From Opitutaceae bacterium (GTDB lineage: Bacteria; Verrucomicrobiota; Verrucomicrobiia; Opitutales; Opitutaceae), in contig JAIXQE010000157.1 in assembly GCA_027485815.1 (NCBI GenBank), forward strand, positions 1-45,878: a DNA stretch of 45,878 nt, given 5' to 3'. A program made the translations under genes and the position numbers. This document shows positions 1-45,878 of the stretch, piece by piece (the first letter of the stretch is position 1; every line of letters starts with the position of its first letter). The notes under the pieces were generated by a model, which was given only the letters and a program-made list of their open reading frames with translations, was not told where the DNA came from and ran no database searches.

Positions 1-755
<755 letters not shown>

Positions 756-772
756 GGACGTAGATTTCGGCG

Positions 773-801
773 AGGGTTGGCGCCGCCCCCCACCGCGGCA
801 A
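773..801 (-). promoter_or_regulatory. Putative sigma-70-type promoter of carB
   Basis: Minus strand: TTGCCG (801-796), 17 nt, AACCCT (778-773), then 17 nt to the carB ATG. The AAC..T -10 resembles the AACGTT hexamer in front of clpP. The -10 is degenerate, so this is an inference from spacing and position. Confidence 0.4.
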
Positions 802-865
802 GCGGGAAAGCGGCGCGGACCGGCGCCCGGCGCCGGGACCCGCCCGGAGGCGCCCGGGCCCCGCG

Positions 866-3800
866 CTAGAACGATCCCCTCACCCCCCAGGTGAGGAGCA
901 CGCCCGTGTTGGTGTCGGAGGTGCGGCGGGCGTAGGCGGGGGTGTTGTCGCCGAAGCGCTCCACCTTGTCCGACACCGCGAACACGTTCTGCGCGCTCGC
1001 GAAGGCGGACAGCCGCGGGCTCACCCGGAACTCCGCGTTCAGGTCCATGATGGTCCGCGGGATGGTGTAGCTGCCCCCGTTCGGGTTGAGCGCCGCGACC
1101 ACGGAGTCGAGCCGCTGCCCGCGATGGTTCCACCGCGCCACCACCTTGAAGCGCCGGTGATTGTAGGTGACGCCCCAGCTCAGCGTGCCGCGGACGAACC
1201 CGCTGAAGTTGCCGCGCTGGTTGCCGTACAGCTTGAGCTTGGTGCCGTTGAGGAAGACTTGGAACGGCCGGCCCCACCCCCCCAGGGCCTGCAGCGAATG
1301 TTGCGCGTTGAACTCGACCCCGTCCACGCGGGCGTCGCCCCCGTTGGCCGTGCTGTTGATTTCCCAGCCGAGGTACTCCGGGCCGAGGTCGAACTCGCGG
1401 AGGTCCTGCTCGGTGGCGATGATCGTCGACGAGACGAAGAAGCCCTCGATGGTCTTGCGGAAGGCGCCCACGCTGAACAGCCCCCCCTGCGGGGTGTAAT
1501 ACTCCAGCGAGAGGTCCCAATTCCGCGCGGACCACGGCTTCAGCCCCGGGTTGCGCACGCTGATCCGGCCGTCGAGCGCGCTGGGATCATTGTTGATGTC
1601 GAGCTCGGTGATCGAGGTGTTGGGGATGATGTTCGTGAAATCCGGGCGGCCGTAGGTCTCGGCATACGCGGCGCGCGCGATCAGATTCGCGCTCTGCTGG
1701 TACGTGAGGTGCAGGCTCGGGTAATTGCCCGCGTAGAGCCGGTTGGCGCGGAAGCCACGCTCCTTGCGGACGAGCGCGAGCTCCTGCAGCGAGCCGACGG
1801 CCCCGGCCTCGGCCTTCCGGATGCGGGACCCGTCCGCCGTCCGGGCGAAGCTGCCGTCGGCATTGCGCAGCCACACCGCCGTGGGATCGAAGATAGGCCC
1901 GAGCCCGTCGACCGACGTCCGCTCCCGGCGCACCCCGCCCAGCAGCGACAGGCGCGCGAAAGGCTTGAGCTCCACCATCGCGTACTGGGCGGCCACCCGC
2001 TCGCGCACGTACTCCGAGTTCATGATCTTGAACTGTTCGGTGGCGACGACCTGCGCGGGCGTCTGGGTGAAGAGGCCGGGATTCGCCTGCCACGCGGCCC
2101 ACGCCTTGACCACCGAGGGCCACTGCATGGCCTGGAACCGCGGGTCGGCCCGGGTCCGGTATTCCGTGTGGGCCATGAAGGACGTGTCGGCCGGCCCGGT
2201 GTAGGTCCAGATCGGGTTGTACCGGCGGATGTCGCGCTCCTGGGTCCGGGTCAGGAACCCCGCCTGCACCGCGGCCGGAAACGGGACGAAGGGCAGCTGG
2301 CGGCGGACGTCCAGCTTGCCGCTCCCAAGGCTGTCGGTGAAGTCGCGGAAGGTGCTCTGGGCCGTCGCGAGGCGGTAGTTGCGCAGCTCGAACATGCTCA
2401 CCTCGCGCTCGTTGTTGTCGAAGAGCCGGATGGTCCGCGGCGCAACGTCCCCCAGGTCGTTGAACTGGACGCGGATGGGCACGGCGAAGCTGTAGGCCAG
2501 GGCACGGAACCGCGGCGGGGAGGCGTTGCTGTCCCGCACGGCGCCGATCGAGATCGAGTGATCGAGGCCGGCCTCGATGCGCCACTTCCCGTCGTCGAAG
2601 CGGTAGCGGAAATTCCCGGCCCGCGTGCGCCCCGGCTGCTGGAAGTCCGCCCCGCCCATCAGGGTCATGCTGCCGCGGCCCGTCGCGCCGCTCGTGAAAT
2701 CCGGTCCGAAGGTCAGCGGCTTGCCCCCCGCCACCGCCGGGGTCGCGTTGGTGCCGGCGCTGATCGCGGTCTCGATCGGCGAGCGCTCGTTGAGGAACGC
2801 GCTGGTCTGGAAACCGGCCGACAGGACCGAGTAGGTGGCGACGCGCCAGTCGGCCTTCACCGCCAGCGAACGCCGGTACGCCAGGCGCGGGCCCTCGAGG
2901 AACCGGATCGCCTGCAGGTAAGGGTTGGCGTTGCTCGCGCCGGCGGCCCCGGTGCCGTACGTCTTTGTGTTCAGCGCCTGATCCGTATGGCGGTCGATGC
3001 TCTGGCCGGTGACCACGATCCCGAAGTCCCGGTTCACCGGCAGCGTGTAGTCGAACATCACGCCCGGCAGGATCTTGCGGACCCGCGCGTCGTTGACGAA
3101 CGGCTCCCGCTGCAGGCTCAGGTTCTGGCTGCTCCCGGTCAGGCTCAGGCTGTAGTTCAACTGCGCGGTCTTCCGCTCGAACGCGCTCTTGCTCACCATG
3201 TTCACGGAGCCCGCGAGGGTGTCGGCCGGCGTGGCCGGCGTCGGCGCCTTGGTGACCTCGACCCGCGCGACGTTGTTCGCGGAAACCTGGCTGAAATAAA
3301 ACGTCCGGATGTTCCCCTGCGCGCTCCCGGTGTTGGCCAGCTGGGCGCCGTCGCTCGAGACGCGCGTCATGCCGGAACTGAAGCCGCGCACGGAGATCGT
3401 CGTCACCGTCCCACCCTCGTTCACATCCGTGTCGGTGGTGATGCCGGGCAGGAACTTGAGGAACTCGCCCACGTTGCCGTCCGTGACATCCCCGAAGGCG
3501 TCGGTGTTGACCACATTCTTGAGGTTCGGGGCGAAGCGCTGCTCGTTGACCGCGATCGAGGCCGCGTTGGTGTCGCGGCCGGTGGACACGACGAAGGCGT
3601 CGAGCTTCACCGTCCCCTGCCCCTTCCCGAACAGGGCGGCGCTGGTCAGGCTGACGTCCTGCACCACGGTGCCCCCGCCGGCGATCCGCACGGTGACCTC
3701 CTCCGCATCGAGCCCGGTGTAGAACACCTGCAGGACGACGGTCCCCGCCGGCACCTGAGCGATCCGGTAGGTGCCGGACTCATCGGTGAGGTCCGCGAGC

Positions 3801-3973
3801 GCGGTCCCCTTGATCGTGACGCGGGCGTTGTTGAGGTACTGGCCGGTCGCGACGTTTTGGACGCGGCCGCGGATCGCCCCCGTCGGGGCCGCGGGTTCCG
3901 CGGCGGGGAGCGCGGTCAGGGTGAGCACGCACCAGGTCGCGGCAATGAGGCGGGAAAAGGAAGGAGTGGGCAT
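866..3973 (-). CDS. TonB-dependent receptor with N-terminal carboxypeptidase-regulatory-like domain
   Basis: A 1035-residue outer-membrane receptor. Residues 1-24 form a signal peptide ending near LPAAEP. Residues ~32-110 are a carboxypeptidase-regulatory-like beta domain ([19 protein letters not shown]). A TonB-box-like VKLDAFVVS (around residue 122) precedes the plug domain ([36 protein letters not shown]). The remainder is a 22-strand-type barrel ending in the aromatic terminus WGVRGSF. This class imports oligosaccharides or other large ligands using TonB/ExbBD energy. The gene follows the sulfatase at 4056-5942 on the same strand after 82 bp, so the two are likely co-transcribed and may share a sulfated-glycan substrate; that link is inference. 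No SusD-like lipoprotein is adjacent. After the stop, a 6-bp GC hairpin (842-859) lacks a U-tract. Confidence 0.93.
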
Positions 3974-4055
3974 GGCTGGGCGGGGCGATTGGAGCCGGTC
4001 CGGGAACCGGTTGGGGAGGACGGAAAGCGAGAGGCGGACGGCGGGTGGGATGGGC

Positions 4056-5942
4056 TCAGTTGCGCTTTTTGCGGGCCGGCGTCACGGGCGCCTCGCCGAA
4101 ACGTTCCAGCACGATGCCCTTCAGGCGCTGCACGTAGTCGTTGTTGCGGGACGGCGTCTGCGGATCGCGCACTTCCATGCCGCGCACGAAATCCAGCAGC
4201 GGGCGCGCCCGCTCGCCGAGTTCATCGATGACGTTCATCGCCGCGATGCCGGCGAAGGCGCTGGTCCGCGTCGGGTCGGCGCAGGCCCGCAGCGTGTCGA
4301 GGGTCCGGGGCAGATCGGACGCGTCGCCGTGCCGGGCGAGCACCTGCGCCGCGGCGATGCGCACGTTCGCCGAGGGATCCTGCAGGGCGGCGACGAGCCC
4401 CTCGCGCATCGCCCGCGTCGCCGTCGGACCGCGCATCAGCGCCCCCATCACGCCCCAGTACCGCACGCCGGCGTCCCCGTCCTTCAGGTACGCCTGCAGT
4501 TGCGGAACGGCGCCGGGGTCGTTCCCCGCGGCCGTCTCCGCGGCCGCCTGCACGCGGGCGAATGGATAGGCGGCCTCGGTGCGGAGGACATCGCGCGGCG
4601 CGGCCCGGCCGGCGCGGGCGTGGAGCTCCGCCTCGGGCAGGAACCCGAGGTCGCGGATGCGTTCCGCGTGGGCTCGGGCCTCGCCCCGCAGCCGCTCGAG
4701 CACCGCGCGGTGCTCCGGCGCCGCCGCGAGGTTGCGCACCTCGTCCGGGTCGGTGTGCAAATCGTAAAGTTCCTCCGGCGCCTTGGGCTCGCGCCAGAAG
4801 ATCGACTGCGCGTCGTTCGTCCGGCCCTCGTCATACAGCCGGCGCCAGACCTGCGTGGTCGGCATCTGGAATTGGGTGCGCACCCGCTGCCCCTGGGACA
4901 CGTGCGTCCAGTAGTTGCGCAGGTAGACGTAGCGGCCGTCGGTGACGGAACGCACGAGGTCGTACCGCTCGTCCATCCGGCCGCGGAAGCCGTGCAGGTA
5001 CGCGGGACCGTCGACCTGATGCCGGCCCGCGAAGGCCCGGCCCTGCATCGCCGCCGGCGGCGCGATGCCCGCGAGGCTCAGCACGGTGGGCGCCAGGTCG
5101 ACGAAGCTCACCAGCCGGTCGGAGCGCGCGCCGGGCGCGTACTCCTTCGGGGCCAGGTGCCGCCACTTCGGCGGGAAGTGAACCACCAGCGGCACCCGCA
5201 GGCCGGAATCACCCGGCCAGCGCTTGTTGCGTGGCAGGCCCGGGCCATGGTCGCCGTAGTAGAACACGATCGTATCCTCGGCCAGCCCGGCCGCCGCGAG
5301 CTCCCGGAGGTGACCACCCGCGATCGCGTCAACGGTGCTGACATTGTCATGGTACTGCGCCCAGTCGCGCCGCACCTCCGGGGTGTCGGGGTGGTAGGCT
5401 GGCACGCGCACCGCCGCTGGGTCGAGCACGGCCTCATGCGGCCGGCGATAGACCTGGCCCTCGTGGCTCTGGCCGGCATTGAAGACGGCGAAGAACGGCG
5501 CGCCCGCCGGGCGCTTGCGCCAGTGCGCCTGGGCGGAGGACTCATCCCACACCTGCCCCGGCTGGGTGAGGTTGTAGTCCTCCTTGGCGTTGTTGGTGCA
5601 ATAATACCCGGCCTCGCGCAGGTACTGCGGCAGCATCCTCGCCCCCACGGGCATCGCGACCTCGCTCCGCATGTGCTCCGCCCCGAGGGAGGTCGGGAAC
5701 AGGCCGGAGATGATGGCCGTCCGCGCCGGCGCGCAGACCGGGGCGTTCGACCATGCCCGCTTGAAGAGCATGCCCTTGGCCGCCAGGGCGTCGATGTGGG
5801 GCGTCCGGGCCAGCGGATCCCCGTAGCAGCCCAAGTGCGGCCCATGGTCCTCGCTGGTGAGCCAGAGGATGTTGGGCCGCTCGGCCGCGGCCAGCGGGGA
5901 CAGGGCAAAGGCAAGGGCACAGAGGCCGAGCGCGAGGTTCAT
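4056..5942 (-). CDS. Exported Cys-type sulfatase with C-terminal HEAT-like repeats
   Basis: A 628-residue sulfatase (S1 family, alkaline-phosphatase fold), likely hydrolysing sulfate esters or N-sulfate on glycans in the periplasm. It has a signal peptide (MNLALGLCALAFALSPLAAA), the opening PNILWLTSEDHGP with the metal-binding acidic pair, and the formylglycine motif C-A-P-A-R with Cys70. The closing active-site segment is FYYGDHGPGLPRNKRW. Residues ~455-600 form alpha-helical HEAT-like repeats (for example VPQLQAYLKDGDAGVRYWG and DPSANVRIAAAQVLARHG), seen in some planctomycete/verrucomicrobial sulfatases of the N-sulfoglucosamine type. A TTG five codons upstream (5957) is also in frame, but the ATG at 5942 gives the better signal peptide. 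Activity needs conversion of the Cys to formylglycine; no FGE or anSME gene is in the window. Substrate specificity cannot be read from sequence alone. Confidence 0.92.
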   Translation of the reverse strand: MNLALGLCALAFALSPLAAAERPNILWLTSEDHGPHLGCYGDPLARTPHIDALAAKGMLFKRAWSNAPVCAPARTAIISGLFPTSLGAEHMRSEVAMPVGARMLPQYLREAGYYCTNNAKEDYNLTQPGQVWDESSAQAHWRKRPAGAPFFAVFNAGQSHEGQVYRRPHEAVLDPAAVRVPAYHPDTPEVRRDWAQYHDNVSTVDAIAGGHLRELAAAGLAEDTIVFYYGDHGPGLPRNKRWPGDSGLRVPLVVHFPPKWRHLAPKEYAPGARSDRLVSFVDLAPTVLSLAGIAPPAAMQGRAFAGRHQVDGPAYLHGFRGRMDERYDLVRSVTDGRYVYLRNYWTHVSQGQRVRTQFQMPTTQVWRRLYDEGRTNDAQSIFWREPKAPEELYDLHTDPDEVRNLAAAPEHRAVLERLRGEARAHAERIRDLGFLPEAELHARAGRAAPRDVLRTEAAYPFARVQAAAETAAGNDPGAVPQLQAYLKDGDAGVRYWGVMGALMRGPTATRAMREGLVAALQDPSANVRIAAAQVLARHGDASDLPRTLDTLRACADPTRTSAFAGIAAMNVIDELGERARPLLDFVRGMEVRDPQTPSRNNDYVQRLKGIVLERFGEAPVTPARKKRN

Positions 5943-6088
5943 GGCAGGAACAGGCAACGGGGGTGATCGCCGCGGGGTACGGCCCTACCGACGTCAGGGC
6001 AGCCCGACGGGGCAAGGAGATTCGCCGCGGCCACCCCGCGCCCGCCGGGCGCGCGTGGCGTCAGCGCCCTCGGGAGGCGAGGCGGCCC

Positions 6089-7090
6089 TCAGAAAAATCG
6101 CCGCAGCAGGCGCCGGAGCACCGGCCGGACCCGCCGGGCGAGGAAGGGGTTCGCATAACCCATCCACGCGACCGGGGAGGTCGTGTCCAGGGGGCAGCGC
6201 AGGGGCCCGCCGGCCGGCGCCTCGACGACGCAGCCCGCCTCGCGGGCGATGAGGGCGGTGCAGATGTCGTAGGGGTGGCAGGCCAGGGCGGTCGCAGGCA
6301 GGCCGATCCGGGCGTGCGCGAGCGGCCGGAGATCCCCCAGCATCCGGTCGTGGCCGGCGAGCAGCTCGTAGAGTTGCCCCCCGGTGGAAAGGTACTGGTC
6401 GTCGAACACCAGCTGGCCGCCCCCGCGCCCGTGCAGGCCGAGCTCCCGCCAGAGCTCCTCCTCGAACGTCGCCAACAGGCCCTTGCCCTCGGGGAAGAAG
6501 CGCGCCAGGGCCGCGAACCCGTGGGCGAAATCCCGCGCCCGCGACGGCCGCGGCCGCCACCGCCGGCGGGAACCGTCACCCAACGCGATCCGCTCGGCCC
6601 GGACCCCCCGGCCGGCCACCGCGCTCAATTGGTCCACCTGCGCCTGCTTCGACGTCGGCAGCTCCGTCATCGCCGCGACCACGATGTCCCCCAGGTGGGT
6701 GCGCGCCCCCCGTTGCGGGGCGAGCGCCGCGAGGGACCACGCGGGCCGCTTGTCGTACATCAGGCAGCGGGTGCCGTCGATGGGGTCCAGAATGCAGCGC
6801 ACCGCGGTGCGCCGCGCCAGCGTGCCCGCCGGAAAGGTCGTCGCCCCCTCCGGCAGTCCTTCCATCACGATCTCCACCGGCCAATCCCGCGGCCAATTCC
6901 GGCCGAACCACTCCAGGATCGCCGCCTCGCCGACCCGGTCGACCTGATAGATGGTGTCCGCGGCGGTCACCCCCGCCACCCGCGCGAAATCGCGCCCGCC
7001 GCGGGCCCGGGCCGCCCCCAGCGCGGCCAACAGGTGGTCCTGCAGGGCGCAGAGCAGCCGCCGGGCGGTTTCCAGCTGGGCCCGAGTCAT
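6089..7090 (-). CDS. Inositol monophosphatase family protein (divergent)
   Basis: A 333-residue protein of the Li+-sensitive phosphatase fold (inositol monophosphatase/FBPase/CysQ superfamily), Mg2+-dependent phosphomonoesterases. The diagnostic metal motif DPIDGTRCLMYDKRPAW is clear. An upstream Glu (VEIVMEGL) can act as the first metal ligand, and HPYDICTALIAREAG stands where the second motif (usually WDxAAG) should be. The C-terminal half also has an unusually long insert between the two motifs (about 130 residues including the GRGGGQLVFDDQYLS segment). I chose the ATG at 7090 (MTRAQLETARRLLCALQ) because upstream in-frame residues look non-coding. The gene stands alone, divergent from the DUF1800 gene across 248 bp, and nothing nearby indicates a substrate. 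It could equally act on a nucleotide or sugar phosphate. Confidence 0.82.
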   Translation of the reverse strand: MTRAQLETARRLLCALQDHLLAALGAARARGGRDFARVAGVTAADTIYQVDRVGEAAILEWFGRNWPRDWPVEIVMEGLPEGATTFPAGTLARRTAVRCILDPIDGTRCLMYDKRPAWSLAALAPQRGARTHLGDIVVAAMTELPTSKQAQVDQLSAVAGRGVRAERIALGDGSRRRWRPRPSRARDFAHGFAALARFFPEGKGLLATFEEELWRELGLHGRGGGQLVFDDQYLSTGGQLYELLAGHDRMLGDLRPLAHARIGLPATALACHPYDICTALIAREAGCVVEAPAGGPLRCPLDTTSPVAWMGYANPFLARRVRPVLRRLLRRFF

Positions 7091-7338
7091 CGGAAGAGGG
7101 AACGCCCCAACCGGGGGCGCGGCGGAAAGGCGACGGGGATCATCGCCGTAGGAGAACCGAGGCCGCCCGCCGCGGTCGATGCGAAAGACCACGCCGGAGC
7201 CCCCCTTCCGCGACCCTAGGGGAAAACTACCCAACCCTCACGCCCCGGCTGGACACGCGGCCGGATTGCATTAACGAATCGTAACCCCCTCGACCCCGGC
7301 GTCGTCGCCGGAGCCAACGTTCCGACCGCCCGTTCCCT
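7091..7338. other. Divergent intergenic region with a relatively AT-rich core
   Basis: 248 bp between two divergent genes, the largest gap in the window. Around 7265-7285 there is an AT-richer core (ATTGCATTAACGAATCGTAA) containing the odd palindrome ACGAATCGT, and CCAACGTTCC at about 7315-7324. AACGTT is also the -10 candidate upstream of clpP. I could not find a well-spaced TTG -35 for the AACGTT here. Confidence 0.35.
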
Positions 7339-10300
7339 ATGAGCCCGTTTTCCCGCCCCTCCCCGGCCCTGCTCCCCCTCCTGGCCCTCGCGCTCGCCGC
7401 CGTCCTCCCCGCCCGCGCCGCGCAGTACGACCAGCGCCTGGCCAACCTCTCGACGCGCGCCCAGGTCGGCACCGGCACGAACGTGATGATCACCGGCTTC
7501 GTGGTCCAGCAGGGCGCCCCCAAGCGGATCCTCATCCGCGCCGTCGGCGCCCGCCTCGCCACCGCCCCCTTCAACCTCACCGGCGTGCTCGCGGACCCCC
7601 TGCTGCAGGTCTACAATTCCGACGGCGTCCTGGTGCTCACGAATGACAACTGGAGCACGGACGACCAGGGCGTGATGGCCGGCGTCGGCGCCTTCCCCCT
7701 CACCGCCGGCAGCCGCGACGCGGCGCTGGTCGCCACCCTCTCCCCGGGATCCTACACCGCCCAGGTCAGCGGCGTGGGCAACACGTCCGGCGTCGCCATC
7801 CTCGAGGTCTACGACGTCAGCGGCTCCGCGCGGCTCCTGAACCTCTCGACCCGCGCCCTCGTCGGCAGCGCCAACCAGACGTTCTTCTCCGGCCTCTCCG
7901 TCGCCCCCGGCGGCGGCGCCCGCCGAGTGCTGATCCGCGCCGCCGGCCCCGCCCTGGGGGCGCTCGGCGTCGGCGGCACCCTGCCCGACCCGGCGATCGC
8001 GGTGCTCGACGCTGCCGGCCGGCAGATTCCGGGCGGGGCCAACGACAACTGGGAAACCGCCGGCGCCGCCGCCCTCCGCGCCGCCTTCACCGCCGCGGGC
8101 GCCTTCCCCTTCGCCGCCGGCAGCCGCGACTCCGCTCTGCTCCTCGACCTCGCCCCCGGCAACTACACCATCCAGGCCAACGGCGTGGGCACCGCCACCG
8201 GCACCGCGCTGGTGGAGGTTTACGACCTCTCGCCGGAAACCCTTTCCACCGTGAGCGTCCGCGCGTCGGTGGCCGCCACGGACGCCGTGGCCGGCAGCCC
8301 GGCGGTGTTCACCTTCTCGCGCGTCGGGCCGGTCAGCCAGGCGATCACCGTCGAGTACCGCCTCGCCGGCTCCGCCGCCGCCGGCGTCGACTTCGACCCG
8401 CTCCCCGGCCGCGTGACCATCCCGGCCGGCGCCACCAGCGCGACCGTCACCCTCCAGCCCCGCGCCAATCCGGCGAACACGCTCTCGCGGACCGTCGAGC
8501 TCTCGCTCGAACCCCGCAACGCCTACGGCCTCGGGGTGGACGCCAGCGCCGGAGTCACGCTCTTCGCGAACTCGGGCACGCTCTACGTCTCCACCCTGCG
8601 GACCGCGCCGGGCGTCAGCGCCTCGACCGCCTACGGCTCGGCCACGGTGCAACTGGCCCCGGACGAGAAGTCGGCGTTCGTGAACGTGTCCTTCTCCAAC
8701 CTGAGCTCCCCGCAGGTCGTCGCCCACCTCGCGATCAACGGGGATTACGTGATGAACCTGCCGAACGGCCAGGTGAACAACGCCGTCTGGACCTTCGCCC
8801 CCGTGGGCCGTTACTCCACCGCCGACCTGATCGCGGCCCTGAAGGCGGGCCGGGTCACGGTGGCGATCGACACCGCGCTCAATCCGGCCGGTGAACTCGC
8901 CGGCGGCTTTGTGCGCAGCAGCGGTTCCGCGGTCTTCAACCCGCCGGCACCGGCCCCCGCGATCGACCTCACGCGCGTCTCCGACGCCGATGCCGCGCGC
9001 TTCCTGCTGCAGGCCACCTTCGGTCCGACGGAGCAGACCATCGCGGAGGTGCGGCAGAAGGGGTACTTCCGCTGGATCATGGACCAGATCGTGGCCGTGC
9101 CCGCCTCCTCGCACTTTCAGGAGACGATGAACGACTTCAACCGCAACCAGACGGTGGGCGGGAACGGCAACCGCGACCCGGTGACCCTCGCCTACCAGCG
9201 GCCGGGGGGCGCCCACCGCCAGGCGGCCTGGTGGAAGCACTCCGTCGATGGCCCGGACCAGCTCCGCCAGCGCGTGGCCTTCGCCCTCAGCCAGATTTTG
9301 GTCATCTCCGACCGCAACGGCACCATCGCCGCGTGGCAGGAGGGCGCCGCCAATTACTACGACCTGCTGGTCAACCACGCCTTCGGCAACTTCCGCGACC
9401 TGCTGGAACAGGTGAGCCTGAGCCCGATGATGGGCATCTACCTCAGCTCCCTGCGCAGCGCGAAGGCCACCTTCAACGCCGCCGGCCTGCCGACGTCGCT
9501 GCCCGACGAGAACTACGCCCGGGAAATCATGCAGCTGTTCACCATCGGCCTGCACGAGCTCAACCCCGATGGCACGCTGCGCCTGGACCCGTCCGGCCAG
9601 CCGATCCCCACCTACACGCAGGAGACGATCGTCCAGACCGCGAAGGTCTTCACCGGCTTCGGCTACGCCAACGCCGCGACCAACGCGACCGCCAACGCCG
9701 CCCTCTTCCGCGGCAGCGCCGGCAACTACATCGACCCGATGATGCTCTGGCCGGCCTTCCACGACGACACCGCCAAGACCATCGTCGGCAGCCGCACCTT
9801 GCCCGCGGGTCAGGGCGGGATGAAGGATCTCGCCGACACCCTGGACGCTTTGGTCCAACACCCGAACACCGGACCGTTCATCAGCCGCCAGCTCATCCAG
9901 CGGCTCGTCACGAGCAACCCGAGCCCCGGCTACGTCTACCGGGTGGCGCAGGCCTTCGCCAACAACGGCGCCGGAGTCCGCGGCGACCTCGGGGCGGTCG
10001 TCCGGGCGATTCTGCTCGATTACGAGGCCCGGTCGCCGGCGGTCGCGGCCACCGCCACCTTCGGCAAGCTCAAGGAGCCGCTGCTGGTGACGACCGGCCT
10101 GCTCCGCGCCTTCGACGGCGGCTCGAATTCCGGACGCCTCCCGATCTTCAACCCCGAGGGCTCCCTCGGGCAGGCGGCCCTCCGCGCCGACACGGTGTTT
10201 AACTTCTTCGAGCCGAACTTCGTGCTCCCGGGCGCGATCGCCGAGGCCGGCCTCTACGCCCCGGAATATCAGATCCTAAACGACACGACGGCGCTCACCC

Positions 10301-10602
10301 AGCCCAACTTCTACTACAACTACATTTACACCACCCGCTCCGCCACGGACCTCGCGCAGCAGACGGTGGGCCTCAACCTGGCGCCGCTCTATCCGCTGAC
10401 GCGGACCCCGGCGCAGCTGGTCGACCGGCTGAACCTCCTGCTCACCGGCGGCATGATGCCCGCCGCCGCCCGGGAACGGGTGGTGGCCGCCGTCAACGGC
10501 CTGCCCGCCGGCACGGGCACCGCGACCGCGAACGACATCGAGCGCGTGCGCTCGGCCCTCTACCTCGTCCTCACCTCCCCCCACGGCGCCGTCCAGAAGT
10601 AA
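7339..10602 (+). CDS. Exported multidomain DUF1800 protein (two beta repeats, Calx-beta, CHRD, DUF1800)
   Basis: A 1087-residue exported protein. Residues 1-28 are a signal peptide. Two ~130-residue homologous beta-rich units follow (about 33-161 and 165-298); each opens with R-L-x-N-L-S-T-R-A, has RILIRA/RVLIRA in the middle and closes with EVYDVS/EVYDLS. Residues ~305-390 look like a Calx-beta domain (VEYRLAGSAAAGVDFDPLPG, then VTIPAGATSATVTL). Residues ~415-531 look like a CHRD domain (VNVSFSNLSSPQVVAHLAI, ending LNPAGELAGGFV). From ~553 to the end is DUF1800 (ARFLLQATFGPTEQTI, WWKHSVDGPDQLRQRVAFAL, NYAREIMQLFTIGLHELNPD). The function of DUF1800 is not established; it typically sits beside DUF1501, as here 7 bp downstream. 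The beta domains suggest cell-surface adhesion or carbohydrate/metal binding, which is inference. Confidence 0.9.
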   Translation: MSPFSRPSPALLPLLALALAAVLPARAAQYDQRLANLSTRAQVGTGTNVMITGFVVQQGAPKRILIRAVGARLATAPFNLTGVLADPLLQVYNSDGVLVLTNDNWSTDDQGVMAGVGAFPLTAGSRDAALVATLSPGSYTAQVSGVGNTSGVAILEVYDVSGSARLLNLSTRALVGSANQTFFSGLSVAPGGGARRVLIRAAGPALGALGVGGTLPDPAIAVLDAAGRQIPGGANDNWETAGAAALRAAFTAAGAFPFAAGSRDSALLLDLAPGNYTIQANGVGTATGTALVEVYDLSPETLSTVSVRASVAATDAVAGSPAVFTFSRVGPVSQAITVEYRLAGSAAAGVDFDPLPGRVTIPAGATSATVTLQPRANPANTLSRTVELSLEPRNAYGLGVDASAGVTLFANSGTLYVSTLRTAPGVSASTAYGSATVQLAPDEKSAFVNVSFSNLSSPQVVAHLAINGDYVMNLPNGQVNNAVWTFAPVGRYSTADLIAALKAGRVTVAIDTALNPAGELAGGFVRSSGSAVFNPPAPAPAIDLTRVSDADAARFLLQATFGPTEQTIAEVRQKGYFRWIMDQIVAVPASSHFQETMNDFNRNQTVGGNGNRDPVTLAYQRPGGAHRQAAWWKHSVDGPDQLRQRVAFALSQILVISDRNGTIAAWQEGAANYYDLLVNHAFGNFRDLLEQVSLSPMMGIYLSSLRSAKATFNAAGLPTSLPDENYAREIMQLFTIGLHELNPDGTLRLDPSGQPIPTYTQETIVQTAKVFTGFGYANAATNATANAALFRGSAGNYIDPMMLWPAFHDDTAKTIVGSRTLPAGQGGMKDLADTLDALVQHPNTGPFISRQLIQRLVTSNPSPGYVYRVAQAFANNGAGVRGDLGAVVRAILLDYEARSPAVAATATFGKLKEPLLVTTGLLRAFDGGSNSGRLPIFNPEGSLGQAALRADTVFNFFEPNFVLPGAIAEAGLYAPEYQILNDTTALTQPNFYYNYIYTTRSATDLAQQTVGLNLAPLYPLTRTPAQLVDRLNLLLTGGMMPAAARERVVAAVNGLPAGTGTATANDIERVRSALYLVLTSPHGAVQK

Positions 10603-10609
10603 TCCCGCG

Positions 10610-12058
10610 ATGAATCCCAAGAACCCCACCTTCGACCCGGTCCGCCGCCAGTTCCTCGGCCAGTGCTGCGCCGCGGTGACCGCGACGGGCATGCTGTCCA
10701 CCCTCGCCCAGCTGCGGATGATGGGCGCCGTCGCGAGCCCCGGCAACGGCCCGCAGCCGCCGGAGCGGGCCGGCAACATCCCCTCGGACTTCAAGGCCCT
10801 CGTGTGCCTGTTCCTCGCGGGCGGCAACGACGCCAACAACATGATCGTGCCGTTCGACCCCGCGGGCTACGACGCCTACGCATCGGCCGCCGGCCGCGGG
10901 GCGATCGCCCTGCCCCGCTCGCAGCTGCTGGAGATCAAGCCCACGACCAGCGACGGCCGCGGCTGGGGCCTGCACTCCTCGCTGAACGCCGACGTGGCCG
11001 GCACGAACACCACCGGCCTGAAATCACTCTTCGATCAGGGCAAGATGGCCCTCCTCGGCAACGTCGGCACGCTGGTGGTGCCCACGACCAAGGCGCAGTA
11101 CGCGGCGCGCTCGGTCCCGCTGCCGCCGCAGCTCTTCTCGCATAACGACCAGCAGGTCGAATGGCAGAGCAGCATCGCCGACAAGCCGTTCGCCACCGGC
11201 TGGGGCGGCCGGGTCGCCGACCTCACGCACGCCCTCAACGGCAACACCAGCATCTCGATGTCGATCAGCCTGAACGGGCAGAACTCGTTCCAGGTCGGCA
11301 AGCGGGTGGTCCAGTTCGCGGTGAACCCGGGCGGCGCCGTCTCCCTTTCCGCCGCCTCCGGCACCAGCGTGCCCGCGAACCTCCGCCGGGCGGCCCAGAA
11401 CGACCTGCTCGCCCGCCAGAACGCCAACCTCTTCGAGGCCGCCTTCTCCGGGGTCACCGAAAACGCGATCGCCGACAGCGCCCTGATCAGCGGCGTGCTC
11501 TCCGGCAACGCCCCCTTCACCACCGCCTTCCCCGGCACCGGCCTCGGCCAGCAGCTGCGCACGATCGCCAGCCTCATCGCCTCCGCCCCCCAGCTCGGCC
11601 TCAAGCGGCAGATCTACTTCGCCCGCATCGGCGGCTTCGACCTCCACGACGCCCAGCTCGGCGCCCACGCCAACCTCTTCGCCGACATCAGCCGCAGCGT
11701 CGCCGCGTTCTACCGCGCGACCGTCGAGCTCGGCTGCGCCGATCAGGTCACGCTCTTCACCGCCTCCGACTTCGGCCGCACCTACAACACCAACGGCGAC
11801 GGCTCCGACCACGGCTGGGGCTCCAACCACTTCGTGGTCGGTGGCGCGGTCAAGGGCGGCGACCTCTACGGCCGGATGGCCGACCTCACGATCCGCGGCC
11901 CCGACGACGCCGGCACCCGCGGCATGTGGATCCCGACCACCAGCGTGGACGAATACTCCGCCACGCTCGCGTCCTGGTTCGGGGTTAGCGCCACCGACCT
12001 GCCCATCGTGTTCCCGAACCTCGGCCGCTTCGCCAAGCCCAACCTCGGCTTCGTCTGA
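10610..12058 (+). CDS. DUF1501 family protein with Tat-type signal
   Basis: A 482-residue DUF1501 protein, a family of unknown role related to the sulfatase/alkaline phosphatase fold and regularly encoded next to DUF1800. The N-terminus has a twin-arginine motif (PVRRQFLGQCC) and a hydrophobic stretch, implying Tat export in folded form. Typical family segments are visible: LVCLFLAGGNDANNMIVPFD near the start, FARIGGFDLHDAQLGAHANL in the middle, and TASDFGRTYNTNGDGSDHGW near the end, which supplies likely metal-binding Asp/His residues. It starts 7 bp after the DUF1800 gene with no Shine-Dalgarno sequence, so the pair is an operon. A third small gene follows at 12073. The catalytic activity is unknown. 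Confidence 0.92.
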   Translation: MNPKNPTFDPVRRQFLGQCCAAVTATGMLSTLAQLRMMGAVASPGNGPQPPERAGNIPSDFKALVCLFLAGGNDANNMIVPFDPAGYDAYASAAGRGAIALPRSQLLEIKPTTSDGRGWGLHSSLNADVAGTNTTGLKSLFDQGKMALLGNVGTLVVPTTKAQYAARSVPLPPQLFSHNDQQVEWQSSIADKPFATGWGGRVADLTHALNGNTSISMSISLNGQNSFQVGKRVVQFAVNPGGAVSLSAASGTSVPANLRRAAQNDLLARQNANLFEAAFSGVTENAIADSALISGVLSGNAPFTTAFPGTGLGQQLRTIASLIASAPQLGLKRQIYFARIGGFDLHDAQLGAHANLFADISRSVAAFYRATVELGCADQVTLFTASDFGRTYNTNGDGSDHGWGSNHFVVGGAVKGGDLYGRMADLTIRGPDDAGTRGMWIPTTSVDEYSATLASWFGVSATDLPIVFPNLGRFAKPNLGFV

Positions 12059-12072
12059 ACCGGGCCGCCCGC

Positions 12073-12687
12073 GTGCGCTTCCGCTCCCCGCTCACCGCCG
12101 TCCTGCTCGTGCTGCTCACGGCCGGGCTGTGGTTCTGGACCCGCCCGCCGGCGCCCCCCGCCGCGTTGCCCGGCCCGGGCCCGGCAACGGGACCGCAGGC
12201 CCCCGCCAGCTCCGCCCCGGCTGCGCCCGCCCCCGCGACGTCCCCGGCCGGCCCTGCCGGCGAGGCTCCCGCGCAGCAACGTGCCCTCGCCGCCCCGGCC
12301 GCTGCCGCGGCGAGCGAAGGGACCGTCCCCTACGATCCCGCCGCCTTCCCGATCGCCGCCCGCCTCAACGCCCCCGGCGGCGCGGTCGCCGCCGACCTCG
12401 CGGTGCTGCAGGAACTGTTCGATACCTGGCGCACCAACTTCCCCCGCGAAGGCAACCCGGTGGGCGATAACGCCGACATCACCGCGGCCCTCCTCGGCAC
12501 CAACCGCCTCGAACTCGCGCTCGTCCCCCGCCGCCACCCCGCCCTCAACGCGAACGGGGAACTCCAGGACCGCTGGGGCACGGCCTACCGCTTCCACCAG
12601 CTCAGCGGCGAACGGATGGAGATCACCAGCGCCGGACCGGACCGCCGCTTTGGCACACCCGACGACACGACGCTGACGCCCCCGTGA
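12073..12687 (+). CDS. Small membrane-anchored protein with GspG/pseudopilin-like C-terminus
   Basis: A 204-residue protein with a GTG start, 14 bp after the DUF1501 gene and in the same orientation. Residues ~5-22 are a hydrophobic anchor (SPLTAVLLVLLTAGLWFW). Residues ~25-85 are a low-complexity Pro/Ala-rich linker. The C-terminal ~45 residues (GELQDRWGTAYRFHQLSGER, then ITSAGPDRRFGTPDD) resemble the calcium-binding C-terminal segment of type II secretion major pseudopilins (GspG). The canonical prepilin peptidase site and N-terminal helix (GFTLxE) are absent, so it is not a standard pseudopilin. Position suggests it belongs with the DUF1800/DUF1501 pair. Its function is unknown. Confidence 0.8.
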   Translation: MRFRSPLTAVLLVLLTAGLWFWTRPPAPPAALPGPGPATGPQAPASSAPAAPAPATSPAGPAGEAPAQQRALAAPAAAAASEGTVPYDPAAFPIAARLNAPGGAVAADLAVLQELFDTWRTNFPREGNPVGDNADITAALLGTNRLELALVPRRHPALNANGELQDRWGTAYRFHQLSGERMEITSAGPDRRFGTPDDTTLTPP

Positions 12688-12694
12688 CGGGCGC

Positions 12695-14689
12695 CTACCG
12701 TGCCGCCTCCGCCGGCGGACGAAACGTGGTCACGAAGGTCGCCGTCGCCGCCGGCTCGAAGAGTTCCAGGTAAAGGCTTTCGCGCCGCCGCGGAGGCACG
12801 TCGGGCGAACTGCCCTGCCAGACGCGGAACCGCCCGGGTGCCGCGATCGTCACGGGCACCCGCACCCCGCCGCCCAGATCCACCTCGAAGCGGACCTCCC
12901 CGGTGAACTCCCGGACGGTCACTTCCGTCCAAGATCCGAATTCCTCCGGCCAACCCGCGGCCCACTCCCCCGCCGCGCGGAAACTCCCCGGCAGGCGCAC
13001 CCGCCCCTGGAAGTGCAGCGCCAAGCCCAGCCGGCGTGGACCCTTCGCACTCGTGACCTCGGCCGTATCCACCAGCGACCCGTCCCGCAACGCGAGGGCC
13101 CGCGTGGCCCGGACGCCGGGCCGATAGACCGGCTGCACGGCCGCCACCGCGTCCGGCGCGAAGGACGTGAGCTCGCCGGGCGCGTGCCCCTGCTGGCCCT
13201 CCCCGTCGACCAGCGGCACGTTGTGGTTCAGCCCGCGCGTGTAATAGCCGCGATGCAGCGGGGAGCCGTAGCCGACGGTGCCGGGGTCGCGGGACAGCGG
13301 GCGCTCGCCCCAGTACACGGAGTAATTCAGCGCCTCCGCCTGGCTGTGCGTCCGCGTGAGCTGGCCGTAATGGAAGAAGACCTGCCAGCCGCCGCCGCGC
13401 AGCACGGCCATCCGGCTGGATTCCAGGCTGCGGCTGGTCACCGCGGGCAGCGGCACGGCCGCGGGCGGCCGCGCGGGCGGGTCGAGCAGCGTGTTCCAGT
13501 CGCGGACGCGGCCCGCCTCCTCGAGGCCGAGGGGCGTCGGGAAGACCCGGTAAACCTCCGCGAACAAATCCGGCGCCGGCGCGCGCCCGATGCGCCCGCT
13601 GTCGGCGGGGTTGGGCAGCTCCCCGTTCGGGAACCGGAGGACCAGCGGCGCCAGCAGCAGGTTGTGGGCGAGGGCGAGCTCGGGCGCGAGTTCCCCAGCA
13701 CGGCCCGCGAGGCCCGCGGCCAGCGCGAGCGAATGCACCGCGCGCAGGACGAAGCTGTTGTAGCCGAGCGACTGCTCCTGCCAGAGGTAGTCCCCGGTGA
13801 TGCCCTCGGCCAGCTGCGCCCGCAGCCCGAAGCGCCCGTCGAGGGCCTCCCGCCAGAGGTCGTTGTCCCCGAAGAGCAGCGCCACCTGCGCCACCGCGCA
13901 GCGCTGCCACACGGCGATGTTGTGGATCGCCTGCTGGGTCGAGTTGAGGGCGCGCACCTCCGGGAGGAAAAACTGGCGCAGCCACGCGGCCCGCTGCTCC
14001 GGCGGCGCGGCGGGCCCGAGCAGCCGGACCGCCTCGGTGAACTTCACCAGGTTGCTCGCCTCCGTCAGGGTCTGCCAGAAAAGCCGCGCCGGATGCCCCG
14101 GCCGCTGCGGCTCCCAGCGCAGGAAATTGTCGGCGTAGAAATCCAGCTGCCCCCGCACCCAGTCGGCCAGGGCCGCATCGCCGGTCAGGCGGTGCAGACG
14201 CGCCGCCCGGACCAGCATCTCGACGTGCTGGCCGCGGAAGGTGACGACCCACCAGGCGTGGAGCTTGGGCGTGATCTCGACCTCGGGATCGGAGGGGCTG
14301 GAGAAGAACTGAACCTCCTCGCGCGGGATCCGGTCGTTCCAGATCAGGCGGGACCCATCCTTGGGACTCACGCCATCGTGCGACCAGCCCGGGAGCCATT
14401 CGACGCGGTCCTGGTGGCGGGCGCGCCAGCGCTCGACCTCCGCGCGCTCGCGCCGCAACCACTCGGCCCAGTCAGGGTCCTCGCGCACGCGGCGGCGCGC
14501 GCCGTCCCAATCCTCGCGGGCGGCGCGCCACGCATTTCCCTGCCGGTCGGGCAGCTTGAACTCGGGAAACTGCGCGGCGGGCGCCGGCTTGGGGTACGGC
14601 GCGGCAACGGCGGCGGCCATGGCCAGAAGGCCGACCGCCGCGAGCCTTCCGGGCCCGCCAAAGGCGGCGAGCCTGTCGAGTCCGCTCAA
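12695..14689 (-). CDS. Exported heparinase II/III-like (alginate-lyase superfamily) protein
   Basis: A predicted exported polysaccharide-lyase-like protein of ~664 residues. An (alpha/alpha) N-terminal domain contains the segments IHNIAVWQRCAVAQVAL and EQSLGYNSFVLRAVHSLALA. The second half is beta-rich, as in heparinase II/III-like proteins (MAVLRGGGWQVFFHYGQ, LNYSVYWGERPLS, YYTRGLNHNVPLVDG). The Asn/His, Tyr and His in these segments are candidates for catalysis. A start at TTG 14689 overlaps the stop of the upstream oxidoreductase by 3 bases and gives a plausible signal peptide (GRLAAVGLLAMAAAVAAP); the first ATG (14620) would cut this signal off. It is last in an operon with two Gfo/Idh enzymes and a TIM-barrel isomerase. 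Substrate (uronate-containing glycan) is inferred. Confidence 0.85.
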   Translation of the reverse strand: MSGLDRLAAFGGPGRLAAVGLLAMAAAVAAPYPKPAPAAQFPEFKLPDRQGNAWRAAREDWDGARRRVREDPDWAEWLRRERAEVERWRARHQDRVEWLPGWSHDGVSPKDGSRLIWNDRIPREEVQFFSSPSDPEVEITPKLHAWWVVTFRGQHVEMLVRAARLHRLTGDAALADWVRGQLDFYADNFLRWEPQRPGHPARLFWQTLTEASNLVKFTEAVRLLGPAAPPEQRAAWLRQFFLPEVRALNSTQQAIHNIAVWQRCAVAQVALLFGDNDLWREALDGRFGLRAQLAEGITGDYLWQEQSLGYNSFVLRAVHSLALAAGLAGRAGELAPELALAHNLLLAPLVLRFPNGELPNPADSGRIGRAPAPDLFAEVYRVFPTPLGLEEAGRVRDWNTLLDPPARPPAAVPLPAVTSRSLESSRMAVLRGGGWQVFFHYGQLTRTHSQAEALNYSVYWGERPLSRDPGTVGYGSPLHRGYYTRGLNHNVPLVDGEGQQGHAPGELTSFAPDAVAAVQPVYRPGVRATRALALRDGSLVDTAEVTSAKGPRRLGLALHFQGRVRLPGSFRAAGEWAAGWPEEFGSWTEVTVREFTGEVRFEVDLGGGVRVPVTIAAPGRFRVWQGSSPDVPPRRRESLYLELFEPAATATFVTTFRPPAEAAR

Positions 14690-15855
14690 AGCTTGGGGAA
14701 GCGGACCCACTTCGCGCCGGCGCGGCCGCTCTTCACCGCGGTCTCGATGAAGGCCATCCCGGCCAGGCCATCGTCCACCGTGGGAAAATCGTACCCGCCC
14801 TTCGGGGCCTTGCGGCCCGCGATGGCGTCGGCGATGGCCACGGCGGCCCCGCGGTAGATGTTGGCGAAGGCCTCGATGAAGCCCTCGGGGTGGGCGAAGG
14901 GCGTGCGCGAGGCCCCGCGCGCGGCGGCCCCGAGGTAGCCATTGCCGCGGCGGAGCACCTGCTGGGGGGCGTCCGCCTTCTTGAAGATGAGCTCGTTGGG
15001 GTTCTCCTGGAACCACTGCAGCGAGCCCTTCGTGCCGAAGACGCGGATGTTCAGGTTGTTCTCCTCGCCGCTCGAGATCTGCGAGGCGAAGAGGATCCCC
15101 TTCACGCCCTGGCTGAAGCGCACGAGGCAGTTGCCGTCGTCGTCGAGCAGGCGGCCCGGGATGAACGTGGACAGCTCGGCGCAGATCGCCTCGACCTCCA
15201 GCCCGGTGATGTACCGGGCGAGGTTGTGCGCGTGCGTGCCGATGTCGCCCATGCAGTTGGAGACGCCGGAGACGTTGGGATCCATCCGCCAGTTGGCGAT
15301 GCGGCTCACCTTGTCGGCCTCGAGCGCGGTGATCGCGTAACCCTGCGGGTACTCGACCACGACCTTGAGCAGCTGGCCGAGGCGGCCGGTGCGGACCCAC
15401 TCGCGAGCCTCCTTCACCATCGGGTAGCCGGTGTAGTTGTGGGTGAGGGCGAAGACGCGGCCCGTGCGGCGGACGACCTCGCGGAGCTTGCGGCCCTCGG
15501 CCAGCGAGAAGCAGAGGGGCTTGTCGCAGACCACGTGGAACCCGGCCTCGAGGAACGCCTTGGCGACCGGGAAGTGGGTGTTGTTGCGGGTGACGATCGA
15601 GACGAAGTCGATGCGCTGGTCGGCCGGCAGGGCGGACTCGCGCGCGACCATCTCCTCGTACGTGCCGTAGACGCGCGCCGGATCGAGGTGGAGGTCGGCG
15701 CCGGAGGCGCGGGACTTGGCCGGATCGGCGGAGAAGCAGCCGGCCACGAGCTCGATCTCACCGTCAAGGCGGGCGGCCATCCGGTGGACGGCGCCGATGA
15801 AGGCGCCGCGGCCACCGCCGACCATGCCCATGCGGAGTTTGCGGGGAAGGTTCAT
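14686..15855 (-). CDS. Gfo/Idh/MocA family oxidoreductase (D-K-P variant)
   Basis: A 389-residue NAD(P)-dependent oxidoreductase acting on sugars or cyclitols. The Rossmann opening RMGMVGGGRGAFIGAVHR is followed by ADPAK/VYGTYEEMV, SIVTRNNTHFPVAKAFLEAG and VVCDKPLC. The Lys of the E/D-K-P motif is the usual catalytic residue; here the acid is Asp rather than the commoner Glu. The C-terminal sheet domain has NCMGDIGTHAHNLARYITG with the substrate-site Asp/His. The gene lies 24 bp downstream of the second Gfo/Idh gene (15880-16965), and its stop overlaps the start of the lyase-like gene. Expected cofactor use and family are well known; the substrate is not determinable here. Confidence 0.93.
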   Translation of the reverse strand: MNLPRKLRMGMVGGGRGAFIGAVHRMAARLDGEIELVAGCFSADPAKSRASGADLHLDPARVYGTYEEMVARESALPADQRIDFVSIVTRNNTHFPVAKAFLEAGFHVVCDKPLCFSLAEGRKLREVVRRTGRVFALTHNYTGYPMVKEAREWVRTGRLGQLLKVVVEYPQGYAITALEADKVSRIANWRMDPNVSGVSNCMGDIGTHAHNLARYITGLEVEAICAELSTFIPGRLLDDDGNCLVRFSQGVKGILFASQISSGEENNLNIRVFGTKGSLQWFQENPNELIFKKADAPQQVLRRGNGYLGAAARGASRTPFAHPEGFIEAFANIYRGAAVAIADAIAGRKAPKGGYDFPTVDDGLAGMAFIETAVKSGRAGAKWVRFPKL

Positions 15856-15879
15856 CGGAGTGCGGGGAACGGGGGGGGT

Positions 15880-16965
15880 TCAGAGGGCGACGGGGCGGCC
15901 GGTCTCGGCCGAGCGGTACGCGCCGTCGATGATGCGCATCAGGGCGAGCGCCTGGTCGGGCGTATTGAGCGGTTCCTCGGCGCCTTGGAGGACGCGGACG
16001 AAGTTCACCGCGGAGCGGACCCGGCCCATCGTCTCGTCCGGCGGGACGATGATGGAGCGGTTGACGGGACGGCCGTTCTCGTGGGTGTACAGCTCGCAGG
16101 CGTCGATCGCGGTGGCGTCAAGGCCGTCGGTGCCGAAGAGCCGGCGGACCATCCCGCCGGCGCGCGTGCCCTGGAAGGTCACGGAGACCTCCTCGCGCTG
16201 GTTCATCTCGGCCCAGGAAACCGCGAAGGACATCGACTGCCCGGAGCGGAAGGTCACGAAGCCGTGCGCCGCGGCCTCGACGTCCGTCACGCCCTTGGCC
16301 ACGTCCGGGATGCCCCAGGGGCCCTTGAAGGACTTGTCGGTGATGTGGTCGTGGTAGGTGCGCGCGAGGATGTGGGCGGGCTCGGGGTAGCCCATGAAGT
16401 GGAGCCCGAGGTCGATCATGTGGAGCAGGTCGATGAGGGGGCCGCCGCCGGAGAGCGCCTTGGTGGTGAACCACCCGCCGAAGCCCGGGATGCCGGTGCG
16501 GCGGATCCACTTCGCCTGGCAGGAGTTGATCGTGCCGACGACGCCCTGCTGCAGGTACTCGCGGATCGCGTAGCTCTCAGGCCGCGCGCGGTTATTGAAG
16601 TTGAACATCAGCGTCCGGCGGGCCTTGGCGGCGGCCGTCCGCATCTGCGCCATCTGCGGGGCGGTGAGCGCGGGCGGCTTCTCGCAGAACACGTGCTTCC
16701 CCGCCTTCAGGGCCTGGAGGGCCAGCGGGGCGTGGAACTTGTTCGGGACGATGATGGAGACCGCGTCGAGCTCCGGCAGCGCCCGCAGCATCTCGGCCAC
16801 GTCGCCGAAGTGGCGCGGGATCCCGTGGCGGGCGGCGGCCTTCTCGGCGGCCCCCGCGTTGACGTCCGCGAGGGCGATGATCTCGGCGCCGGCCTCGCGG
16901 AAGCCCTTGGCGTGGTAGGCGGCCATGCCGCCCGCTCCGATGATGGCGATCTTGGGGGAGTTCAT
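15880..16965 (-). CDS. Gfo/Idh/MocA family oxidoreductase
   Basis: A 361-residue sugar/cyclitol oxidoreductase. The Rossmann motif is KIAIIGAGGMAAYHAKGF, followed by LADVN (acidic residue for NAD ribose), SIIVPNKFHAPLALQALKAG and the catalytic VFCEKPPAL. In the C-terminal domain, GGGPLIDLLHMIDLGLHFMG provides the substrate-binding Asp/His pair. It is about 30% of an operon that begins with the TIM-barrel isomerase 5 bp upstream. Two different Gfo/Idh enzymes with an isomerase suggest sequential oxidation-rearrangement-reduction of a sugar, as in 3-keto-sugar or inositol-type chemistry; that is inference. I chose the ATG at 16965 because upstream in-frame sequence is antisense to the isomerase. 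Confidence 0.93.
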   Translation of the reverse strand: MNSPKIAIIGAGGMAAYHAKGFREAGAEIIALADVNAGAAEKAAARHGIPRHFGDVAEMLRALPELDAVSIIVPNKFHAPLALQALKAGKHVFCEKPPALTAPQMAQMRTAAAKARRTLMFNFNNRARPESYAIREYLQQGVVGTINSCQAKWIRRTGIPGFGGWFTTKALSGGGPLIDLLHMIDLGLHFMGYPEPAHILARTYHDHITDKSFKGPWGIPDVAKGVTDVEAAAHGFVTFRSGQSMSFAVSWAEMNQREEVSVTFQGTRAGGMVRRLFGTDGLDATAIDACELYTHENGRPVNRSIIVPPDETMGRVRSAVNFVRVLQGAEEPLNTPDQALALMRIIDGAYRSAETGRPVAL

Positions 16966-16970
16966 CGGCG

Positions 16971-18005
16971 TCAGCGGTCGAATTGCGCGTCGAACACGAT
17001 GGTGCTCGAGGGGAAGTCCACCTTCCGCACGAAGGCGGCCGACTCGGCGGCCCCGTGGAAGCGGTCCATCCGGCTGTCCTCCCACTCGACCGACAGCGGC
17101 CCGCGGTAGCCGACGTCGTTGAGCGCGACGATAATGTCCTCGAAGCGGATGTCGCCGTGCCCGAGCGAACGGAAGTCCCAGTGGCGGCGGGCGTCGCCGA
17201 AGCTCACGTGGCCGCCGAACACGCCGACGGTGCCGTCGCCGTGACCCCACCACGCGTCCTTCATGTGGCAGTGGTAGATGCGGTCGCCGAAGGTGCGGAT
17301 GAACTTCACGTAGTCGACCCCCTGGTAGCCGAGGTGGGAGGGGTCGTAGTTGAAGCCGAAACGGCGGTGCCCGCCGACGGCGGCCACGGCCCGCTGGGCG
17401 CTGGCGATGTCGAAGGCGATCTCGGTCGGGTGCACCTCGAGCGCGAAGTTCACGTTCTGCTTGTCGAACGCCTCGAGGATCGGCCCGAACCGGCGCGCGA
17501 AGTCCGCGTACCCGGCGTCCCAAAATGCCTGCGAGGTCGGGGGAAAGGCGTAGATCGAGTGCCAGATCGACGAGCCGGTGAACCCGTTGACCACCGCCGG
17601 GAACTCATCCTTGCCCGCCCGCCCCGGCCGCGCGTCGAAGAACGCCCGCGCCGCCTTGGCCGTGAGGGCCAGCTTGCGCGCCGCCCGCTTGCGCACGCCC
17701 TCGGGGTCGCCGTCCCCCCAGACGTCGGCCGGCAGGATCGACTTGTGCCGCTCGTCGATCAGGTCGCACACGGCCTGGCCCACCAGGTGGCTCGAGATCG
17801 CGTGGCAGGTGAGCCCGTGGTCCTTCAGCAGCGCCCACTTCTCGTGGACGTACTTCTTGCTCGAGGCCGCCGCGTCCGGGTCGAAGTGGTCGCCCCAGCA
17901 GGGCAGTTCCACGCCGTCGTAGCCCATCTTCTTGACGAGCGGCGCCAGCTTTTCGAGGGGGAGGTCGGCCCATTGGCCGGTGAACAGGGTGACGGGACGG
18001 GGCAT
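16971..18005 (-). CDS. Sugar phosphate isomerase/epimerase family (xylose-isomerase-like TIM barrel)
   Basis: A 344-residue AP-endonuclease-2-type TIM barrel, the family of sugar isomerases/epimerases such as IolE, IolI and hydroxypyruvate isomerase. Visible signature segments are [17 protein letters not shown] (N-terminal strand), [16 protein letters not shown] (metal-ligand Glu), [16 protein letters not shown] (metal Asp/His), [15 protein letters not shown] (His-x-Lys-Asp) and [14 protein letters not shown] (metal Glu). The set E-D-H-E expected for a divalent metal site is present. It is the first gene of the operon with two oxidoreductases and a lyase-like protein. Its start is 99 bp from the divergent hydroxyacid dehydrogenase. 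Substrate unknown. Confidence 0.92.
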
Positions 18006-18068
18006 AGGTGATTGGGATCGGCCGCAGACAACCCGGCGCCCCCGCGGCCGGCGAGAAAAAATCCGGGT

Positions 18069-18097
18069 TTGTCGCCGGGCCCCGCGCCCCCTCCACT
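18069..18097 (+). promoter_or_regulatory. Putative promoter of the hydroxyacid dehydrogenase gene
   Basis: TTGTCG (18069-18074), 17 nt, TCCACT (18092-18097), then only 7 nt to the GTG at 18105. This predicts a transcript that starts at or next to the start codon. It lies in the 99-bp divergent gap shared with the isomerase operon. Confidence 0.5.
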
Positions 18098-18104
18098 CGG
18101 CGCC

Positions 18105-19079
18105 GTGACGCCCCTGACGATCTGGACCAACACCCGCTTCCAACCCGCCGCGGAACAGCTGCTCGCGGCCGGTCTGGGCCCGCACCGGCTGGTGCGCTCC
18201 GCCGCCGCCAGCGCCGCCGTCCTCGCGGCCGGGCGCCCCGACCCCGCGCTCGCCGCCGCCGACGTCGCCTTCGGCCAGCCCGACGCCGCCCAATGCCTCG
18301 CCACTCCCCGCCTCCGCTGGGTCGAGGTCACCACCGCCGGCTACACGCGCTACGACACCCCGGAGTTCCTCGAGGGGTTCCGCACCCGCGGCGCCGCGTT
18401 CACCAACGCCTCGGAGGTCTTCGCCGACAGCTGCGCGCAGCACGTGCTCGCGATGATGCTCGCCTTCGGCCGCCGCCTGCTCCCCTCCCACCGCGAGCAG
18501 CTCACCGACCGCTCCTGGCACTACGACGAACGCCGCTACGAGTCCCGCCTCCTCACCGGCCAGTCGGTCCTCCTGCTCGGCTACGGCGCGATCGGCCGGC
18601 GCCTCGCGGAACTGCTCGCCCCGTTCCGGATGCAGGTCACCGCCGTCCGCCGCCGCGTCCGCAGCGAGGCCGGCGTCCGCGTCGTCCCCGAGGAACTCCT
18701 CAGTTCCGCCCTCGGCCAGGCCGACCACGTGGTCAACCTCCTCCCGGACAACGAATCCACCCGCAACTACGTGAACGCCCGGCGCCTCGACTGCTGCAAG
18801 CCGGGCGCGCGGTTCTACAACGTCGGCCGCGGCACCACCGTCGACGAGGCCGCCCTGCTCACGGCGCTCCGCTCCGGCCGCCTCGGCGAGGTCTACCTCG
18901 ACGTGTTCGCCACCGAGCCGCTGCCGCCGGACCATCCGCTTTGGTCGGAGCCGCGCTGCTACGTCACCCCGCACACCGCCGGCGGCCGCCACGATCAGGA
19001 CGAGGCGCTCGTGCGCCACTTCCTGGGCAACCTCGCCGCGTTCACGGCCGGCGGGCCGATGACGGACCGCGTGGTCTGA
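18105..19079 (+). CDS. D-isomer-specific 2-hydroxyacid dehydrogenase
   Basis: A 324-residue NAD(P)-dependent dehydrogenase interconverting 2-keto acids and D-2-hydroxy acids. The nucleotide site is [17 protein letters not shown]. The substrate-proximal segments are [16 protein letters not shown] and [15 protein letters not shown], the Glu is in [16 protein letters not shown], and the catalytic His is in VTPHTAGG. The GTG at 18105 is chosen because a promoter-like pair ends 7 nt before it and upstream codons look non-coding. The gene is divergent from the sugar isomerase operon, so it may reduce or oxidise an acid product of the same pathway, but it could equally be a housekeeping glyoxylate/hydroxypyruvate reductase. 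Its stop is 15 bp from the convergent RDD gene. Confidence 0.92.
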
Positions 19080-19094
19080 GCCCGCGCCCGCCGG

Positions 19095-19844
19095 TCAGGC
19101 GCGCACCACCCGCGTGCCCGCGATGAAGTCGTGCAGGCAGCGGCGGTCCTCGCGGAAGATCATCAGGTAGTTGGTCGTCACGAAGGCGAACCGCAGGAAG
19201 AACCCGACGATCGGCACCAGCTGCAGCATCCCCTGGATCGCCCCGGAGGGCAGCTCGCGCAGCAGCCACGCGCGCAGGAAACCGGGTGGTTCGTCGTGGT
19301 CGGCGCGGACCACGCGCACCCCCAGCAGGATCTTGCCCAGCGACTGGCCCCGGCTGGAGAGCAGAAAGATCTGGATGCCCAGCAGCGCGAGCTGCAGCGC
19401 GGCGAACAACGCCAGCGCCGGCATCAGGCGGGTGGTCTCCAGCCCCTCGAGGTTGAACTCGCCCTCGCGGGACGCCGCCACGATCGCCTGCAGCACCTTC
19501 ATCAGGTCGGGGCCCAGCACCACCAGCGCGGGCACCGCGGCCAGGAGCTCAAGGAACCCGTCGGCGCAGCGCGCCAGCAGGCGGGACCACGGGGACGCGA
19601 GCGTCAGCGGCTGGGCCTCGGGCGCCTCGAACCCCGCCTCGCCGGCCTCCTGGACCGGACGCGCCGGCGCCACCGCCTCCACCCCGCCGAACTCCACGAA
19701 ATCCCCGAGCCGCCGCCACTCCTCGGTCCCCGCGCGCTTGGCGCGGGTGTCGACGTTGGCCCGGCCCCCGTCGATCCAGCCGCGGACCTGGCTGGCCGTC
19801 GCCGGACCGTACTCCTTGCCGTCGCCGCCGATGATGATGAACAT
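19095..19844 (-). CDS. GYF_2-domain plus RDD-family membrane protein
   Basis: A 249-residue protein with two modules. Residues ~1-55 are a GYF_2 domain (MFIIIGGDGKEYGPATASQ, VRGWIDGGRANVDTRAKRAG, EEWRRLGDF). Residues ~90-245 are an RDD domain with three to four membrane segments (FLELLAAVPALVVLGPDLM, ALALFAALQLALLGIQIFLL, LVPIVGFFLRFAFVTTNYL). The family Arg/Asp signature appears as SRGQSLGKILLGVRVVRADH, and the end is FREDRRCLHDFIAGTRVVRA. RDD proteins are integral membrane proteins, a few shown to act as Na+(Li+)/H+ antiporters; the role of the GYF_2 fusion is unknown. The TTG at 19856 is also in frame, but those bases form the -10 of the likely promoter, so the ATG at 19844 is preferred. 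Confidence 0.88.
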   Translation of the reverse strand: MFIIIGGDGKEYGPATASQVRGWIDGGRANVDTRAKRAGTEEWRRLGDFVEFGGVEAVAPARPVQEAGEAGFEAPEAQPLTLASPWSRLLARCADGFLELLAAVPALVVLGPDLMKVLQAIVAASREGEFNLEGLETTRLMPALALFAALQLALLGIQIFLLSSRGQSLGKILLGVRVVRADHDEPPGFLRAWLLRELPSGAIQGMLQLVPIVGFFLRFAFVTTNYLMIFREDRRCLHDFIAGTRVVRA

Positions 19845-19850
19845 CCCGTC

Positions 19851-19879
19851 AGGCAAGCCCCCGCCTCCGGCGGCGTCAA
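19851..19879 (-). promoter_or_regulatory. Putative promoter of the RDD gene
   Basis: Minus strand TTGACG (19879-19874), 17 nt, TTGCCT (19856-19851), then 6 nt to the ATG at 19844. With a usual 6-7 nt distance from -10 to the start site, the transcript would begin at the ATG itself. Confidence 0.5.
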
Positions 19880-19881
19880 CG

Positions 19882-20199
19882 TCAGGCCGCGCCCGGCAGC
19901 CGCACCCGCCGGGCGGCCGGATCCGGGTGGGGGCGGAAGAACAGGGCGGTGTGGCCCACGGCGCCCACGCACACGCAGCGGCCCTCGTCCGCGATCCGCG
20001 CCCCCAGCGCCGCCCGCTCCTCGCGGTCGGCGCCGACGAAGCGCAGCTTCACCAGCTCATGGGCGCGCAGCAGCCGCTGCAGTTCCTGGAGGAAGGCGGG
20101 GGTGACCCCAGCCTTGCCCACGCGGACGTGGTCGGCGAGGGCCTGGCCGAGGCCGCGCAGGTGGGAACGCTGGGCGCCGGTGAGCGCGAGTTCGTACAT
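19882..20199 (-). CDS. yhbY: YhbY-type CRM-domain RNA-binding protein
   Basis: A 105-residue CRM (CRS1-YhbY) domain protein. The family pattern is visible: LTGAQRSHLRGLGQALADHV at the start, VRVGKAGVTPAFLQELQRLL with the conserved GKAGVTP in the middle, LVKLRFVG, and CVCVGAVGHTALFFRP at the end, where the usual G-x-x-x-x-L-Y-R is changed to GHTALFFR. E. coli YhbY associates with pre-50S ribosomal subunits. The size matches the family (~97-110 residues). The gene is monocistronic, with its own promoter-like element (20206-20234), and sits back to back with the CPBP/ProA frame. Confidence 0.92.
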   Translation of the reverse strand: MYELALTGAQRSHLRGLGQALADHVRVGKAGVTPAFLQELQRLLRAHELVKLRFVGADREERAALGARIADEGRCVCVGAVGHTALFFRPHPDPAARRVRLPGAA

Positions 20200-20205
20200 G
20201 CCGCG

Positions 20206-20234
20206 ACCGTGACGCGTGCCCGGGCCGCTGCCAA
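20206..20234 (-). promoter_or_regulatory. Putative promoter of yhbY
   Basis: Minus strand TTGGCA (20234-20229), 17 nt, CACGGT (20211-20206), then 6 nt to the ATG at 20199. It has the same geometry as the promoters of the RDD and methyltransferase genes. Confidence 0.45.
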
Positions 20235-20285
20235 GCCCCGCGATTTCGCCTGACGCCCCCAGCCCGACCTGCGCGAAATGCACCC

Positions 20286-22520
20286 GTGCCGCGACCCGTC
20301 TCCGCCCCCCGCCACTTCACCCTCCGCTTCGCCCTCGCCCTGACCGCCGCCGCGGTCTTCGGCGAGGTGGCGGCCGCCTGGGTGCTCGAGCGAGCCTACC
20401 TCGCCGGCAGCCTCACCGGCTGGTACGCGTGGGCGGGCGACCAGCCCGACGTCGACGCGCTCCTGCTGGTGTTCGCCAAGCTGCTCGCCACCGCCCTGGT
20501 GGCGGGCTGGGCCTTCTCCCGCGGCGGCGAACGCTGGTCCGCCGCCGGCACGCTCCGGTTCTCACCCGCCAGGCTCGCCTGGACGCTGTTCCCCTTCCTC
20601 GCGGCGATGATCGTCGCCCTCTCGGAAATCGACAACCTGATGCGCGCGGCCCTGCCCGCGGGAACGCTCGAGCGCCTCGATTTCGCGCCGGACCTCGGGG
20701 AACTCGTCGAGACCGTGTGGCTGGGCCCGCTCCTCGCGGTGGTCGTCGCGCCCCTGACCGAGGAACTCGTCTTCCGCGGCCTGATCCTCCGCGGCCTGCT
20801 CGGCCGCTGGCGCCCGCTGGCCGCCATCCTGTTCTCCGCGGGGCTGTTCGCGCTGGTGCACTTCAACCCCGCCCAGGCCCCGGTCGCCCTCCTGCTGGGC
20901 CTGCTCACCGGCTGGCTCTACGCGCGGACGCGCTCGCTCGGGCTTTGCATCCTGGCCCACGCGCTCAACAACGCGGCCAGCTACCTGACGTGGTTCCCCT
21001 TCGAGGTCACGGGCTTCAACGCGGTCACCGAGGCGGAAGGCCCGGTCTTCCACCCCTGGTGGTTCAACGGCCTGGGCCTCGCCCTGCTCGCCCTCGGGAT
21101 CTGGGGCGTCCGCCGGCTCACGCCCCCGGGGTCCTCCTGGCGGCTGCCCCCGCCCGCTCCGCCCCCCCTGCTGCAGCCGCCGGTCCTTGCCCCCGCCGCA
21201 CTTGGCGGTTGTCAGCCTCCCGCCGGCCCCAACGATGCCACGCGGATGGCCTCGGACCTCGCCCAACTCGTCACCACGCTCGCCCGCCGCGCCCGCGCGG
21301 CCTCGCTCGTCCTCGCCAACGTCCCCCGTGAGCGCAAGGACGCCGCGCTGCTCCGGCTCGCCGCCCTGCTCGAGGCCGCCGGCCCCGAACTGCTCGCGGC
21401 CAACGCCCGCGACCTCGCCTCTCCCGAGGCCGCCGCCCTCCCCGCCGCCACCCGCGACCGGCTCACGCTCAACCCGGACCGCCTGCGCCACCTCGCGGAG
21501 TCCGTGCGTCAAGTCGCCGCCCTCCCCGACCCGGTCGGCGAAATCCTCGAGGAAACGACGCGCCCCAACGGCCTCCACCTGCGCAAGGTGCGCGTGCCGA
21601 TCGGCGTCCTCGCCATCATCTACGAGGCGCGGCCGAACGTGACCATCGATTGCGCCGTGCTCTGCCTCAAGAGCGGCAACGCCGCCATCCTCCGCGGGGG
21701 CAAGGAGGCCTTCCACACCAACGTCGCCCTCGCCGAGCTGGTGCGCCAGGCCCTGATCGCCACCGGCCTCCCCGCGGACGCGGTGCAACTCGTGCCCACC
21801 ACCGACCGCGGCGCGCTCACCACGCTGCTCGGGCTCGACACCCTCATCCACTGCGTGATCCCGCGCGGCGGCGAAGGGCTGATCCGGTTCGTCACCGAGC
21901 ACAGCACGATCCCGGTGATCAAGCATTACACCGGCGTCTGCTGCGTCTACCTCGACCGCGCCGCCGACGCGGCGATGGCCGCGGCGGTCACGACCAACGC
22001 CAAGGTCTCGCGGCCCAGCGCCTGCAACGCCGCGGAGCAGCTCCTCGTGCACCGCGAGGCCGCCGCCACCCTGCTCCCGGTCGTGGGCCGCGCGCTCGCC
22101 GACCGCGGGGTCCGCCTGCGGTGCGACCCCGAGTCCGCCGCGCTCCTCACCGCCGCCGGGATCCCCGCCGAACCGGCCGCGGCGGGTGACTTCACCGCGG
22201 AGTTCCTCGACCTCGTGCTGGCCGTGCGGATCGTCGGCTCCCTCGACGAGGCCATCGCCACCATCAACCGCGACGGGTCCGCCCACAGCGACGCGATCGT
22301 CACCGCGGACGAGCCCGCCGCCCGGCGTTTCCTCGCGGAGGTCGACAGTGCCACGGTCTACTGGAACGCCAGCACGCGCTTCACCGACGGCTTCGAATTC
22401 GGTTACGGGGCGGAGATCGGGATCAGCACGGACCGCCTGCACGCGCGCGGCCCCATGGGGCTGCGGGAGCTCTGCAGCCACAAGTTCCTGATCGAGGGCA
22501 CGGGCCAGGTCCGCGGCTGA
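20286..22520 (+). CDS. Joined frame: CPBP intramembrane protease followed by glutamate-5-semialdehyde dehydrogenase
   Basis: One uninterrupted 744-codon frame holds two unrelated proteins. Residues ~1-283 are a CPBP (Abi/CAAX-type) membrane protease with several hydrophobic segments and the glutamate motif EELVFRGLILRG (Glu159/160), FALVHFNP and HALNNAASYL. Residues ~284-320 are a Pro/Ala-rich linker (PPPAPPPLLQPPVLAP). Residues 321-744 are a complete ProA. No stop codon separates them. CPBP proteins are normally 220-300 residues and ProA ~420, so both are full length. A good promoter (21209-21237) and an ATG (21246) lie inside the linker, so ProA may also, or only, be made separately. The frame begins at GTG 20286, preceded by a weak CTGACG-17-GCGAAA. 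Whether a true fusion protein exists, or a stop was lost through mutation or assembly error, cannot be decided from this sequence. Confidence 0.7.
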   Translation: MPRPVSAPRHFTLRFALALTAAAVFGEVAAAWVLERAYLAGSLTGWYAWAGDQPDVDALLLVFAKLLATALVAGWAFSRGGERWSAAGTLRFSPARLAWTLFPFLAAMIVALSEIDNLMRAALPAGTLERLDFAPDLGELVETVWLGPLLAVVVAPLTEELVFRGLILRGLLGRWRPLAAILFSAGLFALVHFNPAQAPVALLLGLLTGWLYARTRSLGLCILAHALNNAASYLTWFPFEVTGFNAVTEAEGPVFHPWWFNGLGLALLALGIWGVRRLTPPGSSWRLPPPAPPPLLQPPVLAPAALGGCQPPAGPNDATRMASDLAQLVTTLARRARAASLVLANVPRERKDAALLRLAALLEAAGPELLAANARDLASPEAAALPAATRDRLTLNPDRLRHLAESVRQVAALPDPVGEILEETTRPNGLHLRKVRVPIGVLAIIYEARPNVTIDCAVLCLKSGNAAILRGGKEAFHTNVALAELVRQALIATGLPADAVQLVPTTDRGALTTLLGLDTLIHCVIPRGGEGLIRFVTEHSTIPVIKHYTGVCCVYLDRAADAAMAAAVTTNAKVSRPSACNAAEQLLVHREAAATLLPVVGRALADRGVRLRCDPESAALLTAAGIPAEPAAAGDFTAEFLDLVLAVRIVGSLDEAIATINRDGSAHSDAIVTADEPAARRFLAEVDSATVYWNASTRFTDGFEFGYGAEIGISTDRLHARGPMGLRELCSHKFLIEGTGQVRG
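21209..21237 (+). promoter_or_regulatory. Internal promoter candidate for proA
   Basis: TTGTCA (21209-21214), 17 nt, ACGATG (21232-21237), then 8 nt to the in-frame ATG at 21246. It lies inside the linker of the joined CPBP-ProA frame and matches the spacing seen upstream of clpP and other genes. Confidence 0.55.
21246..22520 (+). CDS. proA: Glutamate-5-semialdehyde dehydrogenase (separate product from internal start)
   Basis: A 424-residue ProA, the NADPH-dependent gamma-glutamyl phosphate reductase of proline synthesis. The start MASDLAQLVTTLARRARAAS fits the family. Strong signatures are VPIGVLAIIYEARPNVT, CLKSGNAAILRGGKEA, VIPRGGEGLIRFV, and the catalytic Cys260 in KVSRPSACNAAEQLLVH. The end, STRFTDGFEFGYGAEIGIST and GPMGLRELCSHKF, is also typical. 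The length equals that of free-standing ProA. The upstream promoter-like pair supports independent transcription even though the CPBP frame reads into it. ProB is not in the window. An 8-bp hairpin follows immediately at the stop. Confidence 0.85.
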   Translation: MASDLAQLVTTLARRARAASLVLANVPRERKDAALLRLAALLEAAGPELLAANARDLASPEAAALPAATRDRLTLNPDRLRHLAESVRQVAALPDPVGEILEETTRPNGLHLRKVRVPIGVLAIIYEARPNVTIDCAVLCLKSGNAAILRGGKEAFHTNVALAELVRQALIATGLPADAVQLVPTTDRGALTTLLGLDTLIHCVIPRGGEGLIRFVTEHSTIPVIKHYTGVCCVYLDRAADAAMAAAVTTNAKVSRPSACNAAEQLLVHREAAATLLPVVGRALADRGVRLRCDPESAALLTAAGIPAEPAAAGDFTAEFLDLVLAVRIVGSLDEAIATINRDGSAHSDAIVTADEPAARRFLAEVDSATVYWNASTRFTDGFEFGYGAEIGISTDRLHARGPMGLRELCSHKFLIEGTGQVRG

Positions 22521-22540
22521 GGCCAGTTCGCTCTGGCCTC
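22519..22540 (+). terminator. Hairpin at the proA stop codon
   Basis: GAGGCCAG, loop TTCGCT, CTGGCCTC: a perfect 8-bp stem that begins within the TGA stop. There is no U-tract, so it is a weak or Rho-assisted terminator at best. Its right arm overlaps the best -35 candidate of the next gene (CTGGCC, 22533-22538). Confidence 0.4.
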
Positions 22541-22568
22541 GCCGGCGGGGATGGTTTCGCTCTCCGCG

Positions 22569-24140
22569 ATGCCCGCCCGCCCCCTGCTCCCCGGCGCCGT
22601 CCTCGTCGCGCTCCTGTCGCTCGCCAGCCTGCCGCCCGCGGCCGGCCAGGTGACGCCCCCCGCTACCCTGACCGCCCCGGCGGCGCCCGTCCCGTCGCCC
22701 GCGCCGGCCCCCGCCGCGGCTTCCGGGATCGAGGCCTCGGTGGTCAAGGTGTTCGCCACCGCGCGGTACCCGGATCCCTACCGCCCGTGGACCAAGCAGG
22801 CCCCGCGCGAGGGCACCGGCACCGGCGTCATCATCGAGGGCCGTCGCATCCTGACGAACGCCCACGTCGTCCTCTACGCGAGCCAGGTGCAGGTCCAGGC
22901 CAACCAGTCCGGCGACAAGGTCTCGGCCACCGTCGAGGCCATCGCGCCGGGGATCGACCTCGCCGTGCTCCGGCTGGAGGACGAGACGTTCTTCGCCCAG
23001 CGCCCCGCCCTGCCCCGCGCCGCCCGCCTGCCCGGGGTCAAGGACCCGGTGATGGTCTACGGCTTCCCCACCGGCGGCACCAACCTCTCGATCACCAAGG
23101 GGATCGTCTCCCGCATCGAGTTCACGCTCTACAACTACCCGGTCTCCGGCCTGCGGATCCAGATCGACGCCGCCATCAACCCGGGCAACAGCGGCGGCCC
23201 GGCCGTCGTCGACGACCGGATGATCGGCCTCGCCTTCAGCCGCCTCGGCGGCGGCGACAACATCGGGTACATCATCCCCGCCGAGGAGATCGACCTGTTC
23301 CTCGCCGACGTCGCCGACGGCCGCTACGACGGCAAGCCCGCCCTCTTCGATCCGCTCCAGACCTTCGAGAACCCCGCCCTGCGCACGCACCTCAAGGTCG
23401 GCCGCGAGGTGGAGGGCGTGATTGTCACCGGCACCGACAGCGCCGACGAGGCCTACCCGCTGCGCGCGTGGGACGTCCTCACCCACATCGCCGGCACGCC
23501 GATCGACAACGAGGGCATGGTGCGGCGGGGCGATCTCCGCGTGCGCCTCCATTACCTGCTCCAGTCCCAGGCGAAGGCCGGCCGCATCGCGCTCACCGTC
23601 GTGCGCGACCAGACGCCGCGCGTGATCGAGGTGCCGGTGCCGCCCCAGCGACCGCTGGTGATGCCGGACCTGGTCGGCAATTACCCCTCGTATTTCATCT
23701 ACGGACCCGTGGTCTTCTCGGCGGCCACGCAGGCCTTCCTCGCGGGCCTGAACAACGTCGCGGCGCAGCTCTCCGCCCAGGCGAGCCCGCTCGCGCACCG
23801 GCGCGCCGACCGCCCGGCCTTCGCGGGCGAGGAGATCGTCGTCGTGTCCTCCCCGTTCTTCCCCCACCGGCTGGTCAAGGGCTACTCCCCCGCCCAGGGG
23901 CGCGTGGTGGAGTCGGTCAACGGCCGCCGCGTCCGCAACCTCGCCCACCTGGTGGAGTTGCTCCGCGACGCGCGCGAGGACCTCATCGTGCTCGATTTCG
24001 CCGGCCGAAAGCTCGAGACGGTCGTCCTGCCCCGCGCCGAGACCGCCGCCGCCACCGAGGAGATCCTCAACGACAACGGCATCCGGGCCCAGGGCTCGCC
24101 CGACGTCCTCGCCGTCTGGCAGGCGCCCCGCGCCCCCTGA
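22569..24140 (+). CDS. Deg/HtrA-type trypsin-like serine protease with PDZ region
   Basis: A 523-residue exported serine protease. It has a signal peptide (MPARPLLPGAVLVALLSLA, cleavage near AAGQ) and then a trypsin-like domain. His99 is in ILTNAHVVLYASQ, Asp130 in GIDLAVLRLED, and Ser208 in INPGNSGGPAVVDD, completing the triad. A PDZ-like domain follows (AYPLRAWDVLTHIAGTPIDN), then a long C-terminal region (SVNGRRVRNLAHLVELLRDA looks like a second PDZ-like part). The segment NYPVSGLRIQIDAAINPGNS recalls the Deg9/Deg10-type branch rather than classical DegP. Such proteases handle misfolded periplasmic proteins. An ATG at 22551 is possible, but the one at 22569 gives the tighter signal peptide and sits 7 nt after a TTCGCT hexamer. 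The gene lies 72 bp before clpP. Confidence 0.9.
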   Translation: MPARPLLPGAVLVALLSLASLPPAAGQVTPPATLTAPAAPVPSPAPAPAAASGIEASVVKVFATARYPDPYRPWTKQAPREGTGTGVIIEGRRILTNAHVVLYASQVQVQANQSGDKVSATVEAIAPGIDLAVLRLEDETFFAQRPALPRAARLPGVKDPVMVYGFPTGGTNLSITKGIVSRIEFTLYNYPVSGLRIQIDAAINPGNSGGPAVVDDRMIGLAFSRLGGGDNIGYIIPAEEIDLFLADVADGRYDGKPALFDPLQTFENPALRTHLKVGREVEGVIVTGTDSADEAYPLRAWDVLTHIAGTPIDNEGMVRRGDLRVRLHYLLQSQAKAGRIALTVVRDQTPRVIEVPVPPQRPLVMPDLVGNYPSYFIYGPVVFSAATQAFLAGLNNVAAQLSAQASPLAHRRADRPAFAGEEIVVVSSPFFPHRLVKGYSPAQGRVVESVNGRRVRNLAHLVELLRDAREDLIVLDFAGRKLETVVLPRAETAAATEEILNDNGIRAQGSPDVLAVWQAPRAP

Positions 24141-24175
24141 GCCGGCCCCGCGTCGGGGCGCGTTGCGCCGCGCTC

Positions 24176-24204
24176 TTGCCAAGCCGCGCGCCGCGGCCAA
24201 CGTT
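24176..24204 (+). promoter_or_regulatory. Putative promoter of clpP
   Basis: TTGCCA (24176-24181), 17 nt, AACGTT (24199-24204), then 8 nt (pyrimidine-rich) to the ATG at 24213. There is no Shine-Dalgarno sequence. It lies in the 72-bp gap after the Deg-like protease gene. Confidence 0.55.
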
Positions 24205-24212
24205 CCCTCTCT

Positions 24213-24863
24213 ATGCATTTCGACTCCCGCCCGCTCGCCCCCGCCTCCCTGCCGCCCCGCGCCGACGACGAGGATGAGGACGACGAGGAGTCCGCCGCCG
24301 CGCGCAAGGGGGCAGCGCCCGTCGCGCTGCTGATCCAGCGGAAGTTCCTCGAGCAGCGGAAGATCTTCCTCTGGGGCGCCGTCACCGATGAGACCGCCAA
24401 GGACCTCACCGAGAAACTGCTCTACCTCGAGGCCAGCGCGCCCGGGAAGGACATCACGTTCTACATCAACACCCCGGGCGGCTCCATCACCGCCGGCATG
24501 GCGGTGTACGACACGATCCAGCTGATCACCTCGCCGGTCACGGTGGTGGTCACGGGGATGGCCGCCTCGATGGGCTCGATTTTGCTCAGCGCCGCGCCCA
24601 AGGGCCGCCGCCTGCTCTACCCGCACTCGCGCGTGCTGATCCACCAGCCCCTGATCTCCGGCCGGATGATCGGCCCCGCCAGCGACATCAACATCCAGGC
24701 GCAGGAGATGGAGAAGCTGCGCGCGGAGCTGAACCAGATCCTGGCGACCGCCTCGGGCCAGCCGCTGGAGCGGATCAACCGCGACACCGACCGCGACTTC
24801 TACCTGACCGCCCGCGAGGCCATCGAGTACGGGCTGGCCGACCGCATCGTCGACCGCGTCTGA
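24213..24863 (+). CDS. clpP: ATP-dependent Clp protease proteolytic subunit with acidic N-terminal extension
   Basis: A 216-residue ClpP, the barrel-shaped serine peptidase that degrades substrates unfolded by ClpX/ClpA. The catalytic triad is in place: Ser119 in TGMAASMGSILLSA, His144 in RVLIHQPLISG, Asp195 in RDTDRDFYLTA. TPGGSITAGMAVYDTIQ is the typical handle/active-site approach. The N-terminus differs from standard ClpP: about 30 residues including RADDEDEDDEE precede the core, which starts near ALLIQRKFLEQRKIFLWG. The lead sequence PMVIEQTSRGERAYDI-type of canonical ClpP is absent, so axial-loop contacts with ClpX may differ. No clpX is adjacent, which fits a second, non-canonical ClpP paralogue. 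It converges with the DUF1501 gene over a palindromic terminator. Confidence 0.93.
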   Translation: MHFDSRPLAPASLPPRADDEDEDDEESAAARKGAAPVALLIQRKFLEQRKIFLWGAVTDETAKDLTEKLLYLEASAPGKDITFYINTPGGSITAGMAVYDTIQLITSPVTVVVTGMAASMGSILLSAAPKGRRLLYPHSRVLIHQPLISGRMIGPASDINIQAQEMEKLRAELNQILATASGQPLERINRDTDRDFYLTAREAIEYGLADRIVDRV

Positions 24864-24864
24864 C

Positions 24865-24887
24865 GCCCCGCGGGGCACTCAGCCCCG
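24865..24887. terminator. Palindromic element between convergent clpP and DUF1501 genes
   Basis: GCCCCGCGGGGC (24865-24876) is a perfect 12-bp palindrome in the 15-bp gap. It can also pair alternatively as CGGGGC-ACTCA-GCCCCG (24871-24887), which reaches into the last codons of the minus-strand gene. It is symmetrical, so it could act in both directions; there are no U-tracts. Confidence 0.4.
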
Positions 24888-26024
24888 CATCACCGGCAGG
24901 GACGCCGGCCGGTGGCCCGGAAAGACCGTCGCCAGATCGGCTTTGGTCGCCCCGTGCGCGGCGAGGACCGGACCCAGCACGTCGCGGTAATTATTGAGCA
25001 CGGGCAGGTCGCCGTAGCCCTCGAGAAATCCCCGCGGCTCGAGCACGTCCGGGTGCAGGCCCTTCCACGCGCCGACCACCTGGCCGCCGCGGACTCGACC
25101 GCCGAGGACGAACATCGCACCGCCGCGGCCGTGATCGGTGCCGAAGGCGGAATTCTCCTCCACGGTCCGCCCGAACTCCGTCATCACCACGACCGTGGTG
25201 GTGGCCCAGCGGGCCCCCAGATCCCGCCGGAAGGCCGCGAGCCCCGTCGCGAGCCGATCGGACAGCCGCTCCACCTGGCCTTCCTGCGCAAAGTGGGAAT
25301 CCCACCCGGGGAGATCGATGGCTGCCGCCTCGACGCCCACGTCCGCCTTCAGGAGCTGGGCCAGGCGGGCCAGGCCGGCCGAGAAATCATCGCGCCCGTA
25401 CGCCGCGCCGGCCGCCGCCACCGGGGGTTGCCGGCGGATCTCCTCCACCCGCCGCAGGGCGAGGAACGTGTCCCGGGCCGACGCCCCGAGCCGGCCCTGC
25501 TGCATCGCGTACAACCGCTCGAGCTGGCTGCGCCACGCCGGCTGGGCCCCGCCGAGCGCAAAGTCCTCGAGCCGCTCCAGCACCGCCGCCCCCGGCGCCC
25601 CCAGCAGGCATTCCGGCAGGGCCCGGCCGATGGCCACGCCCGCCAGGCCCCCGTGCGCCGCCGCCGGCCGCGTCCGCAGAAATCGGCCCAGCCAGCCCCC
25701 GGCAGTGACGCCGCCATGCTCCATCAGGTCCTGAGCCTCGAAGTGCGACCGCGTATCCTCCGCCATCCCGCAGGCGTGGACCACCGCCAGCTCACCCTCG
25801 CGCCAAGCACCGAGCAACGGGGCGAGACGGGGGTGCAGCGCGAACCGGTCATCGAGCCGCAGCTCCGCCTGCTCCGGCGCCCGGAGCCGCGGCCGCGCCC
25901 GCGCGTGATGAGGGTCCGACCAGGGCGCCACGAGCGCCAGCCCGTCCGCCGCTCCCCGCAGGAAGACCACGACCAGCGTGCCCGCGGTCCCGCGTTCTCC
26001 GGTAATCAGCGCCTGGGGGTGCAT
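24879..26024 (-). CDS. DUF1501 family protein (short form, no Tat signal)
   Basis: A 381-residue DUF1501 protein. Family segments are TLVVVFLRGAADGLALVAPW at the start, LAPLLGAWREGELAVVHACG, DTRSHFEAQDLMEHGG with the His/Asp pair, GWDSHFAQEGQVERLSDRL, and VMTEFGRTVEENSAFGTDHG near the end. Unlike the DUF1501 at 10610-12058 it has no twin-arginine signal or obvious signal peptide (it opens MHPQALITGERGTAGT), so it may remain cytoplasmic or travel with a partner. It follows the DUF1800 gene after 4 bp in a three-gene operon starting with a small membrane protein. Biochemical function unknown. Confidence 0.9.
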   Translation of the reverse strand: MHPQALITGERGTAGTLVVVFLRGAADGLALVAPWSDPHHARARPRLRAPEQAELRLDDRFALHPRLAPLLGAWREGELAVVHACGMAEDTRSHFEAQDLMEHGGVTAGGWLGRFLRTRPAAAHGGLAGVAIGRALPECLLGAPGAAVLERLEDFALGGAQPAWRSQLERLYAMQQGRLGASARDTFLALRRVEEIRRQPPVAAAGAAYGRDDFSAGLARLAQLLKADVGVEAAAIDLPGWDSHFAQEGQVERLSDRLATGLAAFRRDLGARWATTTVVVMTEFGRTVEENSAFGTDHGRGGAMFVLGGRVRGGQVVGAWKGLHPDVLEPRGFLEGYGDLPVLNNYRDVLGPVLAAHGATKADLATVFPGHRPASLPVMRG

Positions 26025-26028
26025 GGCC

Positions 26029-27537
26029 TCAGGTCCATTGGAAGGCGGGCGAGGCCAGCAGCAGCGCCAGCCCGCCCCCGGACGCCGCGCAGGCGGACTG
26101 CTCCTCCGCCTCCGGCCGGCGACCCAGCACGCTCGCCATCAGCGCCTCCTCGCCGCCCAGCCGATCCCGCAGCCGCGCCACGTCGATCCGCGTGCCCCGG
26201 ATGCGCCCGTCCGCCAGGGCCAGTGCGAAGTTCCAGCGCCAGAGCAACCCGCTCTCCCAGTGGTGCGCCGCCTCCGGGTAGCCCTCGGGCGTCGCGTGCC
26301 GGAACGGGGCGTGGCCCATCCGCAGGAGATGTTCGACGAGGGCCGGCCCCGCGTCCGTCTCCGCGGCCGTCGCCCGCAACGCGGAGACGACGAGGTGGAA
26401 CGGACGCTTGAACTTCACCCCGCGGCAGGCCGGATCGCGGAACTCCTCCGCCGCAAAGAGCGCCGCCAGCGTCTCCCGGATCCCGCCGCGCGCCTCGAGG
26501 TACGCCGCCGCCACCCGTTCCACGATCCGGACCGGTGGTTCGTCCGCGACGAAGCGCCGGCACAGCTTTTCCGCGAGGTGCCGCGCCGTCGAGGGATGCA
26601 ACGCCAGCAGGTCCAGGATCGCCGTGAGGTCCTCCGCTCCCCGGCCCGCCGGCAGCTCCCGTCCAAGGACGCGCTTCGGCCCATCATCGTGCCGGCCGGC
26701 ATCGAACTCGACGCGGCCTCGCCCGAAGCGGCGCCGGTCGCGCACGGTCCAACCGCTCAGGCCCCGGGCCACCTGCTCCACGTCCTCCTGGGTGTAGCCG
26801 CCATGAACGCCCAGCGTGTGGAGCTCGAGGAGCTCGCGCGCGTGATTCTCGTTGGGGCGCTCCCCCGGGGCCGCCCGGCGGTTCACCCGGCCGTCGAGGT
26901 ACCACAGCATCGCCGGCCCGAGCGTGGCCGCCCGCAACAGCTCCGGGAAACGCCCGAGGGCGTGCGCCCGGATCACGTCGCGGTCCTCCACCACCTTCAG
27001 CCAACGCGCCTCCCCCTTCGAGGGGTCGACGTTGAAGTGGTCCGTCCAAAAGGCCGTCATCACCTCGAGGAGTTGCCGCTCACTGCGCACCGCCCGCAGC
27101 AAGGTCGCCCGCGTGAGTTGGGCCAGCAGGACCTTGTCCTTGTACTCGTACAGCTCCCCCACGCCGCCCGGGCCGGCGCCCCCGAGGAGGCTCGAACGCG
27201 GATCAGCGAGCTCGTCGCACTCGTGCCGCAGGAGCCGCGCGCATTCGTCGTCGCGGATCCCTTCCGGCGCCAGTTGCTCCGCAATGAACGCGTCCACCCC
27301 GATCCGGCTCACGCGCGCGTGGTCGCCCGGGCGCGCGCCGAAGGTCAGCCGGCCCAGGACATGACCCGCCAAATCCGGCCGCTCGCCCACCGGGGGCGTC
27401 AGGTCCCCGGGCAGGGTCGGCGGGGCAGGCCGGCCCAGCCAACGCCGCAATTCGTCCGGCCAGCCGTCCGCGCGGACGGCACTCGCCCCCACGACGCCCG
27501 CCCCGGCCGCCAGGAACTGCCGGCGCGAGACGCTCAC
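26029..27537 (-). CDS. DUF1800 family protein with Tat-type signal
   Basis: A 502-residue DUF1800 protein. The GTG start at 27537 gives a twin-arginine signal (SVSRRQFLAAGAGVVGASAV). Family landmarks include GHVLGRLTFGARPGDHARV, WTDHFNVDPSKGEARWL, RPNENHARELLELHTLGVHG, GYTQEDVEQVARGLSGWTV and a C-terminal RHLAEKLCRRFVADEPP. It lacks the repeat/Calx-beta/CHRD extension of the first DUF1800 protein in the window, so the two pairs differ: here the DUF1800 partner carries the Tat signal, there the DUF1501 partner does. The start overlaps the stop of the upstream membrane protein gene (GTGA, 27534-27537). Function unknown. Confidence 0.91.
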   Translation of the reverse strand: MSVSRRQFLAAGAGVVGASAVRADGWPDELRRWLGRPAPPTLPGDLTPPVGERPDLAGHVLGRLTFGARPGDHARVSRIGVDAFIAEQLAPEGIRDDECARLLRHECDELADPRSSLLGGAGPGGVGELYEYKDKVLLAQLTRATLLRAVRSERQLLEVMTAFWTDHFNVDPSKGEARWLKVVEDRDVIRAHALGRFPELLRAATLGPAMLWYLDGRVNRRAAPGERPNENHARELLELHTLGVHGGYTQEDVEQVARGLSGWTVRDRRRFGRGRVEFDAGRHDDGPKRVLGRELPAGRGAEDLTAILDLLALHPSTARHLAEKLCRRFVADEPPVRIVERVAAAYLEARGGIRETLAALFAAEEFRDPACRGVKFKRPFHLVVSALRATAAETDAGPALVEHLLRMGHAPFRHATPEGYPEAAHHWESGLLWRWNFALALADGRIRGTRIDVARLRDRLGGEEALMASVLGRRPEAEEQSACAASGGGLALLLASPAFQWT

Positions 27538-28016
27538 GCGGCCCTCCGCGGAGTCACCCCAGGTCGCGAACGCCACCAGGCCCCGGCCCCCAGCACCAGC
27601 GTCACGGGCAGCAGGACCACGGTGAGCTGCACCAGCGAAAGCACGATCCCGCCCCGGAGGACCGGACGCCACGGCTCCGCGGCGTCCCGGGCCGACGGCA
27701 ACCCCCGGCCGATGCGGAGCGCGAGCCCGGCCGCCCCGCCGAGCGAAACCAAAATGACCGCCAGGATCACCACCGCGGAAAGGAGCCGACCCGCCGGCCC
27801 GGGGATCAGCCGCCCGACCGCGATGCCCGCCGCCACCCCCGGCCCCAGCGTCAGCAGGCCCGAGAGCAGGCAGGCGAGCGGACGCTGCCCGAGCACCTCC
27901 GCGGCCCGTTCCACCCGCTCCGGCCACAATCCCCGGGTGACGAGCCACACGGCGATGAAGTGGGTCAGCACCCCGACGAGGATCAGGAGGACCGTGAAGA
28001 CGTCGGCGAGGTTCAT
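27534..28016 (-). CDS. Small polytopic membrane protein, first gene of the DUF1800/DUF1501 operon
   Basis: A 160-residue protein with about four hydrophobic segments (VFTVLLILVGVLTHFIAVWL, PLACLLSGLLTLGPGVAAGI, LLSAVVILAVILVSLGGAAG, SLVQLTVVLLPVTLVLGAG) and a basic C-terminus. I do not recognise a named family. It overlaps the DUF1800 gene by 4 bases, so the two are translationally coupled, and it has one of the few Shine-Dalgarno sequences in the window (GGAGG, 7 nt before the ATG). A promoter-like element is at 28029-28057. It could anchor the DUF1800/DUF1501 products at the membrane; this is inference from position only. Confidence 0.82.
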   Translation of the reverse strand: MNLADVFTVLLILVGVLTHFIAVWLVTRGLWPERVERAAEVLGQRPLACLLSGLLTLGPGVAAGIAVGRLIPGPAGRLLSAVVILAVILVSLGGAAGLALRIGRGLPSARDAAEPWRPVLRGGIVLSLVQLTVVLLPVTLVLGAGAWWRSRPGVTPRRAA

Positions 28017-28028
28017 CGGAGTGCCTCC

Positions 28029-28057
28029 AGCGGAAGCCCACGCCCCCGCGGGAGCAA
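28029..28057 (-). promoter_or_regulatory. Putative promoter of the membrane protein-DUF1800-DUF1501 operon
   Basis: Minus strand TTGCTC (28057-28052), 17 nt, TCCGCT (28034-28029), then 12 nt to the ATG. The leader contains GGAGG, so this transcript would carry a conventional ribosome binding site only if transcription starts right at the -10 edge. Confidence 0.4.
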
Positions 28058-28095
28058 GGCGTCACTTTGCCCGGGCGGGCGCGCGGCGGGCGGGA

Positions 28096-29364
<1,269 letters not shown>

Positions 29365-29367
29365 GGG

Positions 29368-30423
29368 TCAGTCGTCGAGGCCGGGAAAACGCCCGGACGG
29401 GTCCAAGGCCCGCTTGACCGCGGTCATCACGGCGGCCGGGTGACGCGGGCCGAGCCAGAGCGGTCCGCGGCCCCTCAGCAGCATGCCGGGCCACGGGGAA
29501 AACGCGAGGATCGCGCCCGCCGGGAGGGAAACATAGCCCACGTTGCCGCCCGCGCCCACCCAGGCCCGCGCCCCCTCTTGGGCGCGAACCCAGGCGACGA
29601 AGGCCGGCAGCTGTCCCGAGGTCAGCACCACCTTGGCCAAGGCACCCCCCGCGTGCGCCCACGTGAAGCCTGCCACGCCCGCCCAGACGGCCTCCGCCTC
29701 CGCGGCCGGCAATTCCCGGCCGGGCACGCGGGCCAGCAGGTCGGCCACCAACGGTCCCAGCGACGCCTCCCCGGCGCCGATCCGCACGAACACCGCCGGG
29801 TCATCGACCGAGGCCTCGAGCGCCTCGAGTTCCCAGCGCCCCCCGGCGCAGGCCTGCAACACGCGGACCTGGGCGGCCGCGTCCGGCGCCTCCAGCCGCA
29901 GCGTCCGCCGCGCGGCCGGCCGGGGAAACACCTTGAACGTCAGTTCCGCGAGGATCCCGAAGCGGCCCACGCTGCCCACGAGGAACTTCGGCAGGTCGAA
30001 GCCCGCCGCGTTCTTGACGACCTTGCCGCCCACGCGGAGCACGCGGCCCTCGCCGTCGACGAGGCGCGCCCCGAGGATGAAGTCGCGCACGCCGCCGAAG
30101 CGCCAGCGCCCGGGGCCCGAGAGTCCCGCCGCCACCGTCCCACCGAGAGTGGCCCCGGCGGCCGCGAGGGGCGGGTCGAACGGCAGGTACTGACCCCGCT
30201 CCCCCAGCACCTGCGCGAGTTCCGCCACGGGGGTGCCGGCGCGGGCGGTGAAGGTGAACTCGTCGGGCTCGTATTCGACGATGCCCCGCAGCGCCCGCAG
30301 CGAGAGCGGGGTCACGCCGTCCCCGGCCGCCGCCGGCCGCGGCTTGGTGCCCGCTCCCACCGCGAGCACGCGCGGGTGCGCCCGGACCGCCTCCACCAGT
30401 TGCTCGAGGGTCGCGGGGCTCAT
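29368..30423 (-). CDS. glcE: Glycolate oxidase FAD-binding subunit GlcE
   Basis: A 351-residue FAD-binding (PCMH-type) subunit. The FAD-binding half carries [36 protein letters not shown] and [20 protein letters not shown], followed by [20 protein letters not shown] and [20 protein letters not shown]. This is the short GlcE subunit rather than GlcD. The start ATG overlaps the stop of glcD (ATGA), which indicates translational coupling. With GlcD and GlcF it forms the three-subunit glycolate oxidase that makes glyoxylate. Confidence 0.93.
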
Positions 30424-31880
30424 GAGCGCGAAATGACCCCCGCCCGCTCGAGGGGATGCAGGCCCGGGTGCACCAGCGCGGGGGCGCCGCCGGCGGGGAA
30501 CATCTTTCCGGGATTGGCGATCCCCGCGGGGTCAAAGGCGGCCCGCACCCGCTGCAACAGGTGGATCTCCTCCGGCGCAAACATCACCGGCAGGTAATCG
30601 CGCTTCTCCACCCCGACGCCGTGTTCGCCCGTGATCGAGCCACCCATTTCGACGCACATCCGCAGGATGCGTCCGGCCAGTTCCTCGGCGCGGCGCAAAC
30701 CATCGGGCTCGCGGCCATCGTAAAGGATCAGGGGATGGAGGTTGCCGTCGCCCGCGTGGAACACGTTCGCGCAGCGCACGCCGGTCTCGCGCGACCACGC
30801 GTTGATCCGCCGGAGCGCCTCGCCGAGGCGCCGCCGGGGCACGACGCCATCCTGCACGATGAAGTCCGGCGAAAGCCGCCCGACGGCGCTGAAGGCGCTC
30901 TTGCGGCCCTTCCAGATGGCCAGGCGCTCGGCCGCGTCGCGCGCCGGCCGCACCTCCACCGGCCGGCTCGCGGCCAGGATCTCGTCGAGGCGCCGGCGGT
31001 CCGCGGCCACCGCCTCGCGCGGCCCTTCCAGCTCCACGATCAGGACGGCCTCGCAACCCGGGGGATACTCCGCGTGCACCGCCGCGGTCGCCGCCTCGAG
31101 GGCGAGCTTCTCCATGATCTCGATCGCGCCCGGCAGGAGTCCGCTCGCCACCACCGCCGCCACCGCGTCCCCCGCCTGCTCGAGGGTCGCATACCCGGCC
31201 AGCACGGTGTGGAAGCACTCCGCGCGCGGCAGGAGTTGCAGCGTGACCTCGAGCGCGATCCCGAAGAGGCCCTCGTTGCCGACGAAGAGCCCGGTCCAGT
31301 CGGGCCCGACCTGCTCGCGGCTCGCTCCGCCGAACTCGACCACCTCCCCCGTCGCCAGCACCGCCTTCAGGCCGAGCACGTGGTTGGAGGTCATCCCGTA
31401 CTTCAGGCAATGGGCGCCGCCCGCGTTGAAGGCCACGTTGCCCCCGATCGTGCAGACGGACTGGCTCGAGGGATCCGGCGCGTAATGCAGCCCGTAGGGC
31501 TGCGCCGCCTGCGTCACCGCAAGGTTCACCACGCCGGGCTCGACGACGGCGATCCGCTCCGCCGGATCGAGCCGCAGGATGCGGTTCAGCCGGTTGAGGG
31601 TGATCACGACGCCGCCCGCCACCGGCAGGGATCCGCCGGAGAGGCTGGTGCCGCTCCCCCGCGCCACGAAGGGCACGCCCTCCCGGTGGCACCAGCGCAC
31701 CACGGCGATGACCTCGTCCGCGGTGCGGGGCGCGACCACCGCGGCCGGCTGGGCGGCGAAGGCGGTCAACGCATCGCTCTCGTAGGCCGCCAGGGCCGCG
31801 CCCTCCGCGAGGATCGCCTCCGGCGCGACGAGCGCGGCTAGCGCCGCGCGGATGCGACTGGGATCAGGGGGAAGGCTCAT
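30420..31880 (-). CDS. glcD: Glycolate oxidase FAD-linked subunit GlcD
   Basis: A 486-residue FAD-linked oxidase of the GlcD/D-lactate dehydrogenase type. It has an FAD-binding PCMH domain (residues ~45-220; [54 protein letters not shown]). The C-terminal FAD-oxidase domain has [35 protein letters not shown] and the terminal NPGKMFP. It oxidises glycolate (or a related 2-hydroxyacid) to the keto acid. The ATG at 31880 is chosen as the family start, 14 bp after the methyltransferase stop. The gene heads glcDEF but may be transcribed from the methyltransferase promoter. Confidence 0.95.
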
Positions 31881-31894
31881 CACCGCGGCGGCGC

Positions 31895-32539
31895 TCAGCG
31901 CCCGTAGACGACGTACCACTTGTCGTCATAGAGCGGGTGCTCCGCGAGCGGCCGCAGCCCGGCTGCCGCCATCCATTCCCGCGTCTGGTCGCGGGTCACC
32001 TGCAGCTGGGGATCATTCTTGTGGGGGCCGAGCTCCGGGTGGAAATCGATCACCGCGATGCGGCCGCCGGGCCGCAGGTAACCGGCGAGGCTCCGCAGGT
32101 ACGTCGCGCGGTCCTCGATGTGGTGCAGGACGTCGAAGATGAAGGCCACGTCGACGTCCCGGGCCGGCAACCGCGGGTCGGTGAAGGCGCCGAGCACCGG
32201 CTTCACGTTGGCCGCGCGGGCTTCCTCCGCCTTGCGGGCAATGTGGTCGACCAGCCCCTGATCAATGTCGACCGCGTAGACCCGGCCCTGCGGCACCGCG
32301 CGGGCCAGCGGGACGGTGAACACGCCCGAGCCCGCGCCGATGTCCGCCACCACCGCGCCCGGCGCGAGCCCGAGCCGGGCCACCGCCTCGTCGACCTTCA
32401 GGCGCGCCACGCGGTTCTGGCTGTCGAGGGTCTTGAGCCACTCGGCGGTGGAGCGGGCGCCCAGCTGCGCGTGGACCGGGACCGCCGCGAGCAGGCCCGC
32501 GGCGAGGGTCACGAGGGGGAGGAAGGGCAGGCGGGGCAT
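31895..32539 (-). CDS. Class I SAM-dependent methyltransferase with signal peptide
   Basis: A 214-residue protein with a signal peptide ([22 protein letters not shown]) ahead of a class I methyltransferase. The SAM site is [17 protein letters not shown], then YAVDIDQGL (acidic ribose ligand), [18 protein letters not shown], and [18 protein letters not shown]. Export of a SAM-using enzyme is odd because S-adenosylmethionine is made in the cytoplasm. It starts the transcription unit that continues into glcDEF 14 bp later, with a strong promoter-like pair 7 nt upstream of the ATG. Substrate unknown. A family of exported Rossmann methyltransferases is known in Gram-negative bacteria, so the signal peptide is not necessarily an artefact. 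Confidence 0.85.
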
Positions 32540-32545
32540 CGTCCC

Positions 32546-32574
32546 AAGACCGGGGTGCGGCGGGGCTTTGACAA
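32546..32574 (-). promoter_or_regulatory. Putative promoter of methyltransferase-glcDEF
   Basis: Minus strand TTGTCA (32574-32569), 17 nt, GGTCTT (32551-32546), then 6 nt to the ATG at 32539. The -35 is close to consensus, and the short distance predicts a leaderless transcript. Confidence 0.55.
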
Positions 32575-32590
32575 GGCCGAAAACGGCGCC

Positions 32591-33976
32591 TCAGGCGGCG
32601 CCCCGACCGAGCCAGCGGTAGAGCGGCCAACCGGCGGCCACCGGCAGCAGCCCGACGAGGCTGAGCACGCCCGCGTAAGCGATGGCCGCCTGCAGCATCC
32701 ACGCGCAGGTCAGGCAGAAGACCAGCGGCAGGACCGGATAGAAAGGGACCGGGAAGGGCCGCTCGATGCCCTCGTCGCGCGACCGGAGCACGAAGAGGGA
32801 GATGCCGGTGAGCAGGAAGAAGGCCCAGAAGACGGGCGCCGTGCACTTGAGCAGGGTGTCGAAGCCGCCGTGTCCCTGCCAGGTGATGGGACCGAGGCCG
32901 ACGCCGGCGACGGCGCCCCCGACGAGGGCCCGGCCCGCCGGATGACCGAGGAGGAAGACCAGCGTGAGCGTGCAGCCGAGTTGGGCGAGGAGCGCCGCCA
33001 CGGGCACCCCGCGTCCGGAGTCCCGCCGGGCGAGGAACCGCAGCGCCGGGAAATCCGCCCCCGCGCCCGAATAGATCCGCGCCCCGGTGAGCGTCAGGCC
33101 GTTCACCGCCCCGAGCGCGGAGATCATCACCAGCACCGACATCACCGCCGCCCCCGCCGGTCCCAGGGGCCCCTGCAGGACGTCGGCCGCGATCGCCTTC
33201 GCCTCGCGCGCCCGGGCGAACCCGAGGCCGTGGAGGTAGGCCGCGTTGACCAGCAGGTAGACCAGCGCCACCCCGGCGGTGCCGAGCAGGAGCGCCCGCG
33301 GGATGTCGCGGCGCTTGTCGCGCATCTCCGCCACGATGAAGGCCGCGTCGTTCCAGCCGCCGTAGGTGTAGAGCACCAGAATAAGCGCCAGGCCGAGGCC
33401 CGCACCGGCCGCGGGCGCCGCCGCCGGCTCCGCCGGGGCCTGCGGCCAGCCGAGCCCGGCGATCACGATCGCGGCGAGCCCCACCACCTTGAGCGCGGTG
33501 AGCACGTTCTGCGTGCGGCGGCCGGCCTGCAGCCCCGCGAGGTTGAGCAGGGTCAGCCCGGTGACCGCGGCCGCCGCCAGCCACGGCGCGGCGGCGGAGC
33601 CGAGGCCCCAGAGCCGCGCCGCGTAATCGGCGAACACGAACCCCATGAGGCCGATGCTGCCGCTCATCAGCACGACGAGCTGGGACCAGCTGAACAGGAA
33701 GCCCATCCCCGGACCGAAGGCGCGCCGCAGGAAGAAGTAGTCCCCGCCCTCCCGCGGGTAGGTGGTGGCCAGTTCCGCGTAGCACAGGGCGCCGACCACG
33801 GAGAGCGCGCCGCCGAGGGCCCAGACCAGCATCGCCTCCGCGGGGCTCGCGACGCAGCTGAGGATGAACGGGGCCGTCTCGTAGATGCCCGCGCCGACGA
33901 CGATCCCGATGATCACGGAAACGGCGTCGCCGAGGGAGAGATGGCTCGCGGGGGCGGAGGGGGCGGGGGCGGACAT
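32591..33976 (-). CDS. APC-family amino acid permease
   Basis: A 461-residue, about 12-segment transporter of the amino acid-polyamine-organocation superfamily. The TM1 motif SVIIGIVVGAGIYETAPFIL contains the typical G-x-G-I/V-F/Y-like break. CYAELATTYPREGGDYFFLRRAFG is the conserved TM3 loop. LVLYTYGGWNDAAFIVAEMR in TM6 is the usual substrate region. The protein ends ...LYRWLGRGAA. It most likely imports an amino acid or small amine by exchange or proton symport. The ATG at 33976 is preferred over upstream in-frame codons, which are antisense to the leader of the MFS gene. A promoter-like element lies at 33986-34014. The gene lies 51 bp upstream of the methyltransferase and is divergent from the MFS gene. 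Confidence 0.91.
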   Translation of the reverse strand: MSAPAPSAPASHLSLGDAVSVIIGIVVGAGIYETAPFILSCVASPAEAMLVWALGGALSVVGALCYAELATTYPREGGDYFFLRRAFGPGMGFLFSWSQLVVLMSGSIGLMGFVFADYAARLWGLGSAAAPWLAAAAVTGLTLLNLAGLQAGRRTQNVLTALKVVGLAAIVIAGLGWPQAPAEPAAAPAAGAGLGLALILVLYTYGGWNDAAFIVAEMRDKRRDIPRALLLGTAGVALVYLLVNAAYLHGLGFARAREAKAIAADVLQGPLGPAGAAVMSVLVMISALGAVNGLTLTGARIYSGAGADFPALRFLARRDSGRGVPVAALLAQLGCTLTLVFLLGHPAGRALVGGAVAGVGLGPITWQGHGGFDTLLKCTAPVFWAFFLLTGISLFVLRSRDEGIERPFPVPFYPVLPLVFCLTCAWMLQAAIAYAGVLSLVGLLPVAAGWPLYRWLGRGAA

Positions 33977-33985
33977 CGCGGCGCC

Positions 33986-34014
33986 ACCGCACCGGATGCG
34001 CCCGGGGGCGTCAA
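33986..34014 (-). promoter_or_regulatory. Putative promoter of the APC permease gene
   Basis: Minus strand TTGACG (34014-34009), 17 nt, TGCGGT (33991-33986), then 9 nt to the ATG at 33976. It lies in the 103-bp divergent gap shared with the MFS gene. Confidence 0.5.
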
Positions 34015-34079
34015 TGCCGCCGCGCGGCGAGTCTTCGCTTCCGTTTTCCGACGGCGGAGGTTTCCCTCCGGTTGCGCCC

Positions 34080-35297
34080 ATGCACGAACTCCTGCGCGAC
34101 GCCCGCATCCGGCGGCTCCTCCTCGCCAACACCTGCAGCGCGGTGGGCACCGGCATCACGGTCTTCGCCGTCCCCTGGCTGCTCGTGCAGCAGCCGGAAG
34201 GCAGCACCGCCTACCGCTGGGCCACGGTCGCCACCACGCTCGCGCTCTTCGTCGCCGCCCCCTACTACGGGGCCTGGGTGGACGCTCACTCGCGCAAGTC
34301 GGCGTTGCTCCTGAGCGAGCTCTGGTCCGCCGCCTCGTCGGTCCTCCTAGCGGGACTCGGCTTCGCCCTCGACGGTTTCGGCACCGGCCCGCTGGTGGCG
34401 GCGTACTTCGCCGGGATGCTGTACTACACGCTGCACTACCCCGCGAAGTTCGCGCTCATCCAGCAGATGTTCGACCGTTCGCACTACCAGTCGCTGATCG
34501 GTCTGCTGGAGATCCAGGGCCAAGCCGCGATGATGCTGGCCGGGGCGCTCGCCGGATTCCTGCTCGGCCGGGTCCCGCTCAGCCTCATCCTCGCGGTGAA
34601 CGCCGCCGCCGGAATCGCGAGCTACGCCCTGCTGCGCGGGCTGCCCTACGCCGCGACCCACCTCGGCGCCACCGCCGCGCCGGCGCCCGCCTCGGTCTGG
34701 CACGGCGTGGCCGAGGGCGGCCGCTGGCTCCTCGCCCGCCCGCGGCTCGCGGTCTTCTTCACCTGCACCCTGCTTCCGTTCGTCGTCGTGATGGCGGCAA
34801 ACTACCTCTTTCCCGTCTACGTCACCCAGACCCTCGCGGCGGGCCCGGAATGGTTCGCGGGCGGCGAGATCACCTTCGCCGCGGGCGCCATCCTCGCCGG
34901 CCTGCTCCTGCCCCGCCTCATCAGCCGCCACAGCGCCGCCGCGACGGTCCCCGTCACGATGCTGGTCTTCCTCGCCGGTCTCCTGCTGCTCGCGGCCGTG
35001 CACCTGCCCCTGCCCTACCTGTGCGCCGGGGCGCTGCTCGGCTTCGGCAACGCCGGCTGCCGCGTCGCCCGCAGCGCGCTCCTGCTCCACCTCGTGCCCA
35101 ACGCGGTGATGGGTCGCGTCGGCGGGTTCTACCAGGTGCTGGACCGCGTGCTGCGCACCGCGCTCGTGCTCGCCATGGGGATCATCGACGCCCACGGTCC
35201 CCCCGTGGGTTTCGCCCTGCTCGCCGCCGTCCTCCTCCTCGCCCTCGCCGGGGCGCTGCGCACCCGCGCCGCCGCCCGGCCCCCCGCCCCCGCCTGA
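34080..35297 (+). CDS. Major facilitator superfamily transporter
   Basis: A 405-residue, about 12-segment MFS protein. The N-terminal half has ARIRRLLLANTCSAVGTGIT and YYGAWVDAHSRKSALLLSE, the MFS loop-2-like motif (G-x-x-x-D-x-x-x-R). It continues as a drug-exporter-like subgroup (QQMFDRSHYQSLIGLLEIQG; LVPNAVMGRVGGFYQVLDRV), as in DUF-type enterobactin/macrolide efflux relatives. The start ATG at 34080 follows a weak TTTCCG-17-CCGGTT six bases upstream. The frame extends further upstream but only through sequence antisense to the APC leader. The stop is 6 bp before the HAD phosphatase, so the two are likely coupled. The substrate is unknown. Confidence 0.88.
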   Translation: MHELLRDARIRRLLLANTCSAVGTGITVFAVPWLLVQQPEGSTAYRWATVATTLALFVAAPYYGAWVDAHSRKSALLLSELWSAASSVLLAGLGFALDGFGTGPLVAAYFAGMLYYTLHYPAKFALIQQMFDRSHYQSLIGLLEIQGQAAMMLAGALAGFLLGRVPLSLILAVNAAAGIASYALLRGLPYAATHLGATAAPAPASVWHGVAEGGRWLLARPRLAVFFTCTLLPFVVVMAANYLFPVYVTQTLAAGPEWFAGGEITFAAGAILAGLLLPRLISRHSAAATVPVTMLVFLAGLLLLAAVHLPLPYLCAGALLGFGNAGCRVARSALLLHLVPNAVMGRVGGFYQVLDRVLRTALVLAMGIIDAHGPPVGFALLAAVLLLALAGALRTRAAARPPAPA

Positions 35298-35303
35298 ACC
35301 GGT

Positions 35304-35954
35304 ATGCTCCGCGCCCTCCTCCTTGATTTCGACGGGCTGATCCTCGACACCGAGACGCCCCTCATCGACGCCTACGCCCGCGTCCACGCCGACCACGGGG
35401 TCCCCTTCGACCGCACCCGCTTCCTGCACGGGGTCGGGCACGCCGAGTACGCCTTCGACCCCTGGCACGGCTTCAGCCCCCACGCCGACCGCGCGGTCCT
35501 CGAGGAGGAATGCCGCGTCGCCAAGGCCGGGATCATCCTCGCCCAACCGATCCTGCCCGGGGTGGAAGCGCTCCTCCAAGCCGCCGCCGCCGCCGGCTGG
35601 GTCGCCGCCGTGGTCTCCAACTCGCCGCGGGAATGGGTCGACCCGCACCTCGAGCGCCTCGGCCTGCGCGCGCACTTCCGCCATACGGTCTGCCGCGGGG
35701 ACGCCCCCGCCCCCAAGCCGGAGCCCGACCTGTACCGGATCGCCCTCAACCACCTCGGGGTCCGCAGCCACGAGGCCGTCGCCTGCGAGGACTCGCACAC
35801 CGGCACGCTCGCGGCCCACCGCGCCCGGGTCTGGACGGTCGCCGTCCCCAACGCCTCCACCGCGCACCACGACTTCGCGCACGCCCACTGGCTGGTGCGC
35901 TCCCTCGTGGAAGTAACCCCGGCCACCCTCCGCGCCCGCTTCGAGCAACCCTGA
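35304..35954 (+). CDS. HAD-family hydrolase (beta-phosphoglucomutase/phosphoglycolate-phosphatase type)
   Basis: A 216-residue HAD hydrolase with a C1 cap. Motif I is LLLDFDGLILDTE (Asp8 nucleophile, Asp10 acid/base, both present). Motif II Ser is in VVSNSPREWV, motif III Lys in APKPEPDLYRIA, and motif IV acids in ACEDSHTGTLA. The DxDGxxxDT(E) form fits beta-phosphoglucomutase-like phosphatases. It begins 6 bp after the MFS gene and is followed by a sulfatase 26 bp later. Substrate is not readable; sugar phosphates or phosphoglycolate are candidates. Confidence 0.9.
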   Translation: MLRALLLDFDGLILDTETPLIDAYARVHADHGVPFDRTRFLHGVGHAEYAFDPWHGFSPHADRAVLEEECRVAKAGIILAQPILPGVEALLQAAAAAGWVAAVVSNSPREWVDPHLERLGLRAHFRHTVCRGDAPAPKPEPDLYRIALNHLGVRSHEAVACEDSHTGTLAAHRARVWTVAVPNASTAHHDFAHAHWLVRSLVEVTPATLRARFEQP

Positions 35955-35980
35955 CCCGCCCCGCCCGTCCTGCTTCCCCG

Positions 35981-37399
35981 ATGCACCCCGCCCCGCTCCG
36001 CTTCCTGAGCCTGCTGTTCCTCGTCCTGCTCGCCGCGCCGGCCCGTGGCGCCGTGCCCGCCCCAAACCTCCCCACCCGCCCGAACGTCCTCTTCATCGCG
36101 ATCGACGACCTGCGCGACTGGGTCGGCTTCCTCGGGGGGCACCCGCAGGCCCGCACGCCCAACTTCGACCGCCTCGCGCGGCTGGGCACCGCCTTCACCC
36201 GCGCCTACTGCGCCTCCCCCTCGTGCAACCCTTCCCGCGCCGCCCTGATGTCCGGCCTGCGCCCCTCCACCTCGGGCGTCTACGACAACGGCATCGACTT
36301 CCGGCCCCTGATCGCCCCGGAACTCGCGCTGCCGCACCTTTTCCGGCAGGCCGGCTACTTCGTCCACGGCGCCGGCAAGATCTACCACGAGTCCTACCGC
36401 CGCCCCGCCGAATGGGAACAGTACCTGGAGAAGGAACGTTCCTACCCGCCGGTGCCGGCGGGCCGCAGCGACGGCGTGGGCGGGATCAAGTTCGCCCCGC
36501 TCGACTGCCGGGATGAGGAAATCCCCGACTGGGGCATCGCCGACTACGCCATCGCGTCCCTCGCGCGCCCGCACGACCGGCCCTTCTTCCTGGCCGTGGG
36601 CTTCCACAAGCCGCACATGCCGTGGAACGTCCCGCGGAAGTGGTTCGACCTCTTCCCGCTCGACCAGATCCAGCTGCCCTCGACGCGCGCGGACGACCTC
36701 GCCGACGTCCCGCCCGCCGGGTTGCGGATGGCCGGGGCCGAGCGCGACCACCGCGCGATCCGCGAGTCCGGCCGCTGGCGCGAGGCCGTGCAGGCCTACC
36801 TCGCCACCATCGCGTACTGCGACATGAACCTCGGGCGCGTCCTCGACGCCCTCGAGCGCTCGCCGCACCGCGACCGCACGATCGTCTGCCTCTGGAGCGA
36901 TCACGGCTGGCACCTCGGGGAGAAGGAGCACTGGCGCAAGTTCGCGCTCTGGGAGGAGGCCACGCGGGCGCCGCTGCTCTGGGTCGTGCCCGGCCTGACC
37001 CGCCCCGGCGCGCGCTGCGACCGGCCGGTCGACTTCATGGGGATCTATCCGACGCTCGCCGAACTCTGCGGGCTGCCGCTGCCCGCGCACGTCGAGGGCG
37101 TCAGCCTGCTGCCGCTGCTGCGCGATCCCGCCGCGCCGTGGGACCGCCCCGCCCTCACCAACTACCGCTTCGGCAACCACGCCGTCCGCACCGCCGGTTG
37201 GCGCTACATCCGCTACGCGGACGGCGGGGAGGAACTCTACGACGAGACCGCCGATCCCCGCGAATGGACGAACCTCGCCGCGCGGCCCGAGTTCGCCGCG
37301 CGCAAGGCGGAGCTCGCCGCCCACCTGCCCCGCGTGAACGTCCCCTCGCCCCCGGAAAAGGGCGCCGGCAGCAACCGGAAGGACGCGCGCCAACGCTGA
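35981..37399 (+). CDS. Exported sulfatase, iduronate-2-sulfatase-like
   Basis: A 472-residue exported sulfatase. It has a signal peptide (LRFLSLLFLVLLAAPARGA), then PNVLFIAIDDLRDWVGFLGG with metal-binding Asp42/43 and the formylglycine motif C-N-P-S-R with Cys82 (ASPSCNPSRAALMSG). VYDNGIDFRPL and CLWSDHGWHLGEKEHWRKFA are typical of the iduronate-2-sulfatase subfamily, and the rest (VDFMGIYPTLAELCGLPLP) matches as well. It would remove 2-O-sulfate from uronic acid residues of glycosaminoglycan-like polymers, but the exact substrate is inference. The length matches the family. It follows the HAD gene in the same direction and converges with the PaaK-like gene. Confidence 0.93.
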   Translation: MHPAPLRFLSLLFLVLLAAPARGAVPAPNLPTRPNVLFIAIDDLRDWVGFLGGHPQARTPNFDRLARLGTAFTRAYCASPSCNPSRAALMSGLRPSTSGVYDNGIDFRPLIAPELALPHLFRQAGYFVHGAGKIYHESYRRPAEWEQYLEKERSYPPVPAGRSDGVGGIKFAPLDCRDEEIPDWGIADYAIASLARPHDRPFFLAVGFHKPHMPWNVPRKWFDLFPLDQIQLPSTRADDLADVPPAGLRMAGAERDHRAIRESGRWREAVQAYLATIAYCDMNLGRVLDALERSPHRDRTIVCLWSDHGWHLGEKEHWRKFALWEEATRAPLLWVVPGLTRPGARCDRPVDFMGIYPTLAELCGLPLPAHVEGVSLLPLLRDPAAPWDRPALTNYRFGNHAVRTAGWRYIRYADGGEELYDETADPREWTNLAARPEFAARKAELAAHLPRVNVPSPPEKGAGSNRKDARQR

Positions 37400-37422
37400 C
37401 CCATCCTCGCGCCGCCGGCCGC

Positions 37423-38682
37423 TCAGCGCGCCAGCGGGCGCAGGAGGGCGAACTTCCCGCTCGCCGCCGGCGCGAGGGTGCGGCGGCGGAACGCCCGCAC
37501 GCGGGCGCCGCCGCCCAGCAGGGCCGCCAGCGCCGCCTCCACCGCGCCGTGCTCCGCGGTCGCATCGGCCACGTAGTGGAAATCCCACCGCGCCTCGCCG
37601 GTCTGCACCAGCGAGTAGTGCCAGCAGGTGAACGCTGCCGGCAGCACCGCGTCCACGTCCGCCGGCGACACCAGCGACCCATCGGCGCGGAAGTGGAGAT
37701 TGCCCTCGCGGCCCAGCAGCCGGAACCCCGTCGGGAAGCGCTGCACGATGTCGCCCGTGTGGTAGCGCAGCAACGGCATCGCCTCCCGGTCGCGCGTGGT
37801 GACGTGGATCTGGAAGACCTCGGGCAGCCCCGGGCGCCACGGCACCAGCTCAATGAAGGCGTTCGCGTCGATGACCTGCGAATCGTCCCGGAAGGCCTCG
37901 CCGACGAAGAGGTAGCCCGCCTCCGTTGATCCGTAGAGATCGACCTGCGGCGCGGGAAACACCTCGGCAATCCGCTGCCCGTGCTGCCGGCTCGCCTTGC
38001 CATAGGTGAGGATCACCGCCCGCAGGCTCGGCACGCTCACTCCGCGGCGGAGCGCCGCCCGGGCCAGCAGCGAAAGGTAGACCGGCTCGCCCTCGAGGAC
38101 CTCGGGCCGCGTCGCCTGCAATTCGCGCACGATGCGGTCCCACTCGCCCTCCGGGAAGGCGAACGGATCGCTCGAAAGGTTCAGGTACACGGTCCCGTCG
38201 AAATACCGGTGCGGGAACGGGTGGTCCTCGTACGGGCAGAGGTTGCTCGAGCAGCCCACGGGGGCGAGGACGCACTTGCGGTAGGGCCGGCCGGCAAACT
38301 CCCGCAGGATCGGGGATGCGGCGTACGCCCGCGCGGTCTGCGCGTTCCACCAGCCCTCCTCCATGATCACGGTCATCGGCGACTGCGTCGTGCCGCCCGT
38401 GCTCTCGTACTCGTAACGCCGCTGCTGCAGGCCCCGCTCGATCTCCGCGTAATCGCGGAAGAACGCCTGATGCCCCCGCCGCACGATCTCCCCCTTCGAC
38501 AGCACCGGAATCTCCCGGAAGCAGGCCCACGCGAGCGGTTCCGGGTGCAGCGGGAAACGTTCCCCGTACAACGGGCTCCGCGCGTAGATCCGCCGCACCT
38601 CCGCCTCAAGCGCCGCGGGGACGCACCCCTCCGCCGCGGCGCCGAGGGCCGCGGGCGAGTTGGCGAACTGGGGAGCGTGCAT
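37423..38682 (-). CDS. PaaK-like adenylate-forming enzyme (F390-synthetase-related)
   Basis: A 419-residue adenylate-forming protein related to phenylacetate-CoA ligase, CapK and the F390-synthetase-related group. The AMP-binding motifs are visible: YEYESTGGTTQSPMTVI (P-loop), VDLYGSTEAGYLFVGEA, and MPLLRYHTGDIVQRF. It resembles FadD-like ligases only distantly and is shorter than typical acyl-CoA ligases. The carboxylate substrate and acceptor are unknown. It has a consensus TTGACA promoter (38691-38719) that overlaps the stop of the NUDIX gene upstream, so it is probably transcribed on its own. Confidence 0.85.
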   Translation of the reverse strand: MHAPQFANSPAALGAAAEGCVPAALEAEVRRIYARSPLYGERFPLHPEPLAWACFREIPVLSKGEIVRRGHQAFFRDYAEIERGLQQRRYEYESTGGTTQSPMTVIMEEGWWNAQTARAYAASPILREFAGRPYRKCVLAPVGCSSNLCPYEDHPFPHRYFDGTVYLNLSSDPFAFPEGEWDRIVRELQATRPEVLEGEPVYLSLLARAALRRGVSVPSLRAVILTYGKASRQHGQRIAEVFPAPQVDLYGSTEAGYLFVGEAFRDDSQVIDANAFIELVPWRPGLPEVFQIHVTTRDREAMPLLRYHTGDIVQRFPTGFRLLGREGNLHFRADGSLVSPADVDAVLPAAFTCWHYSLVQTGEARWDFHYVADATAEHGAVEAALAALLGGGARVRAFRRRTLAPAASGKFALLRPLAR

Positions 38683-38690
38683 CGCGGTGG

Positions 38691-38719
38691 CAGCAAACGG
38701 CCGGCCCGGGCCTTGTCAA
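38691..38719 (-). promoter_or_regulatory. Putative promoter of the PaaK-like gene
   Basis: Minus strand TTGACA (38719-38714, perfect consensus -35), 17 nt, TTGCTG (38696-38691), then 8 nt to the ATG at 38682. The -35 overlaps the stop codon region of the upstream NUDIX gene. Confidence 0.55.
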
Positions 38720-39288
38720 ACGGCCGCCGCCCCGCCCCCGCGCCGGAACGCGCGGTACAACATCAGGGCGTTCAGCACCAGCGCGTGCGTGATGCCGCCG
38801 GTCTCCGCCAGGCGCAGGACCTCGGCCTCCGGCCGCGTCTCCACCGCCAATTCCTCGTCGGGATCCCACTCAAGGTCGTGCGCCGGCGCCGCGGCCTCGA
38901 TCAGCACGAAGTGAGAGCGGTTCGACTGGATCGCGGGATTAGGGTGCACGCTGCCGAGGAGGTGCGCCGTGCCGCCCGCATAGCCCGTCTCCTCCCGCAG
39001 TTCGCGCCGCGCGGTGGCGACCGCGTCCTCCCCCGGATCCATCATGCCGCCGGGAATCTCCAACGAAAACCCGTCGATCCCGAAGCGGAACTGCCGCACC
39101 AGCACGATCCTCGCGTCGGGCGTCACCGCCACCACGTTCACCCAGTCCGGCGGCCGCACCACGATGAACTCGCGCTCCGTCCCGCGCCCGGGATGCCGGT
39201 AGCGCACGCCGTGCACGTCGAAGATCCGCGTGGTGAGGCGGACCTCGTGACCTAGTCGCTGCCAGCGGGCGGGGCCGGGGGAACTCAT
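38716..39288 (-). CDS. NUDIX hydrolase (ADP-ribose pyrophosphatase type)
   Basis: A 190-residue NUDIX protein. The NUDIX box fits G-x5-E-x7-REUxEExGU: it starts GGMMDPGEDA and ends ARRELREETG. The upstream VNVVAVTPDARIVLVRQFR with FSLEIPGG is the ADP-ribose/ADP-sugar pyrophosphatase pattern, so hydrolysis of ADP-ribose-like substrates is likely. The ATG at 39288 is directly preceded by six T residues and a GGGAGG sequence that lie in the 3' arm of the LysM gene terminator; thus the ribosome binding site is inside that hairpin. The C-terminus is Gly/Ala-rich. The gene is otherwise unlinked to its neighbours by function. Confidence 0.92.
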   Translation of the reverse strand: MSSPGPARWQRLGHEVRLTTRIFDVHGVRYRHPGRGTEREFIVVRPPDWVNVVAVTPDARIVLVRQFRFGIDGFSLEIPGGMMDPGEDAVATARRELREETGYAGGTAHLLGSVHPNPAIQSNRSHFVLIEAAAPAHDLEWDPDEELAVETRPEAEVLRLAETGGITHALVLNALMLYRAFRRGGGAAAV

Positions 39289-39320
39289 AAAAAAGCCTCC
39301 CGGCGCGGGGCGCGGGAGGC
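39289..39320 (-). terminator. Intrinsic terminator after the LysM gene, ending at the NUDIX start codon
   Basis: Minus strand GCCTCCCG, 10-nt GC-rich loop, CGGGAGGC, then TTTTTT, which is immediately followed by the ATG of the NUDIX gene (39288). It is the clearest Rho-independent terminator in the window. The 3' arm includes GGGAGG at a proper Shine-Dalgarno distance from that ATG. Confidence 0.85.
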
Positions 39321-39343
39321 GGTAAAGGGAAAAGCGTAGGTGC

Positions 39344-39868
39344 TTACTTCTTCGCCGGCACCTTGAGCTTCTGGCCGACGGAAAGCTTGTTCCAGTTCAC
39401 GCCGGGGTTGACCGCCTGCAGGTCCTGGATCGAGACGCCGAGGGTGCGGGCGATCTTGGTGCCGCCGTCGCCGGCCTTCACGAGGTACTCGCCGGGGCCC
39501 GCGGTGGCGGGGCCGGACTTCTTGCCCGCCTTGTCCGCCACGACCACGGGCTTCTTCATCGCGTCCTCGATCTTGGTGATCGAGGTCTGGAACTCCCCGA
39601 GCTTGCCGCCCACCGCGTTGAAGGCCTCCTGCGTCGAACGCGTGAGATCGCGCACGTCCTTCGCCGCCTTGTCGGCCGCCGCGGCGGCGCTGCTCACCTG
39701 CGACTCCATCGCGTCGACCTTGTCGACGCGCGGCTGGTGTTCCGCAACCCCGCGGTTGGCCTTCGAGGCCTGCGCCAGGGCGATGCCGCCGAGGACCACG
39801 CCGACGAGTCCGACGAGGATCCCGGCGATCGGGAGCATGTTGTTGTTTTCGCGAGAGATCGTGTCCAT
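39344..39868 (-). CDS. Membrane-anchored LysM-domain protein
   Basis: A 174-residue protein. One transmembrane segment is at residues ~11-32 (LPIAGILVGLVGVVLGGIAL). Residues ~40-100 form an alpha-helical, coiled-coil-like stretch rich in Ala/Lys. A C-terminal LysM domain follows (~125-170; EYLVKAGDGGTKIARTLGV, VSIQDLQAVNPGVNWNKLSV, KLKVPAKK), which usually binds peptidoglycan. The predicted topology puts LysM outside the inner membrane. An in-frame TTG lies 11 codons upstream (39901), but the ATG gives the more usual N-terminus. The gene ends 23 nt before a strong terminator. Confidence 0.87.
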   Translation of the reverse strand: MDTISRENNNMLPIAGILVGLVGVVLGGIALAQASKANRGVAEHQPRVDKVDAMESQVSSAAAAADKAAKDVRDLTRSTQEAFNAVGGKLGEFQTSITKIEDAMKKPVVVADKAGKKSGPATAGPGEYLVKAGDGGTKIARTLGVSIQDLQAVNPGVNWNKLSVGQKLKVPAKK

Positions 39869-39998
39869 GGAGGAGAGAGGAAAAGACGACTCCAAGTCCA
39901 ACCGCCCCGCGACGCAAGCCGAGAAGTGCCGGGGCGGGCGGCGCCCGGGAGGCCGCGCCCGGCCGGCGGGACCGGCAGCGGCGGACTGTTCGTGGTCG

Positions 39999-40784
39999 TT
40001 ACTTGTTCTCGCGCAAATACTCCCAGATCATCAGGGCGGCGGCGACGGAGACGTTCAGGGACTCGACGCAACCGCTCCCGGGCAGGGTGACGCGCTGCGA
40101 GCAGGCAGCCGCGGTCGCGGGGGAGAGGCCGTGTTCCTCATTGCCGAGGACGACGGCCCGGACGCTTCGCGACGGCCCGCGGGCTCCCGGCCGCAGGGCG
40201 CCGCCCCGCGTGGCCGCGCCGATCACCTCACCGCCGGCGGCCCGGAGTTGGCCGATGAGGCCCGGCAGATCGGAGGTCCGCCAGAGCGCCACGTGCTCGA
40301 AGCCGCCCTCGGCCACGCGATGCGCGGCGTCGTTGGGCTGCGCGGCGGCAGCGTCACCCGCGAGCACCAGGTGCGGAACGCCCAGGAACGCGGCCGTGCG
40401 GGTGATCGCGCCCAGGTTGTGCGCGTTGCCGATGCCCTCGAGCAGCAGCACGCGGGCGCCCTCGCGCGTCCAACCCGCGACGACCTCCGCGGTCACGGGG
40501 CGCACGGCGGGCGGCGTGACCACCGCCACGATGCCGCCGTGGTGGACGGACCCGGCGATGCGCTCGAGTTCGTCGCCGCCGACCTGCCGGTAGATGCGCT
40601 TCGCCTGCGCCAGCACGCGGCAGAGGACGCCGACCTTCCGCCCGGTGGCGGCGTCGAAGTACAACCGCTGGAACGACCCGGGATCCCGCTGGAAGCGCGC
40701 GCGCACGGCCGCGAGGCCGCACAGGTGGAGTTCCCCCGCGGCGGACGCGGGCGAGCGGGCGAAGGCGGAAGGCGCGGACGGCAT
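39999..40784 (-). CDS. SpoU/TrmH-family RNA 2'-O-methyltransferase
   Basis: A 261-residue SPOUT methyltransferase with an N-terminal substrate-binding domain (LCGLAAVRARFQRDPGSFQ, YRQVGGDELERIAGSVHHGG). The catalytic domain has VLLLEGIGNAHNLGAITRTA (motif 1 Asn/Arg), VRAVVLGNEEHGLSPAT (motif 2) and VTLPGSGCVESLNVSVAAAL (motif 3), all intact. It probably methylates a ribose 2'-OH in rRNA or tRNA. An alternative GTG start at 40793 overlaps the RlmM-like gene stop; ATG 40784 is used here. It is translationally coupled to, or a near neighbour of, the RlmM-like gene, so two RNA methyltransferases form an operon. Confidence 0.9.
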   Translation of the reverse strand: MPSAPSAFARSPASAAGELHLCGLAAVRARFQRDPGSFQRLYFDAATGRKVGVLCRVLAQAKRIYRQVGGDELERIAGSVHHGGIVAVVTPPAVRPVTAEVVAGWTREGARVLLLEGIGNAHNLGAITRTAAFLGVPHLVLAGDAAAAQPNDAAHRVAEGGFEHVALWRTSDLPGLIGQLRAAGGEVIGAATRGGALRPGARGPSRSVRAVVLGNEEHGLSPATAAACSQRVTLPGSGCVESLNVSVAAALMIWEYLRENK

Positions 40785-40789
40785 CGCGC

Positions 40790-41842
40790 TCACGCTGAGG
40801 GGGCGGCGGGCGCAGGCGCAAGGCCGGCGACGGTGCCCACCACCGTGAACTCCTCGCGATCGTGGAACAGGTGCACCACCCGCGCCCCCGGCGCATACCG
40901 CGTGAGCGGCGACTCCGGCGCGGCCAGCTCGCGCCGCAAGCGGATCGGGTCGACGCGCCCGAACTTCAGGTTGACGACGAAGCGCCGGCACCACCCGCGC
41001 GCGAGCCACGGCGTGACGAGGTCCGCGAGCACGTGATGCGGCTCCTCGACCAGGTCGCAGAACAGCCAGTCGAAGGTCTCGCCGGCGGCGGGGTGGAACC
41101 GGAAGGCGTCCTCCCGCCGGTGGTCGATGTCCGGGTGGCCGAGGGCGCCGCCCTTGAGCGGGCCATTGTCGACCGCGATCACGCGGGCCCCGCGGCGCGC
41201 CGCGCTGTAGCTCCAGCCACCCGGCGCGGCCCCAAGGTCAACCACCCGTTCGCCGGGCAGCGGTTCCACCCCGAGCACCACGTAGGCCTCCTCCACCTTC
41301 AGGTAGGAGCGGGAAGGCGCGAGGGGATCATCCGCCATCCGGCGGGGGCCGGCCACCACCGCTTCCCGCGCGACCCACAGGCGGCCGAAATCCGTGAAAT
41401 GGACGAACAGTCCGCGCGCGCGCACCGGCCCCGGCCCGCGCGGCAGCTCCGCGCCCGCGAGCCGGGCGACGCGCGCGACCCGCCGCCGCACCTGCTCGGC
41501 GCAAGCCGCCTCCACCGCGCTGATCCGCCGCCCGAGGCCCACCAGCTCCGCCGGTCCCTGCCACACCGCGGGCCAGGGCGCGTCGATCCGCTCCCCGCGC
41601 AGCCCATCGAGGAAGAAATCCCCGACCGCCCCCGCCAGCGCGTTCACGGTGTCCCCCTTCACCTCCCGCGGGGCCAGCAGCGCCAGGTGGGCGAAGGAGG
41701 GGAGCGCCCCTTCCGCCACGCCGGGCCACGCCGCCTCGACGCGCACCCAACCTGGCCCCTGCTCCCGCACCAGGCCGCCGTGCCGCTCGGCGACCTCGCG
41801 GGCGAGCAGCGCCTCGTATCCAGCCTGGCAGGTCAGCAGCAT
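40790..41842 (-). CDS. rlmM: RlmM-like 23S rRNA ribose methyltransferase (FtsJ type)
   Basis: A 350-residue RlmM/FtsJ-type enzyme; E. coli RlmM methylates the ribose of C2498 in 23S rRNA. It has a THUMP-like N-terminal part (LLTCQAGYEALLAREVAERH; ARGLFVHFTDFGRLWVAREA) and a Rossmann methyltransferase with ERVVDLGAAPGGWSYSAARR, VIAVDNGPLKGG, WLFCDLVEEPHHVLADLV and VVNLKFG. The K-D-K-E catalytic pattern of FtsJ enzymes appears intact (Lys in the SRSYLKVEEAY segment, Asp in FCDLVEE, Lys in NLKFG, Glu near the end). Its stop overlaps or abuts the SpoU gene start. Confidence 0.87.
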   Translation of the reverse strand: MLLTCQAGYEALLAREVAERHGGLVREQGPGWVRVEAAWPGVAEGALPSFAHLALLAPREVKGDTVNALAGAVGDFFLDGLRGERIDAPWPAVWQGPAELVGLGRRISAVEAACAEQVRRRVARVARLAGAELPRGPGPVRARGLFVHFTDFGRLWVAREAVVAGPRRMADDPLAPSRSYLKVEEAYVVLGVEPLPGERVVDLGAAPGGWSYSAARRGARVIAVDNGPLKGGALGHPDIDHRREDAFRFHPAAGETFDWLFCDLVEEPHHVLADLVTPWLARGWCRRFVVNLKFGRVDPIRLRRELAAPESPLTRYAPGARVVHLFHDREEFTVVGTVAGLAPAPAAPSA

Positions 41843-41900
41843 CCCTTGGACCCTGCCGTGGCCTCCGGCCGCGGCGATCCCAAAAGCGGCCGGCGAGCGC

Positions 41901-42932
41901 TCACGGGGTCCGCGGCACCACCCCGATGCCGGGCCGGTCCCGCAGGGTGATCCGCCCGTCGGTGAACCCCACGCCGTCGAAGCAGTCGTTCGCGATCAGC
42001 AGCGCCCCGTCGAGGTCCGCCCAATCCACCAGCGGCGAGAGCTGCGCCGCGGCCGACACCGCGCACGAGGTCTCGGTCATGCAGCCGAGCATCACCTTCA
42101 GCCCGAGGGCGCGCGCCACGGTGATCATCCGCCGCGCCTCCCCCAGGCCCGTGCACTTCATCAGCTTGATGTTGATGCCGTCGAACACGCCCCGGAGCCC
42201 GGGCACGTCCGCCAGCCGTTGCACGCTCTCGTCCGCATAAAGCGGCAGCGGGCTCCGCTCCCGCAGCCACGCCGTGTCCGCCAACTGCTCCCGGCCCATC
42301 GGCTGCTCGACGAATTCCACCCCGCGTTCCGCCAGCCACGTGATCCGCCGCAGCGCGTCCTCCCGGTCCCGCCACCCCTGGTTCGCATCGACCGTCAGCG
42401 GTACGGCCGTCTCGGCGCGCAGGGTCTCGATCATCGCCTGGTCGGTCGGCCAGTCGCGGCCCAGCTTGACCTTGAGGATGCGGTAGGCGGCCGCCTCGCG
42501 GACCTTCGCCCGCACGACCTCGGGCGCATCGATCCCGATGGTGAAGGAGGTGAGCGGCGCCCGTGCCGGATTGATGCCCCAGAGGCGGTGCAGCGGCTGG
42601 CCCCAACGCCGGCCGATCCAGTCGTGCAACGCGATGTCGACCGCCGCCTTGGCCGCCGCGTGGCCCGGCGCGAGGGCGTCGAGCGCCGGCAGGATGTCCT
42701 CGGTCTGGAACGGATCCGGCACCGCGGCCAACCACGGCGCGGCCTGCCGGAGGAAGGCGTCGACGGACGCCTGCGTCTCGCCGAGGTGGGGCGGCATCGA
42801 GGCCTCGCCGTAGCCGGTCACGCCCTCGTGCTCCAACTCGACCAGCATCGCCGGGGTCGAGGTGCGGGTGCTGCCGGCCAGGCCGAACGCGTGCCGGAGC
42901 TGGAGGGTGTACGGGCGGTGGCGCAGGATCAT
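41901..42932 (-). CDS. Dipeptide epimerase (enolase superfamily, L-Ala-D/L-Glu type)
   Basis: A 343-residue enolase-superfamily epimerase of the L-Ala-D/L-Glu (YcjG/YkfB) type, which recycles murein peptides or related dipeptides. The catalytic Lys is in YRILKVKLGRDWPT (K-x-K) and the second Lys in FDGINIKLMKCTGLGEA. Metal ligands are Asp/Asn in LTVDANQGWRDRE, Glu in VEFVEQPMGRE and Asp in LYADESVQRLAD. The dipeptide-site segment is VMLGCMTETSCAVSAAAQL. KCTG replaces the usual KCGG in this position. The start is the ATG at 42932, with a promoter at 42943-42971. It is divergent from the Nramp-like transporter. Confidence 0.91.
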   Translation of the reverse strand: MILRHRPYTLQLRHAFGLAGSTRTSTPAMLVELEHEGVTGYGEASMPPHLGETQASVDAFLRQAAPWLAAVPDPFQTEDILPALDALAPGHAAAKAAVDIALHDWIGRRWGQPLHRLWGINPARAPLTSFTIGIDAPEVVRAKVREAAAYRILKVKLGRDWPTDQAMIETLRAETAVPLTVDANQGWRDREDALRRITWLAERGVEFVEQPMGREQLADTAWLRERSPLPLYADESVQRLADVPGLRGVFDGINIKLMKCTGLGEARRMITVARALGLKVMLGCMTETSCAVSAAAQLSPLVDWADLDGALLIANDCFDGVGFTDGRITLRDRPGIGVVPRTP

Positions 42933-42942
42933 CCGGAGCCGG

Positions 42943-42971
42943 AGTGCAACCACGGCGGGACCGCACGCCAA
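42943..42971 (-). promoter_or_regulatory. Putative promoter of the dipeptide epimerase gene
   Basis: Minus strand TTGGCG (42971-42966), 17 nt, TGCACT (42948-42943), then 10 nt to the ATG at 42932. It lies in the 98-bp divergent region that also holds a perfect 14-bp palindrome. Confidence 0.45.
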
Positions 42972-42998
42972 GCCCGGATCGCGCACTGCGGTCTGGCT

Positions 42999-43012
42999 CC
43001 CGGCGCGCCGGG
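42999..43012. promoter_or_regulatory. Perfect 14-bp palindrome in the epimerase/Nramp divergent region
   Basis: CCCGGCGCGCCGGG is perfectly self-complementary. It sits 18 bp before the Nramp-like GTG start and 28 bp upstream of the epimerase -35, so it could be an operator or a transcript hairpin. GC-rich chance palindromes are common here, so confidence is low. Confidence 0.3.
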
Positions 43013-43030
43013 CTGCCTGACTCGCCCCGC

Positions 43031-44278
43031 GTGTCTCCCCCTGCCCCACCCGCCCCCGTCCCCGCGTGGCGCTCCGCGCTCGGGCCCGGCTTCGTGGTGG
43101 CCGCCACGGGCGTGGGCGCGGGCGACCTGATCGCGGCGAGCGTCGCCGGCCGCCGCTTCGGCCTCGCCGTGCTGTGGGTAGTCGTCCTCGGGGCGCTCTG
43201 CAAGGGCGTGCTCAACGACGGGATCGCGCGGTGGCAACTCGCGACCGGCACCAGCCTGATCGCCGGGTGGACGCGGCACCTGCCGCGGGCGGTGGCCTGG
43301 TACTTCCTGGCGTTTCTGGTGCTCTGGGGCGCCCTGGTCGCCGCGGCGCTGACCGCCGCGTGCGGGGTCGCCGGACACGCGCTGTGGCCCGCGCTGCCGG
43401 TGCCAGCCTGGGCGGCGCTCCACGCGGTCGCCGGCTACGCGCTGGTGCGCTGGGGCCGCTACGCGCGCTTCGAGCGGCTGATGTCCTGGCTGACCGCCGC
43501 GATGTTCGTGCCGGTGGTCGGCTGCGCCTTCCCGTTGCTCGCCGATCCGGGCGGCTTCCTCCGCGGGCTGCTGGTGCCCACCGTGCCACCGGGTTCCGCC
43601 GGCTTCCTGCTCGGGCTGATGGGCGGCGTCGGCGGCAGCGTCACGCTCCTCTGCTACGGCTACTGGATCCGCGAGAAGGGCTGGCAGGGCCCGGCGGCCC
43701 ATCGCCGCTGCCAGGCGGACCTCACGGTCGCCTATGCGCTGAGCGGCGTCTTCGGCCTCGCGATGATCGTGATCGCCGCGGGCGCTTCCCCCGGGGACGC
43801 CTCCGGCAACGCCCTCGTGGCCGCCCTCGCGGCCCGGCTCGGCGAGATCCTCGGGCCCTTCGGCCGCGCCTGCTTCCTGCTCGGTTTCTGGTCCGCCGTC
43901 TTCACCTCGCTCCTCGGCGTCTGGCAGGGCGTGCCGTACCTCTTCGCGGACGCGTGGCGCCAGCTCCGCACCGGGCCCGCCGCCCCGCCGGCCTCGTCCG
44001 CCGATCCCGCCTACCAGGCCTTCCTCGCCGGCCTCGCCTTCCCCCCGCTGCTGCTCCTGCTCTTCAAAAGCCCGCTCGCGCTGGTCGTGCTCTACGCCAT
44101 CACCGGTTCGTTCTTCCTCCCCTTCCTCGCCGCGGTGCTGCTGGTGCTGAACAACCGCGCGGACCTGCTCGGGCCGCTGCGTAACGGTCGCGGCGCCAAC
44201 GCGCTGCTCGTGCTCTGCCTCGCCCTGTTTTCCGTGCTCTTCGTGCTGGAAGCCCGCGACGCCCTGCCAGCGCGGTGA
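43031..44278 (+). CDS. Nramp-superfamily divalent-metal transporter-like protein (non-canonical)
   Basis: A 415-residue, about 11-12-segment membrane protein of the Nramp/APC-fold group. The first helix reads LGPGFVVAATGVGAGDLIAA and the sixth VGGSVTLLCYGYWIREKGW. Canonical Nramp proteins have D-P-G-N in TM1 and M-P-H in TM6; here both are replaced (GVGAGD and GSVTLL), so Mn/Fe transport by the usual site is unlikely. Proteins of this type are annotated as Nramp family; some relatives move Mg2+ or Al3+. The GTG at 43031 is chosen because upstream codons are non-coding in character. It is divergent from the epimerase and converges with a sulfatase gene. Confidence 0.86.
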   Translation: MSPPAPPAPVPAWRSALGPGFVVAATGVGAGDLIAASVAGRRFGLAVLWVVVLGALCKGVLNDGIARWQLATGTSLIAGWTRHLPRAVAWYFLAFLVLWGALVAAALTAACGVAGHALWPALPVPAWAALHAVAGYALVRWGRYARFERLMSWLTAAMFVPVVGCAFPLLADPGGFLRGLLVPTVPPGSAGFLLGLMGGVGGSVTLLCYGYWIREKGWQGPAAHRRCQADLTVAYALSGVFGLAMIVIAAGASPGDASGNALVAALAARLGEILGPFGRACFLLGFWSAVFTSLLGVWQGVPYLFADAWRQLRTGPAAPPASSADPAYQAFLAGLAFPPLLLLLFKSPLALVVLYAITGSFFLPFLAAVLLVLNNRADLLGPLRNGRGANALLVLCLALFSVLFVLEARDALPAR

Positions 44279-44309
44279 GGCCGCCCCCTGGCGACCCGGC
44301 CCAACCGGC

Positions 44310-45644
44310 TCAGCGCTTCGCCTTGCCCTGTTTCTCCGCCCGCTTCGCCTGCTTCGCGGTCACGCGTTCCTGCCGCAATTGGACGGGCCGCGCCTCGGCG
44401 TACTGGTCCAAGACGGCTTGCAGCGCCCGGGCCGCGACGGCCGGCTCCCCTTCGCCGGTTGGCCGCGGCAACGGCGCTCCCTGCTCGAAGGGATCCGCCT
44501 GCAGATCGAAGAACCGGCCGTCCCGGTAAAGCTTGTAGCGGGTTCCGAGCGCGAATTCGAAACGGGCCACGGGACCGCCGTCAGAGGCGTACCAGCAGTA
44601 GATCGCCTCCCGCGGCGTGCCCGGCCGGCCCTGCAGCTGCGGCCAGAAGCTGCGTCCGTCGGTCAGCCGCCCCGCCGGCCACGGAACCCCCGCCACCTCC
44701 GCCAGGGTCGGGAGGAAATCGACGCTCGCGATCAGGTCCCGGTTGACGCTCCCCGCCGGGATCCGGCCCGGCCACTGGGCGATGAGCGGCACGTGCGTCC
44801 CCCGGGCGTGGCTCCGGCCCTTGCCTCCGGGATAGTCCTGCCCCTGGAACCGCGACGTCAGGTCCGTCGCGGTGCCGTTGTCCCCCAAAAACAGCACCAG
44901 GGTGTTCTCGCGCAGGCCCAGGGTTTCGAGGTGGGCCGCCAACTCGCCAATCTGCCGGTCCAGGTAGGCGACCATGTCCGCGAAGTGCGCCGGGCTCTGG
45001 TTGCCGCGCTCCCCGATCCGCGGATCCCACTGGGGGCTGTCCGGCGTCGGCTGGAACGGGCTGTGCGTGAGCATCATCGGGTAATAGAGGAAAAACGGCC
45101 GGTCCCGGTGCCTTCGGATGAAATCGAGGGCGAAGGCCTGCACCTCGCGCGGGCCGTAGCTCCCGGGAAAATCCACCGGCTCCCCATCGCGCTCGAAACC
45201 CGGGTTGCCGTAGCGGGAGGCCCGGCGGAGGTGATGCCAGAGGAACGCCTCGTCGAAGCCAAAGTGCCGCGGCGAATCCGGCTCGGTGCCCAACTGCCAC
45301 TTGCCCGCCACCGCGGTCCGGTAACCCGCGTCGCGCAACACGTGCCCGAAGGTGACCGCCCCGCGGTCCATCGCCCCGAACTCCACGTAATTCCGCACAT
45401 TGTACAGGCCGGTCATCAGCTGCACCCGCGTGGGCGTGCAGAGCGGCTGCACGTGGCAGCGCTCGAACCGCATCCCCGTCGCCGCCATCCGATCCAGGTT
45501 GGGCGTGCGGTAGGACTCACCCCCGTTGGCGGTCACGCATTCGTAGCCGAAGTCATCGGCCATGATCAGCACAAGGTTCGCGGGTCGGGCGACGGCCACG
45601 GCGGCCAGGAGCAACAGGAAGGAACCGAGGGCGAAGGGGTGCAT
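44310..45644 (-). CDS. Exported arylsulfatase-like Cys-type sulfatase
   Basis: A 444-residue exported sulfatase. A signal peptide (HPFALGSFLLLLAAVAVA) is followed by PANLVLIMADDFGYECVTAN with metal ligands Asp30/31, and the formylglycine motif C-T-P-T-R with Cys69 (HVQPLCTPTRVQLMTG). GYRTAVAGKWQLG and LVLFLGDNGTATDLTSRFQG are further family segments. It is arylsulfatase-A-like, different in subtype from the other two sulfatases. The C-terminus is unusually Lys/Arg-rich (KQAKRAEKQGKAKR). The ATG at 45644 is chosen for the signal peptide. A strong terminator of the upstream gene ends before it. The substrate is likely a sulfated glycan. Confidence 0.93.
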   Translation of the reverse strand: MHPFALGSFLLLLAAVAVARPANLVLIMADDFGYECVTANGGESYRTPNLDRMAATGMRFERCHVQPLCTPTRVQLMTGLYNVRNYVEFGAMDRGAVTFGHVLRDAGYRTAVAGKWQLGTEPDSPRHFGFDEAFLWHHLRRASRYGNPGFERDGEPVDFPGSYGPREVQAFALDFIRRHRDRPFFLYYPMMLTHSPFQPTPDSPQWDPRIGERGNQSPAHFADMVAYLDRQIGELAAHLETLGLRENTLVLFLGDNGTATDLTSRFQGQDYPGGKGRSHARGTHVPLIAQWPGRIPAGSVNRDLIASVDFLPTLAEVAGVPWPAGRLTDGRSFWPQLQGRPGTPREAIYCWYASDGGPVARFEFALGTRYKLYRDGRFFDLQADPFEQGAPLPRPTGEGEPAVAARALQAVLDQYAEARPVQLRQERVTAKQAKRAEKQGKAKR

Positions 45645-45784
45645 CGGGGAGGCCGGATTCAACCCGTTGCCCGAACGCCCGGAAAGCGGGAAATCCCGAC
45701 GGCCCAAAACTAAGGCGCCGCTCCCCTGCCAGGGAGCGGCGCCCACCCGGGTCACACCGGGCTCACCTCACTAACCACAGGGAC
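45645..45784 (-). other. Intergenic region between the VPDGG-CTERM gene and the sulfatase gene
   Basis: 140 bp that hold the terminator (45714-45743) of the upstream surface-protein gene and, between it and the sulfatase ATG, about 70 bp with TTCCGG-17-TGAATC ending 11 nt before the ATG as the best promoter guess. I see no other gene or RNA here. Confidence 0.35.
45714..45743 (-). terminator. Terminator of the VPDGG-CTERM gene
   Basis: GGCGCCGCTCCC and its exact complement GGGAGCGGCGCC form a perfect 12-bp stem around a 6-nt loop. On the minus strand it is followed by TTAGTTTT. It sits 41 bp after the stop of the partial gene at the right edge. Confidence 0.8.
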
Positions 45785-45878
45785 TTACTTCCGGCGGCGC
45801 CAGCGGGAGGCCGCGCCCGCCAGGGCGAACATCGCGGACCCCACCAGCACCAGGGAGGCACCGCCGTCCGGTACGGAC
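45785..45878 (-). CDS. C-terminal end of a VPDGG-CTERM sorting-signal protein (partial)
   Basis: The last 31 codons of a gene that begins beyond the right edge. The translation reads S-VPDGGASLVLVGSAMFALAG then AASRWRRRK before the TAA at 45785-45787. This is the tripartite pattern of the VPDSG-CTERM/PEP-CTERM class: a short motif (VPDGG, a variant of VPDSG), one hydrophobic transmembrane segment and a basic cluster at the very end. Proteins with this tail are exported and processed by an exosortase (EpsH/Xrt family). The body of the protein is unseen, so its function cannot be given. A strong terminator follows the stop. Confidence 0.85.
   Translation of the reverse strand, partial: SVPDGGASLVLVGSAMFALAGAASRWRRRK

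Follow-up and report, generated by a model that had tools for sequence, protein, structure and literature searches.

We analysed a window of 45,878 nt (contig JAIXQE010000157.1 of the Opitutaceae bacterium assembly GCA_027485815.1), in which one uninterrupted reading frame on the forward strand joins a CPBP-type intramembrane protease to ProA, glutamate-5-semialdehyde dehydrogenase. A sequence-only reading of this DNA had described a 744-codon open frame holding a CPBP protease with Glu159/160 and a complete ProA with Cys580, and the description proved accurate, as frame and residues were found again and Pfam and NCBIfam models matched the protein. The frame and its two halves are laid out as follows:

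20286..22520, + strand: CPBP-ProA fusion gene, 744 codons, GTG start, TGA stop
20286..21119, + strand: CPBP/Rce1-like intramembrane protease half, residues 1-278, with eight predicted membrane helices (PF02517 and structure models)
20760..20777, + strand: EExxxR motif (E159, E160, R164) in predicted helix 4 (146-172), invariant in 33/33 aligned fusions
20859..20861, + strand: H192, invariant in 33/33 aligned fusions
20958..20972, + strand: HxxxN motif (H225, N229) in predicted helix 7 (218-233), invariant in 33/33 aligned fusions
21246..22517, + strand: ProA (glutamate-5-semialdehyde dehydrogenase) half, residues 321-744 (family models and fold matches)
22023..22025, + strand: C580, which we take to be the catalytic Cys of ProA, invariant in the 33 aligned fusions

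Relatives with a complete 5' end have ATG, GTG or TTG at the position matching the start at 20286. Upstream of this start, a block of the TTTTCGCCTGACGCC...CAAACCTGCG type (20244..20276, + strand) was recognised by eye; it has look-alikes in many fused loci, is absent or altered in several others, and is a possible promoter of the fusion. The Pfam family PF02517 (Rce1-like) matched residues 145-230 (8.6e-22; 77.7 bits against a cut-off of 22.4), and none of the named NCBIfam CPBP subfamily models was matched above its cut-off by the fusion protein. Judged from these residues and matches, the first half is a CPBP/Rce1-type protein with intact catalytic residues and a putative proteolytic activity. 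The ProA models NF001221 (residues 326-743; 2.8e-166; 553.4 bits against 289) and TIGR00407 (residues 336-733; 9.2e-140; 465.9 bits against 317.45) cover the second half, and C580 aligns to a Cys of PDB 4ghk; this half is a full-length ProA with its catalytic residues intact and predicted enzyme activity. The 33-fusion alignment behind these statements of invariance omits one fused locus, L064. In the window genome, the fused gene is the sole ProA among the matches listed, and proB stands by itself on a different contig (G000:C204). In twelve fused loci (L012, L013, L018 and L065-L073) the ProA half carries in-frame Ser/Pro/Thr-rich insertions at one site (about alignment columns 696-753), some of them with a STLNSQLST-like stretch, and these look repeat-derived.

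Each half has known counterparts. CPBP/Rce1-like glutamic intramembrane proteases (PF02517, MmRce1 4cad, myxosortase) share with the protease half the EExxxR motif of helix 4, the HxxxN motif of helix 7 and eight predicted helices, but the present protein has a biosynthetic enzyme attached at its C-terminal side; according to the available text on myxosortase (PMC11980579), the two motifs sit inside membrane helices in CPBP proteases. Compared with ordinary ProA, or gamma-glutamyl phosphate reductase (GPR; TIGR00407, NF001221; PDB 4ghk, 1o20, 8zok), the second half is alike in its full-length domain, C580 and GPR fold, while in the fusion its N-terminus is extended by a proline-rich linker and a membrane protease of eight helices. 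The bifunctional ProB-ProA enzyme P5CS (TIGR01092; PMC11061531, available text) likewise has ProA as the C-terminal half of a natural fusion; its N-terminal partner is glutamate 5-kinase, whereas here it is a membrane protease. A P5CS-like fusion was rejected, as TIGR01092 scored 344.7 bits against a cut-off of 796.75, over the ProA part only, and proB is separate. The available text of the same article, on the origin of P5CS, holds no mention of CAAX or Verrucomicrobi-. ABC permease-CPBP fusions (NF041647) also hold a CPBP domain within a larger natural fusion, but there it is C-terminal and its partner is a permease, and the window protein scored 74.8 bits against a cut-off of 435. Within literature coverage that leaves out most subscription journals, we found no paper with both CPBP and glutamate-5-semialdehyde dehydrogenase, and none linking the latter with Opitut- and membrane.

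The model of the full-length protein shows eight long helices within residues 13-278, followed by a folded ProA (mean pLDDT 77, pTM 0.43), and the protease half modelled alone reached a pTM of 0.84. When the latter model was compared with the PDB, MmRce1 (4cad_F) came first, with a probability of 0.99, a weak E-value of 0.082 and a TM-score of 0.45-0.50, and SpdC (6u0o) second, its E-value likewise weak. The best 50 Foldseek matches of the full model were all of the ALDH type, GPR first, and the ProA half matches GPR structures. Counted per alternating segment, Lys/Arg residues number 2, 2, 2, 1 and 1 on one side of the membrane and 0, 1, 0 and 0 on the other; since the number of helices is even and the charges follow the positive-inside pattern, both protein ends, including ProA, are predicted to lie in the cytosol, the compartment in which ProA has to work. 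A real membrane-tethered ProA, one of the explanations put forward from the sequence alone, gains support from the conservation of the fusion described below, from the eight predicted helices and from the positive-inside pattern.

We then determined how widespread the fusion is, searching with the full protein against 57 relatives and 27 genomes of genus g1, and with the protease part against 252 genomes of the family (E <= 1e-20). A joined CPBP-ProA frame was found in 34 of the 252 family genomes, spread over five genera. Compilation of the matches revealed that (i) 17 of the 27 g1 genomes (window genome included), 9 of g47, 1 each of g39 and g52, and 6 of 8 of g32 carry the fused gene, (ii) all four of the nearest relatives (89-91% identity) have the fused gene, so that the stop between the genes for which the sequence-only reading had proposed to look in close relatives is absent from them, (iii) of the other ten g1 genomes, eight harbor an unfused ProA and show no CPBP match at E <= 1e-20, while two have no ProA match among the matches listed, and (iv) 13 further family genomes have a CPBP match unfused to ProA, which lies directly upstream of proA in L092 and about 3 kb away from it in L090, the remaining 11 loci showing no ProA within the stretch fetched. 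Not all fused loci are complete: contigs end within L006 and L017, the ProA of L064 contains a stop close to the end of a contig, and in two of the six g32 fusions (L075 and L079) the N-terminal part of CPBP is apparently out of frame or missing. The assembly may be at fault in L075 and L079, or the protease half may be decaying; the two loci indicate that an intact protease is not always kept.

Among named records, ProA stands in the flank of 26 of 80 CPBP loci, in all 26 cases in the CPBP frame; the other 54 loci have no ProA in up to 3 kb on either side. The 26 are labelled Opitutaceae, Opitutae, Opitutia, Opitutus sp., Verrucomicrobia or Verrucomicrobiota, and the host group is known mostly from lakes and groundwater. 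No ProA match reached through the protease part in 20 genomes of other families, and 384 genomes of the class were searched at E <= 1e-165, a threshold too strict for excluding weaker cases. Within the family, six further genomes (G022, G112, G117, G193, G233 and G244) have long frames upstream of ProA without a CPBP match at E <= 1e-20. The unfused ProA of L129 (G242) and L130 (G244) has an Ala/Pro/Thr-rich N-terminal extension and lacks the Met of the usual start, and the frame upstream of it is open for 688 codons in L130. Sequencing error and stop-codon loss had been among the explanations offered for the joined frame, which might thus reflect faulty sequencing or assembly, or loss of a stop in the window genome alone. 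Each of the 26 named fused records is a metagenome-assembled genome, which is in keeping with an error, but the same open junction recurs in 33 other genomes, the 34 fused loci come from five genera, the linker is constrained (see below) and every one of the 26 ProA-bearing named loci is in frame. Both an error and a stop loss private to the window genome are ruled out by these data, and we give the whole explanation a next to negligible probability.

The linker between the two halves falls into two parts that evolve differently:

21120..21197, + strand: proline-rich stretch of the linker (residues 279-304), with a pN/pS of 0.33 over the corresponding region
21198..21245, + strand: last 16 linker codons, pS 0.164, pN/pS 0.95, third positions frozen at A/T
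21209..21214, + strand: -35-like TTGTCA of the candidate embedded proA promoter, with T(-37), T(-36) and G(-35) in 28, 27 and 28 of the 28 fused loci outside g32
21231..21236, + strand: -10-like AACGAT (xAxxxT) of the same element, after a 16-nt spacer, with A(-14) and T(-10) in 28/28 loci outside g32
21246..21248, + strand: retained ProA start ATG (Met321), with Met at the ProA start in 34/34 fused loci

The comparison of the linker across relatives, which the sequence-only reading had suggested as a check, yielded not a single in-frame stop in the 40 codons preceding the ProA Met of the 34 fused loci (1360 codons). The two other frames of the same stretch contain 12 and 24 stops, in 9 and 16 loci, and among unfused proA loci 22 of 49 have an in-frame stop over the same 40-codon distance. 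Pooled over 26 close pairs, which are related and not independent, pN/pS was 0.17 for CPBP and 0.16 for ProA, against the 0.33 of the proline-rich linker. By these measures, the proline-rich linker evolves as protein. The proline-rich tail is no novelty of the fusion, as similar ones terminate several unfused CPBP relatives.

The end of the linker behaves otherwise. A promoter-like pair and an in-frame ATG had been reported inside the linker and are indeed there, TTGTCA at 21209-21214, AACGAT at 21231-21236 and the ATG at 21246 (in L075, the ProA-start Met stands four codons further upstream). In 19 nonredundant fused loci, the third codon positions are A/T at -43, -37 and -10 in 19/19, at -46 in 17 and at -34 in 15, against an A/T background of 12-14% at third positions in the flanking domains. 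The fall of pS together with the rise of pN/pS over the last 16 codons indicates that bases, and not residues, are held. A weight matrix built from the 19 loci scored on average 4.57 upstream of 49 unfused proA genes (out of about 206 in the family) as compared with 0.23 (sd 3.96) in shuffles that kept base composition only; 19 of the 49 regions exceeded the 95th percentile of the shuffles, and in 23 the -10 begins at -14 to -18. As the motif also precedes unfused proA, the linker-end element is most likely the promoter of proA and older than the fusion. Its -10 ends 10 nt before the ATG, from which we infer a leaderless or near-leaderless transcript. Two results count against a promoter. The motif was not enriched at 158 crudely placed starts of other genes, of which 10 scored above threshold where about 8 were expected, a weak test, the starts being guessed; and the six g32 fusions are without the promoter-like motif in its TTGxxx-N16-xAxxxT form. 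In several genera, unfused proA (L108:2058, L113:1997, L114:1997 and others) has short TTCCGTG-type repeats (TTCCGTGTCTTCCGTG) upstream, which overlap a -35-like GTGTCT.

Two other readings of the linker end were weighed against these data. ProA might occur solely within the long protein, the TTGTC stretch reflecting a conserved Cys of the linker, and most fused loci outside g32 do encode this Cys. However, L014 is without it and still has TTGGCG-N17-GAACCT, displaced by one base; the third positions are frozen where pN/pS is 0.95; and the motif also stands before unfused proA, where it is noncoding. A Cys motif acting at the protein level is disfavoured on these grounds, and the reading as a whole appears very improbable. 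Alternatively, the long protein could be a precursor, cut in the linker by its own protease half or by another protease so that ProA is released and two proteins exist at steady state. The linker is attached to a protease and is predicted to be disordered (pLDDT <50 at residues 290-318 of the model), as a precursor would have it, but nothing indicates a cut site, the linker end is not conserved as protein, and the promoter-like motif already offers a route to free ProA; we consider such processing improbable.

With regard to the history of the fusion, a single clade of the CPBP tree (SH-aLRT 100) unites all 28 fused CPBPs from g1, g39, g47 and g52, and a second one (SH-aLRT 92) unites the CPBPs of g32, whether fused or not. 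In this tree the row of L034 was read in the wrong frame and its position is meaningless; L034 is a second CPBP stretch (G020:C86:488-1012; 49% identity, residues 6-181) of a genome that has the fused gene as well, and may be a truncated copy or a contaminant. The ProA tree (82 rows, omitting the too short L064) needs at least nine changes between the fused and unfused states, and places g32 in a clade of its own. Holding together the 27 fused ProA rows outside g32 was rejected by the AU test (p 0.00066), whereas the grouping of the six fused g32 rows was not (p 0.50). Because the CPBP halves outside g32 form one clade and the ProA halves do not, the simplest reading is that the genes outside g32 fused once, long ago, and that the protease half was then lost repeatedly, with ProA persisting under its own promoter; the nine or more losses or gains also imply that the fusion is not indispensable. 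A second fusion, separate from the first, probably took place in g32. There, L092 has a CPBP gene that stops 46 nt before proA, with proA in another frame and TTGCGC-N17-GACGTT in the gap; alternatively, a single still older fusion may have been split again in L092. Stop-codon loss, also proposed from the sequence alone, fails as an event private to the window genome, given the 33 others, and is plausible as the old origin of the fusion, to which the arrangement in L092 points.

Taken together, we favor, at a probability of about 0.7, an old and genuine fusion whose gene would give rise to both a membrane-anchored CPBP-ProA and a free ProA from an internal promoter. The fusion itself is well supported by the sequence comparisons; the two products, one membrane-tied and one free, are what the conserved frame and the conserved promoter-like motif suggest. 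In the ancestor, a CPBP gene would have stood just upstream of proA, and loss of its stop would have carried the frame across the proA promoter and on into proA. A protein of about 80 kDa would be translated from GTG 20286, in which the eight-helix protease is followed by a cytosolic, proline-rich linker and by ProA, positioned at the membrane's inner face; its joined frame is conserved, and its translation and topology are predicted. The proA promoter, now codons and still constrained as DNA, would probably drive a near-leaderless proA mRNA from Met321, and the motif would, if active, supply a free ProA of about 45 kDa. Such a form would account for the survival of ProA through repeated losses of the protease half. 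Selection on the joined frame would maintain the tethered form, and the tether presumably places ProA at the membrane or ties the amount of ProA to the protease, this being the weakest step of the scheme. Of the sequence-only interpretation, then, the tethered ProA is supported and the error is ruled out, and the shared promoter-like element points in addition to a free ProA.

The chief competing explanation accepts translation of the fusion but gives the attached ProA no special role, loss of the stop having been tolerated because the internal promoter supplies free ProA, and inertia having done the rest. The internal promoter-like motif and Met are kept and the protease half was lost repeatedly, both of which fit this neutral course; moreover, stops are rare anyway in a GC-rich, proline-rich stretch, so that their absence is compatible with it. 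The contrast in stops between fused (0/34) and unfused (22/49) loci, the pN/pS of the proline-rich linker and the existence of two fused lineages argue the other way, and we consider neutrality unlikely. A more specific form of the two-product reading can be put forward only tentatively, at somewhat worse than even odds: one gene would maintain two pools of ProA, one tethered to an active intramembrane protease and one free, made from a promoter that doubles as linker; the tether would couple proline synthesis with the protease or with the state of the membrane, and this organization would have arisen at least twice in the family. Genes with an internal start that yield nested long and short products include those of CheA (long and short), IF2 (its several forms) and ClpB. 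One frame and a common C-terminus are shared by these and proposed here for CPBP-ProA, but the short form of the latter would come from a promoter that once belonged to a separate gene and that now serves as linker codons. If our reading is right, the locus shows two neighbouring genes becoming one, in stages that run from adjacent genes with a promoter between them (L092), through a joined frame whose promoter codons remain under constraint as DNA, to recurrent losses of the first half that, given the promoter, would do no harm. It would also provide a clean system for asking why a soluble biosynthetic enzyme sits at the membrane beside a protease.

The genes flanking the fusion in the window are a YhbY-type RNA-binding protein (19882-20283, - strand) and an RDD-family membrane protein (19095-19856, - strand) upstream, and a trypsin/PDZ protease (22551-24140, + strand) downstream, the latter followed by ClpP (24213-24863, + strand). 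The N-terminus of the RDD-family protein is GYF_2-like, with a score slightly short of the Pfam cut-off. Proline-rich peptides are what GYF-type domains bind, and the nearby fusion has a proline-rich linker. The order proA-protease-clpP recurs in L093, an unfused g1 genome, and in L098, a fused one.
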